Below, piece after piece: positions 1 to 64,000 of a stretch of DNA of 64,000 nt (its first letter is position 1; the number at the start of each line of letters is the position of its first letter). The stretch is from Tricholoma matsutake. Taxonomy: Eukaryota > Basidiomycota > Agaricomycetes > Agaricales > Tricholomataceae. Made by a program: the position numbers and the translations under genes. The stretch is taken from positions 620,001 through 684,000 of the forward strand of contig AP026549.1 in NCBI GenBank assembly GCA_026075535.2. The letters are read 5' to 3'. The notes beneath the pieces were generated by a model that was given only the letters and a program-made list of their open reading frames with translations, was not told the origin of the DNA and did no database searches.

Positions 1-68
1 TCCTGCCCCCTTCTTGTAGAGAGAACCTGCACAGTCTTAGCTAGCAGATAGTGGGTGTCGCCCTAACA
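1..68 (+). repeat. Right end of a chromovirus LTR (truncated by window)
   Basis: These 68 bases match 20794-20861, the right end of the element C LTR, with only a handful of differences, and finish with the same CCCTAACA terminus. The left part lies outside the window. It may be the 5' LTR of element C, separated from it by the copia remnant, or the 3' LTR of a neighbouring copy. No TGG-type primer site follows it, so the first reading is unproven. Confidence 0.8.
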
Positions 69-404
69 GAAGAACACAACTTCCCATATCAGTGCGCCTT
101 CTCTTACTTGCACATACGTCATTGTTTCACCATGCCACATCTGATTACTCATCCTTTCGGCATGAGCCAGAAGTACTTGTACTTATGCTGAACAATTTAA
201 GGTGATCAGATGACTAAGCAGCCATCATGGTGGCCTTGGCTATTTGGCATCAGGGTCTGATGGCAAACATCACCCAGGTGCATCACATCGTGAGATGGCA
301 GCCTACAGTAGCCAGTAGAGAGTAGCAGACTGTCCATCCAGTGTATCCCCTATTTACTTGCAGGTTCCAAATCCTACTGGGCTTTCCAATCCATTGTGAA
401 CCTC
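69..404. other. No gene recognised; flank of copia remnant
   Basis: Reverse-strand copia integrase similarity fades out around 405. The remaining bases up to the LTR fragment show no domain or repeat that I recognise. Confidence 0.4.
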
Positions 405-2306
405 TGATACCCAAGAAAGAAGGAGGTAAACCAGCTTCATAATGCATGGCAGTAGCGTGTTCCTCAATACTGTGGTTCGCTCATTCAGCAACACCATTCT
501 GTTGAGGTCGATTGCAAACAGTATGCAAACATTCAATCCCACACTGATCCGTGAATGCAAGGAATTCATTAGACATGTACTTGCCTCCCTTGTCATCAAT
601 CATAGCCTTGATTTTGCGATTCCAGTGATTCTCAGCTTTCACTTTGAATAACTTGAATGCATTAAATGCTTGATCTTTGGTATGAAGGAAGTATTTGGAG
701 CAGAAACGAGTATTGTCATCAATGAAAGTGATCCAGTAATGATACCCAGAGTGAGTACATGTTTTGAAGGGACCATGCAAATCGGAGTGGATGAGATCAA
801 GGGGATTAGCAGCACAACTAGAGGAAGTGGGGAATGGATGTGCGTTCATCTTGCCAGCTAAACAAGGTTCACATATAGGGTCTGGTTTGGCATGCATATT
901 AATATGCATACCAGTCACCAGCTCATCCTTCACAATCTTATTGACAACATCGTAGCTATGATGAGCAAAATGACAATGCCAGAGATTGTGGTCTGCAGGA
1001 AGAGTGGATATGGAGCGGTGAGCATGCTCGGTGAACACCTCAGTAGTCCCAGCAAGAAATGCAGAATTGTTCTCATCAATGGGAGCCATGAAAAGGCATT
1101 CACCATCAAGTAAGAATATCATCACAAGTTCATTGGCAGAGATATAAATGTCAATACCACGTTGACAGGGTAAATACAAGACTGAGAGGAGATTGTTCTG
1201 GAGATTGGGGACATGCAAAACACGAGTAAACTCAACAGCCCTCAATTCTTTTCCTGCAATAATTGGTTTAAACACCACACTTCCTACACCTTCAGAATAG
1301 ACAATAGTATTGTCCACAAGACGAATTGGGACACGAAAAGGGGTATAATCGCAAAGCCAGTTGTGATGAGGCATCATATGAGATGTGGCGCCTGTGTCTG
1401 CATTCCAAAGGTAAGTTGTGGTTGAAGTAGGAGTGGGTTGAGAGGAACAATAACTTGCATTCCCAGCAAACTCAGCAACTGAAATGGCAGTAGCAACAGC
1501 TGCACTTTCAGGAGAGGAAGGTGATGTGGAGGATGTGGTTGTAGAGGTGTTAGCAATGCAAGACCACTTGGGTTTACGTGCCTCCATCTTTGCAGCAAGG
1601 AATTTCCTGCACTGAGGTAGGGTATGACCTTTAAATCTGCAAAAGTTGCAGAGTAAACCGATAACTGAAGAGGTGGCTAGAGCAGTACCAGATGTGGAGT
1701 CACTGGAGAACCCAGAACAATGTTCACAGTTTAATTGCTCATTCCTGAACACTTCATGAATAGTAGAGCAATCAAGATTGTTGATGAGCATGAGGGAAGA
1801 GACGAATGAGGAATATTCATCGGGAAGGACACGGATGAGAGCCATGGAGTGAAGTTCATTGTCAAGGTCATCGAGGGTGAAGCCAGAGGGATTGAGATCC
1901 TTGATAGCACAGACCTTCTCAGAAACGCGAGCTATGAGACCTTCCAGGCCCTCACTCTCTTGTTTCCTAACAGAGAATAAGTCATCATAGGTATTGAAGC
2001 GCGTACCAGGCTTCTTTGATTGATTCCCTCTCTCCAACAGCTCCCACATCTTCTTTGGATCGTAAAAACCCCACCCAGGTGATGCTTCTGGTCATCCTCA
2101 ATATGCAAATAAATGTCCCCAGCCCCCTTATCCACTAGTTGAAACCACAAACGACGTGCCTCTGCATCCCCAGGGCTAGGCTCCTGTATATCACCAGTCA
2201 CAACCCTCCACCACCCCTGTTTATGCCCCCAGGCAGCCATCTGATCCTTCCAGGAGGCATAATTGCGATTGTTGAGCTTTGGGAAATTAGGTGATGAGTT
2301 GGACAT
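405..2306 (-). pseudogene. Ty1/copia gag-protease-integrase remnant (copia-1)
   Basis: Reverse-strand copia polyprotein, 5' part only. The ATG at 2306 opens a copia-type gag domain. A frameshift in a G/T run near 2062-2070 moves the reading to a second frame, where the motif WELLERG continues gag. A CCHC zinc knuckle (CNFCRFKGHTLPQC) lies near 1610-1650 and an aspartic protease motif (DTGATSHM) near 1398. These are followed by the HHCC zinc-binding region (LWHCHFAHH, CEPCLAGK) and the integrase core with DLHGP and DDKGGKY. An in-frame TGA at 481-483 interrupts the integrase just after QQNGVAE, and the same frame continues as ANHSIEEHATAMHYEAG before similarity is lost. RT and RNase H are absent, so the element is 3'-truncated. 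Family identity is secure; the left border is approximate. Confidence 0.85.
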
Positions 2307-2778
2307 GTTTGCGGAATGATGCGCTGAGAAGCGAGTGTGGGCGCGATTGGGGTAAGCGTAGGCGCGTTCGAGGGAAGGGAAGGTGCCGAATCTGCCTGTC
2401 GAATCCGTTCGACGATAGCGTTTGAATTGGGCGCGCGCGAGACGATTTGAGCGAAGGGTGTAATTTGAGCATTTGGTGTTTCAGATTCGCGATGAGCGCT
2501 GAGCGGGAACCGTGGGCGCGTTCGACTATCGGTGTTAACGGGAGGTGGGGGGTATGTCCCCAAGTGTCCTAGAAAAAAGGACTAAGCGATCCGACCAGTG
2601 GGCGACGAGGAACATTGAATTTGGTGGGAAAAGTGTGATAACTCCAACAAGTGCTTGTTGACCAACAACCAAGGCACACAGAATGGAAATTGTAGGTGCT
2701 GGGGGGTTATTGAGGTCAGGGAATTCACTGAGAGTGGTTTCAGAGTGATTGGAGTTGATTTGAAGTTGCTAGGGCACA

Positions 2779-2790
2779 GGGCCCATAACC
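2779..2790 (-). other. Primer binding site of copia-1 (half initiator tRNA-Met type)
   Basis: On the reverse strand this reads GGTTATGGGCCC. That is complementary to the anticodon stem-loop of eukaryotic initiator tRNA-Met, the half-tRNA primer known from Drosophila copia and yeast Ty5. It directly follows a CA dinucleotide that would end the 5' LTR and lies about 470 bp upstream of the gag ATG. Confidence 0.6.
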
Positions 2791-3110
2791 TGCTAAAGTC
2801 TGAGGTTGCCTTTAGTGCAGTTTAACCTAGCAACTGTGAAGGGAGACTCAGATAGACTGAACAGCTGGAGTCCAGAGTGAGCAACTAATTATTATATGAG
2901 ACAATAAGGAGTACAGTACCTGGAGTCCAGAGTGAGCAACTGAAGAGTGCAAAACTCCGGACTCTGCAGTCTACATACTGTGAAACAAACAGTGATAAAC
3001 ACATGGTGGAAACTACTCTAAGTGCCCATGAGTATAACTACAAGTGATAGGACATGGAATAGAAGTAGGATAGAAGTAAAATGGAGAGATGGTGAATCAT
3101 ACATTTAACA
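2791..3110 (-). repeat. Putative 5' LTR of copia-1
   Basis: The inner border is set by the primer site: on the reverse strand the LTR would end GACTTTAGCA. The outer border (reverse-strand TGTTAAATG) is only the nearest plausible TG start, because no second LTR exists here for comparison. A short block (ctggagtccagagtgagcaa) occurs twice within it, around 2866 and 2920. Confidence 0.35.
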
Positions 3111-4286
3111 ATAACCCAGAGGTCAACTGGCATACCGGGGAGGTTACAATGAGCCAGTGTCCATCCCACTGTCACACTTGTCTCATGGAAGCCAGACAAG
3201 AGTGCCATTGACAAAGGGCCTCAGTATGATGCACTCAGAAGTGTCATGCCAGACTCAGATGATGATGAGGAGGAGCCAGAGGAAGTGGAGGAAGGTGATC
3301 AGATTTTCTACACTGTGATTTGTCCATCGCACGAGGTGTGTGCTACATCGAACATATCCCAACACCTGGACTTGTTTTTTTCAGTCCATGGACTGATATG
3401 GACTGGTCCTATGCGGTCCGGTTGCAGTCCATCAATATATGGATCGGTCCTGGACTGGTTGTGGTTCCGGTTGCCCCATTTAGACGTAAAAAACCAGACT
3501 TAACCAGACCTTAAAACACTATCTGGGCACGAGTCAAGGCCAGAAGCTGTTTTTTCTTGCTAATATTCTCCCCACACAAATTACCTTGTACTAGTTGTAG
3601 GGTTTCTGTACAATCCATTGTTTTTCAATAAACTTTAAGGCCTACAAGGCTACAAATCCAATTCATACTATACAAAATAAGGAAAACATGGATTATAAAA
3701 GAAAAGGGGGACTAGGTACAGTTGCCACTGCCCTCTGGCATTGAGCAGAATACTATGGACACATTTCCAACATGCAATGCAAGGCAACACAGTGTGGCTG
3801 CTCTACCATTGACGTGCCAATGGCACTGCTGATGTGGGTGTTGGCCAAAATAAGCGAGGCACGGCAAATTCCAAATTTAGTTTGATTTAACATTCAGTCC
3901 CTTAAATTGATTGGGATATAGCTACATATGTAATCTACCTTTGCTTTCATAAGCTGATGCCAGGCCTCACCTTACATCACAACCGCCAGTGATTGAGAGG
4001 CAGTGCTCATCATTAGGACAGCTGCAACCAGACAACCGATTGGATCTGGTTTAGTCACAATTTACATTACTCTGTTCAGATGACTATTTTAGTTACAAGC
4101 CGAATTCAGCATTATTTCCAAGATCAGGCACTGTTGGAAGGGATATTGATCTGAAATGCCAAATTAGGCACCCAACGAACAAATGAACAATTGATGAACA
4201 ATTGATGAACATCACCTGACCTATAAACATTTGGAGAGGTCCTGAAGAATCTGTCGAAGAAGTGATTCATCACAGATCTAACAATT
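3111..4286. other. No gene recognised; possible degenerate DNA-transposon ends
   Basis: This stretch separates copia-1 from the gag of element C. Around 3365-3500 many overlapping GGACTGG/CCAGTCC-like words form a fold-back-rich patch, as seen in decayed MITEs, but no clear terminal repeats or target duplication could be fixed. The last few hundred bases are probably the leader of element C. No LTR or primer site of C is visible in it. Confidence 0.35.
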
Positions 4287-5384
4287 ATGTCTGAACCCTC
4301 AACTTCTAATCCCAGTCCTAATCCTGTTCCCACACCAGCACTAGAGGTGAAAACTGATGTGCTTACAGCACAAATGTCGCAATTAGTGTCAGTATTGGCA
4401 GCATCACAGCCCAGACCAGCAGAAGTACAGCCAGAAATGACAGGAGATAGAGATGATGAGATGGAGGAGATGGTGAAGTGGATGTCACAGGAGGATGAGA
4501 TGGCAGAGAAATCTGGAAATGGAAAAGTGCACTTACCTGAGTACACACCCCCACAAATCTTTGATGGTACCATGGAGAATACAAAATCTTTCATCAGCTC
4601 TATAGTATTGTACATCCATGGGAGGAAGCCAGAGTTTCATACAGCCGAGTCTAGGACTATGTTTGCTCTCTCATACATCCAGGGGGGGAAGGCACAGCTC
4701 TGGAGAAACGAGGCTATTAATCAAATTTCCATAGGAAATAAACCATTTGTAACCTTCAAGGAATTTCTGGAGAGATTGGAGGCACAGTTTGGGGACCCTA
4801 ATCCAAAGGTGACAGCCAATGCCAAATTAAAAACCATCTGCCAAGGTTCCCTAATGGCAGATGAATTTATTTTGCAGCCCAAAGCAGAAGCTTCACAGAC
4901 AGATATGGGAGAAGCAGCATTGGTAGAATTTTGGAAAGCAGGATACAATCCCTCTTTATTCAAGTCTATCTATCAACTACCTTCTATGCCAGAGAAGTTG
5001 GACAAGTGGTATAATTGGGCAATGCGCCTTGATGGGCAATATTGGCAGGAACAGGCAGAATCGAAGTTGATGTACAGAAGTAGTAAATTTGGAAAGCCAT
5101 CAGGAGGGAAGTCTGAGAAAGGAAAAGCACCTCAGGTGCAAACTCCGAGGGCACAGCCACTGGCCATGGCAGTGACACCTATAGTTACAGAGTCAGCAGC
5201 ACCAGCAGATGCAATTGAGGTTGATCAAGCAGGGAGACGAGCCCCACTTAAATGTTTTAACTGTGGGCAGTTAGGACACATTGCTAGGAATTGTAGGCAG
5301 AAAAGAAAGCTTAGGGAAGCTACAATCAAGGAAGTGAAGCCAGAGGAAGGCAGGCAGAAGAATTTTGTGGAAGAGTCCCAGTGA
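4287..5384 (+). CDS. Ty3/gypsy gag of element C
   Basis: Open frame of 365 residues with no internal stop, the only undamaged long frame of element C. The N-terminal 80 residues are Pro/Ser-rich then acidic with many Met-Glu pairs. A Ty3-type gag core follows (PPQIFDGT, FALSYIQGGKAQLW, FKEFLERLEAQFGDP) at roughly residues 88-190. A CCHC zinc knuckle (CFNCGQLGHIARNC) lies at about residues 323-336, then a basic tail. Gag would form the virus-like particle and bind element RNA. The start is the first ATG before the conserved part. The downstream protease region reads in another frame or after stops. Codon-level decay is much lower than in the pol part, perhaps by chance. Confidence 0.85.
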   Translation: MSEPSTSNPSPNPVPTPALEVKTDVLTAQMSQLVSVLAASQPRPAEVQPEMTGDRDDEMEEMVKWMSQEDEMAEKSGNGKVHLPEYTPPQIFDGTMENTKSFISSIVLYIHGRKPEFHTAESRTMFALSYIQGGKAQLWRNEAINQISIGNKPFVTFKEFLERLEAQFGDPNPKVTANAKLKTICQGSLMADEFILQPKAEASQTDMGEAALVEFWKAGYNPSLFKSIYQLPSMPEKLDKWYNWAMRLDGQYWQEQAESKLMYRSSKFGKPSGGKSEKGKAPQVQTPRAQPLAMAVTPIVTESAAPADAIEVDQAGRRAPLKCFNCGQLGHIARNCRQKRKLREATIKEVKPEEGRQKNFVEESQ

Positions 5385-7210
5385 AGGTTTCCCCATTGGT
5401 GACCCAGAATCATTACAATGTATTAGTATCTGAGGAAACCCAGAGCAAATCAGAAAAGGAAATCAAGGAGGAGTACAACCATTGTGAATCACATGACAAG
5501 GAAAATTGTCAAACACCATTTCTGAAAACCCCTAAATTCTTTATTCGCTCTGCATGAATAGAACCCAAAATCAATTTGACTGTGGGATTGAAGACAGTGG
5601 ATACACATGCAGCAATTGATGAGGAGGCATTGCTTGATAGCGGTGCTACAGGATTATTTATTAATTGATCCTTAATTACTGGGAATGGTATTAGCACATG
5701 CAAGCTGTCGCAACCTATAATGGTGTAAAATATTGATGGAACAGTCAATCGTGGAGGAACTATCAAGGAGGAGGTGACTATGGTACTAAAGTATCAGGAG
5801 CATCAGGAGCAAACCATATTCGAAGTGAGCAATCTTGGGAAACCAATCTAGGAATAGGATGTCTGTGGTTACAGAAGCATAATCCTGAAATTGATTGGAA
5901 AACCAGGAAAGTGCAAATGACTCATTGTCCTAAGGAATGTAATGTGTATGGGAGGAAAATGAAGAAGGAGAAAGGAAAAAGAGAGAGGAAGAATGTCCGA
6001 GAAAGTATTCTGTTATGATGGAGGAAGTGGAGGATGAGGAAATGCCAAATGGGGAAATTCCAATCATGATTGAAAAGGAAGAGCAGAAGCAAACCTTTAG
6101 AGCAATTTGTGGAGGACAGTCATGGGACAAGAATATTGTGAATGAGGAGAAGCCAGTGGAGGAGTTGGTACCAAAAGCATATCATGAATATCTGTCAGTC
6201 TTTCAGAAGAAGGAGTCTGAGCAAATGCCAGTGTGGAAGCTATGGGATCATGTGATCGAGATGGAACCAGGGTTTGTGCCAAAGAAGTTGAAGGTATATT
6301 CATTATCTCTGATGGAACAAGAAGAAGTTGATGTGTTCCTAAATGAGCAATTGCACAAATGATACGTACAACCTTCGAAATCGCCAGATGTCACCAATAT
6401 TCTTTGTGCCAAAGAAAGATAGGAAAAGGAGGATGTGTACAGATTACAGGTATCTGAATGAGTGGACAGTGAAGAATGCATACCCCCTGCCATTGATCTC
6501 AGAAATAATTGACAAGGTGGGAAAAGCCAAGGTCTTCACAAAATTGAATTTACAATGGGGATACAACAATGTACAAATATGGAAAGGAGATGAGTGGAAG
6601 GCTGCATTTGCCACACACCAAGGATCCTTCGAGCCGCTTGTCATGTTTTTCGGGATGACCAATAGTCCCCCAACTTTCCAAAATATGATGAACAACATTT
6701 TCATGGATGTAATTGACAAGGGCATGGTAATAATATTTATTGACAACATTCTGATATTTACAGAGGATGAAGAAAATCACAAGGCAATAGTGCAGGAGAT
6801 GTTGTGGAGGTTGGCGGAGAATGATCTATTTTTTAAACCAGAGAAGTGTGTGTTTGGGGCAAGCGAGATCAAGTTCCTAGGATTATTGATTGGCCCTGAT
6901 GGGATCAAAATGGATCTGATCAAGGTACAGGCAATCACAGATTGGCCTGCACCTACCCACATCAAGGAGGTGCAAGCCTTCTTGGGACTCGCAAACTATT
7001 ATTGTCGCTTTGTGCATAATTTTTCCAAAATTGCCGCACCCTTACATAACCTTATGCAAAAGGGCCTAGTGTGGAGGTGGGGAGAACAGCAGCAGACAGT
7101 GTTTGAGGAGTTGAAGAGGAAGTTTGTGGAGGGACCAATATTAGCCCCAGTAGATTTCATACATCCCTTATGAGTGGAATCAGAGGCATCCGACTTTGCT
7201 ACTGGAGTGG
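5385..7210 (+). pseudogene. Protease and reverse transcriptase of element C
   Basis: Continuation of chromoviral pol with several stops and shifts. The protease motif DSGATGLFI is at about 5636. After a gap the N-terminal RT connection (MPVWKLWDHVIEM) appears near 6225. An RT frame from 6343 to 7173 shows SPIFFVPKKD, CTDYRYLNEWTVKNAYPLP, a substrate loop with GMTNSPPTFQNMMN and the connection NYYCRFV. The catalytic YxDD box is FIDN at 6736-6747: Asp 2 of the pair is Asn, and an upstream KLDL is KLNL, so the enzyme should be inactive. RNase H starts at about 7174 (VESEASDFATG) and is cut at 7210 by a solo LTR. Confidence 0.85.
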
Positions 7211-8339
7211 TGATGATACTCAACCTGGGAAAACCACCAAAACTGCCAATGATATTTGCACAAGTCAGAGGAAGGGCACGAGGCGTTCTGAATGTTTGTG
7301 GTCTGACCAATGGGAAGACAACTAGTTGGTACTAGTCGTAAAGGTAGTTCTATAAGAGAGGAAGGTGTTTAGCATGGTCTGATGGAGTATCGATCAATAT
7401 CAAGGATGATCGATGAGATTGATGGTGAACAATGTTTATCGTTGAGGGTCAATGTGTGAATTCTAAGGACTTTTGGTGGATCAATAGTATACAAAGATTA
7501 TTGCTGATGGCTAGGAAGTGCTGGAGTGGTTACTAGTGCTAACGATAAGAGGATCAAAAGTCGATCAAGGTTGATGATGGTCGCAGAGGTTTCTCATCAA
7601 TCAAGAAAACCTGTAGAAGTTTCGATTGTTTAGAGGATAGATCTGATTCTTAGAACTTTATATGAGATGATATGTGAAGACGATTTCTTGTTTTTCCAAG
7701 TAGATACTACAGAGTTTTATATGTTTTAAAAGAAACTTCCTAAAATGGTATAAGAAACATGTGTAGAACATGAGGCAAAAGATATGAGTTAAGACACGAG
7801 GCCAAAATGAGACTGGAATCCAAACAAGACAGAGATATATCATATGACAAAAGAGTAATAAAGGGAAAGAACTAAAAAGGGACTGTCCTTTGTGTATAAA
7901 CCGCCCTAAGTCTCACAATAATCTGTCCAGTGGGTTCTGTACATGATAGGGACTTGGAATGAGGCTGACCTACTATCAGCAGGTTTGAGCACAAGTTGGA
8001 ATACTCCCTGGCGCATGGTATTCCACCATTTAGATAATGAATGTGGTGCCCGATGTCGCTTGTAGTTTCTCGATGTTGATCGATAACACTCAACGATGGT
8101 CAACAATGTTCAATCATGGTCGTGGTGGTTCGAAGTTGATTGGGGATGCTTGGTGTTTGTTCAGAGGGATCTTAGGGTGTTTTGAGGTAGTCCTAAAGTT
8201 GTGCGATGTGGTTTCTAAGTATGATCAATGTCGCTGGTGATGTTTCGATGCAGTCGATATGATATTGCGATCAATAGACCTGGTCAGGAATGTGGTTGTA
8301 ATTTTGAATTGGCCTCTGAGCCGAGGAGATAACCTATCA
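7211..8339 (-). repeat. Solo LTR (TGATAGG family), reverse orientation
   Basis: Read on the reverse strand it starts TGATAGG and ends GAGTATCATCA. It shares long segments with the solo LTRs at 43316 and 48992, for example the tract around 7870-8040. It is flanked by GTGG (7207-7210) and GCGG (8340-8343), a 4-bp target duplication with one change. Deleting the LTR and one duplicate restores the RNase H frame of element C (DFATGVVLLM). Confidence 0.9.
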
Positions 8340-9349
8340 GCGGTATTATTGATGCTATGTGAAGATGACAAATGGCATCCTTGTGCATATTTGTCCTGAG
8401 GGTTGAATGATGTGGAGAGGAATTATGATGTGCATGACAAAGAGATGTTGGGGATAATATGAGCGTTGGAGGCATGGAGGCATTATTTGGAGGGATTTAT
8501 GCATCAGATTGAGATCTGGACGGATCATCAAAATCTGCAATACTTCATGTCAGCTAAAAAGCTTAATTGCCAGCAAGTGTGTTGAGCGCTATTCCTATTG
8601 CATTTCAATTTTCACTTGGTCCACAAAGCAGGAAGCTTAATGAGGAAAGCAGATGCATTATCCAGACATATTGATCACAAAAGGGGGGTGGAGGAGGACA
8701 ATAAGAATGTTACCTTACTCAAACCCAAGTACTTTCACATTTGTGCTATGCATCAATGGAGTAGGGTGTGTGGGCACCTACTCCAGTAGTCATGTGACCA
8801 CGTAGTTGATAGACAGTGTTGCACATGTACATAGTCATGCTTAGGCTATCACTACCACATCCACTGCATTGCTATAGGAGATGGATCTGCTGTCTCCATC
8901 AAGGACATCTATTAATAGATGGCTTGGAAGTGGAAATGTTGTCTAAAATTAGACAATGTTTGGATATGGATGATGAGGTAGTGGAAGCTGTGAAAGCTAT
9001 AAAGGAAGAGAAGAAGGGTAATATTGAAGGAGATGAATGGATTGAGGAGCAAGGGTTGGTGTTATTTTAAGGAAATGTGTATGTGCTAAAGGATCAGGAT
9101 TTGCGAAGGGAGATCATCTGGTTACATCATAGCTGGACACCTGGGGAGATGGAAAATGTTGGAATTGGTGATGAGAAATTATTGGTGGCCCAGAATTTCT
9201 AAACATGTGTTGGGGTATGTAGATGGATGTGATACATGCATGAGGGGGAAGAAATTTGCGGAGAAACCTGCAGGAAAATTAATGCCAAACCCTATACCTA
9301 CAGCGCCATGGCAAGATATATCTGTGGATTTTATCACTGGATTACCCAA
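8340..9349 (+). pseudogene. RNase H and integrase N-terminal part of element C
   Basis: Resumes element C pol after the solo LTR. The RNase H core reads KWHPCAYLS, NYDVHDKEMLGII and IWTDHQNLQYF. The tether HKAGSLMRKADALSR lies around 8625, reached through a frameshift near 8590. The integrase zinc-binding region follows at about 9060-9245 (LRREIIWLHH, NYWWPRISKHV, CDTCMRGKK), with another shift near 9140. The integrase core begins with the first catalytic Asp in DISVDFITGLP and stops at 9349, where element A is inserted. The remaining core lies at 19328 onward. In-frame stops at RNase H positions show that it is non-coding today. Confidence 0.85.
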
Positions 9350-10467
9350 TGATAGGTCCACTGTGCGCTCTAAACTCTGGGACCATATCCAGAGGCATCA
9401 AAACATCAAAACGCATGCTCCCAACCCTTACGAACCCCACAACACTGCTCCAAAACCTTTTCGATCGACTTCAAACGACTTCAAACAATCTTGAATGACT
9501 TCAAACAATATTGCAGCACTTCAAATGCCTTTGGCCACTGTACACCAATCGCACCGCCCTTTGGATACATGCAGCACACCTGGTAAGAGTTAGTGCATCA
9601 CATATTGAGCACCACCGGACACAAGGAGATACAACGACGGGATTTTAGGACGTGATTGTGGTGCTTTGACACCTTGATGATATATTAGATCAATGGGGAC
9701 AGGTACCAGTGATAAATCATGTCTCTAGACATTTCCCTTCTTATCATCTTTCATTTATTCTATGATTTGCAAAGATTCTCTATTGTTTTATATCTTGCCT
9801 CATGTATTCCTCATGTTTTATTTCCTTTTAGTATCACTTCTCCCAAACATATATAGCCTTGTACTAGCTACTTAAAAAAAAAGAATATATCGTCCTCTCA
9901 CACCAATCGTCTGATTTAAGAGCTATTCTCTTGAGTCCAAGCATCTCAACTTAGTCTCGACATTCAGTGTTTTATGCCGAATTTCCTCGAACTCCTCATA
10001 CTAGCTTCTCGAAACTATTGCATATTGTCTATCCTCTCTAGACACCTTTCTACGTCCTCATAGTCTATCCTCAGTCACTGTCAAAGGCGTCTTTGTCTTC
10101 TATAAAGGCCTTCAAACTTCTTTGAACTTCATTGCACCTCTTCATGCCTCATCACATCTCTCTGAATACTCATTGAACTTCATTAAATTTCCCTCAAACA
10201 TTATTGCAGCACTTTGTACACCCTCAATTATTATCGAACATCATTGCAGCGCTTCAAATACTTTCGAGCCTCATTGAACCTCATTGCACCTCTTCGAACT
10301 TCATTGCACCTCATTGCACCTCATTGCACACCCTTTAGAGTCGTTTTCATACCCCTGGTTTACAGCAGTGATATTTAGTACCACCTTGCAACCTTCCTCT
10401 AACTAGCGTTATACCATTCGAGCCCTTATTGTGGGTTTTGTTTGGGTTTCCTGGTCGAGTATCATCA
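9350..10467 (+). repeat. 5' LTR of element A
   Basis: Starts TGATAGGTCCAC and ends GAGTATCATCA. Matches 18179-19327 closely throughout. The two differ mainly by C/T changes and by copy number of a short repeat built on gactt(c/t)(a/g)aatgat around 9470-9515, which makes this copy 31 bp shorter. Confidence 0.95.
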
Positions 10468-10470
10468 TTT

Positions 10471-10490
10471 TGGAGCCCACCGTGAGGGGT
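10471..10490 (+). other. Primer binding site of element A
   Basis: Three bases after the LTR comes TGGAGCCCACCGTGAGGGG, the TGG start expected for pairing with a tRNA CCA end. I cannot name the tRNA with confidence. Confidence 0.65.
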
Positions 10491-10505
10491 TTCTAAATCA
10501 TTTCA

Positions 10506-11777
10506 TTGCCTAATCCATCTCGAATCTCCCAGCTTAGGCCAACACAAGCTAGAAACCTACAGATCGACACTCGTCACACCTTTGAATCTCTTGAACAATC
10601 GGGAGATATTCTTATACCTGTTTCCGAAGCAGAATCGACTCATCGTCGACTATTCCCTTCACCAATATCATCGCCCTCAACATCATCTTCTACTTCTTCG
10701 TCTTCGTCATCTACATCTTCATTCATCCTTCCAACAACTTTGACTCCTCTACCATCATTCATACAAGTTTTAACTCCTACTCCTAGAAACATCGCATTCA
10801 TGACTATGCAAGCAACAATGCCAGCTTGTGGTCATTCCACGGCTCCGAAATCCGATCCTACCCACCCATGAGAACTTCACAGATACTTTAACAAGCTTGA
10901 ATTGCTTTTCTCGGCATGCAATGTCACGAACTCAGAAGATATGAAGAAGCACGCTTGTCGCTACCTCGATATCGATATTTCTGAACTCTGGGAATTGATT
11001 CCAGAATATGACGCTGGCATTTTGTTCCAGAACTTTCGCATCGCAATTCACCAACTGTACCCCAGTTCTGAAGATGATCAGAAATGGTCGATTTTGGACA
11101 TGGACAAACTTGTCAGCAAACAACTTCACATAGGTATTTACAATGCGAGCGATTTGGGATTATACTACTGGTCATTCTATAACATTACAAAGTTTCTATC
11201 TACTAAAGGCAGGATTTCCAACGTGGAACAAAGCAGAGCCTTTGTCAGGGGTTTCCAACCAGGCTTATGGGCTAGAATCGCTCGACAACTTGAACTAAAA
11301 TTCCCCAATCACTACCCTGACGACCCCTACCCACTTGACGATATTCACGCAGCGGCAAAATTCGTTTTAGCGGGATCTATCGGCTCGGATTCAACATCGC
11401 TACTTAGTTCACATTCTTCAGCACCTTTGGCAATCCCAACAACATCGACATCTTTGCCCCAAATTAAATCAGAAGACCTTACGGCAATCCTCGAGAAATT
11501 TGCAGCCACTCTTGTAACAGCTTTAGCAGGTTCGAAGACCATGAATGCTACTCGACCTAACACTGGATTTCATTCAGAACAACTCAAAACATTAGTTTGC
11601 ATCTTTTGTGGGCTTACAGGACATTTCATTAGCGACTGCTTGGTTTGCCAGTCTTATATCAACGAAGGAAAGTGTAAGAAGAACACGGAAGGCAAAATTG
11701 TTCTCCCAAACATTCAATTCACTCCACAAAGCATCCCCGGTCATTTTATCAAGGACAGGATTGACGAATGGACTTGA
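10506..11777 (+). pseudogene. Gag of element A (one internal TGA)
   Basis: A single frame of about 420 codons broken only by TGA at 10869-10871, in the context NP-stop-EL where the family I recall has NPREL, so CGA to TGA. The N-terminal 80 residues are Ser/Thr/Pro-rich. The gag core follows with YFNKLELLF, KKHACRYLDID, SELWELIPEY and AFVRGFQPGLW. A CCHC knuckle (CIFCGLTGHFISDC) sits at about 11601-11640, then CQSYINEGKCKKN. The homologue in element B (62279-63110, reverse) is clearly related along its whole length. Expected role: particle formation and RNA binding. The frame continues after the 11775 stop into the linker and protease. Confidence 0.85.
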
Positions 11778-12910
11778 CGAAACCCTCCATCTAACCTTAC
11801 CCCTTCGCTAATGTATAATATTGCACCTTCAACAGTTTCTTCAACACCATCCAAGGGTGTTTACCAAATTAACAACTTATCCACAATGGCCAAAGATCGT
11901 ATCGCACAACTCAAACAAGAGATATATGCTTTGCAAAGTGGTAGACCTTTTATGCAAACTGATTTGAATGTGCCAGCGGCTCCTACCTCATGGCCCTCGA
12001 TCCCTGCGATGGTCAAACAATTTGTCCCACAACCACCGGCACCATCAATATTGTCCACAGCGACCAACCCACCGACTTCAAATATGGCACCATCTTTGAT
12101 CTCCGAGTGATCATTGCAACCAGTAATACATCCCTACAACGGCGCTAAAGAAAACTCGTACCTACCTCCTCACAAACGTAACTTCACATTGATAGGCAAA
12201 GCAAAAGACGGCCCATCATACCATACCCAAGCTCCCATTAAAAAGGAAAAAATCACCAAAAACATATTCACTTGATCGATGAAAACACCGATTATCACTC
12301 TAAGCCCCAAAGAATTACTTTTGCTATTGCCCAAAGTTCATGTGAAATGGAAAGAACAGGTCACTGCGCGTTGTACCCAACAACCCGAAGGAAATAACGC
12401 TACGAATCTCCTTCACGATGACATATTCATAATTGATGACCCTTATGAAACCTATATTAGCAGTCTTCACCCTGGAGAAATACCCAAACCTTTTATTACA
12501 GCGAAGGAATCACATTCTATTAGATCAGTTATTATGAACGTCAACAGAAGAAATCCAGTCAAAAGTGTAGTCGACCCAGGTTCATCAATCATCGCAATGT
12601 CGGAAGAAGTCTGTCACGAACTCGGTCTTGCATACGATCCTTCGATACACATCCCTCTGCAATTGGATAATGGTGGTATTGACCAGAGTCTAGGTTTGGC
12701 ATGAAATGTACCTTGCAAAGTTGGTAGCATCACTCTCTATATGCAGATACACATCATCCGCAATCCAGCATACTATATTCTGCTCGGACAACCATTCGAT
12801 GTTCTCACAGAGAGTACGGTCAAGAATTATTGAAAAGAAGCACAGACAATAACTATATTTGATCCGAACTCGACATGATCCTGCGCTATTCTGACTATTC
12901 CCCGATCTAA
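11778..12910 (+). pseudogene. Linker and aspartic protease of element A
   Basis: Same frame as gag, interrupted by further TGA codons at about 12108, 12273, 12702 and 12834. A leucine/alanine coil (MAKDRIAQLKQEIYALQSGR) opens the linker, followed by a Pro-rich stretch. The segment MKTPIITLSPKELL and the protease motif VVDPGSSIIAMS (near 12570) are conserved in element B (MKTPIITLTSEELL, VIDPGSLIIAM). The D-P-G-S/T box replaces the usual D-S-G-A/T, as in gypsy elements of this branch. I recall similar fungal retroelement regions being labelled DUF4100, but could not check. Confidence 0.75.
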
Positions 12911-15040
12911 TTGACGAAGAAGAGTAGTTCACAAGGATTTTTGCAACTAGAGGATAAAATCTCAGAGAATAACCAGTGTGCCCTCATTATTTCTTTTGAC
13001 CATTCTAATTGCTCTATAACTATTGAGTACACTGCGATTATTCCTGATATTGAATCCTTGAACTCTTCGAACCCTATTTCCTTTTCTTCGATCCTTGCGA
13101 ATTTATATTTAATGGCTAGTTGCCAGTATGCAACATATTTATCAGGCCCCACGGCCACCTCTATGCACGACTTCACTATCATGTCCCCTCCCCACATCTC
13201 ATCAACCAACTCTATATACCCAACCTTTGCAGCATTGAAGAAGAAATACAAACCAGTTGCACGGAAAGTTTGGCCAGTTATTACTGAACTACCCGATCGA
13301 TTTTGCATCATTCGAACAATCACTGGCGACCCCCTCGAGCAAATGCCAAAACTCAATCCTCAACCCCCATCATTCGTCCCTTCTACCCGATATACACTTG
13401 AACGCAAAGCTATTATCAACAAAAACCATTCCAGCAATTTTCTATGGCCAGAAGAACGAAAGCTTATGCACGATTTTATTCGAAATCACGAAACAGGTTT
13501 CGCATGGACCAAACAAGAACAAGGAAGCTTCCGCCCCAACTTCTTTCCTCCTATAGAATTCCCTGTTATTCCTCACACTCCATGGGTTGAACATAATATC
13601 CCTATACCCCCTGGGCTGTATGAACAGATCTGCAGGATGCTAAAAAAGAAGATAGAAGCAGGAGTATACGAGTCATTGAACTCATTGTATCGGTCGCAAT
13701 GGTTTTGTGTTGCGAAGAAAGATGCGAAATCACTTCGAATTGTTCACAGTCTCGAGCCTCTTAATCGAGTAACGATACAGCACTCTGGCGTCATCCCGAT
13801 CCCAGAGCATCTAGCCGAACAATTTGGTGGACGTGCTTGCAGTGGAATGTTGGACTTATATGTCGCATTCGATGAAAGGAAAGTCGGAGAATCATCTCGA
13901 GATCTAATGACGTTTCAGATGCCTTTCAGAGTGCTTCGAATCGTCACTCTACCAATGGGTTGGATGAACTCAGTCCCAATCTTACACAACAATGTAATGT
14001 TTATCCTACAACCTGAAATCCCTCATATCACCATCCCTTACATCGACGACACACCAGTTAAGGGTCCAAAATCAGAATATCAAACTATCGGAGGATCTTA
14101 TGAGATGATCGCCGATAATCCAGGCATTTGACGTTTCATTTGGGAACATTTCAGGAATCTAAATCGTATAGTCCAATGCATGAAGTATTGCGGAGGAACC
14201 TTTTCGGGTCCGAAACTTTACCTTTGCATTTCTGAAATAATCGTTCTAGGTCATCGATGCAATATCAAAGGTCGTATGGCTGATCCCACTCGCATCGCAG
14301 CAGTTAGCAAGTGGGGGCCTTGTCGAAGTCTTACCAAAGTCAAGGCATTTCTAGGAACCATTGGAGTTTGTTGTATCTTTATTTGGAACTTTGCTCAACA
14401 TGCTACAGCTCTAATACACCTTATGCAAAAAGATGTCCCTTTCGATTTTGGACCAACACAAATTGCAGCACAGGAAGACCTGAAGCAAGCATTGATCAAT
14501 TCCCCAGCAATTCGCACTATTGACTATTCATCCAACGCCCCAGTTATCCTATCTGTCAATACCTCGTACATCACTATTGACTTCTTTCTTGCACAATGCA
14601 ATCCCAACAACCTTCAAAAGCTATATTACAGTCGATTCAGATTGATCACGCTTAACAACTGTGAATCCTGGTTTTCACAAGCGAAACTCGAACTCTATGG
14701 TCTATATCGTGCTCTTGGAGCACTTCAATTGTACCTAATAGGGGTCCGGAACCTCATCATCGAAGTCGATGCAAGGTATATCAAAGGCATGCTCTCAAAC
14801 CCTGATATCGCACCTAGCGCTAGCATAAATTGATGGATCGTCTCAATCCTTACTTTTCATTTCATGTTGGTTCATGTCGCAGGTACACATCATGGTCCAG
14901 ACGGACTTTCAAGACGTCCTCCACAAGATGAAGATGATCAGTTTGATAATGAAAATGATTTCGGAGACTGGATCAAACATCTTCACGGTTTTGTACACCA
15001 AATCAATCCCGTTACAACTCGACCTTTCACTTCCTATTGA
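12911..15040 (+). pseudogene. Reverse transcriptase and RNase H of element A
   Basis: A frameshift near 12910-12940 separates this from protease; in element B the two are in one frame. RT is open from 12911 to 14131 (406 codons), with SQWFCVAKKDAKSLRIVHSL, LNRVTIQHSGVIP, LPMGWMNSVPI and an intact catalytic YIDD at 14039-14050. TGA at 14129-14131 then stands where B has Gln. The frame continues through MKYCGGTFSGPKLYL, KVKAFLGTIG and the RNase H region (YGLYRALGALQLYL, VEVDARYIKGML). A TGA at 14831 replaces Arg in N-R-WIVSIL, and the C-terminal tether reads HHGPDGLSRRP. The D/N change in VILSVNTSY (B: LLVDTSH) may hit an RNase H metal ligand. Confidence 0.85.
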
Positions 15041-16437
15041 GTTTTGACACTCTCCCTCTCTTCAGATCTCAGTAAGGGGGAGGATCAGACCTACGATGAT
15101 GTCCCATGAATGAACAATGCCAAAAAAGGAAGACGAAAGATTAATTTGTGTTTGAAAATGGTTAGAGTATTTGGTACGACCTCCAGATTTATCAGATTCT
15201 GAATATGCTACCTTCATTCAATATTGCACCAATTTCTTCTTAGACTGTGGCAAACTTTGGAGGAAAGACTCACATGGAGCTCACAAAATTGTTCCAATTT
15301 CCGAACTTCATCTCGAAGTCATTCGTGCAGCTCATGACAATATTGGACACAAAATGGTCTTTGCAATGAAAGCTGTTATTTCCCTATGATTTTGGTGGCC
15401 TAACATGAAAGCAGACATCACTTGGTATATTCGCACTTGCCACTTATGCCAGGTACAACAAACTCGAAATCTCCTTATTCCACCTACCGTCGCCACACCC
15501 GCACCTTTATTCAGCAAAGTCTACATTGATACCATATCCTGAGTGGCAAAACCTTTGACAAGAAAATGCGATGACCCTTGGGGACTGGATCTTCGAAGAT
15601 ATCATTTGTAGATGGGGTTTGCTATACGAAATCGTGAGCGATAATGGATCAGCATTCATCGCAGCATTGGAGTACCTTTCAAAACGATATCATATTAACC
15701 ACATTCGAATTAGCGGCTACAACTCTCGTGCAAATGGAATCATCGAACAAGCTCATTTCGATATTCGACAATCATTATTCAAAGCAGTCAATGGAGATCA
15801 GAGCAAATGGTCAGCTGGAGCACACTCAGTGTTCTGGGCAGAACGAGTTATGGTTTGTAGATGCATGGGTTGCTCTCATTACTTTGCAATTACAGGATCA
15901 CACCCCCTAATCCCGCTCGACATTTCCGAAGCAACATACTTGCAACCCCCACCCGATTCTATCTTATCAACAACCAATCTCATCGCTTGAAGAGCGATCG
16001 CCCTACAGAAATGCTCAGTCGACCTCAAAATTCTATATTCGAAAGTCTATACTGCTCGACTTGAAGCCACGAAATGTTTCGAAGTCGTTCACAAACGAAT
16101 GATGCACGACTACAACTTCGAAAAAGGCGACCTAGTCCTACTTCGCAACATGCAAATCGAGAAATCCCTCAATCGCAAGATGCGACCTCGATATTTAGGC
16201 CCACTGATCATCATCAATCAAAACTATGGAGGAGCTTACATCATCTGCAAACTCAATGGATCAGTATTTCATTGACCAGTTGCAGCTTTCCGACTCCTTC
16301 CCTATTTTGCACAAAAAGCAATTCCCCTACTGCTGAACTTCCTCGATATCAGCTCCGAAAGACTCGAAAAACTTCGAAACACATTGAATGTTGACGAAGA
16401 TATTCCCGAAGACCCTCTGGAATTCAAAGACAAATAA
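15041..16437 (+). pseudogene. Integrase of element A (internal deletion)
   Basis: The zinc-binding domain (HLEVIRAAHDNIGHKM, CHLCQ) runs from about 15170 to 15460. The first catalytic Asp is in KVYIDTI near 15525. Compared with element B, about 60 bp that follow it (from MPPSARFKY to LLLT) are deleted. The core resumes with MTLGDWIFEDII, SDNGSAFI (second Asp) and a preserved Glu in GIIEQAHFD. The C-terminal part has KGDLVLLRN and RYLGPLIII, and ends at TAA 16435-16437. Stops are TGA at 15387, 15988 and 16273, at positions where B or the recalled family has Arg. No chromodomain follows, unlike element C. Confidence 0.85.
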
Positions 16438-16490
16438 TTATCCCCTTTCTTTGTTTGCGATCGCTTTCCTATGACCTCGATTTCTTTTAG

Positions 16491-16586
16491 TGTACAATAC
16501 AAGTCGCGATATTGCACTATAGCGTGGTCATGCAAACTCCAAAAGGGTTTTTTGGCCATGATGATTTACTGAGCCTTTCCCTTATT
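16491..16586. promoter_or_regulatory. Conserved block between convergent pol and accessory gene (A)
   Basis: From TGTACA to CCCTTATT this roughly 95-bp segment matches the reverse complement of 57430-57520 in element B with about ten differences and one gap. It includes an unbroken shared core ending GGCCATGATGATTTACTGAG. Neighbouring coding sequence of the two copies is visibly more diverged. It lies between the pol stop and the accessory gene stop, so a shared termination or RNA-processing role is plausible. Confidence 0.6.
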
Positions 16587-16689
16587 CTCTTCATTCTCTT
16601 TCTTCTACTCTTATTCACTACTCTTTGAGATTCACAAGATTTGGATTGAAAAGAAAAAGAAAAAATACAAAAATACAACAAAGTCCTTT

Positions 16690-18031
16690 TTATTCCTCCA
16701 TCATAACTTCTAAAAGTTCTATCTCCCTACCCAGAACCTCCATCTCCACCTTCTTCTGCACCAATTTAGTGGCAAGGATCTTCCGTTGAACGACCCATTT
16801 GTTGCTAATGACCTCAATATTGTCATTCAACGATACCTCTTTTGCTTTCCCTTTCCCTTTTGACTGCTTTTTGTGCTTCGATTTTGGCGTCGACAGTTTT
16901 GATGGTCCCACAACCGCCTCCTCTGACTCGACTGGCCAGACAACTCGAATGCAAAGAGCTACAATAATCCAATCAGAAAAATTTGAAAAAAGTCACGTAG
17001 TCGAACAAGAAACACACCTGGTTTCGGCTGCAAAACATCTTTCGCAGCCCCGAATTTCCTCGCCTCACCTTTTCAAAACCCTTTCCTTGACACCCATCCC
17101 AATAGCACCCCTGCGCTGCCTGAGTGCTCTACGTGCACTTCGGGGCTCCCTCCTTGACAATGCACAATGGCTGGGATATCATCCTAGCACATCAATCACA
17201 CTGCGAAATGATTAGCACACCGAAAAACCCATTGAAAACAAAATGAATACTCAATGGACCTTCAAAGTTGAGCAGTCCGCTTGTTGCGAACTTTACTCGC
17301 TTGGACTCCATGGAGTCCTCGACTTCGTCCTCCCCATCTTCGCCTCCCTCGATCTCCACTACCTTTCGTTTTGTCACCTGCACAATGGGTAGCTCTTCCT
17401 CTTCCTCCTCCTCATCCTCTTCCTCAACCCCTGCTTCTGCCTCCTCGATCAATTTAGCTTCGGCCGCTAGTTGCTCATTCTGTCGCAACAACTCAGCCTT
17501 CGAGAGTGTCTTCACATGAAACTCACCTAGCGCTGTTTTGTGAGCCTCAAGAAGAAGGACCTTGCAATGGTCCAGTCTCGCCCTTTTAGCAGCAGCTGCT
17601 GCCTCCTGAGCTAGCTCCTCCTTCTCCCGAATCCACCTCACCTCTTCCTTGGCCTCAGCCCATGCTTTCGCCTCAGCAGCTTCTCGATCTTCATGTTCCA
17701 CTTCTTCACGCAACTCCGAAAACAACAGCTCGGCACCCCATGAAAGCCATTCGTGCTGGGCCAATGGCTGGTACAGCTCGAAAACTTCATCAACGACCTT
17801 TTGAATGGCTGGATCGCACTCTTTGCCCAGATTGTCAGTGAGCTCATCATATTCAGCCTAAGACCAAATGTTTTAAGCCAACCATACGACGAAATGAATG
17901 CAGGAACATACCATCCTGTCGCAAAAACCCTTCCCCCACACTTCAAAGTCCAAATCTTCGGTGGCATTGCACTCAGGCATCGATTTGGCGTACTCGAAGA
18001 TGTCGGTATTGAGTTCGGCGAGGAGAGACAT
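16690..18031 (-). pseudogene. Antisense accessory gene of element A (coiled-coil, Cys-cluster protein)
   Basis: Four exons inferred on the reverse strand: 18031-17912 (120 nt), 17857-17255, 17200-17018 and 16958-16690. The separating introns are 54, 54 and 59 bp. Exon 1 starts MSLLAELN and contains YAKSMPEC and WGKGFC. Exon 2 is a long Ala/Glu/Lys coiled coil, then an acidic run and KFATSGLLNFEGP. Exon 3 is a Cys cluster in which this copy has two stops (C-D-stop-C, C-T-stop-S) and has lost one Cys. Exon 4 has a lysine-rich tract (SKGKGKAKEV) and a C-terminal coil. Intron 2 keeps a GCTAATC branch site and CAG, but its donor reads TTGAGT where B has GTAAGT. The exon 3/4 phase does not close here. 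Function unknown; a nuclear nucleic-acid-binding regulator is a guess from the Cys cluster and basic tract. Confidence 0.8.
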
Positions 18032-18167
18032 AACGAAAAGTAACTATCGAGAGTTAAGAGGTTGAGAAAGGAGAGCGAGAAGTTTTCGAGTTTGTTTACA
18101 GCTTCAACACAATCACACATTTCACACATGACTCCGATCGGCTGACTGGGACAGTCAGGATTTCAGT
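18032..18167 (-). promoter_or_regulatory. Upstream region of accessory gene (A)
   Basis: 147 bp separate the start codon from the 3' LTR, against 146 bp in B. Both carry the palindrome CTGACT-GTCCC-AGTCAG (here 18142-18158) and a pyrimidine-rich leader just before ATG. This is the only place a promoter could lie unless the LTR itself fires antisense. Confidence 0.5.
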
Positions 18168-18178
18168 AAGGGGGAGGA
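18168..18178 (+). other. Polypurine tract of element A
   Basis: AAGGGGGAGGA abuts the first base of the 3' LTR. Element B has the equivalent tract at 55383-55394 on the reverse strand. Confidence 0.85.
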
Positions 18179-19327
18179 TGATAGGTCCACTGTGCACTCT
18201 AAACTCTGGGACCATATCCAGAGGCATCAAAACATCAAAACACACGCTTCCAACCCCTACGAACCCCGTGACACCGCTCCGAAACTATTTCGATCAACTT
18301 CGAATGACTTTGAATGATCTTGAATGACTTTGAATGATTTTGAATGACTTTGAATGATATTGCAGCACTTCAAATGCCTTCGGCCGCTGTACACCAATCG
18401 CACCGCCATTTGGATACATGCAGCACACCTGGTAAGAGTTAGTGCATCGCATATCGAGCACCACCGGACACAAGGAGATACAATGACAGGATTTTAGGAC
18501 GCGATTGTGGCGCTTTGACACCTTGATGATATATTAGATCAATGGGGACAGGTACCAGTGATAAATCATGTCTCTAGACATTTCCCTTCTTATCATCTTT
18601 CATTTATTCTATGATTTGCAAAGATTCTCTATTGTTTTATATCTTGCCTCATGTATTCCTCATGTTTTATTTCCTTTTAGTATCACTTGTCCCAAACATA
18701 TATAGCCTTGTACTAGCTACTTAAAAAAAAAGAATACATCGTCCTCTCACACCAATCGTCTGATTTAAGAGCTATTCTCTTGAGTCCAAGCATCTCAACT
18801 TAGTCTCGAAATTCAGTGTTTTATGCCGAATTTCCTCGAACTCCTCATACTAGCTTCTCGAAACTATTGCATATTGTCTATCCTCTCTAGACACCTTTCT
18901 ATGTCCTCATAGTCTATCCTCAGTCACTGTCAAAGGCGTCTTTGTCTTCTATAAAGGCCTTTGAACTTCTTCACACTTCATTGCACCTCTTTGCACCTCA
19001 TCGCATCTCTTTGAATACTCATTGAACTTCATTAAATTTCCCTCAAACATTATCACAGCACTTTGTACACCCTTGATTATTATCAAACTTCTCTTGAACA
19101 TCATCGCAGCACTTCAAATACTTTTGAGCCTCATCGAACCTCATTGCACCTCTTCGAACTTCATTGCACCTCATTGCACCTTATTGCACACCCTTTAGAG
19201 TTGTTTTCATACCCCTGGTTTACAGCGGTGATATTTAGTACCACCTTGCAACCTTCCTCTAACTAGCATTATACCATTCGAGCCCTTATTGTGGGTTTTG
19301 TTTGGGTTTCCTGGTCCAGTATCATCA
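18179..19327 (+). repeat. 3' LTR of element A
   Basis: TGATAGGTCCAC...AGTATCATCA, 1149 bp, aligned end to end with 9350-10467. Followed by CTCA (diverged target duplicate) and then element C integrase. Confidence 0.95.
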
Positions 19328-20449
19328 CTCAGGCTCAAGGGTACAATGCAATATTTGTAGTATATGACCGCTTCACAAAGGAGGTCCATATTATTCCTAC
19401 TACTATGCAAACCTCATCATTGGGCTTGGTGCACCTCTATCTAAATCAGGTATGGCAGTTACATGGATTACCTGATACCGTTATCTCTGATCATGGACCA
19501 CAATTTGCTGCAGTGTTTATGTGAGAACTAAATAACATATTGGGAATTCAAAGCAAATTATCTACAGCATATCACCCACAGACTGATGGGCAGACAGAGA
19601 AAATGAATCAGGAGTTGGAGCAGTACCTATGTATGTTTGTCAACTACTGACAGACCGACTGGCCCAAATGGCTGGTGATTGCCAGACTTTCCCACAATAA
19701 TAAATTCCATTCAGCTACGCGTATGTCACCCTTTTTTGCAAATTATGGGTATCATCCTTGTATGGGAGTAGAACCCAGAAGGGAGGTCAAAGTACAGTTG
19801 GTAGAAGATTTTGTATCTAAGATGCAAAAGGTACAAGAGGAAGCGGAGGCAGCATTGAAGAAACCATGTGATGACATGATGCAACATGCAGATTGTACTC
19901 GACGCACGCTCCAGAGTACAAAGTTGGTGACTTGGTATGGCTAAGTACCAAGAACCTAAATATTCCATGACCTTCAAGGAAACTTATGGAGAAACAAGTT
20001 GGCCCATACACAATCTCTAAAGTGATCTCACCTTATGCGGTAGTGCTAAAGTTACCTGATCATTTAAGATTGATCCCGAGATTAATGTATCCCACCTACG
20101 CCCTTACCGTCCGCCCACTATTCCTGGCCAACAAACTACTCCACAACCTCCGATAATAGTAGAAGGTGCTCCAGAATACATAGTTGAAGAAATTCTAGAC
20201 TCATGTCTTTGACGGAACAAATTGGAGTTCTTAATAAAGTAGAAAAACTATACCGACAAAAATAATTTGTGGAAGCCTGAAGAGAATTGTAAGCGAGCAT
20301 GTAACATGATCGCCCAATTGTTTAAACATAATCTGAATGCTCTGCATTGCATTGTGAGAATGGTGTATGAGGGGATGAGATTCCAGCCTTACCAAAATTT
20401 CACAGAGGGGACAGATGCAATATTTTCTCACCTGGAAGTCGAGGCATAA
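19328..20449 (+). pseudogene. Integrase core and chromodomain of element C
   Basis: Continues the integrase cut at 9349. QAQGYNAIFVVYDRFTK follows the first Asp region. VISDHGPQF gives the second catalytic Asp and [19 protein letters not shown] the Glu, so the D-D-E set is present. Stops interrupt at 19522 and about 19648. A GPYTIS-type integrase tail follows in shifted frames. From about 20165 a chromodomain reads EYIVEEILDS, then TGA where Arg is expected, RNKLEFLIK, then TAG where Trp is expected, and KNYTDKNNLWKPEEN. A chromodomain would direct integration to modified histones. It places element C among the chromoviruses, the group of fungal Tf1 and marY1 as I recall. Confidence 0.88.
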
Positions 20450-20460
20450 AAGGGGGGTAA
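20448..20460 (+). other. Polypurine tract of element C
   Basis: AAAAGGGGGGTAA lies directly before the TGTTAGG start of the LTR and overlaps the end of the pol frame. Confidence 0.75.
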
Positions 20461-20861
20461 TGTTAGGAAACAGCCCCATTACCTAATAAAATTTCATTTT
20501 ATTTTATTATGTCAAATTATGCTACATGATGCCAAATGATGCTACACTTTGATAGTGTGAGAATTTTATTTTGCACGCATCACTATGTATGCACATGTAC
20601 GAGTGCATCAGTAACAACAATGTACAATATATGTAACATAGTATATAAACCCTAAATATACACCTAGGGGACCCTAGTTGTGTTCTCTTAGGTATTCCAG
20701 CTACACTTGTGGTGTGAATGGCCTATCTCAACAAACTCATCTATAAATAACCACTTGCATCAAAACCATCAATTCCCCCATCACGCACGCGGATCCCGCC
20801 GCCTTCTTGTAGAGAGAACCCACATGGTCTTAGCTAGCAGATAGTGGGTGTTGCCCTAACA
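20461..20861 (+). repeat. 3' LTR of element C
   Basis: 401 bp, TGTTAGG...CCCTAACA, giving a 7-bp terminal inverted repeat. Right end repeated at 1-68. A TATATAAACC box occurs near 20642. No 5' LTR of C is visible next to its gag. Confidence 0.88.
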
Positions 20862-22271
20862 CACAGCCACTGGCGACAACACAACCACCCACAGTGCACA
20901 GGCCACTCACCAATGCCAGATATACCAGTGTCTGCATTACACTACACACATTGCTGACACCACACTCATCACTGGCAACATTCCCATATACCCCTGGCAC
21001 CATACAACCCCCAGCACCATACAACCACTGCCACAGCCACTGGCAAGCATGAGAACAACAAACTGGCAACACACACCAGTGATACACATTCCACCAACCT
21101 CACCCTACACTATCACTCATCTATTAACATGCACCCACTTCCCCATCACTCACACAGCCACCACTGGTGACATACACATCATTCCCATGGTGCTGGCACA
21201 GTCACTGGCTACAACAACAACAACATGCTGGTGACACATACACTGACAACTTCACTCCTTATCCTATCACCCTCTATCCACATCCATCAGTGCTTACATT
21301 ACCTTAATGATGCAGTACCTTCCTAAGATATGACTATGCCTGATGCGGCCTTCCTAAATCACATGTGATGCCTGATGCAGCCTGTAACTTACATGGTCGA
21401 TCTTTCTTATATATTGCTTACATTTTATTTTCCTTACCTTCATTCCTACTTCCATGCAGTGAAGGTATAGTCATTTCCTATCTTCTTATTTCTGTAGTAG
21501 CTTATGGTTCCTACTTCCATGCAACAAATATAATTTGATCCTGCAACTTTAAGTCTAGTGTAGGCTGCCAAACACGGCATCCTTCCACTTTTTTGTTAAA
21601 GCTTAAGACGAATTCCACTACTGTATAACACTAGTCAGCAACTCAAGTCAACTGTCTGCAACACACTTATAAGACAGGTTCAATAATAGTAATGGGTATT
21701 GCACTTTATCCAAATCAATCTAGTATCTAGTTTCCGAGACAGTAGGATTTCACTTTTGTTTGTTCCTGTTGTGCCAGGAAACCGCGAGGCATGAAAGTAG
21801 GTGTCCACTATATCGCATCTGCATTACCCTCTATGCCTGATTCCAGAAATTGAAGTAATAGCTATAGTACGAAGCAAGATATGAAGTAAACAAATTTCAG
21901 TCATAATATCTACAATCTAACAAGTATAGTAACAAGTTTGTTGGACTATGTAGCAAGTGTTTCATCACAGTATTCAACATTTTTTTTGACACTGACAACT
22001 TTCTTCACCTCACGAGCCAACCCTGTCTTGACAACCTTCTACCCTCACCCCACTCCTCACCAGGAGTACGAGAAGAAGTTTACAGAATTCCAGCCAACCC
22101 ACCAAATTTGAGACACAACCAGCCACACAACAAAAGCGCCAGCATACCTGCTGATCACTGCCACTGTCACCACCTACCACTGATACTGACTTGTCTGCTG
22201 ACAAAAGTATGCCCACCACCTACATCCACCAGCACAACCACCAGGCTACGTCACCTGCCACCCAAACCAAA
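20862..22271. other. C/A-rich non-coding stretch
   Basis: About 400 bp of CCAC/ACACA-rich sequence directly follows the LTR and gives way to ordinary AT-richer DNA. I see no protein domain, terminal repeat or RNA gene. It may be decayed transposon DNA. Confidence 0.4.
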
Positions 22272-22560
22272 ATGTCACCCAACATGCAACCCCTCACCAA
22301 AGTGAAGGTCACAAAACTGAAGGACTGACCACTGGCAAAATCACCCCTCTCATTATGCAATCATGGACCCTTGCATGCAAATGCTACAAGAAGCACAGTG
22401 GGAAGACCAATACTGAGATTGTCAGCTATGTTGCCATGGGTATGTTTGAACTGTGCCTTGTGGTGTGGTACCAAGCTGATCAAACTGGCATCAATGCCCT
22501 CTCCCTGCATGGGTACCTCACAGAACTCTCCTGGAGAAAAACTTGGCCCATGATGTAAGG
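22272..22560 (+). pseudogene. Retroelement gag-like fragment
   Basis: The conserved part reads GKITPLIMQSWTLACKCY, EIVSYVA, VVWYQADQTGINALSLHGYL and TELSW. I recall this pattern (TPL-QSW-ACKRY...WYQADQ.RI.ALS...YL.EL) from capsid-like proteins of Agaricomycete retroelements. The frame from the ATG at 22272 needs one shift near 22325 to join it, and the C-terminus is lost at the border of the next element. No knuckle or pol follows, so this is an orphan piece. Confidence 0.55.
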
Positions 22561-22864
22561 TACTAGGGGATGCCCCATGTGTTTTTCCTATTTTTTACAT
22601 TTGTCCTATATTTTTCCTCACTTCATTTCCTTCAATTCTGCATTTTCTATGATTTTTCCTTATTTTAATACTAATTTTCCTTTCTATCACATTTGTGCAT
22701 GTTGACAGTTTTATATTTAGAGGTGGAGCACCCCTTCCAACATCTATGCCTTGGTATGATGTCATTTGGTGGCCTTGATCTGCCTATCTCTGCCTTTCCT
22801 ATTTTTAGATTATTATTTGATTTTTGCAGTCTTCACATATACTGGGCATTGGCGAGGATTCCCC
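22561..22864. other. No gene recognised
   Basis: T-rich sequence between the gag fragment and the left inverted repeat of the next transposon. Nothing else seen. Confidence 0.4.
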
Positions 22865-23000
22865 AAATGTGACACTGTCACTCTTGTTCCTGACCATCAC
22901 ACTCACACTCAACCCACCACACTCACATCCGGGCCAATCACACTCACTCAAGTGCCAACCACCCTCACTCAAGGGCCAACCACACTTATGCTGAAGCCCG
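22865..23000 (+). repeat. Left terminal inverted repeat
   Basis: AAATGTGACACTGTCACTC leads into CACACTCAC minisatellite-like words and a segment reading GGGCCAATCACACTCAC. The inverted partner ends at 27470. Confidence 0.75.
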
Positions 23001-23242
23001 CCACATGCATGCTGGATGTCCACACTCATGGTTCATGGAGCACTCTGTGGAGGACTTCACAAGTTTTTGAACTTCTGCTTGTACAAGACAATCAACTCAT
23101 CAACTGCAATCGCTCTTTTTGCTTATGTACCCAGAATGAGTTTCTCAGCCTTTAGTTGTATAGCATGTAGAAACTAGTTCTAGAGCCCTTAAAGTATAAT
23201 TACATCACATTAATAGTAATCTACTACTAAAGCATCATATCA

Positions 23243-26200
23243 TCACTCACCGTATGATGCTGGCCCATAAGTATTGAGAAATTGGTCAAAAATAGCTTCA
23301 CTATACTTCATGTCCAACTGGGGTGGGAACCCCAACTTGGGTGGCAGCAGGTACATTTCAGAAGCACTCAATCCAGAAAAGTCTTCAAAGCTAGTTGACT
23401 CTAGATTAGTGGCTGAACAAAAGATAATGTAAATATGCAGCTTACTTGTATGCATAGGGATCCCAACTGGTATCTATTGAAGATGCATCGTTGCTCCAAG
23501 CAACTGTCCCTGTGAATTCCATTGAAATATTTGTAGGTACAGTAATTAACAGTCCACCTGGAGAAGGCACATTGGTGGGAGTATCAACTGTGGAGGGGGT
23601 GGTGGCAACAGCTAAAGATCCTCTTATATCATTGTACAATTCATGTGAAGGATTACGACGTGCATACCTTTTAGATAGGGAATTGCAGCCTTGTGTGCTG
23701 CGGTACTCCTCTTTGATTGACATGACCACTTGAGTTGGACTCAGCTTTATACTTCATCTTCATGGAGAGTTGGGATTTCATTGCCTTCAAAACCTTGAGT
23801 TCGTTTTGGTTCTCTTTGCATGCTTCAGTGAGAGCTTCAATCTTCTTATTGACCTCGGCAATTGAATTGTCCCGATGTTTAGTTTCATGGTGCTTCTCAT
23901 GAGCATGGTTAACGTGACCAACCGATCGTGACATACAATTGTATGTGTTGTTGCGATTGTTTGTCAGCACTCCAGTCTTGCGAGAAGCTTGAATTTCGGC
24001 AGCAGTCTGATTGTCTAGTTTTCAAGCGCTAAGATAATAGACATTAATACAAGACTCATAGTGAAACAAATGTCCTAACGTCATGATGGCTTCCACAAGA
24101 GAATGCTTGATGCCAGTGTTGGTTGGTCCAGTGATGTTGAGATTCACCTAGGTTTGTTGTCGATTGGGTAATATCCCAATCTTCAGGAGCCATTTTTGAA
24201 AGACATTGGATAAGCGATGGCAAAATCCATCTGTTGTTGACCTTGTGCGCCCACCAATCTGCCACTTCATAAGTCATGAGAAATGATAACTTGTCATGTG
24301 ACATACCCTGAACCTCCTTGATTCCAAGACACTCAATCCACTTCCCAAACTCCTGGATCTGAATGTTAGTCTTCATGTATGGGAAATTAATTAAACGATC
24401 ATATTGTTCTTCATTAACATATGGTCATAATCCATGAACACCGCTAATAGATCGATATATTAGTGATAGTCATGTCAACATCTAACCTCATAACATACCG
24501 TTTTCCATGTGCATAGCAGCCTTGGATGAATGATTGAACAAAAGTCTTGATGTCAGTATCCAACAGCAACCCACTGTGATCAGGCTCATTGGTTGGGAAA
24601 AAAGGGTCGCCAAGACCAAGAACCTGGGCAGCTTCAAAGTCAATGTGGAAACATAGAAGCATCCCATTTTGAAAAATTTGCTTTAGCAAAATCTGCTTGC
24701 CAGAGAGGCGTTCTGTGAGACCTTGAAATGCATCGAAGATTGCCTTGTACTGTGACCGATCTGCACAATTTGAGTATACTTGAGCAATGGTAACTGCTGT
24801 GGAGTAATGTTAGGAAACATTCTGAAAGGAAGATGCAGCTAATGGAAAACTTACCACATTGAACCGCAGGGACCCATACTGCAAACTCAACCTCCTTATG
24901 ATCGTTGGCAGCTTGTTTGAATGTCGTATCAACATGAAGTCCAGTAGCGGTGTGAATGAGGCTGAGTAAGTAGGGATCAAATGTAAAGATCAAAGATCTG
25001 CCACTTGGGGTAGTTGTGATCTGGTGAACATAGCGATCCTCAACTGGCTTATCTAGATCCTTCATGAATAGATCCCAGACACCTGAAGATATCTTAGCAT
25101 GCAGGAACTCTTTTAGCCAATGTTACATACTGGGAATACCCTGGCCATGTGGTTATGCCTCCTTTTTGTGCTCACATATTAGATCTTGCTTGACATGGTT
25201 TCCTTGTAGGGCTGCACTGTACAATGTCTCCAGGAATTAGTCGGCTACTCAGCGCTAAGATGCAATGTAAATATAGAACAAAATTCAACCTGAATATTCA
25301 TACCATTGTCTATGGTCTTGACAGTGGCCCCAACCACACCAGCTGCATTGATGCACTGCTTGAAGAGAGACTTAATGTCACGAGAAGCCTTGGTAGCAGG
25401 GAGGATCAGATGATTGTGAGGTTGATCATGGTTTGGCACTACACATGCCATTCAGATAGTAGGGTCTGTGGGTATATAAATAGTGTGTGAAGCATGGCAA
25501 CAGTGGCGTATCATCTTGGTTGGCTTGCCATCTCCATTATGAGGATATCCTGTTGCTTAGTTAAACACCGTGGACTAATCAATAAAAGCAGTTCACTTAC
25601 AACACTTTGTGATCTTTGCACCGATATGTGCCAAAACAATTGAGCTGCATGCTACAGGCACAGAGCCTTGAAGTGACTCCCCAGAAAATAACTCAGAAAT
25701 AAGACCTTCATCGACATGATCCAGGATTGAACTAGTGCAATGTCCAGCCTTAAAGTCCCTCCTCCATCCAGAGCAGGCAATGAAGTAGTTCTTCCATATG
25801 GCAGCTCGAGATCCCTCCTGTAATATTATTAAGAATTGGAACCCATGAAATGACCCAGCGCTCACTTTACTTTGGCGTGCTTTCATTGTTAGAACGCCAC
25901 TGCATGGCTTGCCATGGTCATCAATCACTGCGCACATCTTGGCATGTATTACGGACCAAAAACTAACAGAACATTAAAAATGGAATTATCAGAGAGCACA
26001 AACACATACATGAGCATCAACCTTTCAGCAGAATTGTCCTCCATAGTGTGGGTTTCAATCTGTGCCTGCACTACCTCTTCCAGTGATTTGGGATCCAACT
26101 CATAATGCTCGACCTTTAGCAGTTTTGGGTTAACATGACTACAGGCATGAAATCCAGCACATTCAAGACAACTGTGGTGGCATGGAATAGGTTGTGCAGT

Positions 26201-26775
26201 AAAAATGTCAAAGATAGGCTTGGAGTCACCAGCACCTGTCATCCCTGTCCATGAATCCTGGTCCTGTGAAAATAAATCAACAGAATAGGGCAATGGGTGG
26301 TGTTTGGGTGTACTTTGTTTTTGATTAACACGTCAGCAGACAACAGTTCCCCATTATGATTGAAAACATCAAATTCTGGGTCACGAAGGTCAACTGTATA
26401 AGCAGTCCTTTGATGTGGCACAGGCCAGTAAGTAGGAATATGTGAGAGATATTCGATGCGGTCGACCTGGAGCTGCCAAGGCTGATTAGAAATCTGAGAT
26501 TCAATCTCAGCATCAAGCCAGTCCATAGTCAAGACCTCGAGGTCTGGCTCTATGTCAGAAGTGTCAATATCTGAAGAGGTCCCACTGGAGACAGCATCTT
26601 TGTCCAAAGACTTGGACTCTGTGTCACTGTATACAGATCTGGGGTCTGCAATCAGAGTATCACTGCTGACATCCATACCCTAATCAGCCAGTCCATCATC
26701 ATCCAAAGCCTCATCATCCTCAGAATCTGACAAGATCTCAATGGTTTCTGTACCATTTTCTATGACAGTACGCAT
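23243..26775 (-). pseudogene. Transposase-like gene with introns
   Basis: The N-terminus (ATG 26775) is acidic and Ser-rich (ILSDSEDDEALDDD), with a TAG about 30 codons in. A Cys/His cluster (CHHSCLECAGFHAC) and a second zinc-like region (GKPCSGVL, CSGWRRDFKAGHCTSS, HVDEGL) follow. Then come PHNHLILP, DRYVHQ, LHVDTTFKQA, FHIDFEAAQVLGLGD and PEDWDITQSTTNLGESQHH, and a C-terminal coiled coil. The Asp in HVDTTFK, the Asp in FHIDFEA and the Glu in NLGESQ are candidate catalytic residues. Three introns have GT..AG ends: 26264-26313, 25963-26009 and 25818-25865. A stop before MACVVPNHDQPHNHL shows decay. I recall this architecture from many Agaricomycete hypothetical proteins; MULE relationship is inference. 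Confidence 0.7.
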
Positions 26776-27334
26776 CCGAACTTGAGGAGCTGAATGTGAA
26801 TTATCCGACAAGTCAATGCAAGCACTCGTTGCCTGTTTGATTATCAGTGATTGTGGGACGTCAGGGTCAGGGTCGATTTTGACACGTGTTGGCAGGTTGT
26901 CAGACGCATTCCTAAAGGGGTATGTATGTCAGTGATGACACGTCAAACACGTGGTTCTTTGCCAATGCACCGTGCCAAAAATTCTTTCAACCCCGGTATA
27001 TCGACCCAGTTTGTATCAATGAACTTTAGTGGGTTATGTTGTATGTAAAGCATGGTATAGGTCTGTAAGAGTGTTAGTAATTATTTAGACTGTTACATGA
27101 ATTAGCAACGTGCCTCATCATGGAATGCTTCCAGAAGCCCTTGGGGACCACTGTGGAGAAAACATGTATCATCGGCGCTGTGTGACATATTGACACATCA
27201 CAGGGAGGCAGGATCCATGAAACATTTTTTTCACCCTATTCTACCTGGATACATTACATAAAACTTACATTATTGACTGGGCCATACAGATTATTTGAAA
27301 ATAGTACATAAATGGATTATCAGGTGTGCTGGCA

Positions 27335-27470
27335 TTGTAAACGAGTGTGGTTGGCACTTGAGTGAGTGTGATCCGCCTGGATGTGAGTGTGATTGGCCCA
27401 GATGTGAGTGTGGTGGCTTGAGTGTGAGTGTGTTGGTCAGGCATGAGAGTGACAGTGTTGCATTTCACCT
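27335..27470 (-). repeat. Right terminal inverted repeat
   Basis: Reverse complement begins GAAATGCAACACTGTCACTC, then the same CACACTCAC-rich sequence as the left end, including GGGCCAATCACACTCAC. Confidence 0.75.
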
Positions 27471-27772
27471 ATTCTCGGGATTGGCAAAGGGGTCCTTAGA
27501 GTTTTCTCTTCAGATTTCCCTTTGCTAGGTGCACCTCCAATCCCTGTAATATGTAGTATTATTTTAACTTTGAATTTCCCTTTGCTAGAGGCTGAGGTTG
27601 CCCTTATAGTAGAAAACTCGCCCTTAAGGCCCAAAATTGCAAACGCACTGCCCAAGATAGGCAGGTACAGAGTGGACAACACTTCCCAAAGCTCCACAGA
27701 CTCCCTACACACCATTCCTGACAGTCCCACCTTTAGTGCACCACCATTTTCACCTAATGCGCCCCTAGTGAC
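27471..27772. other. Short region before gag of element D
   Basis: Contains a local duplication of a word reading atttccctttgctag (near 27505 and 27573). May be the 5' leader or N-terminal gag of element D, but no domain is recognisable. Confidence 0.35.
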
Positions 27773-28512
27773 ATGGACACATCAGAGCACCTCAATGCAC
27801 TTGAGGGCGACGTTACCAGAATATGCATGCAAATCAATTTGCTTAAATCTATGATCAAAAACATTGTCAGAACCCTTCAGACTACCTCCACAACCAACAT
27901 TCCCCCCATTATGACTTCAAATGTGCCCAATAGCAATGACATGCCGCCTCGCATGCCCAGATCAAACTGTCCCCCCCCTGCCAAATTTAACGGTGTGCAT
28001 GCGCAGGGGCATGCATTCCTTAATTCCTGTGAGTTGTACATCAGTCTCCAGTTGCATCAATTTGTTGATGATGCTGCAAAGATTTCTTGGGCCTTCACAT
28101 ACATGAAATCTGAATGCACCTATCTCTATGTGGACCATATTCTATGCCAAACTAAAGAACTCAGTTCTCTACCTTTCTCCACTTGGGGCAACTTTTGAGC
28201 AGAGTTTGTACGCCACTTTTGCCCCCCTCAACAAGCACCACCAAGCAGTGACATGGCTTGAGTCCTCCTCTTACCATCAGGCACATCAATCCATGGACAA
28301 TTACATTGACAAGTTTAAGGACTTGGTGGACATGGCAGGATATGGCAGTGGGCTACCAGTGGTAGTGAAGTTCCAACAGGGCCTCAACTGAGAACTTCAG
28401 GACCAGATTGCACAGATGTTGGAAGGGCACCCAGTGGACAATGATATCTATGCTTGGTATGAAGCTGCTTCACTCTGTGATGAGAACTGACTCACAAATG
28501 CAGCATTTAATG
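27773..28512 (+). pseudogene. Gag of Ty3/gypsy element D, first part
   Basis: A coiled N-terminus (LEGDVTRICMQINLLKSMI) is followed by the gag core: PPPAKFNG, FLNSCELYISL, AKISWAFTYMKS. After a frameshift near 28190 it reads FEQSLYATFAPLNKHHQAV, YHQAHQSMDNYIDKFKDLV, AGYGSGLPVVVKFQQGL and DIYAWYEAASLCDEN. The pattern GHR-VD-Y-DEF..L...AGY..P..LVVKFR.GL is typical of one Agaricomycete gypsy lineage as I recall it. TGA codons follow QQGLN and CDEN. The coding sequence is cut at NAAFN by the transposon at 28513 and resumes after 30393. Confidence 0.8.
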
Positions 28513-28815
28513 AGGTCTTTACAGTCACCCACCTAATCCAAGCAGAGTCCAAATGGAATCCGAGCTGTCCACATGGAATCCGAACTGTCTGCTCAGACTG
28601 TCCTAGCAATTTATTTGGCAGAATTGCCAGCCAAATTTCTGTTCCGAGTCCAAGCTGAGTCTGAGTTCAGTCTGCACAGAATCCTAGCAGAGAGCTAGGA
28701 CTCAGAATTTCCAGTTAGAATTCCATTCAGACTCCGCATGGAATTATGCTGGGACAAGTCCGAGCAGTCTGAGCAGTCCGAGCTCAATTACATTTAATAG
28801 TAAAATAATTGTCAT

Positions 28816-28884
28816 GAGCAAGAATTGAACACTCAAACACTTGGTCCTAAGTAATGCAGCACTTAACCATTACACCACAGAGCC
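28816..28884 (-). other. tRNA-like sequence (SINE head?), left arm
   Basis: The reverse strand shows an A-box-like TGGTGTAATGG and a B-box-like GTTCAATTC about 45 bases apart, in a tRNA-sized unit. Stems are imperfect, so it is a tRNA-derived repeat rather than a gene. Confidence 0.5.
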
Positions 28885-29280
28885 ATACTTATCCCACCTA
28901 CATTAATACCCTACATAGTACTACTGGTGGCTGTGTATGACAAAGCACACAGCCGCATCATCAACATTGCCAGCTCATCACCCAACCACCACCACCACCA
29001 CCACTCTCAATGCCACCGCCTCCCTCTACCGCTGCTTCCACTTCATCAACACCCACAGCCACCGCTCCCACACCCACCTCTTGCAACGCCAAACCATCAA
29101 TGTAGCCAGAACAACACAAAATGGGCGCAAACATTGTTTGCGCCCAGATATGTTTTTTCTTTTTTCTTTTTTGTTTCATTTGACTAATTAACTGTTTTTA
29201 ATTCTTTTCTAGGTAATAAACATCTTGTAATGACAGTCCCCAGGCCAAAACACCCCACTCCCAACCCCATTATGCCACCG

Positions 29281-29300
29281 CTGCAAGCCCCTGCTTGCAG
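29281..29300. other. Perfect hairpin, one of a recurrent set
   Basis: CTGCAAG-CCCCTG-CTTGCAG followed by GGTGTATTGC. Related hairpins: 29727-29746 (CTACAAG/CTTGTAG) and 52972-52993 (CCTGTGAGC/GCTCACAGG). Each is followed by GTGGATT-like sequence, with paired substitutions in the stems. Confidence 0.6.
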
Positions 29301-30045
29301 GGTGTATTGCAGCATGATGAACCACATCCCCACCATGTACACCCCCCCCCCCCCCACTTGCCATAGACACCCCTGATGACTCCAGCAGACACCACACCAC
29401 CAGGAATGACAACCACCGCACCGACAACAACCAGCACCCCCCACCACTGCTGTGAGCAACTGCTTGTGTGCTTGTGGGGTGAATACAGGGTGCGAGAGCA
29501 TGGGGATGACAGGACACCAAGCACTGACAAGGGGGGAGATGAGACGAGGGGCAGGGGAGATGCCAGAGAGGTGGTGACACCAGCATCAGCACCAATGCCC
29601 CCAGCAGACGACGACAAAGCACCCACCCCCATGTTGACGAGCCACTGCTCATCAGGTGGAGGGTGGGTCCAGAGCCATACAATGAAGGGGAGGAGGGGAG
29701 GGCTGCTGCACAACACAACCCCATGCCTACAAGCCCCTGCTTGTAGGGTGGATTGCGGGTGCAGATTTGATGATGAGGGGGGAGGGCAGAGGGAGGGGGA
29801 GAACAGGAGATGCAGCCCCCCAATGCATATGTGCACACCCACACCTGCCGTGACAACCCCCCTGTGCATGACCGTGGGCTGACTTGCTTATGCAGCAAGT
29901 TGGCTTTTCTTAATGGTTAGCACTTGCCCCCCTGTACAATAGGGGGGCTTTTGTATTTATTTTGTAGTAATTTCCTCAGAATAAAATAATAACCTATCTA
30001 CAGTGAGAATTGTAGCTTAAATAACATTAGTATTACAAACAATTC

Positions 30046-30126
30046 CTGCCAATTTGGCAGAGTGGTAGTATGCTTTCTAGTCATATGACTTTGAGGGTGA
30101 GGTTGAGGGTTCAATTCTTGCTCTGA
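30046..30126 (+). other. tRNA-like sequence (SINE head?), right arm
   Basis: A-box TGGCAGAGTGG and B-box GGTTCAATTCTTG about 45 bases apart. It shares TTCAATTCTTGCTC with the left unit in inverted orientation and is followed, as there, by CTGCTCAGACTGCTCGGACT. Confidence 0.55.
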
Positions 30127-30381
30127 ACATGAAATTTTTCAGCACAAGTTGCCCGAAAATCTCACTAAGTCATTCTCTGCTCAGAATCTGCTCAGACTGC
30201 TCGGACTCTACTCGGAATTTTCACTTTGAAAGTGCTCGGACTACCCCTCTTGCTAGGACTATTAGGAATTCTGAGCAGTCCAAGTGGAGTTCAATTGGAC
30301 CACTCAGATTCCATTTGGATTCCTAGCATTCCAAGTGGTCTGATTGGACTCCACTTGGACTAGGTGGGGGAGTGTAAATTA

Positions 30382-32300
30382 CAGCATTTAATGCTGCATT
30401 CCACACTCCAACTACCACTCATGCACCCTACACCTTCAATTGAACCCTCCCCCAATGTAACCCCATTCCTATCTGTCAGACTCCTACACCAGCTGTCAAT
30501 GTCCCAATACTGATGGATGTTGATGTGGCCTGCAGCCATGCACATAGGCTGGATCTCTGCTACTGCTGTGGGGAAACTGGGCACATGCCCCCATCATCAG
30601 GATATTCACATGCTCACCCCTGAGGGGCGAGATGAACTCCTCCAGGACCTGTTGGTGCTTGTAGATGTCGAGGAAGCGAAGGGTCAGGCTGAAGAGGAGA
30701 TCAAATCAGAAGTTGTAGAGGAGCAGGATTTTACTATTCACAGTGAGTGAATCATATGCCCTTGTTGCCTGTCCATAACCACTTTGAAGTTTTGTCAGTT
30801 GAATCCCTGGAGAATGAATCTGATTCCATGATTGTTCCCCTCTCTGACCCTTCAAAGTTGGCTGAAGACATAGCTGCTCTCCCTACCTCTCCCTCTTCCC
30901 AGAAGACTGTGTTTATGAGAGGTCTAAAAGGCAGGAAGTCAGTTAAAGGGAAAAAATACTTGTACTACACCTTTGTGTGTAGAAGACTTAGGCTCCTCTT
31001 GTAGGAGATAAAAACTTAAGAACTCAGGGAGAGGCTCTCATCAAAAGATAGCATTCCCCATTTAAAGGGTGGGAGGACACCTAAATACAAATGCAAGAAG
31101 AAAATCTGACTGCATGCATACTCTTGCATCGATCGGGCCACACTATGTCAATTTACACTAATCAAGCTCAAAAAGCCCAAAAGGAGCATACAGAAAATGT
31201 AAAGTTCAAGGAAACAATGCGAAAAAGGTGACATACAGATGTATACAGAAAACAGACTGCTGGACAATGACTCGGGGAGTTGCACACAGATATGTGGATG
31301 CTATTGACATGCATCACCTACCCCCTTCAAGTGCGGCATCCTCCACATCGCAGCTCTCAACCTTACGTTCCAGCAGCCCAAATTCTGCAGTGACACCCAG
31401 ATGGTAGAGAAGCCAGCAATCAAAGGAGAGATTAACATTGTAGGTGTCGAAGTGGAGCACATATTCAAAGTCTTAATATGGAAACTGGCCTGTCCTGCAA
31501 CATCTTCTTTGGCTAGCAGTCCCATTCTTGGTTGGTAAGAGGAAGTTGACATTGGATGGAGGTTCAGATTGACACTAAAAACTTGATAGGAAGGAAACAC
31601 AGTCAGAGCATCAGTAAAACAATGAGGTAGCAAAAGACTAGGAAAATCAACAAACATGTGATCGACGTGTGTACCAACATTAGGGCTGGTGACAGGCAAG
31701 GCCATGCATTGATCATGGGCCAGATGCATAACACATTTTGTCATTGAGTCTACGAGCAGGGATCTAGACTCTACAACATTGCATTCAGCCATCCTCCTCA
31801 GCATTTGCCTCACTGGCATTCTGTGTACCAAAGTATATTGCTGGGGTATCTGACTTAACAATTGACCCCCGGTGGGTGAACAACTACTGAGCACTCAATG
31901 GTACCACTGTACAAGACAACTTCCCTCTACCCCGCATAGACAACATACTCACTGACTGTGGGAATGGAAAGATATTCAGCAAGATGGACATGACCAACTA
32001 CTTCTTCCAGACATGAGTACACCCTGATGACATTCAGCTCACCACTGTAAGAACACTGTGGGGACTCTATGAATGGACTGTCATGCTGCAGGGTGGATGC
32101 AACACTCCAGCCACACATCAGTGGCAAATGAACAATGCACTGTGAGAACTCATTGGCAAGATCTGCCATGTGTACCTCGACAACATCATCAGATGGTCAC
32201 AAACTCTGGAGGAACATGAATGAAACTGCACTGCTTTTCTTGAGGCCCTCCAGTGTCATGTAAAATTACTTTTACATCCAGATCCTACCAAGAACTTGAA
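30382..32300 (+). pseudogene. Element D: gag knuckle, protease region, reverse transcriptase
   Basis: Gag resumes and reaches a zinc knuckle (CYCCGETGHM) with a frameshift inside it near 30590. RDELLQDLLVLVDVEEAK follows, as in related gypsy proteins. The protease region (about 31000-31850) is heavily damaged. RT is recognisable from about 31869: RWVNNY, stop, ALNGTTVQDNFPLPRIDNIL, GKIFSKMDMTNYFFQT, stop where Arg is expected, [18 protein letters not shown], and the catalytic box YLDN (family YLDD) near 32170. WSQTLEEHE follows. Similarity stops near 32260-32300, so RNase H and integrase are missing here. Stops in FFQT-stop-VHPDD and NAL-stop-ELIGK fit CGA to TGA. Confidence 0.8.
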
Positions 32301-32321
32301 ATGTAGAATGGGTGAGTCTTT

Positions 32322-33831
32322 GGTGTTTGCTGGGAGCTGTTTATTCAACAGGAAGGTTTCTAGGACATAATACAGAACAGTATACAAGCGTTGAGTAGTG
32401 TAGTACTCAGTGTACTACTTGAGTCTTGGTCTGTTACACAGAACTGAATACACAAATGTTAATCCTATCGGAGGATGACTGAAAAGTGCTACTTGAATAT
32501 GATTGGATAGAATGATGAACTTGAATGGCTATTCAGTAATAGCTCAGACAAATTTACAGTATACTTGGGCTTGTATTCACTACTTGGGCTGACCTGTGTT
32601 TCCCACAGAAACACAGCCTTAGAAACTTGTTTTAAGACTTCTAATGTGTATATCCTTTGGATATTCTTAATATGTATGTAAAAGAAATGTCAAGGAAATA
32701 TTTTACATGTATCCAAGCTGTATCTGCAAGGAACATAAAGGGTGTATTCTACAATGTTTCTTTCAGATCCCTTCTGGAAACATTTTTCATGTTCCCTTTG
32801 TGTAAGTTAAAGAAACACTTTTTATGTAATTATGCCTGTATCTGCCGAAAACATTTAACATGTGATTTTATTATGTGTTTCCTAGGGATACATGTGTAAC
32901 CATGGTAACCCCTTTGTTCTTTGCATGTATCCATAGTAAACACATAATAAAATATATGTCAAGTGTTTTTTGCAGATACAGCCATAATTACATAAAAAGT
33001 GTTTCCTTAACTTACACAAAGGGAACATGAAAAATGTTTCCAGAAGGGATCTGAAAGAAACATTGTAGAATACACCTTTTATGTTCCTTGCAGATACAGC
33101 TTGGATACATGTAAAATATTTCCTTGACATTTCTTTTACATACATATTAAGAATATCCAAAGGATATACACATCAGAAGTCTTAAAACAAGTTTCTAAGG
33201 CTGTGTTTCTGTGGGAAACACAGGTCAGCCCCAGTAGTGATTGGTGTCTACATAGAGGTATAAACCTCAAGGTGAATCTGGGGTGAGTAATCTGTGGGGG
33301 GTAAACTGACACCCAGAGCTACTTTGGTCCCTTTTATACAATGGGCTACCTAATATGGAAAGTTCCTTTCTAAAAGGTAGAACAATGGGTTTACCAAGCC
33401 TGTAATACAATAAGACCATAAAAAGAAGCAAGAGATTATGTGAGTATAGTTTCCAAAATGGGAAAGGCTGTGTAGAACAATGTAGAAAGTGGATCCTAGT
33501 ACAATCAAGATTGTGCTCAGGCTCTGTATAAGTAACTGTATTAATGTGTACTGTACCTAGTACAATCAAGATTGTGCTGCAGGTAAGTAAGTACAGATCA
33601 ATAAATAAGTAACTAATGAAGCTCACCTCAGTCTCTGTATAAGTGACTGAGGTGGTAATGTAACTACCAAGCATATATATACGTGTGTACTGTGTAAAAA
33701 AGGGCAGGTATGAATGAAGACAAGATAAGGGGGAACTATGCCATGGATCAACCATGCATATCAAATGGAATCCTAAAAATAGCACACACATTAAATGCAT
33801 CAAAAGTGAGACTCCCAGTGCAATTTCAACA
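32322..33831 (-). repeat. Putative 3' LTR of copia-2, interrupted by a fold-back
   Basis: On the reverse strand a purine tract GTGAGGAGGAG is followed at 33831 by TGTTGAAATTGC, a good LTR start, 60 bp after the pol stop. The far end is a guess (TGTTTGCTGG at 32322), since no second copy is present. Without the fold-back it would be about 850 bp. Confidence 0.4.
32578..33239. mobile_element. 662-bp fold-back (MITE-like) element
   Basis: Two arms of about 300 bp are near-perfect inverted repeats around a short centre at about 32885-32930, starting CACTACTTGGGCTGACCTG and ending with its complement. Flanked by ATT on both sides (32575-32577, 33240-33242), a possible 3-bp target duplication. No coding capacity beyond mirror-image frames. 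Confidence 0.8.
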
Positions 33832-33893
33832 CTCCTCCTCACTGTGAGTACTCCTCCTTGCATGGAATCACATTAATGTAGTCCAAGATAGTT

Positions 33894-35004
33894 TCAAAGA
33901 AAGACGAAATGTTTAGGGTCCAAGGCCTTTGTAAACATGTCAGCGACATTATTACTGTTAAGGGCGAAGCCTCAACCACTCGATCTAGTCAATGTCATTC
34001 GACAAGGTGCTCCCTCAACGAGTCGTTCGGCACTAGTCTTACTTGGAGCGTCCGACATAAGAGAGATAGTGCACTCTAGCAGGCCTTCTGCATAGAGTCA
34101 TTCAGGTTCACGCACTAAGGGGCTTCCTTAGTGGTTTTGAGTAAGTTCGCGAGTTCACAAGTTAAGGCTGTAGATTGCCTAGATCTAAACTAAGGACATC
34201 CCTACTACGAGTTGCAGTACTTATACTACGAGGGAGGTCCTTATCGTCCAATTGGAAAGATAGATGCATATCAAGTAAGAATAGAAACAATAGACCTCAT
34301 GCCTTGCATGAGGCGTCCGATGTCACTGAGTGCTGTGGTGCAGCATGTCGATCGTGAGAGTCCGACGTCATGGACCTCATGTCAGGGGGCTGTCATATCA
34401 CAGCATGTGTGGGAGTGGGTTCGGGTGCATGGAGTCACCATGCATCAAGGGTGCCTTCCATGGGAAGGGGATCAAATGCATGCAGTCGGCATGCATTGTG
34501 TGTGTGTCTGATGTCAAGGACATTCCCTAGGCATGAATCATGGAGTGCCTCCTGTCTGGAGGGGATCATTGGGTCGGTTGGGTCGGTCGGGTTCCATGAG
34601 TTACAAGGAAAATTGTAACAATTACAGGTGTTGATGTAATCAATAGTGAGGTTGCCTGATTGGACGCACTCACATAGAAAGTGGTATTTAATGTTGATGT
34701 GCTTAACACAAGAGTGAAGTAATGGGTCCTCGGATAATGTCTTGGTAGTGTTGTTGTTGCAAAAAATAGTGGTAGGGGAATTTTGATGAAAGTCAATAGC
34801 ATGTAGTAGAGTACGCAACCATATACACTCCTTCACAGTCTCAAATGTTGCAATGTATCCCACCTCACAAGTAGATGCTGCCACAACCTTCTGTTTGCAT
34901 GCTGCCCAAGATACCACACCCGAGCCAAGGGAGCACATGTAGCCCCCAACACTATGATGAGTGTCAAGGCAATTAGCCCAGTTGGAGTCACTATAAGCAC
35001 TCAA
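33894..35004 (-). pseudogene. RNase H of copia-2, interrupted by a solo LTR
   Basis: The reverse-strand frame reads YSDSNWANCLDTHHSVGGYM, VSWAACKQKVVAASTCEVGYIA and KHINIKYHFLCE, then LTIDYINTC. It is split by the LTR at 33956-34620 and resumes as NNVADMFTKALDPKHFVFL with its stop at 33894. Joining across the LTR with one target copy gives a continuous frame, so RNase H was open when the LTR arrived. The Asp/Glu/Asp/Asp ligands appear partly changed (STCEVGYIA for STAEAEYVA). Confidence 0.85.
33956..34620. repeat. Solo LTR with 5-bp target duplication
   Basis: 665 bp, TGTTAAGGGCG...AATTGTAACA, flanked by perfect ATTAC duplicates at 33951-33955 and 34621-34625. It contains no coding motif. 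It is a different family from the TGATAGG LTRs, with a GGTCGG-rich end near 34570-34590. Element orientation cannot be decided. Confidence 0.9.
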
Positions 35005-36169
35005 GATAATGGGAAGATGACCACCCAGATGAAGCTTCAGGTCTCTAGTTCCCTTTAGGTATCAAACCAGCCATATAGTGGCATTCCAGTGTTCAAGCGA
35101 GTATGAGTCAAGATACTGAGAGAGAGCTGTTGTACTGCATAAGAAATATCAGGACAAGTAGATATTGCCAGGTAAACCAAACATCCAATAAGGGAGCAGT
35201 AAGGGTGTTTGGCAAGAGGTTCCTGGTATCCAGTGACATGGTCTGCTGATCAAGGTCTCATAGTTTCAAACCAGGCTCTAGGGGAGCAGAAACTGCATGA
35301 GCATCCTTTTGACTGAACTGCTCCACAATTTTGTCAATAACTGCAGTTAGTGAGAGTGCTACAGTATGTGCATCTCATTCCCAAGTGACAGCAATACCCA
35401 TAATAAAGTGTGCTGTCCCCAATTCAGATATGATCCATACCTCACGCATTTGGCCTTTAAAATGCTCATTTTCATCCTTGGAGTCAGTGATGACTCAGTG
35501 ATGACTAAATAATCATCAATGTGGACAGCAGCAATTATTGTACCAGTGTTGGTTTTGCAGTAATATGTAGGTACAGGATTCGCAAGAAAGATGGGTGAAT
35601 TCCCAATTGAGCATCTGTGCATTGAGAGTCTGATTCCAAATATGTCTGCTCTGCTTCATACTGTACAGGCCACACTGGAACCGCCAAACCCAGTCCTCCT
35701 TGCCTGGCTCCTCAAATCCTGTAGGCTGCTGCATATATTGAATTTTGTCGTCCAGGAGTAAGCCATAGAGAAAAGTGGTTTTTATATCAATCTGTTGTGC
35801 ATCCCATCAGAGAGAGGCAGTGATGTGTAAGAGAATTCACCAAGATTCCATGCACATGGTTGGTGAGGTGGTTTTAGTGTAGTGCCTGCCATAAATCTGC
35901 TCATGACCTCTGAAAACAAGGCATACCTTCCACCTAATAGTGGTGCCCACTTCATCACACTTGATGTGGAAGACAGGTTTCCCACATCTGATACGCTTCC
36001 CTGGTGGAACCTCAGACCAAGGTATCAACTTATAGACTCCCATCTCCTTCAATGAGTTCAATTCATCATGGTATCCATGTTCCCAACATGCTGCATCAGC
36101 TGAGTTCTTGGCCTCATCCCAAGTTTTCAGCTCATCCTCAAATTGAAGTGATTCTGGATCAAAATCCAC
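35005..36169 (-). pseudogene. Reverse transcriptase of copia-2
   Basis: The copia RT domain starts with EHGYHDELNSLKEMGVYKL, PPGKRIRCGKPVFHIK and EQIYGRHYTKT at 35837-36169. After shifts it continues as QQPTGFEEPGKEDWVWRF, LYSMKQSRHIWNQTLN, VHIDDYLVI (YVDD-type box with His for Tyr) and PDISYAVQQLSQYL. The tether runs straight into RNase H. Several frame changes and stops, for example before 35837 and near 35516, make it inactive. Confidence 0.85.
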
Positions 36170-36562
36170 TATGTCTGAAATCAGGGCCTGAAGTTAATGC
36201 ACCTGACTGCGCAGATCAAGATTATAAAATCATTGGCGAAGTTCTTCCATGACATTATGATCATGATCAGTGGACTGATCTGGGACATGATCTGATCTGG
36301 CAGCCCGATGCTCCTGCCACACCTCTTTGACCTGAGCAGCACTTTCCAGAGAGTCTCGCACAGCAACAGCAGTTCTGGTAACTGCAGGGCCACCATTGGG
36401 ATTCTTCTCAGTGGGTATCAGCAAGTGGGTTGACCGACATATTGGCTGGGCTGGTGGTGGTACCGGTGGGGCAGTATTATGAGAATGCATGTCAGGGACA
36501 GCAGAATTGTGAAAAGACTCATCATCAACATCATTTTGTAAGATGGGACCCAGGAGTGGGGG

Positions 36563-37922
36563 TCAGCTCCCAATGGAGTCAATATTTGCATCCTCCTCTA
36601 ACACAGTGGGTGGGGGTGGTAAATGGCCATCATGGCTCTCAAGGAATCTGACATGATATGAACTATGGACCTTATGCGTTGTGTGGTCATAACATTGATA
36701 TGACTTCAATTTCTGGTCATAACCTCTCAAGATGCATTCAAACATCTTGGGATTATCCTTCTTGGGGATAAGCACAAATGCCCTGCATCCAATTTTGCAG
36801 AGGTAAGAGTAGTCAGGTTTTCTCTCATACCATAATTCCCAAGGTGTTAGGCCTGCAAGGGAACATGTTGTAGTCTTGGCATGAATGAGCAGCCATGAGG
36901 TAGAATTTGTCCCACAGATAAGAGGGCAGTCCTGTGTAAATTTGCATTGTGTGCACTTTAGCCATTAGTGTTCTATGCATTTGCTCAACACATCCTATAT
37001 GTGCAGAGGTGAGGAGCTGTGAAGTGTTGATCAGTACCCCGAGTCTTCAACCAACTCTCCATTTCATCTGATTTAAGTTCACCATTATCAGTGATATAGG
37101 TTCTGACCTTGAGTTCAGTCCAGTTCTCCTGAGTGAGCTCCCAAGTCCTGAGTTCAGAGAAAGCATTGTTTTTATTTTGTAAGGGTATAGACCATGGGAA
37201 GGAAGGGTAGTCATCTATTATATCCATGATATAGTGGTTGCCAGCTCGCAACATCACAGCATGTGGCCCAGATAGGTCCACCCACACCTTTTCCAGTTTC
37301 CTTGTCGCTTTATGACCTGGTCCCTCCTGATGTTTCCTAGGAACTGGTGTCTTTGTCTGCTTGCTGAGAACACATGAATCACATTTAGGCAATTTTGGTA
37401 AAGAGGCAAGTGGTGCACCAGTGAGAGTGCCCTTATTGGTCATATCCCAGAGAGCCTGGTAGTTTGCGTGACCCAGATGGTGATGCCAAGTTTTGAGAGT
37501 AGGGGACTTGTGAACTATGAGTGCATGATCAACCTTGGCTGATAGAATATTGAGTGTGTAAAGTTTCCTAGAGAGGCATGAGCCACAAGCCAGAGGACTT
37601 GTCAGTGACCCAACAGGTGTCAGCATCAAAATGAGCAACAGCATTAGAGTCAACTGCAAGTGTGCCCACTGATATTAACTGGACTGAGAGCATTATGTAA
37701 GACAATTGATGTGCCCCATGCTATTTTAAACTGTATATCTCTGACACTGATGGCAGCAATAGATGAACCACTGATGCCTTTGACCAAACAAGGTGGAATA
37801 GGTCGTAGGGTAAGAAAATCAGATCTGTTGGGGGATATATGGACCATTGCTCCAGAGTAAATAATAAAGGAAAGACTGTCTAAGGTAACATGTGAGCGAC
37901 GAGTCCAGTTAAGGGGCTCCAC
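36563..37922 (-). pseudogene. Protease and integrase of copia-2
   Basis: The protease region 37650-37922 reads IIYSGAMVHISPN, where copia proteases have D-S-G-A, so the catalytic Asp is replaced by Tyr. GAG-pre-integrase follows: WHHHLGHANYQAL and CDSCVLSKQTK form the HHCC zinc finger. The integrase core has VDLSGPHAVM and ITDNGELKSDE with two Asp. Beyond 36985 the frame breaks. The integrase tail (FECILRGYDQKLKSYQCYD, SYHVRFLES) lies at 36563-36775 in another frame. Confidence 0.85.
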
Positions 37923-38084
37923 AGTGAGAGCAATGTCAGCGAGGGGTGAAGTATGGTGCTTCCAGTCAATGGTAGTAGTAGGCTCCTCCTTAACAGCAAC
38001 CCAGCCCTCATACTCTATGATGTCAGGGGAGTTGACAGGAAAAGGATCATGAGCTAGTCTTGCAAATTCTAGCCCAGGCAGGGT

Positions 38085-38931
38085 TTATGCATCAGGGTCA
38101 ATCATGACAGTGAATGCTTGACCATTAATATCCTTTACAGTGACAGGGACCTTGGGGGCACTAGTGGGCAATGGTTTCTTCTCATGAGCCGCCTTGCACC
38201 TGCTTCCCACAGTTTGTGTTGGTATGTTAGGGAACTCAGAAAGCTTGGGCTGTGCTGCAAGAGCAGTGTGGGTTTTAGAATCATTGCGGTGATCATTCTC
38301 AAGTAAGTACTGCTCATTCTCCAGGAATAACTGGATATCCTTAGAGTCATATGGAGCTTCGATAGAGGAAGCAGTGATGTCTTGGGAAATAATGGAGTGG
38401 GCATGGGGAAGATTATCACTTAGGGAATTTAGGAGAACAATGCAGTAGAGGTCAGGTTTTATGTCACCCATGGCAAAGGCACATCTGATCAACACACAAA
38501 TCTTTTCTGCTGTCTCAGGGAGTGGTGTGTCCTTTGTGCATTGAATGGAAAGAACTTGTTGCAGAAGCTGGACCTGGTGAACTGGACCCTCCTTCTGATG
38601 GTGGTCCTGAAGAATCTTCCAATTGATCTCAGGGCCCTTCTTTATGTCCAGGAATTGTTGCTCGGAGGAAGAAACACTGGACACAATAAAAGCATATGCG
38701 AGGTGGGAATTCACCCTCCAGTTGGCAAGCGCACAGAGTTCAGTAGAAGTGGGCTCAGGTACATATATCACCCACAACATACTTGTAAAGGCCATTTAAA
38801 GACAAAGCAATAATGATTTCCTTGTACCATTCTTTGTAATTGGATTTGAGTTTGTCGAACTTCTCCCTGGTATATTGTACAGAAGGTTTGATAAGAGAAA
38901 TGGATGGGGGGTCAATAGTATCGGTACCCAT
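38085..38931 (-). pseudogene. Gag of copia-2
   Basis: The ATG at 38931 begins a copia-type gag (KSNYKEWYKEIIIALSLNGL). A shift near 38780 leads to the longer frame ending at 38085, with NWRVNSHLAYAFI, QFLDIKKGPEINWKILQDHH and LPETAEKICVLIRCAF. No zinc knuckle was found. 5' of the ATG no LTR or primer site is visible, only repeat DNA, so the element is 5'-truncated. Confidence 0.75.
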
Positions 38932-39159
38932 GGTAGAAAATTGAGGTTAGTGGACAATGAATTGTCAAAGGGAGAATAGGGAAATGTGATGGTAGATGAG
39001 CAGGATTTGTGAAAGACAAAGGGCTGATCCAAGATCAAAATAGTTGGGGAAATGGATCAAAAGATATGATGTAGTGGGGCATCTGAGAGGGCAAGATAGT
39101 CTTTGTAAAAAAAAATTAACAAAAGCAAGGTCAGTCAAACCAAGTCAATAGCACCTTGT

Positions 39160-39870
39160 TACACAGGAAGCCAAGCAGACCCATTTGCAGGGACATGGGT
39201 AGGTCAACTTTTTGGTCAGTAGCAAAGTACAGACTTAGGGCAGGTCTTCTTGGTAATGAAGTGTTGTCAGTAACATGTCAATAACAAATTGTAATAAAGT
39301 CAGTAGCATGTCAATAACAAATTATAATGGAGTAAGTTACATGTCAATACAAATTTGTAATGAAGTCATTAACATGTCAATAACAAATGGTAATGAAGGT
39401 AAGTAACATGTCAATACAAATAAGTTACATGTTCAATACAAATTTGTAATGAAGTAAGTAACATGTCCATAACAAATTTGTAATAAAGTAAGTTACGTGT
39501 TCAATATAAATTTGTAATGAAGTAAGTAACATGTCAATAACAAAATTGTAATAAAGTAAGTTACATGTTCAATACAAATTTTTAATGAAGTAAGTAACAT
39601 GTCAATAACAAATTGTTTCACAGGAAGCCAAGCAGACCCATTGCAGGGACATGGGTAGGTCAACTTTTTGTCAGTAGCAAAGTACAGATTTAGGGCAGGT
39701 ATTCTTGGTAATGAAGTGTTGTCAGTAACATGTCAATAACAAATTGTAATGAGTTCAGTAGCATGTCAGTAACAAATTGTAATGGAGTAAGTTACATGGC
39801 AATACAAATTCGTAATGAATTCATTAACATGTCAATAGCCAATGGTAATGAAGGTAAGTAACACCAAACT
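39160..39870. repeat. Nested tandem repeats
   Basis: Many imperfect copies of a unit of roughly 35-40 bp (agtaacatgtcaataacaaa plus ttgtaatga). On top of that, a segment starting CACAGGAAGCCAAGCAGACC near 39160 recurs near 39612 with its flanking units, about 450 bp apart. No protein-coding signal. Confidence 0.85.
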
Positions 39871-40475
39871 GACACCCTTATCTATTGCTCAACCTGAGCT
39901 TGTTCACTGATTCTGAAAAGCATTCAGACAAATGGATGAGAGCAGAATAGCCATTATTTATATCATATAATTAGATTCAAGAATCCACAGCAAGGGTTTA
40001 AAAAAGCTACAATAAATGAGGATATTGAAATAATGACAAGTGAAATAACACTAATGTGTTCCTCAGAAAGTATCTAATTGAGTAAAGAACATACAAAATC
40101 CACTTATGATTTTGAGGAGCCAAAGGTCCCTCAAAAACCAGCTCATTGTGTAAAATAACATACAAAAGTCCACCTATGTTTCTGAGGATCTGAAGGTTCC
40201 TCAGAAACTATCTCATTGAATAAATCAAAACCAAGCTGCCCATGCCTTTGGCCAGGAGAGTGAGCAACACAAATATAATGGGGTGAATAAGATACAAAAA
40301 TCCACACATGTTGCTGAGGAGCTGAAGGTTCCTCAGAAACTATCTCATTGATTAAATCCAAAATGAGCTGTCCATGCCTTTGTCCAGCTGAGTGAGCAAT
40401 GTGAATGAACACATCTTCTGAGGAGCCAAAGGTTCCTCAGAAACTATCAAATTGATTAAATAACATACAAAATCC
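39871..40475. repeat. Second tandem-repeat block
   Basis: From about 40080 a unit of roughly 130 bp, with ggttcctcagaaactatctc as its best-kept part, is repeated three to four times with partial units at the edges. On the reverse strand two units encode a repeated peptide (GQRHGQL..DL.NEIVSEEPS), probably only because the unit lacks stops. Confidence 0.75.
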
Positions 40476-41318
40476 ACTGATATGTTTTGAAACTTTGTGG
40501 ACCATGTTAGCACTTGCAGCAACCATGGGACATGCGACAGATGGATGTAAAGGGTGTGTACCTGAATGGTTGGCTAAAAGAGGAAATTTACATGAAGCAG
40601 CCAGCAGGATTTGATGATGAGTTTGCCAATTAGTGAGGCCACTCTACAGACTCAAGCAAGCCAGAAATGATGGAACAATGAGTTTGATGGCACGATGAAG
40701 GATCTGTCATACATGAACACCTGATCAGACTATTGCTGCTATGTTAGGCGACAGGGGGAGAACTTCACAATTGTTCTTGTGTGAGTGGATGATCTTGTCT
40801 CATTCACAAATAGTCCTGCTGAGAGCGATCACATCGAAGAAGAACTCAAATCAAAATTCAAAATCAAAATTCTTGCTGAGCCATCATTACTTTTGGGGAT
40901 GAAAATCTCATGGGACAAGGAGCTGAAAGTTATCACATTATCACAGACACACTACATTGACAAAATTCTCAAGTGAGTCAGACTACAATGCCAATTGATC
41001 TGAGCATAAATCTAGAATCTGAAGAAGAAGAACATGATCGATCGATTGACAATCAAGCATCAGGCACATATGTGAAGGTGATTGGATCACTAATGTATGC
41101 AGCTATAGGGACATGACCTGACATTACATATGCTGTACACATGCTCGCAAAATTTATGAGGTCACCACAGCCAAGACACTGGACAGCTATCAAGCATGTT
41201 TTTTGATATCTCAAGGGGACATGCACTCATATGCTCACTTATAGCGGATCAGATCAAGAATGGAAGCCAGAACTTAGTATGTATTGTGATGCTGTTCGGG
41301 TTAACTTCAATGCCAATG
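40476..41318 (+). pseudogene. Ty1/copia RT fragment (copia-3)
   Basis: Forward-strand RT pieces in shifting frames: RQMDVKGVYLNGWLKEEIYM and KQPAGFDDEF near 40530, the catalytic region WMDDLVSFTNSPAESDHIEE at 40785, and LLLGMKISWDKELKVITLSQ and THYIDKILK. Then PDITYAVHMLAKFMRSPQ and a truncated RNase H start (MYCDAV) near 41280. Stops and shifts throughout. Both ends are missing; the right end abuts the tyrosine-recombinase element. Confidence 0.8.
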
Positions 41319-43315
41319 ATTGTAAGTTTCTTGCCGAAGAGGGAACCCCTTGACATCTTCACATTTGATCATTGAATTTGGTGCATATTTGCCTGCACTT
41401 TGGTTGATCACCATTCACAACTTCTCTGAGTGCAGTTTAGGCACTGCATGGATAGGCAAAGCATGCATGCCTGGGAGGAGATCTTGGCTGAAAGATCCAG
41501 AGAATCTCCCCTTCAAGCATTCATGGTCTCATTGTTTCCATAAGAACTCGATCTCCTCCATTTTCTGTGGCATGCCCAGCGACTCATTGACCACACTAGG
41601 GTAAGTATCATAATGTGTGTCTGCCAAAGGCCAGAAACCCTCTCACAGGCCTCTGCAGACCAACTCAACAAAAGGACGATTGGGATGGGACTTGAGTAGA
41701 TCTTCAAAACAGTCGACATCAATAGGTGTGATGATCTTGAAAAGCCCAGGGGTTTCCCTGATGGTATTCATTGTCTCCATGTTGGCCAGTTCCCTTTCTG
41801 GTACCATAGGCAGTAGCTTCGTGTATTCAGTCCAATCAGCGAGACATGGAGGTGGAAATGAATTGCCAAAGTTAGCATCCTCCTCGCTGCTCCATAAATT
41901 GTAACGGAGGTACTTTGGTCGCATTCCATAAGCCATGTCAATTCTGCTGAGGGCAGCTATCTTGACAGTGTCCTGACTGTTTGCACTTGATGCAGATGTG
42001 TCTGTATCTGCAAGAACTTGTGGTACTACAGCACCCTCTGGCACTATTGAATCACCTGCATGCCTCGGAGGAGTGATCTTTGGATTGTTCACTGATGGCA
42101 GACCACATAGTTGATCCTCCTTGTATCCCATCTGGGAGAAGGTAAGCGGAGTAGAGGTAGGTGACCTGGCCATGGTCAGTGAGTAGGATTGATTGCCCTC
42201 CTCTGACCATTGCTCTGGCTGCTTTGTCAAAAGTGATAAGCTTGTGGTGTGCACTGAGTTGTTTAGCAGAGAACTCCAATGACATGTAGTCTCCCCATTG
42301 CTGCAGCTCTTCACTTCTGTGCAGGAAAGTGAATATGGTTGCTTTGGAAGCTGCATACCAAGCGACAGTCCAATCGCTGCTCATTTGGACCTTTCTAGCA
42401 GGATCTGTTTTTCCAAGAGATATCTCTGATCCACCGATGTGGCCCACATTCTCTTTAGGAGGGGAAATGTGATGGAGGTTGCTGAAGACGATGTCAAGGT
42501 TGATTGCTTCCCCCTTAAAATTCTGCTTCCACTCTGATTCAGGGAATCCTTGTGGGGCTATGGATCTCTTGTTTGGCGAAGCTAAGGTCCCCCCGGAATA
42601 TGGCAAGCATTTCTCTTGTCTTCTTTTGGCTCTTGTCAACTTCTCTGGCTTCTGCTGCAACCTCAGCAGCATGCCAGGGTAGCTGGGATTGGTAAACATG
42701 TTTCTTCTTGTTTGACTCTCCATCCCCTCTTCTCAATGAAGGGTCACTGTCTGAGCTTGTTGAGTTTGATCGGCTCCATCATCTCTTGTGGAGTAGCTCC
42801 CTGCAAAAATGGCTCAGTTTCCCCCTTTCATGATCTCCCTGTGCATGCTCCATCTCTGTGGTTATCCTGACTGGTGATCCCCTCTCTTCTCTCATGATCG
42901 TCTTGTTCAACTCTTGCTCCCAATCCTCGTTGTTCTGAACCTCTTTGCTGGGTAACGATAATGTTGATGTAGAGAGTATATTCCTCAAGGGTGGCTTGCA
43001 TGATGGGTTCTTTGATGCCTGCATTGTATAATACACACAGGATTTGGTATAAGGTTTCCATTCTCGATGTTTTCTCTTTTCTGAAATCCTGGAGGAGGCT
43101 ATCCATCTTGGAGACGAGATCAGTTTGGAACATATCCCCTTCATGCTTGGGGCTTTGATCACATGTGGGTGACACTTGTTCATGCCTGTCTTGACCTCTG
43201 ACAACTGGGGGTACATTATGTCACCCAGACATTCCAACAGGGACAGCTTTTACTGAAGGGTTATTGGTGCTATTCCCCTTAATCTCATTTCCAGTGATAG
43301 TCCCAGTCGAGATGG
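41319..43315 (-). pseudogene. Tyrosine-recombinase (DIRS-like) retroelement: gag-like region and RT N-terminus
   Basis: Reverse strand. An alpha-helical segment near 43100-42950 (LYQILCVLYNAGIKEP, TLEEYTLYIN) precedes a gag-like domain with GEAINLDIVFSNLHHI, SSDWTVAWYAASKATIFTF and ITFDKAARAMV. It leads, after a linker, into the RT entry region: PIDVDCFEDLLKSHPNRPFV, ELVCRGL and then FSQDLLPGMHALPIHAVPK near 41450. I recall this order (SHPNRP-V-S...GLREGFWP...LLPGM) from Agaricomycete retroelements that carry a tyrosine recombinase. Truncated at 41319 within RT by copia-3 sequence, and cut at its 5' side by the LTR at 43316. Confidence 0.65.
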
Positions 43316-44499
43316 TGATAGGTTGTCCCCTTGGCTCAAAGGCCAATTCACCATTTCAGCCACATTCTAATCATATCAGATAACTCGCACGAGGTCCCAG
43401 AAGCAGCGCGACCACTCCCGACCAAGTCTACCAAGCGCAATATTGTATCAAATGCGATTGAGCATCGTATCAAATGCGGTCGAGCATCGTCAAATGCGAT
43501 CGAGCATCATATCGAACACGATTGAACATTGTTGAATATTGTATCAAATGCAGTCGAGCATTGTCAAACGCGGTCGAGCATCGTTGAGCGTCATCGATTG
43601 CTATCGAGAGACTGAGCGACATCGGGCACCACATTTGTTATCTATATGGTGGAATACCATGCGCCAGGAAGTATTCCAACTCATGCTCAAACCTGCTGAT
43701 AGTAGGTCAGCCTCGTTCCAAGTCCCTATCGTGCACAGAACCCACTGGATGCATTATTGTGAGACTTAGTGCGGTTTATACACAAAGGACAGTCCCCTTT
43801 TAGTTCTATACCCTTTATTACTCTTTCATCATATGATATATATCTCTCTTGTTCGGATTCCAGTCTCCTTTTTGGCCTTGTGCCTTAACTCATATCTTTT
43901 GCCTCATGTTCTACACATGTTCTCTAGCCTTTTTAGGTACTTTCTTTATTTTATATAAAAAGATGTACTAGATACAAAGAAAAAGAAGAAAGTCGTCGTC
44001 TTCCTCCCAGATCACAGTGATTTGAGAGTTCAGTTTAGTCTTATTCAGTCTAAAGTTTGGTGTTTTATGCTAAACTTCCTTGAAATTCCTCACATTACGC
44101 TATTTTTGCTCTCGCTTCCCTCAATTAGCCTTTTCTTCACTTCTACTACTTCCCTGATCTTGCGTCCAAACATATCTGCGCACTCGAAATTCCTCGAAAC
44201 TTCTTTGAAAAATATTGCCACATCTCGAAAAGCATCGCCACATCTTGAAAAGCATTGCCACATCTCGAAAATCATCGCAAAGTCTTGCAAATCATCGCAA
44301 CCCCTCGAAAATCATCGCAAGTCCTCGAAACACATTCTTTTAGCCTCAAACTGCTTTGACAAGCAGTTGTTTTATGACTATTTGACGGTCGGTCTGACAG
44401 GTGACATCTAGAGGGCCTCGCAACCTTCCTCTGACTCATGTTATACCATCTGAAGCCATTTTGTGGGTTTTGTTTGGGTTTCTGGGTTGAGTATCATCA
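43316..44499 (+). repeat. Solo LTR (TGATAGG family)
   Basis: 1184 bp, TGATAGGTTGTC...GAGTATCATCA, flanked by a perfect 4-bp duplication ATGG (43312-43315, 44500-44503). Strongly similar to the reverse-oriented LTR at 48992, and also to 7211. Contains CGA-rich short repeats around 43440-43620 and 44180-44340. Confidence 0.92.
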
Positions 44500-44642
44500 A
44501 TGGTTTGTGTGGATGGTTTGTTTTAGTTGTCCCCTCTAGTCACATTTCCAGTGGTAGATTGATCTTCTCCCAGAGCAACAAATTGTCCGAAGTAGGAGGC
44601 ATGCATATCACTTAACATATGAGGAACAATGTAAGATTTTAT

Positions 44643-44997
44643 AGTTCAAAAATATGAGTGAGTGATGTAGCATGGTGACACTACGAGAGAGTGAGAGTCA
44701 GAGAGACTAAAACTAAAAGAAACCCTTACCTAGGAGAGGGTGAGAGGCAGAGAGATCCTGAAATAGGGGGTGTCTCTGCAGCTCACTTATCTTGCTAGGA
44801 ATAGGGGGTGGAGCACATGATGCAGTCCAAGAAGATTCAGTGTGAACCTTTGAATTGTGTGTGTGGCACTGGATGTGGTTCAGCATGAACCTTTGCTGCA
44901 TGCAGTGCAGAGTGTAACCACACTGTGCTATGAACAGGCGCAAGAATCGCCACAGTACACTGGTTGCCATTGGACTTGTGTAAATGGGCTTTAAACT
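44643..44997 (-). repeat. 355-bp repeat, left inverted copy
   Basis: Reverse complement matches 47167-47520 along its full length. Ends are AGTTTAAAGCCC and TTTGAACT-like, a weak terminal inversion. Both copies keep an open frame containing QRHPLFQDLSASHPLLGKG, but no known domain. Lies beside a copia RNase H scrap. Confidence 0.75.
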
Positions 44998-45215
44998 CAA
45001 AAAGATGATGAATAGCGATTGATGCCATAAGATTTGCTTGGCAGTGGGGGTAGCAGCAACATACTCGGCCTCTGCTGTTGATAATGCAATGGTTGCTTGC
45101 TTATTTGAGCTCCATGATATGGCACTGCCAGCAAGTAAGAATATGTATCTGCTGATGGATTTCCTGTCCAAACTTGATGCCCAGTTGGCTGACATTCACG
45201 CTCCTGAAACCAGGC
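44998..45215 (-). pseudogene. Ty1/copia RNase H scrap
   Basis: Reverse strand: NWASSLDRKSISRYIFLLA, AISWSSNKQATIALSTAEAE, YVAATPTAKQILWHQSLF. This is the copia RNase H core with the STAEAEY motif, ending where the 355-bp repeat begins. Closely resembles copia-4 (54218-54363 and 63482 onward), so it is a fragment of the same family. Confidence 0.8.
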
Positions 45216-45964
45216 TTGGATGAGCTCCTAGGGTTGCTCCACAGACAGTAAAAAAGAGGGGAGCTTCTTGGATGCTGCGGCAATGGCAAAGGCTAGTGGG
45301 GTGGATGAATTGGAACTTTAACGTCTTCCCTATGACTCACCTGGCTCTTAACAATTTTTACCCAAAGATCACTGGGAAAGACCAATCACTGATGAAAATT
45401 TGGGTGAATAACAAAGTTTGGGCTGACCTCATATGGGGTATGAAGCACCTGCATGACTCCCTTGGGGTGAAACTGCTGTCTGCAGTTTCCTGGAACACTG
45501 ATGATGCAGATGAGATGGTCTTCTGTGATGCATGTATGCAGGGGCTTGCCTTTTGGTACCCTAGCCATTGACAAGGGTATTTCTTGCCTGTGCCCCAACA
45601 TCTGACAGGCGAGACCATTTTCTTCTATGAAGCACTGGCAGCCACCAGTGTGGCAGATAACTTATGGGAAAGGGAAGTGCATCACTTGAAAATTGTAGTA
45701 TTCACAGACAGCATGAACACCGTCAACATCTTCAATTCTCTTTGCTGCCAGTCCATGTTCAATCCCCTCCTACATTTCTGTGTGGATACCTGCACCAGCA
45801 ACAAGTTAGACTTGTGCATTCTGCATATCCTGGGTGTGCAAAACAAGGTGGCAGACACAATTTCTTGTGGTCATTTCAAAAAGGCACAGAGACTGGTGCC
45901 TGACTTACAGATCTCAAACTTTCAACCCCTGCACTGTGCAATGTTAGGGGCAACCAAAAAATGA
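45216..45964 (+). pseudogene. RT C-terminus and RNase H of tyrosine-recombinase retroelement
   Basis: Begins inside the RT thumb/connection (RQWQRLVGWMNWNFNVFP, NNFYPKITGK). The RNase H domain follows with all four acidic ligands in place: FCDACMQGLAFW, FFYEALAA, VFTDSMNTVN and KVADTIS. One stop (TAG-like position after WYPSH, near 45569) breaks the frame. It ends AMLGATKK at TGA 45962-45964, overlapping the ATG of the recombinase frame (ATGA). The RT core is missing; its 5' neighbour is unrelated copia DNA. Confidence 0.75.
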
Positions 45965-46880
45965 TCATGTTGCACATCTGCACTCAGCAACCTGTACGGG
46001 AGCCATGGTCATGGGAACACCTGGTCCAGGAGTGAGCAATCGCTCTCAAGCAGGCAATTGATGTCAGTACCTGGAAAAACTATGGCTCCGCTTTGAACTC
46101 CTACCTTTGTTTCATTCGCATCCACAACATACCTGTTGAAACTTGAACCTACAGCCAACACCCTCAGCCTTTTTACAGTATATATGTGTCACCACATTAA
46201 ACCAGACTCCATTGACACAGACCTGTCAGGAATTTGCCAGCAACTGGAACCCTACTTCCTGCATGTCCATGAAATGAGAAAGTCATGACTAGTGCACTGC
46301 ACTCTCCAAGGGTGCAAACGATTAAGAGGGACTCCAACAATTCACAAATGGGCTCTCATGATTGCTGACCTCAATAGTGTGTGTATTTCCTATGCCCATA
46401 ACCCATCTCATGACAACCTCCTTTTCTGTGCTCAGCTTTGCATAGGGTTTTTTGCCCTGATGCATCTGGGTGAGCTCACTTGGCTGGAGGACAAGGACCT
46501 CAGAGATCCTCATAAACTCACAAAGCAGGACTCAGTCATCATGAACGATGCCTCATTTCAATTTTTCTTGCCTGGCCACAAGGCTGACAAGTTCTTTGAA
46601 GGGAACATCATTATCCTATGCTCAAACCCCTTTCCCTGTGACCCAATGACCCTCTTCCACACCTACCTGTGCTCTTGCAACCACCTCTTCCCTCTGCTTG
46701 CACCTCTTCTTTGAGAAGGATGTAGGAGGGCAATCAATGAGAGCAGGGGGTGCAATGTCACTGGCAGAGAATGGTGTGGCACTGCACATCATCCAGGGAA
46801 TTGGCTGTTGGGCATCACCCATGTGGCAGATCTATATTTGTAAGCACCCAGTGCTCCTACAGGCAATGCTTCACAGTTGA
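45961..46880 (+). pseudogene. Tyrosine recombinase of DIRS-like retroelement
   Basis: Starts at ATG 45961, overlapping the RNase H stop. SAM-like N-terminal part: WKNYGSALNSYLCFIRIHN, DLSGICQQLEPYF, CTLQGCKRLRGTP. Catalytic part: FCAQLCIGFFALMHLGELTW, LPGHKADKFFEGN, then after a frameshift near 46710 GGQSMRAGGAMSLAENG, IIQGIGCWAS and the Tyr in WQIYICKHPVLL. The first catalytic Arg (family RLGE as I recall) is His here (CAT), a CpG-type change. The H-x-x-R box is Q-S-M-R. Stops occur in VQE-stop-AIAL and RKS-stop-LVH. Such enzymes integrate circular cDNA by site-specific recombination without target duplication. Confidence 0.75.
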
Positions 46881-47040
46881 AGTACAGTCAGTTCCTGCTG
46901 GAACTGCCCCTTTTTTACTGACTTATTATCCCTTGGTACCTATTCATATCCACACTCCTCACATCATACACTCCATCTTCCTTACTTTTGGGACAACTAC
47001 CTACACTTCTCCCCTTCCAATTGCAATCTATAGGTTTTAG

Positions 47041-47160
47041 GTGTCCCTCGAGAATCTGAATTTCATTGGGCTCCTCCGACTAACCCTTTGGGTTGTCGAG
47101 GACACCATTTCCACTATTCATATTTCTCGCATGAGAAACAACAATTATGCCCTCGCTCAT
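47041..47160 (+). repeat. Direct repeat R1, first copy
   Basis: About 120 bp, GGTGTCCCTCGAGAATCTG to CCCTCGCTCATT, repeated at 47556-47679 with mainly C/T and G/A differences. Its ends can pair (GGTGTCC...CTCGA with TCGAGGACACC). Confidence 0.8.
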
Positions 47161-47166
47161 TGGTTG

Positions 47167-47520
47167 AGTTTAAAGCCCATTTACCCAAGTCCAATGGTGA
47201 GTGGTGTACTGTGGTGCTGCTTGCACCTGTTCATAGAACAGTGTGCTTACACTCTGCACTGTGTGCAGCAAAGGTTCACACTGAACTGCATCCAGTGCCA
47301 CATGTGCAATTCAAAGGTTCACACTGAATCTTCTTGGACTGCATCATGTGCTCCACCCTCTATTCCTAGCGAGATAAGTGAGCTGCAGAGACACCCCCTA
47401 TTTCAGGATCTCTCTGCCTCTCACCCTCTCCTAGGTAAGGGTTTCTGTTAGTTTTAGTCTCTCTGACTCTCACTCTCTCATAGTGTCACCACACTACATC
47501 ACTCGCTCGTATTTTGAACT
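47167..47520 (+). repeat. 355-bp repeat, right copy
   Basis: Inverted partner of 44643-44997. It sits exactly between the two R1 copies, so that the order is R1, 355-bp unit, R1. Confidence 0.75.
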
Positions 47521-47555
47521 CCCATCAGTCCCACCACTAGATACATTAGTTTACA

Positions 47556-47679
47556 GGTGTACCTCAAGAATCTGAATTTTATTGGGCTCCTCTGACTAAC
47601 CCTTTGGGTTGTCAAGGACACCATCTCCGCTATTCATATTTCTTGTGTGAGAAACAACAATTACACCCTCGCTCATTAG
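47556..47679 (+). repeat. Direct repeat R1, second copy
   Basis: Matches 47041-47160. Directly followed by the fold-back at 47681. Confidence 0.8.
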
Positions 47680-47680
47680 A

Positions 47681-47955
47681 GAATGATTTTATAGTAGTCT
47701 AATCTTACAGTTTGATGATTGGCCTGGACCATGAATCCTTCCCCGGTTTCTGAAACTGGCTGTCCCCATGTGAGTGATCCGCACATTCCAGACTTGTAGA
47801 GTTTCAAGCCTGCACTTGGCTGACTTGAGGGTAACTCTACAAGTCTGGAATGTGCGGATCACTAACATGGGGACAGCTGGTTTCAGAAACTGGGGAAGGA
47901 TTCACAGTCCAGGCCAATCATCAAACTGTAAGATTAGACTATTATAAATTCATTC
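47681..47955. mobile_element. 275-bp fold-back element
   Basis: Arms of about 115 bp are near-perfect inverted repeats (TAGTCTAATCTTACAGTTTG ... and complement) around a spacer of about 30 bp at 47808-47835. No coding content. The target duplication is ambiguous because the outermost bases also pair imperfectly. Confidence 0.75.
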
Positions 47956-48991
47956 TAAAGATGAGTAATGGACCATGAGATGTGAAAGGCAGACCAAGGA
48001 CAAATAGGGAAGTGCAAGGCTCCATGAGGAGGCGGCACATAGCACCAGCCATCCCAATGGGTCTGCAGGCATGGTAGGGACCTCTCCATCTTCCTGCAAC
48101 CACAATCCAGGAGCATCAGTGTTCTGGATGATGATCATGTTTCCTTTGTAGGAATGGTCCCCCTTATGTCCAGGAAGGAAGACTGAGTAGTGTTACTCGT
48201 TGATGACAACTGTGTGATGCAGTGAAACTTTCCTGTAATTTTGTGAAGCAATTCTGTCAGGACAGCAGAGTTCTCCAAGGCACATAAGTCCATGGAAACC
48301 AGTGAGAAGGACTGCCAGGAACAGCTTCTCATCATGTAATTGTGACATCTCCAGCTTCTCAATCACAACCTTGAGGTCAGATTTTGAGAGTGGTCATTTG
48401 TGCTTGATGGGAGAACCAAAGCGGGGGTGGCAGCCCACCACAGTGCATTTGACAAGGTTGCTATTTCAGTGAGTCCTGACATTGGGGAAAAACAGCTCTA
48501 CCTGGTTGGCAACACCAGATAAATATGAGTGGACAGATGAAGGTCGACATGTAAACTGAGAGTTTCTTCAGTGGATTCAATGGGGAAATGGTGCAGCCTG
48601 CAGAAAGTGATGTGAGAGTTTAGTGCTGAGGTATAAGTTAGATTTGTTGATTCATCAATGGAGAGACCAAGTGCAATAACATGCTCATGAATGAGATGTC
48701 CATTGACCATGGTTCTCAGAGAGGCTGTTGATACCCCCCAGTGTGTCTCAAGGGGGTAGCAAAAATAGAAACTGAGGACCAGAGTGGAAAGAATGGGAGA
48801 CTGAGCTGGGGTTACCAAAAGACTCAAGTCTAAGCCTTGGAGGTGCAGTTAGGACCCTTTTGTTTACAGATGTTGCATACATGCATCCAGCAACACATAG
48901 TGTCCTCCAGGGTGCACATACCTTGGTTCCATCAATTGCATGGTTCACCATGGAGTACTGGGTGCTTGAATAGCACTGGTATGAATGATGG
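47956..48991 (-). pseudogene. Second tyrosine-recombinase gene, N-terminal part
   Basis: Reverse strand: EHVIALGLSIDESTNLTYTS, ALNSHITFCRLHHFPIES, TEETLSLHVDLHLSTHI. This is the N-terminal half of a tyrosine recombinase like that at 45961 (YGSALNSYLCFIRIHNIPVE). Further damaged pieces continue to about 47990. The catalytic C-terminal half is not recognisable, and the 3' side ends at the fold-back. Upstream it is joined, across the LTR at 48992, to a gag-like domain. Confidence 0.55.
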
Positions 48992-50075
48992 TGATGATAC
49001 TCAACCCAGGAAAACCACCTAAACTGCCGATGAGGCAATCGATGATATTTGCGACAAGTCAGAGGAAGGTTGCGAGTCATTCTGAATGTTTGTGGCCCAA
49101 CTGATGGGAAGATAACTAGTTGGTACTAGTTGTGAAGGTAGTGCTATGAGAGACGAAGGTGTTTGGTGCTGTCCAATCGAGTATCGATGGCAAACGGGTT
49201 TATCGTCGATGGTCGATGTGTGAAATCTGGTGACCTTTTGCTAGGTTGATAGTATACAAAGGGTATGGCAAATGGCTATGAAGTGTTGGAAGGGTTGCTA
49301 GTGCTAATGACGAGAGGATCGAGGGAGAATCGAGGATGCGATGATTGCAGAGGTTTCTTGTCAATTGAGAAAACCCATAGAGACTTAGATTGTTTTAGAA
49401 AGTTGATCGGATGCTTAGAACTGTATACGAGACAATAGGTGAAGATGATTTCTTGTATTTCCAAGTAGATACTACAGAGTTTTATATGTTTTAAAGAAAC
49501 TTCCTAAAATGGAATGAGAAACATGTGTAGAACATGAGGCAAAAGATATGAGTTAAGGCACAAGGCCAAAAAGGAGACTGGAATCCGAACAAGAAAGATA
49601 TATATCATATGATGAAAGAGTAATAAAGGGTATAGAACTAAAAGGGGACTGTCCTTTGTGTATAAACCGCACTAAGTCTCGCAATAATGCATCCAGCGGG
49701 TTCTGTGCACGATAGGGACTTGGAACGAGGCTGACCTACTATCAGCAGGTTTGAGCATGAGTTGGAATACTTCCTGGCGCATGGTATTCCACCATATAGA
49801 TAACAAATGTGGCGCCTGATGTCGCTCACAGTCTCTTGATATTGATCAATGATGCTCGATGATGCTCGACGATGCTTGATTGTGTTGAATACGATGCTCG
49901 ACCGCGTTCGGTATGATGCTCAACAATGTTTGATCGTGTTCGATACGATATCGCGCTTGGTAGACTTGGTTGGGAGTGGTCGTGCTGCTGCTGGGACCTC
50001 ATGTGAGTTATCTGATGTGATTAGAATGTGGTCGAAATGGTGAATCGGCCTTTGAGCAGAGGAGACAACCTATCA
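48992..50075 (-). repeat. Solo LTR (TGATAGG family), reverse orientation
   Basis: 1084 bp. Reverse strand TGATAGGTTGTCTCC...GAGTATCATCA. Perfect 4-bp duplication ATGG (48988-48991 and 50076-50079). Closest relative in the window is 43316-44499. Confidence 0.92.
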
Positions 50076-51065
50076 ATGGCTGCCCCAATGTTATCCATAT
50101 GACTGGTCCACAGGTCAAGGGATTCATGCAAAGCTGTGAGTTCAAGATCGTGTCAAGATCCCACCCAATGCCGGACAGCATGATCAAAAGCAATGACACA
50201 TGAGTGGAAATTGACATGTATTGCTCCAAAAAGATTGATGACAGTTTCACCATAGCTGGCGAGCTCTCTCTTGATGTGTGGGGGAAAGCAAAGATGGTGG
50301 CTCTAGCAGTTTTGTTCCATGTGATACTCCAATCACCAGTAGTGCTGACAATCTTGTTTGGGGTAACTGATGGGACCTTGAACTCCAGATCGCCCAAGAT
50401 TTCAATGTGATCATCATTGTTAGAGGTGGAGTGGTACCCAGACAAAACACTACCAAGGTTGACTGCATGGCCCGCAAGGATGTTCTTTAGGGTCGCTGGT
50501 GTAAAGGTTGAGAAGTCCCTGAGTTTTCTCCAGGTTGACTGATAAGGTGACCTGTCTGTCCATTGTGTTCCAGGGGTATGCAGGCTTGGAGCTGTCCGAC
50601 TTTGAGTCAAGGCAAACTTTTTATGTGCCAGGCACATATTCCTCTCTTCTTCACCCTCCTCCTATCATTCTCATGCTCCTTATCTCCCTCTGGAGAGAGC
50701 AAACATTCTCTTGTACCGCACTTTCCCACTGTGGCAATTGCCAATGAATAGGTCATGATTCTCAAGTATAGCAATACACTGCTCGAAATGGTGCTCCACT
50801 GTGATGCTTCCCTCAGGAAGGACTTTGGTGAGGGTTGTATGAATGTACCCAAGAGCGGTAGCCTTCGAGATGCAACAGTTTCGGTAGTCTGAGATATAGT
50901 TGTTGCAAGTGACCAGAACTCCACAAGCAATTGGTTCTTTGACTGAGTTGGGCACTGCAATTCCAGGGCCACCAAGAATAGGAGTTCTCGCCGATCCAGT
51001 TGCTCCATCAGGCATGAGTGCACATGTTGACATGTCAATTTGAAATCTACTACTAGATTATGCAT
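50076..51065 (-). pseudogene. Gag-like region of second tyrosine-recombinase element
   Basis: Reverse strand. About residue 60 onward of the 50008-50637 frame: GHAVNLGSVLSGYHSTSNND, STTGDWSITWNKTARATIFA, FPHTSRESSPAM. This parallels the gag-like domain at 41319-43315 (GEAINLDIVFSNLHHI, SSDWTVAWYAASKATIFTF). An upstream frame (50680-51033) contributes an N-terminal helical region (YRNCCISKATALGYIHTTL). An RT domain is not found between this and the recombinase piece, so the element is deleted or of a different layout. Confidence 0.5.
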
Positions 51066-51794
51066 GGGATCCTGGATTATCCTTACCTAGGCTTGATCCC
51101 AATCTGGACAGGTTTTGGACTTTTTGGCAGAAATGGCTGGATCCTGGTTGTGAGATGTCCAGACAAATTTTAGTTAAAATTTTGGAACACCTGGATCCAT
51201 ATGTCTGGACAGGAACTTGATGCTGATGGGATACATAGATCCTTGTCCAGACAAGATCAGTTAGTGTACTTGAGAGTTCAAATCCTATTAGTCAAATTTT
51301 TTTTTCCAACACTTTCTTCTGATATTTGTCAGCATACATGGTTGAAAATTTCCTGTGTGCCATCACTATCTCAGGATTGTCATCTATCTCATCTGTGCTT
51401 GCACTTCCTTCTCCTTAGGGATTGTGACATTCTTGATTTGGATAATGTTCCATTATTTATTGAAAAGCAATGGATCAAGGTGGGAAAGCAGTACCCTAAA
51501 GATGATACCCCATAGGAAGTACTTTGGGCCAGAGAAGGCATACTGAAGATTCTGGTTAAGAGTTGGGCATGGTAAGTTTAACTTATCTAAACATTCCCTG
51601 GCAAGCAGTTCATTGCTTTGTTATTTTGCTATAGTCATCACAATCTATTTGAAAACAGGTGGCAAGAGTGGAAAACACGCTGCAGCCACTGATGCATCAA
51701 ATATATCTGCTGTCTTGTACCTGGCTCAGGCTGTTCAAGTTTTTGAACACATGCATGGCTGCCAGCTTTGGGAGCATCCTGATGCCATGGTAAA
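51066..51794 (+). other. Unassigned, possibly exonic fragments
   Basis: GGATCC/CCAGAC-rich patch at 51066-51250, then T-rich DNA with short open stretches (near 51430: LDLDNVPLFIEKQWIKVGKQ; near 51660: [20 protein letters not shown] and [20 protein letters not shown]). The latter is interrupted by the hAT-like element. I recognise no family. Confidence 0.3.
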
Positions 51795-51802
51795 CCTTCA
51801 AA

Positions 51803-53557
51803 TAGTGATGTGCAAGGCCCAGCCACCAAGCCCTAGAAGCCTGAGCCAAGCTGGGCCCTACTGATGGCTTTGTAGGGCTCAGGGCTCGGCTCGCACTTCA
51901 CAAAGCCCTGACACAAGAGGCAGAGCAATATATTGCCCTGGAGAATATGTTGGGAATAATAGGGAAAAAAGACACTTTTTCCCTGGGGAAAAATAAAAGG
52001 AACCATCAGTAAAAAAATGTTGTTTTTCCCACACTTTTCTCTTTGATCTTGCTGAGCAAAAATAACTCATCCATTCCCAGGAGAAAATCAGGTGAAAATG
52101 GAGGGGAAATATGTCTTTTTTTCCACATTTTCTCTATATCTGGTGAAAATAACATTTTTTCTCCTGACTTCCACAATTTCTTCACCTAGAAACAGATTAG
52201 TTATTTTTCCACAGAGAAAAAACTGGGAATATGTGGGAAAATGACCTTTTTCCCCCTAATGTTCACAAGTTTTTCTCCAGGAAACAAATTAGTTGTTTCC
52301 CTGCAGCAACCAAAAGGACAAAGTGTGGGAAAATAACATATTTTTACTGATGGTTCCTTGTATTTTTCCCCAGTGAAAAAGTGTCTTTTTCTCCCATTAT
52401 TCCCAACATTTTCTCCAGGGTGATATATTGCTCTGCCTCTTGTGTGAGCCGGGCCCTGAATCTGTGGCTCTATAGTCTCAACCTGTCTTGACATGACGCG
52501 CCACATTGGTCATCACATCATGTGCGAAAATCTTACTTTCAGTTCTGATCACGACTGTACAGGTTTTTAGCCACACCATTGTCACAAGTTTGATGTTTCC
52601 TAGGGCCCTAGGTGAGTTTTTGTGTTGATGTGTTTATATAAACTTATCGCTTTCATTTTCTAAGATCTGATTTACTCAGGTGCAACAAGAGACAACCAGC
52701 ACCCAACAGAATGCACACTGTCCATATAAACTTATACTTTTATTTTCTAGGATCTCGAGACAACCAGTGCCCAACAGAACCATGCACATCTCCTCCCCAT
52801 CAAAAATGGGATGCGAGGGTGTCAATTATGGACAGGAGGGTGACAAGGGATGCTGGGAGATCCATGGAAGTGGGATACATGGTATGCAGCTTCCGACCTT
52901 TCCACTCGTGCCACATCACTGACACCCCTAACCCCCTTAATCTAGGCATGACTCTGAGCACCCACCCCTTGCCTGTGAGCCACTGCTCACAGGGTGGATT
53001 TTGGGTGCTATGGAGGAGGGGATGGGGAGACCGACCATGGATGAGATGGCAGGATGACAGGGAGATTGACAAGGGATGGTGGGGGAGGGGGAATGACACC
53101 GACCAACACACCATGAGATGGAGGGGAGGGAGCATGATACCTGGCAGAGTTGGAGACGACATTGAGGGGACCAAACCAGCCACCACTGCAGACTCCTGCT
53201 CACAGGTGCTTTGCCATGACCAGCCCCTCATATTTGCAGGAGTTTTTTTTTTTACTTTTACTTTTACTTTTTCAGCTTGAATAAACCCCCTTTGCACAAA
53301 GGGGATGGACAAATTAAATTATGTTAGTCCTACTGTAGTACCCCCCTCATGTGTTAATACATAAAGGTTTTTATAATTATCGAGCACATAGTTAGTACAA
53401 TATAATCTGTTGATTTTCTCTACCAAGTGGTGGCCTAAGCCTGAGCTGAGGCTGAGCCATCTACTAGGGCCCAGCTGACTGTTTCGCTAAGCCTGAGCCT
53501 GGTCAAGCCAAGCCTAAGCCAGGGCTTTTGGGCCAAGCCAGGCCCTGCACATCCCTA
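51803..53557. mobile_element. hAT-like non-autonomous transposon
   Basis: Inverted ends TAGTGATGTGCAAGGCCC and (complement of the right end) TAGGGATGTGCAGGGCC, inside an 8-bp target duplication CCTTCAAA (51795-51802) and CTTTCAAA (53558-53565). Both features define the hAT superfamily. GGCC/AAGCC-rich arms follow. No transposase domain inside. It contains a fold-back (51912-52444) and a GC-rich block (about 52680-53310) with hairpins resembling the element at 28513. Confidence 0.88.
51912..52444. mobile_element. 533-bp fold-back inside the hAT-like element
   Basis: Starts CACAAGAGGCAGAGCAATAT and ends with its complement. The arms pair over most of their length (GGGAAAAA/TTTTTCCC-rich). Flanked by TGA on both sides (51909-51911, 52445-52447), a possible 3-bp target duplication. 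Confidence 0.75.
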
Positions 53558-53771
53558 CTTTCAAACAAGACAATTTGTGTTTTTATCATCATATGCTTTC
53601 CTATCCCTGCTTTCTTCCATGCCAAAGATTGTACCAATGGGACTGGAACTTGCTCTAAAATATGCAGAGCAATTCAGGCAATTGCTATTGGGAGAAAGTA
53701 AATTCACGAACACAATGTGTTTATGTCATATGGACAGACCTTGCATTTCAATGAAGATGAAGAGTAGTTAT

Positions 53772-53976
53772 TGACAGCAAGGTCTTGCGCAGTGGTTAAG
53801 CAGAATTAATAGATGATTCTTGTACACTACAAATGTCCAACTTTTATACTACTTGGTATTTCACTAGTATGTTCTACGATTCTCGAGTCTGTAAGTAAGA
53901 ATTCGAAATATAGAATATGATGAGTAAGCATAATTTTCTAGTATGTTCTCGTGTGTTCAACCAACTCACTCCAACA
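53772..53976 (-). repeat. Putative 3' LTR of copia-4
   Basis: Reverse strand: the purine tract CAAGGGGGAG is followed at 53976 by TGTTGGAGTGAG. The pol stop falls just inside the LTR, as in many copia elements. The outer end (TGACAGCAAGG at 53772) is provisional, since the 5' LTR lies beyond the window. Confidence 0.45.
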
Positions 53977-54363
53977 CTCCCCCTTGGTTGGACAACACTC
54001 CAATAACATAAGTTAAGTCTTGATGCAATGGCCTAGGTAATCCCTTTGTAAATATGTCCATGAGATTTTCACATGTTTGAGTGTAAGTCATTTTCATGGT
54101 GCCTGATTCAATCAAATCATGTAAGAAGTGATGTGCGATATTGATATGCTTCATGCACCCATGAAATTCAGGATGGTTGTATATAGCAATGGCAGCCTGG
54201 TTATCCATGAATAGAATTTATGTCTCAGGTTGCAGAATTTTGAGTTCATCAAATAATGCTCGGTGCCATAGAATTTGCTTGGCAGCATGGGTGGCAGGGA
54301 CATACTCAGCTTCTGCAGTTGACAGTGCAACAGTTGCCTGTTTCTTCGAACTCCATGATATGG
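53966..54363 (-). pseudogene. RNase H C-terminus of copia-4
   Basis: Reverse strand: ISWSSKKQATVALSTAEAEY, VPATHAAKQILWHRALFDEL, then after a stop MDNQAAIAIYNHPEFHG, CMKHINIAHHFLHDLIESG, NLMDIFTKGLPRPLHQDL. The C-terminal 80 residues are open to the stop at 53966. The domain is cut at 54363 by element B and continues at 63482 on the far side. Both flanks carry ATGG. Confidence 0.88.
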
Positions 54364-55382
54364 TGATTATGCTCGACTTGGAAACCCAAACAAAACCTAC
54401 CAAAATGGCCTTGGATGGTATAACATGAGTTAGAGGAAGGGTGCGAGGTGGTACTAAAAGTCACTGAAGTCAACCTGATGGACACGTAAGATGTCCGAGT
54501 GGGTATGAAGGGCTTCAAGAATGTTCGAAGGGGCATGAGATCTCTCGATGTAAGTTCGAGGGAGATCGATAAGGTTCGAGGGGTAGAGGAGATGTTCGAG
54601 GTAATTGGGAACAGTGTAGACGGTTTACGAAGGGTGTAGAAAGAATATGTGAGTGGGGTGGCGATGATAGTGATGAGGGGCGATAACAATATATGATGGA
54701 CCAAGGGTTCGAGGGCTAATATGAAGTTTTGAGGAAGTTTGCAATGATTCGCAGAACTTTGGGCTAGATGAGAGGCTTGGACTCAAGAGCTGAACTCTTA
54801 AATCAGACAATAGTGAAGTAAGACGATTTCTTTCCTCCTCCTCAAGTGAGTAACTATTACAAGTTTAAATAAATTCTGAAGAGGTACTACCAAAAAGGGA
54901 AGGAGAACATGAGGCCTACATGAGGTGAAGTCTAGGATAAAAGATAAACCTCTATCACTGAGTAAAACAATAAAAGATAAGAATTAAATCTCCAGAGTCC
55001 TGATATGTGTGAAATGTACTCGTCCTATGTCATTACAAACCGTCTAAACATCGGAAATTTGCCTCATTGCATCCTAAGTTGTCTTGTGCATGCTCAGTCG
55101 GTGGCTGAATAGCTTGGTCAACCTTGCTATGACTCGTCGGTGTGTAGTAAGAGTGCCCGAGGCCATGATGATGGCAGCCGAGCATGTTCAAAGTGTTCCT
55201 AAATTGTTTGAGGGGGATTGAGGGGGATTGAGGGGGATCAAGGTAGCGCGAGGCCGCTCGAAGCCTGTTTGGGAGTGTTTTGCAAGGCTCGAAGGTGTTC
55301 GAGGGGTTCCAAGTGCCGTGGGAGATTGATGCAGAACTGCTGTGAGTGGTTACAGACCTTATAGTGCGAGGTGGACCTATCA
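54364..55382 (-). repeat. 3' LTR of element B
   Basis: 1019 bp, reverse strand TGATAGGTCCACC...GAGCATAATCA. A GGGGGAT(T/C)GA-type repeat occurs near 55205-55245 and is longer in the 5' copy (63297-63340). Confidence 0.9.
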
Positions 55383-55394
55383 ACCTCCCCCTAA
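55383..55394 (-). other. Polypurine tract of element B
   Basis: Reverse strand TTAGGGGGAGGT next to the 3' LTR start, matching the tract of element A. Confidence 0.8.
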
Positions 55395-55402
55395 GTGAAA
55401 TA

Positions 55403-55528
55403 CTGACTGTCCCAGTCAGCTGATCCGAAACATGTGATGTCACGAGGTCGTGTTGAAAATGATAAACAAACATCGAACCACTTATTTCCTTCCTCTCTCA
55501 ATTGTTCTCCCTACCTCAAATCTTCAGT
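55403..55528 (+). promoter_or_regulatory. Upstream region of accessory gene (B)
   Basis: Palindrome CTGACT-GTCCC-AGTCAG at 55403-55419 and a pyrimidine-rich leader (TTTCCTTCCTCTCTCAATTG) before the ATG. Both features and the spacing to the LTR are shared with element A. Confidence 0.5.
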
Positions 55529-57312
55529 ATGTCTCTCTTAGCTCAACTGAACGCTGAGGTCCTCGAGTATGCCAAGTCCATGCCTGAATGCAGTGTGGCG
55601 GAAGACATCGATTTTGAGGTGTGGGGTAAGGGTTTTTGCAAGAAGATGGTACATTTTCGTCTTTTTCCTTTTGGTTTGATCTACTGAAACGTCTTGTGCA
55701 GGCTGAATATGATGAGTTGGCAGACGATCTCGGCAAAGAATGCAAACAGGCTGTCCAAAAGGTCGTCGACAAGGCATTTGAACTATTTAAGCTGATGGCA
55801 CATCGGGAATGGGTTTTGTGGGGCAGAGACTTGTTGTTTTTGGATCTGAAGGAGGAAATCAAGCTGGAGGAATGAGAGGCAATGGATAGGCGTCGACGGG
55901 AAGACAAGGAGACAGCGAGATGGGTGGCGGCAGCACAGAAGGCGGAGAGAATGCAAGAGCGCAGGGCTGCTATCATCAAGGTGCGATGAGCGCTTCTCAA
56001 GAGTTTCCGTGCAAAGACGCTTTCAAAGGAGGCATTGTGGGAGTGGAATGCAGAGGTCAAGGCAGAGGCGAAGGCGATCGAGGTAGCAGAACTCACTGAT
56101 GATGACGAGGGTGAAGTTGGACAAGGGGAGTTGGTAGAGCTGGGGAAGTGAAAGGTGGGAGATGTGGAAGACAGTGATGTGGAGTTGGAGATAGAGGAGG
56201 TGAATGCGAAGTGTGCGAAGTTCGCTGAGAGCGGACTGCTCGAGTTCGAGGGCCCAGTAAGTTGTTGAGTTCTGTCTTGTCCTTTCCAGTTCGCTAATTG
56301 ACTTTTTCGTAGTGCAATCATTGCACCAAGATGCAGTTGCAGCCTCCATGTATTGTCGAGAAGGGGGCGCCGAAGTGCATCAAGTGCATGCAAGCGGTCC
56401 AAGGCTGCTACTGGGAGGGGGTCTCGAGACGAGGGGTGCACAAGGAGGATGTGCCAAAACACAGGGGTCGAAAGCCTAGTGTTTGAAGGTCCAGTCCATG
56501 GTTATGTAACAGTCTTTTGGAATTTTGAGATGTAATCTGCTTGTTAAAGCCTTACAACCTATCCTGGAATTTCCAGATTTTTTGTACACAATTTCAATAA
56601 ATGATTGAAAAGGTTTGTCATTATGCCTCAGTGGTTTTTACAGAATTAAACATATGAAACATAAAACAATTTTTCCAGTCTATACATTTTCCGAGGTTTT
56701 AAGAAAAATGTATGAACTGGAAAATTTGTTTTGTGTTTAATAGGTTTAATTCTGTAAAGGTTACTGAAGCATAATGACAAAACATTTTTGGTCCTATCTT
56801 GACATTGTGTACAAAAAGTCCTGGAATGCCAGGATAAGTTGTAAGGCTTTAGCAAGCAGATTACATCTCAAAATTTGAGAAGACTGTTACATAACCATGG
56901 ACTGGACCTTCAAACACTACGAAAGGCCAAGGAAGCGACAATGGTGGTAGCGATGCGAGCGACGGCTGCAAAGGAGACTTCATGCCCAAAACCAGGTACA
57001 AGTGTCATTTGATGTGTTTCGAGCTCTCTAATCGATCATTTTAGTCATTCAAGTTTGTGCGGTGAGGGCAATCGAGCCCATTGAAAATGTTGCGGGGCCT
57101 TCAATGCTGTCAGGGGATAAGGCGAAGGGAAAGAAGTCGAAGGGAAAGGGGCAGGCGAAGGAGGTTTGAGAGGTGGAGGATAGCGAGGCGATGGACGAAG
57201 GGGTAGTGATGCATTGTCGATGCATTGCAGCAAGAGTGGTGGAGAGGCGAGTTGATTTGGAGATGTTGTTAGATGAGATAGAGGGGTTGGAAGGGTTGCT
57301 GGCTGAGTAGGA
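55529..57312 (+). pseudogene. Antisense accessory gene of element B (coiled-coil, six-Cys protein)
   Basis: Exons 55529-55648 (120 nt), 55702-56256, 56313-56995 (interrupted by a MITE) and 57045-57312. Introns are 53, 56 and 49 bp, with GTACAT, GTAAGT and GTACAA donors and CTAAT branch words in introns 2 and 3. Exon 1 starts MSLLAQLN with YAKSMPEC and WGKGFC, as in A. Exon 2 begins AEYDELADDLGKEC and is a coiled coil with at least three TGA stops. Exon 3 has C-x2-C-x8-C-x8-C-x2-C-x6-C (CNHC ... CIKC ... GCYW), close to the Zn2Cys6 pattern (x6 in place of the first x8) of fungal transcription factors. Exon 4 has SKGKGQAKEV, a stop, and a Leu/Glu-rich tail. The Cys cluster itself is intact. The exon 3/4 phase does not close without an indel. 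Confidence 0.82.
56479..56917. mobile_element. MITE with TA target duplication, Tc1/mariner-like
   Basis: Inverted ends GTGTTTGAAGGTCCAGTCCA and complement, extending with some mismatches through most of the 439 bp. Flanked by TA at 56477-56478 and 56918-56919. TA duplication is characteristic of the Tc1/mariner group. It sits in exon 3 of the accessory gene; removing it with one TA rejoins the exon. Confidence 0.88.
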
Positions 57313-57429
57313 CGGTTTTATTTTTGTGTTTTTGTGGACTTTGTTTTGTATTCTATCTTTTTAAACCAAATTTCATAAATAATTGAAAGAAAATGATAAG
57401 AAAGAGGAAAGAAATGAAATATGAAAATA

Positions 57430-57520
57430 AGGGAAATGCTCAGTAAATCATCATGGCCAAAAAACCCTTTTGAGTTTGCGCGACCACACTATATGGCGAT
57501 ATCGCAACTTGTAATGTACA
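57430..57520. promoter_or_regulatory. Conserved block between convergent genes (B)
   Basis: Reverse complement of this block matches 16491-16586 of element A at about nine of ten positions. Lies between the stops of pol (57574) and the accessory gene (57312). Confidence 0.6.
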
Positions 57521-57573
57521 CCAAATGATAACAGAGTTATAAGTTCAATGTTCGAAACAAAGGAAAAGAATAG

Positions 57574-59058
57574 CTAGTTGGGTTCGATATCTGGAAAATC
57601 TTTGTCTATGTCGGAGTCAACATCTGAAGTCTTTCAAAGTCCTTTGAGATGGTTCGAGTTGATGTCGAGGAAGTTCGGGGGAAGAGGGATGGACTTTCTG
57701 GTGAGATAGGGGAGGAGTCAGAATGCGGCGACGGGTCGATGAAGTACGGAACCATCTAATTCGCAAAGGATGTAAGCACCACCATAATTTCGTTCGATAA
57801 CAATGAGTGGGCCTAGGTATTGTGCATGCATCTTTCAATTGAGTGATTTCTCGATCTGTGTGTTTCGAAGTAGAACGAGGTCACCTTTCACAAAGTCATA
57901 ATCACGAATTGTTTGCTGGTGAACTTGTTCGAAGTGCTTTGCAGCTTCGAGCCATGCCGAAAAGACTTTCGAATGAAGGACTTCAAGGTCTGAGGATCTC
58001 TTCTGTAGGGCAATGGCACATCTGGCGATGAGGTCAGTAGTCGAGAGGATCGAAGCGGGAGGGGGTTGCAAGTAGGTGGCTTCGGAGATATCGAGGGGAA
58101 TGAGGGGGTGCGATCCTGTAATAATGAAGTAAGGGGAGCAACCCATACATTTACGAACTGTAACTTGTTCTGCCCAAAAGACTGAGTGCGCTCTGTTCGA
58201 CCATTTGCTTTGGTCTCCATTGATGGCTTTGAATAGTGATTTGCAAACGTCGAAGTGGCTTCGTTTGACGAGTCCATTGGCGTGAGAGTTGTAACCACTA
58301 ATGTGAACATGGTTAATATGGTAGTGCTTGGAGAGATACTCAATCGTGGCAATGAAAGCGCTTCCATTGTCACTTATGATCTCATAAAGAGAGCCCCATT
58401 GACAAATGATGTCTTCGAAGATCCAGTCACCAAGGGTTGTCACGTTCTTGTGTCGAAACTTGTGCCACTCTGGATATGTCAAGAGCAAACATTGGCCTTG
58501 GACGATGTACTTGAATCTGGCTGATGGAGGCATTTGCATAGTGTCGACATAAACTTTGCCGAATAGAGGAGCTGGCATTGCAACTATGGGGGGAATTAGA
58601 AGGTTTCACATCTGACGAACCTGGCAGAGATGGCATGTTTGAATATACCAGGCGATGTCAGCCTTCATGTTGGGCCACCAGAATTGTAAAGCAATCAGGG
58701 ACTTTGTAGTGAACACCATCTTGTGTCTGATGTCGTCGTGAGCTGCGTGAATGATTTCGAGGTGGCATTCGGGGATGGCGACAATTTTGTGAGTGCCATG
58801 GGAGTCTTTTCTCCATAGTTTGCCTGAATCTATAAAGAATTTGGTGCAATATTGGATGAAGGTAGCATATTCTGTGTCTGATAGATCGAGAGGTCGTACC
58901 AAGTCACCTAACCACTTTCGAACACGAAGTAGTTGTGTGTCATCCTTTTTTGCGTTGTTACTTTGTGGGATGCCTTCATAGGTAACTTCGTTCTGCTGAG
59001 TGATATCAGAGGAGAGGGCGAGTGTTAGTTGTTGTTGGAAGGGGAATGGCCGAGTCAA
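57574..59058 (-). pseudogene. Integrase of element B
   Basis: Zinc-binding domain: PECHLEIIHAAHDDIRHKM, WWPNMKADIAWYIQ and CHLCQ. The core is complete: KVYVDTMQMPPSARFKYI (first Asp), TLGDWIFEDIICQWGSLYEI, SDNGSAFIATIEYLSKHY (second Asp), and GYNSHANGLVKRSHFDVCKS. There A has Glu in GIIEQAHFD, but B has Lys, so the catalytic Glu is lost. From 58578 to 57835 the frame is open (247 codons). KGDLVLLRNTQIEKSLN is followed by a stop, and the tail runs to 57574 with SVLH-stop-PVAAFRLLP. Confidence 0.85.
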
Positions 59059-61027
59059 TATCGGGTTGATCTGGTGTACAAAGCCATGAAGTTGATCTAT
59101 CCAGTCTCCGAAGTCTTCTTCATTATCGAGCTGGCTGTCTTTGGCTTGTGGTGGATGTCACAAGAGTCCATCGGGACCATGATGGGTTCCTGCGACATGG
59201 ACGAGGGTGAAGTGAAAGGTGAGTATCGAAACAATCCAACGGTTTATACTAGCACTAGGTGCGATATCGGGGTTCGATAACATGCCTTGATGTACCTCAC
59301 GTCAACTTCAATGATAAGATTGCAAATGCCGATAATATAAAGTCAAAGGGCACCGAGGGCTTGATAAAGTCCATAGAGTTCGAGCTTTGGTTGCAAAAAT
59401 TGAGATTCGCAGTCGTTGAGCATAATGGAACTGAAATGGCTATAATAGCGCTTTCGAAGATTGTTGGGGTCGCATTGGGCGAGGAAAAAGCCGATGGCAA
59501 TGTGCGAAGTGTCGACCAATAGTATGACTGGTGCATTGGACAAATAGTCATGGCTGGCGAGGTGATAAGAGCTTGCTTCAAGTCTTCCTGTGCAGCAATT
59601 TGGCTCGGTCCGAACTTGAAAGGAACATCTTTTCAAGTGATGTGGATTAGAGCTGTGGCGCGATGAGCGAAGTTTTGAATAAAGGTATGACAAACTCCGA
59701 TTGTTCCTAAGAATGCTTTGACTTCAGTGAGCGATCGACAAGGTCCCCAATTGCTGACTGCTTCGATGCAGGTCGGGTTGACCATATGACCTTTGATGTT
59801 GCAACGATGACCTAGAACCATTATTTTGGGAACACAGAGAAAGAGCTTAGGGCCTGAAAACGTCCCTCCACAATACTTCATGCGCTGAATCACCCTGTTG
59901 AGGTTCTCAAGGTGCTCCCAGACAAACCTTTGAATTGTGGGACTCTCTGGAATCATCTTGTAGGCACCGCTGCAAAGTTGGTATCGAGACTTTGGGCCTT
60001 TGATCGGAATGTCGTCGATGTAGGGGATCGTGATGTAGGGGATTTCAGGTCGTAGGATATGCATGACGTCGTCGTGCATGATTGGGACTGAGTTTGTCCA
60101 ACCCATCGGAAGGGTGACAATGCGAAGTGTGCTGAAGGGTGTCTGGAATGTTGTTAGATTGTGAGAAGATTCAGCAACTTTCCTTTTGTTGAATGCTACG
60201 AAGAGGTCCAGCATTCCACCACATGATTGTCCACTGAACTGCTCTGCTAAGTGCTCAGGGATGGGAATGACGCCTGAGTGCTGGATCATAGCCTTGTTCA
60301 AAGGTTCGAGGCTGTGGATGAGTCGGAGCGCTTTGCCATCTTTCTTCACAACACCGAACCATCGTGATCAATACGAAGAGTTTGAGTGTTTGTAGACACC
60401 AGCTTTGAGCTTCTTCTTGATAATATTGCAGACTTCTTCATAAATGCCGGGGGGAATCAGGATGTTTCACTCGACCCAAGGGGTGTGAGGGATGACTGGG
60501 AATTCGATTGGGGGGAAGAAGTTGGGTTGGAAGCTGCCTCGTTCATTGTCGGTCCACACGAAGCCAGTTTTGTGGTTTCAAATGAAGTCGTGGTTGAGAT
60601 TTCGTTCTTTGGGCCATAGGAAATCACCTGGATGATTTTTGTCGACGATGGCCTTGCATTGGAGCGAATATCGAGGGGTGGGAGAGAAAGGTGGGGGACG
60701 AGGATTGAGTTTTGGCATATGTTCGCGTGGATCACCAGTGATCTTGCAAATGATGCAAAAGCGATTGGGAAGGTCGGCGATGACGGGTTGAATCTTCTGT
60801 GGGATGGGCTTGTACTTCTTCTTTGAAGCGGCGAGTGTCGGATAGAGAGAGTCGAATGTCGAGATATTGGAAGGGGAATAGATAGAAGAAGATTGCATAG
60901 GGGTTGCCATTGAGGTCAATGAATATGTCGCATACTGTTCGCTAGCCATTAAATATAAGTTCGCAATGATCAAAGAAGAGGAATAGTAGTTCAAAGTGTT
61001 CGAGGAGTCAATATCGGGAATGTCCAC
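59059..61027 (-). pseudogene. Reverse transcriptase and RNase H of element B
   Basis: An N-terminal region (FIISFDHSNPSITIEYTVDI, ANLYLMASEQYATY) continues in the protease frame. RT core: KKDGKALRLIHSLEPLNKAM, HSGVIPIPEHLAEQFSGQ, LPMGWTNSVPIMHDDVM, then the intact YIDD box within PYIDDIPIKGPKSRYQ near 60030. KYCGGTFSGPKLFLCVPKI follows. RNase H: VILLVDTSHIAIGFFLAQC, YGLYQALGAL. Gaps and shifts near 60350-60450 and 59640 break the frame. Compared with A the RT has drifted at many positions but keeps the same motifs. Confidence 0.85.
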
Positions 61028-62278
61028 AGTGTACTCGATAGTAATAGAAGGATTAGAATGGTCGAAGGAAATAATGAAAGCACACTGAAAGTTGATCCTC
61101 TAACTCCAAAAATGCTCTCGAACTACTTTTTGACGTTGATTCGATCGAGGGATCGTCAGAATGGTACACGATTGCGTCGAGTTCGGATCGAGGATGGTAA
61201 TCGTCTGTGATTCATTCTGATAGTTCTTCACTCTACTCTCAGAGAGAACTTCAAAAGGGCATCCGAATAAAATGTTGTATGCTGGGCTGCAAATAATATG
61301 AATTTGCATGTATAGCATGATGGTGCCAACTTCACAAGGGACGTTGCATGCTAAACCAAGACTTTCATCGATACCGCCGTTTGCCAATTGTAGAGGAATG
61401 CGGATTGAAGGGTCATAGGCGAGACCGAGTTCATGACAAACCTCTTCCAACATTGCGATGATCAAGGAACCAGGGTCGATGACACTCTCAACTGGGTTTC
61501 TACCATTGACATTTATAATGACTGATCTAATTGCATGAGATTCCTTTGCGATGATGAAAGGTTCCAGAATGTCACCAGGGCACAGACTGTTAATATAAGT
61601 CTCATAAGGATCATTGAGTATGTAGACGTTGTCGTCGAGGATGTTCATTGCGTTATCGGTTTGCTGAACACATCGTGCCGTGACCTGTTCTTTCCATTTA
61701 GTTTGAACCTCTGGCGCTACTGAGAGTAATTCTTCGGATGTTAGCGTGATAATAGGAGTCTTCATTGAATGAGTGAAAATGTCTTCTGCAATCTTGTCCT
61801 TGTGAATCGGGGCTTGGATATGGTGCAATGGGCCTTCTTTACCTTTACCTTTACCAGTCAATGTGAAGTTTCATTCGTGAGGCGGGAGGTATGAGTTCTC
61901 TTTAGCAGCGGCATATGGGTGAATGATAGGTGGCGAGGTTGGACTGGATTCGGTAGCCGATGCTGAGGTTGATGTTGGAGGATTGGTTGCCATAGACAAA
62001 GTGGAAGGTACCAGAGCGCATGGAGCAGTTGTTCACTGGACTGGAGTAGGTGGGACCGGGTTCGAAGGACGGGGTTGTGCTGCGGGCGTGTTAAGATCAG
62101 TTCAAGCGTATGGTCTACCACTTCGTAAGGCGAATAGTTCTTCCTCAAGCTTTGCAATGTGATCGTCCACTGTGTTAGATACTTCCGATACCTGATATAT
62201 ACCTCTAGGTAGTGGTGTCAATGATATTGAAGATGCGATGTTGCACATGAGGGAAGGAGTGATGGTGACCTGTGGGTT
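61028..62278 (-). pseudogene. Linker and protease of element B
   Basis: The long open frame 61861-61100 carries GKGKGKEGPLHHIQAPIHKD, MKTPIITLTSEELLSVAP, the protease box VIDPGSLIIAMLEEVCHELG and CNVPCEVGTIMLYMQIHI, ending with a TAG after EHFWS. RT follows in the same frame, so gag-pro-pol was probably one reading frame. Upstream, the linker (IAKLEEELFALRSGRPYA, then Pro/Thr-rich) has stops at the positions of Met, Arg and others in A. The overlapping frame at 61858-62157 is a shadow. Confidence 0.78.
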
Positions 62279-63110
62279 TCATCGAAGCCACTCATTAATG
62301 CATTCCTTGATGTAGCGACCAGGGATGTTACGAGGAGTGAATTGACCATTAGGGAGAACTACCTTTCCTTCAGTGTTCTTCTTACACTTTCCTTCATTAA
62401 TATAGGACTGGCAAACCAAACAGTTGCTAATAAAATGTCCAGCGAGACTGCAAAAGATGCAAACCAGAGCTTCGACTTGTTCAGGTCGAAGGCTATTGTT
62501 AGCATGAGGTGGGTTAGACGTTTTTGAACCTGCTAGAGCCGTGAAAAGAGTAGTTGCAAACTTTTCGAAGATAGCCAAAAGGTCTTCCGATTTGATCTGA
62601 GGTGCCGATGTCGAGGTGGTCGCTGCCGATGACGAGGTTGCTGAGTTCGAGCTGAGTAGGGAAGAGATGTCCGAGGAGTTCGATCCAGCTAAGACAAACT
62701 TTGCAGCTTTGTGGATGTGATTGAGTGGGTAGGGGTCGTCGGGGTAATGATCAGGATACTTAAGCTCGAGTCATCAAGCAATGCGCGACCACAATCCAGG
62801 TTGGAATCCTTGAATGAATGCTCTGCTCTGCTCTGCTTCCGAGATTCTGTTTTTAGTTGACAGGAATTTTGTAATGTCATAAAAGGCTTGGAAATACAAT
62901 CCGAGATCGTTCGCGTTGAAGATGCTGATGCGTAGTTACTCGCCGACTAACTTGTCCATATTGGAGATAGACCACTTGCAATCGTCTTCCGAACCGGGGT
63001 AAAGCTTGCGAATTGCAATGCGAAAGTTCTGGAACGAAATGCCGGTGTCATATTCTGGAATTGATTCCCAGAGTTTGGAAGTGTCGATATCGAGGTAGCG
63101 ACAAGCGTGC
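62279..63110 (-). pseudogene. Gag of element B, N-terminally truncated
   Basis: Begins abruptly with CRYLDIDTSKLWESIPEY at the junction with the partial LTR. Continues with FQNFRIAIRKLYPGSEDD, AFIQGFQPGLWSRIA (followed by two stops where A has RQ), PQIKSEDLLAIFEKFATT, and the knuckle CIFCSLAGHFISNC. It ends with KNTEGKVVLPNGQFTP. About 110 N-terminal codons present in A are missing together with the leader. A TAA (A: CAA) lies after DKLVGE. Confidence 0.82.
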
Positions 63111-63477
63111 TATGTCATTACAAACCGTCTAAACATCGGAAATTCACCTCATTGCATCCTAAGTCGTCTTGCGCGTGCTCAGTCGGTGGCCGAATAGCTT
63201 GGTCAACCTTGCTATGACTCATCGGCATGTAGTAAGAGTGCCCGAGGCCATGATGACGGCGGCCCAGCGCATTCGAAGTGTTCCTAAATCGTTTGAGGGG
63301 GATCGAGGGGGATCGAGGGGGATCGAGGGGGATCGAGGTAGTGCAAGGCCGCTCGAAGCCTGTTCGGGAGCATTTTGCAAGGCTCAAAGGTGTTCAAGGG
63401 GTTCCAAGTGCCATGGGAGATTGATGCAGAACTGCTGTGAGTGGTTACAGACCTTATAGCGCAAGGTGGACCTATCA
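63111..63477 (-). repeat. Partial 5' LTR of element B
   Basis: Matches the first 367 bp of the 54364-55382 LTR (reverse strand TGATAGGTCCACC). Stops at CTATGTCATTAC..., fused directly to gag coding sequence. Contains four to five GGGGGATCGA units. Confidence 0.88.
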
Positions 63478-63481
63478 ATGG

Positions 63482-64000
63482 CACCGCAGCAAGTAGAAAC
63501 ACATATCCAGATATAGACTTCCTGTCCAAACTTGATGCCCAGTCAGCATTGCAATACATTGAAATTTTGGCATTGTGTACATGTTCCAGTCCAATGTGAG
63601 GTGAAAATCACATGTCCCCTTGAGATACTGGAATATCTGTTTGATGGCGGTCCAATGCTTGGATTGCAGTGTTTTTGTGAACTTTGCCAGTGTGTGTACA
63701 GTGTATGCAATATCTGGTCGCATTCCAATGGCCATGTACATCAAGGAACCAATTGCTCAGGCATAAGTTCCAGAAGCCCGATCATTTCCTGATTCATCCT
63801 GATCAGCTTCATCAGTTTCGAGATTGATGTTAGGACTGAGTGGTGTAGAGATGGGATTGGCATCTTGTAGTCCTACTCGATGTAAGATCTTGTCAATATA
63901 GTGTGCCTGCGACAATGTCATACTCTTTGTCCCATGTAATCTTCATGCCTAATAATAGTCATAGTTTGCCAAGAGTTTTGATTTTGAACTTTTGTTTGAG
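63482..64000 (-). pseudogene. RT C-terminus and RNase H start of copia-4 (continues beyond window)
   Basis: Reverse strand, from the window edge: KQKFKIKTLGKL, KITWDKEYDIVAGTLY, THYIDKILHRVGLQDANPIS-like pieces. Then SLMYMAIGMRPDIAYTVHTL, AKFTKTLQSKHWTAIKQIFQ, YLKGTCDFHLTLDW and DWASSLDRKSISGYVFLLA. At 63482 the domain is cut by element B; the next residues (ISWSSKKQ) are at 54363. Stops and shifts are few, so copia-4 may be the least decayed copia here. Confidence 0.85.

Follow-up and report, generated by a model that had tools for sequence, protein, structure and literature searches.

What could an intron-bearing gene, read against the direction of gag and pol, do for the LTR retrotransposon that carries it? 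Such antisense genes are rare in LTR retrotransposons. Their introns can outlast retrotransposition: the genomic RNA that serves as its template is sense-stranded and does not carry them as introns. We examined a 64,000-nucleotide stretch of Tricholoma matsutake chromosome 12 (620001-684000; the window), in which an initial annotation had described two copies of such a gene, and searched the same genome, which has 161,040,721 bases in 13 contigs. LTR elements make up 37.4% of the genome in assembly TMA_r1.1, according to the available text of PMC10211490.

The two copies lie in elements A and B, which are Ty3/gypsy LTR retrotransposons: two LTRs flank gag and pol, and in element B integrase follows the reverse transcriptase (RT) and RNase H. 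The main parts of element A are listed here.

9350..10467, plus strand: 5' LTR of element A
10872..11777, plus strand: gag fragment of element A, weak zinc-knuckle match under the Pfam cut-off
12276..14833, plus strand: pol pieces of element A, aspartyl protease and RNase H, Pfam scores just under the cut-off
18168..18178, plus strand: putative polypurine tract, read from the sequence, abutting the 3' LTR
18179..19327, plus strand: 3' LTR of element A, 92.1% identity to the 5' LTR with 31 gap columns

The RT stretch of element A, between protease and RNase H, was placed by DNA similarity to element B. The latter lies on the minus strand, with RT and RNase H pieces within 59343-60367 and the integrase H2C2 domain in 58606-59157; this succession of RT, RNase H and then the integrase zinc-binding domain is the Ty3/gypsy order. 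The H2C2 domain is the only Pfam match above the curated cut-off in the two elements, and the remaining scores presumably fall below it because the frames are broken. Element A spans about 10 kb overall with LTRs of about 1.1 kb, whereas marY1, a gypsy element of T. matsutake, has 6,047 bp and 426-bp LTRs in the available text of PMC10211490, sizes alone being compared.

Another gypsy element holds element A, inserted in the sense direction, within its integrase core; the flanks of element A (9190-9349 and 19328-19487) translate as ..SVDFITGLP and QAQGYNAIFVVYDRFTK.. of that core. Elsewhere, the window contains an inverted repeat at 32577-33240 (292-nt arms, 96% complementary, 80 nt between the arms) and a 316-nt inverted pair at 43606-43921 and 49520-49835 (97% alike), to which a stretch at 7860-8108 is related. 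The pair may consist of LTRs, or of fragments from another repeat family.

Between pol and the 3' LTR, elements A and B each contain a four-exon gene in antisense orientation.

17912..18031, minus strand: exon 1 of copy A, 120 nt, phase 0, ATG start
17858..17911, minus strand: intron 1 of copy A, GTATGT..TAG, 54 nt
17255..17857, minus strand: exon 2 of copy A, 603 nt, open
17201..17254, minus strand: intron 2 of copy A, donor TT, GCTAAT branch word, CAG acceptor
17018..17200, minus strand: exon 3 of copy A, 183 nt, cysteine cluster
16959..17017, minus strand: intron 3 of copy A, GTGTGT..TAG, 59 nt
16690..16958, minus strand: exon 4 of copy A, 269 nt, lysine-rich stretch, short C-terminal heptad-like stretch, stop TAA
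55529..55648, plus strand: exon 1 of copy B, 120 nt
55649-55701, plus strand: intron 1 of copy B, at the same place as in copy A
55702..56256, plus strand: exon 2 of copy B, with three stops
56257-56312, plus strand: intron 2 of copy B, at the same place as in copy A
56313..56995, plus strand: exon 3 of copy B, split by a fold-back insertion at about 56477-56919
56996-57044, plus strand: intron 3 of copy B, read by eye from the sequence
57045..57310, plus strand: exon 4 of copy B, read by eye from the sequence

The anatomy proposed in the initial annotation is confirmed. The 120-nt antisense exon 1 that it had described translates as MSLLAELN..YAKSMPEC..WGKGFC in copy A and MSLLAQLN..YAKSMPEC..WGKGFC in copy B, and comparison of the copies showed that all three introns sit at matching positions, as it had stated. 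Exon 2 of copy A encodes a conserved N-terminal part, a long helical stretch, an acidic stretch and basic KRKV/KRVKF words. The coiled coil, Cys cluster and lysine-rich tail named earlier were all found again, the coil in the form of coiled-coil-like helices. Two details stood in part. GCTAAT branch words, which had been claimed for the introns in general, are present in intron 2 of both copies, and introns 1 and 3 have looser branch-like words only; exon order and positions are retained in both copies as claimed, but not every splice signal is, as intron 2 of copy A starts with TT. We also corrected a first reading of the copy A intron 3 acceptor, which is the TAG ending at 16959, so that exon 4 occupies 16690-16958.

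Both window copies are dead, and neither is able to make the whole protein. Copy A has two stops in exon 3, a lost intron-2 donor (TT for GT) and a 1-nt deletion in exon 3 relative to most copies of its family, which have 184 nt there. In copy B, exon 2 contains three stops and exon 3 the fold-back insertion of about 0.44 kb. The fold-back element (56477-56919) has 140-nt arms that are 87% complementary; its flanks, CGAAAGCC and CGAAAGGCC, suggest a target duplication of 8-9 bp, and it is absent from six B-like copies compared.

These fossils belong to a large population. A check suggested at the outset, for the segment in further copies, was positive: own-genome searches listed at least 40, at least 41 and at least 137 partly overlapping matches, the last with protein query P0003 (35-57% identity; 134 of 958 candidates scored). 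Our first alignment comprised 30 family-A copies (copy A and L002-L030) and copy B. Twelve stretches from the P0003 matches, picked for divergence and few stops and not a random sample, added three families, and the resulting five (A, B, C66, D67 and E75) share exon order in this genome. Introns 1 and 2 are in phase 0 in all five; intron 3, which was measured in A, C66 and D67, has phase 1 in each of them. Most family-A copies have an intron 1 of 52-54 nt (GTATGT..TAG), an intron 2 of 53-54 nt (GTGAGT..TAG) that includes a CTAAT-like word, an exon 3 of 184 nt and an intron 3 of 55-62 nt (GT..TAG); when joined, the phases reach an exon-4 frame ending ..REIELLEVMMEE or a close variant.

Most copies of the antisense gene are dead, and the start and splice sites recur among them beyond what chance would give. 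Across 72 same-genome copies (A and B included), the ATG is present in 65, intron 1 has GT..AG borders in 65, and intron 2 is bounded by a donor-like word and AG in 59. Exon 1 is open in 60 of the 64 usable copies; among the 72, 55 keep exon 2 in phase and 12 have it open. Seven of the 72 pass the ATG, intron 1 and 2, and exon 2 tests together with an open exon 1. Of these seven, which were read through all four exons, three, all from family D67, have four open exons (406 codons) with GT..AG introns; there, exon 3 measures 214 nt and intron 3 is GTAAGT..TAG (54 nt). L066 was rejected as an intact copy for a stop in exon 4, and reading through the four exons gave no full-length model for L006, L040 or L043. 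CpG decay is the main killer of copies: of the 61 stops counted in the core exons, a count that takes in a few mislocated exon-3 cores, 35 are TGA at sites where CGA predominates in the family. On contig 6, two gene copies in opposite orientation (L070 and L071) lie 26 kb apart, and their exon 1 and exon 2 cores translate identically; the pair may stem from segmental duplication rather than transposition.

The gene keeps a fixed place in its element. Among the best 150 of 5,915 RNase H candidates, at least 77 have a listed gene match in antisense 1.5-8 kb downstream, and 65 of these matches sit 2.6-3.3 kb downstream; one of the same 150 has a listed gene match on the same strand, and none has one antisense upstream. 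Consistently, all five 10-kb contexts fetched had the gene antisense to gag-pol beside an LTR, as originally read in the window. We also inspected three places where the gene was expected but had no listed match: L084 holds the gene, and L083 and L085 hold unrelated sequence. By its antisense position between pol and the 3' LTR in many copies, the gene is an aORF-3R. The aORF-3R genes of plant Retand/Tat-type gypsy elements (Grande gene23, RIRE2 and Retand) likewise lie in antisense between pol and the 3' LTR, as described in the available parts of PMC7264820 and PMC11963269.

Is the protein itself maintained? We compared the families over cores of 40, 60 and 43 codons from exons 1, 2 and 3. 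The final run dropped 8, 3 and 11 of the 72 copies, respectively, because their cores were scrambled, shifted in frame, dissimilar to the others or mislocated; the exon-3 cores left out include those of L063-L065, L070 and L071, which were mislocated, and the exon-1 cores left out include four that were shifted in frame or dissimilar. Between families, pN/pS in the antisense frame is 0.23-0.48, with pS at 0.65-0.83 (near saturation) against pN at 0.17-0.34. None of 200 neutral simulations per pair and setting reached the observed pN/pS in nine of ten pairs, and one of 200 did in the tenth. An earlier run that included the mislocated exon-3 cores had the same outcome (0, 1 or 2 of 200 simulations per pair). 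Codon position 3 is the most divergent in 30 of 30 family-by-exon comparisons, the five families representing only about four independent lineages. These comparisons support selection on the protein between families.

The past selection claimed at first is thus supported between families and not within family B, whose decay looks neutral: pN/pS values of 0.31 and 0.37 for exons 1 and 2 fall within the range given by a neutral model that includes the CpG decay observed. We dropped within-family pN/pS of about 0.3 as a sign of selection, since neutral means under the CpG-share model are 0.36-0.58. In family A, exons 2 and 3 (0.35 and 0.32) lie below the neutral ranges, a difference weakened by shared ancestry. 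The within-family exon-3 set included mislocated cores, and the family B figure for that exon was not used.

Could the frame be the shadow of a sense-strand gene in an ordinary dead retrotransposon? Copies A and B are indeed broken, and element B has a 325-codon open sense-strand frame (55524-56501) opposite the antisense gene. This frame has no Pfam match, and we judge it a by-product. The antisense frame has the lowest mean pN/pS of the six (0.36), the other five ranging over 0.52-1.68 and the next, a sense frame, standing at 0.52. In exons 1 and 2, the sense frames are open in fewer copies and have higher pN/pS than the antisense frame; exon 3 alone does not separate the strands, with one sense frame open in 39 of 61 copies and the antisense frame in 37 of 61. 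We consider a shadow frame extremely improbable. Alternatively, the antisense transcript may matter as RNA, by forming double-stranded RNA or by interfering with sense transcription, with a secondary role for the protein; this possibility is raised for other elements in the available text of PMC7264820. Amino-acid-level selection, conserved Cys and Trp residues and conserved intron phases would be needless for such a role, which makes it improbable.

A further alternative concerns origin. The presence of introns points to capture of genomic DNA by the retroelement, and we found no relative in a named element, as would be expected if an ancestor had captured an intron-bearing host gene once, in antisense, and its descendants merely carried it along. 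A host gene confined to the two window copies, which the initial annotation had allowed for, does not fit the five families found, and no annotated host relative appeared in the protein searches. Moreover, selection persisted between families at near-saturated synonymous distance. This selection excludes passive carriage and largely refutes capture followed by mere carriage, which we rate as very improbable; capture of a host gene may nevertheless be how the gene arose.

The predicted protein has roughly 390-406 residues, about 390 in family A and 406 in D67. A cysteine cluster, C-x2-C-x8-C-x8-C-x2-C-x6-C, is kept across the five families; in a chosen set of 23 stop-free sequences, 12 columns never vary, including four Cys, and two further Cys are nearly invariant. 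An AlphaFold model of exon 2 (L075 copy, 26 sequences; mean pLDDT 75.5) has a helical N-terminus, with helices at 47-105 (59 residues) and then 109-133 (25 residues). For exon 3, AlphaFold produced no fold of the Cys cluster (mean pLDDT 43). Putative nuclear signals and a C-terminal coil were judged by eye. Pfam gave no family match for five pieces and 23 sequences of the protein. PDB sequence searches returned nothing convincing (best E 1.2 with exon 3 alone and 0.41 with an exon-3 profile), and Foldseek with the exon-2 model gave one meaningless match, a myosin at E 7.1.

The cluster is reminiscent of Zn2Cys6 (PF00172) in its six Cys, the order C-x2-C ... C-x2-C-x6-C, and the basic and coiled regions nearby. 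The first half of Zn2Cys6 is C-x2-C-x6-C, whereas the second spacing here is 8 rather than 6 residues (C-x2-C-x8-C), and the cluster lies in the C-terminal half. PF00172 was not among the Pfam families returned for the 23 sequences at E up to 10, with most matches above about 0.1 filtered.

Three protein searches returned 9, 1 and 11 proteins, 18 distinct ones including the query P0003, which are hypothetical or unnamed and lie on contigs of up to 253 kb. Several metagenome relatives extend from exon 2 beyond ..FEGPVS or the like, which marks the intron-2 donor, and end shortly after. In P0003 the frame stays open through intron 2 and continues into the whole Cys cluster, and P0002 reads through intron 1, its upstream ..ILTVPVSQ fitting the inverted-repeat stretch described below. 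No relative of P0002 was found among viral contigs, and a search with the Cys-cluster region of P0003 returned P0003 itself only. The gene has likely spread beyond Tricholoma.

A candidate target for the protein lies beside the polypurine tract.

18142..18158: inverted repeat in element A, perfect, 17 bp with 7-bp arms and a 3-bp spacer
55403..55419: the same inverted repeat, 17 bp, upstream of copy B

The repeat, CTGACTG-TCC-CAGTCAG, adjoins the putative polypurine tract, and in element A its far end is 127 nt upstream of the antisense ATG. With at most three mismatches it occurs in 69 of the 72 copies, exactly in 50, starting 117-135 nt before the ATG; it was not found in L003 (exon 1 mislocated), L029 and L072. 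Between-family identity is 93% for the repeat and 88% for the polypurine-tract segment, compared with 50% for the 5' UTR and 53% for exon 1 third positions, in an alignment that left out five copies beforehand and any with less than 190 nt upstream. The polypurine tract must be conserved for priming; conservation of the repeat has no reason so obvious. Genome-wide, the exact repeat occurs 282 times and its reversed control not once. Of the 57 repeats on contigs 1 and 2, 30 adjoin a gene match among the matches listed. The repeat contains no CGG triplets, which are usual in Zn2Cys6 sites. Its arms vary in family D67, L067 having matching changes on both arms and L068 and L069 mixed states. The arm-for-arm change in L067 may be compensatory; we did not count it as such, given the mixed states.

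The repeat also bears on a reading in which the gene is real and selected and its protein acts elsewhere, in counter-defence against host silencing or as a nucleocapsid-like RNA chaperone or integration-targeting factor, with the repeat serving plus-strand priming or RNA structure. Being very close to the polypurine tract, the repeat may serve reverse transcription; it is internal, occurs once per element in the window and lies 20 bp from the 3' LTR, and the protein matches no DNA-binding family. Linkage speaks against this reading. On contig 1, 17 of 30 repeats adjoin a gene match among the matches listed, and 5 of the other 13 were fetched and all lead into exon 1, so that repeat and gene are linked in all 22 cases examined. 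Such linkage is also compatible with action elsewhere, as gene and repeat share the element. We regard action elsewhere as a serious alternative and yet an unlikely one.

We therefore lean, at slightly better than an even chance, towards a true Ty3/gypsy accessory gene whose product would be an oligomeric nuclear protein that binds the DNA or RNA of the element and so controls how the element is expressed. The initial annotation had offered a nuclear or regulatory role as a guess; we infer such a role from the features above. An antisense mRNA would be transcribed from the 3' LTR side and spliced to encode a protein with the conserved N-terminal part, the long coiled-coil-like stretch and basic nuclear-signal-like words, followed in its C-terminal half by the cluster of six cysteines and by a lysine-rich tail with a second short coil at its end. 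This product would enter the nucleus, oligomerize through the coils and bind the element's DNA or RNA; the likeliest site would be the invariant inverted repeat by the polypurine tract, or its vicinity. Once bound, the protein would regulate the element's own expression. A more specific version is tentative, and we hold it to be possible but doubtful: a sequence-specific factor that has an unclassified zinc cluster, and is made from a spliced antisense transcript driven by the 3' LTR, would bind the 17-bp repeat and switch between antisense (quiet) and sense (mobile) expression, forming a latency-like circuit independent of HBZ of HTLV-1.

HBZ is a retroviral bZIP protein that is not known to have a Cys cluster, and the five pieces of the matsutake protein that were scanned gave no Pfam bZIP match. 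The HBZ gene is antisense and spliced, its transcripts start in the 3' LTR, and its product regulates transcription, as stated in the available parts of PMC1459196 and PMC3391691. The likeness is one of plan, not descent; the splice sites of the matsutake gene are conserved at the DNA level. Plant aORF-3R genes are kept in most copies and have been proposed to encode nuclear or DNA-binding regulators, in the available text of PMC7264820 and PMC11963269. The antisense ORFs of Retand carry a TRP28 domain thought to bind DNA (PMC11963269, in part), and Grande gene23 has antisense transcription from its own upstream promoter and a nuclear protein (PMC7264820, in part). The matsutake gene belongs to a different kingdom from Retand and had no TRP28 (PF04195) match among the five pieces scanned. 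It also has three introns, whereas the available parts of PMC7264820 and PMC11963269 describe none for plant aORF-3R, the word 'intron' being absent from both main texts; the former calls for a search for spliced antisense transcripts. Among fungi, brtn of Boty/BcGypsy1 (Botrytis and Sclerotinia) is an antisense gene in a gypsy element, likened here by its description only in the available text of PMC7264820 and PMC8365987. A literature search, mostly of titles and the starts of abstracts, found no description of an antisense intron-bearing gene in a fungal LTR element; what it did not turn up is the combination of three conserved introns and a paired repeat. As far as tested, the gene shares its plan with known antisense accessory genes but none of their domains.

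Antisense genes of LTR retrotransposons were already known, their function being called unknown in the available parts of the reviews PMC7264820 and PMC11963269. Here, the introns fix the coding strand, the five families allow selection to be measured and there is one candidate site, so that the question of self-regulation becomes testable in vitro. The gene offers a fungal parallel, in plan, to the HTLV-1 antisense regulator, and conservation of its predicted protein suggests that the element may make its own nuclear control protein.
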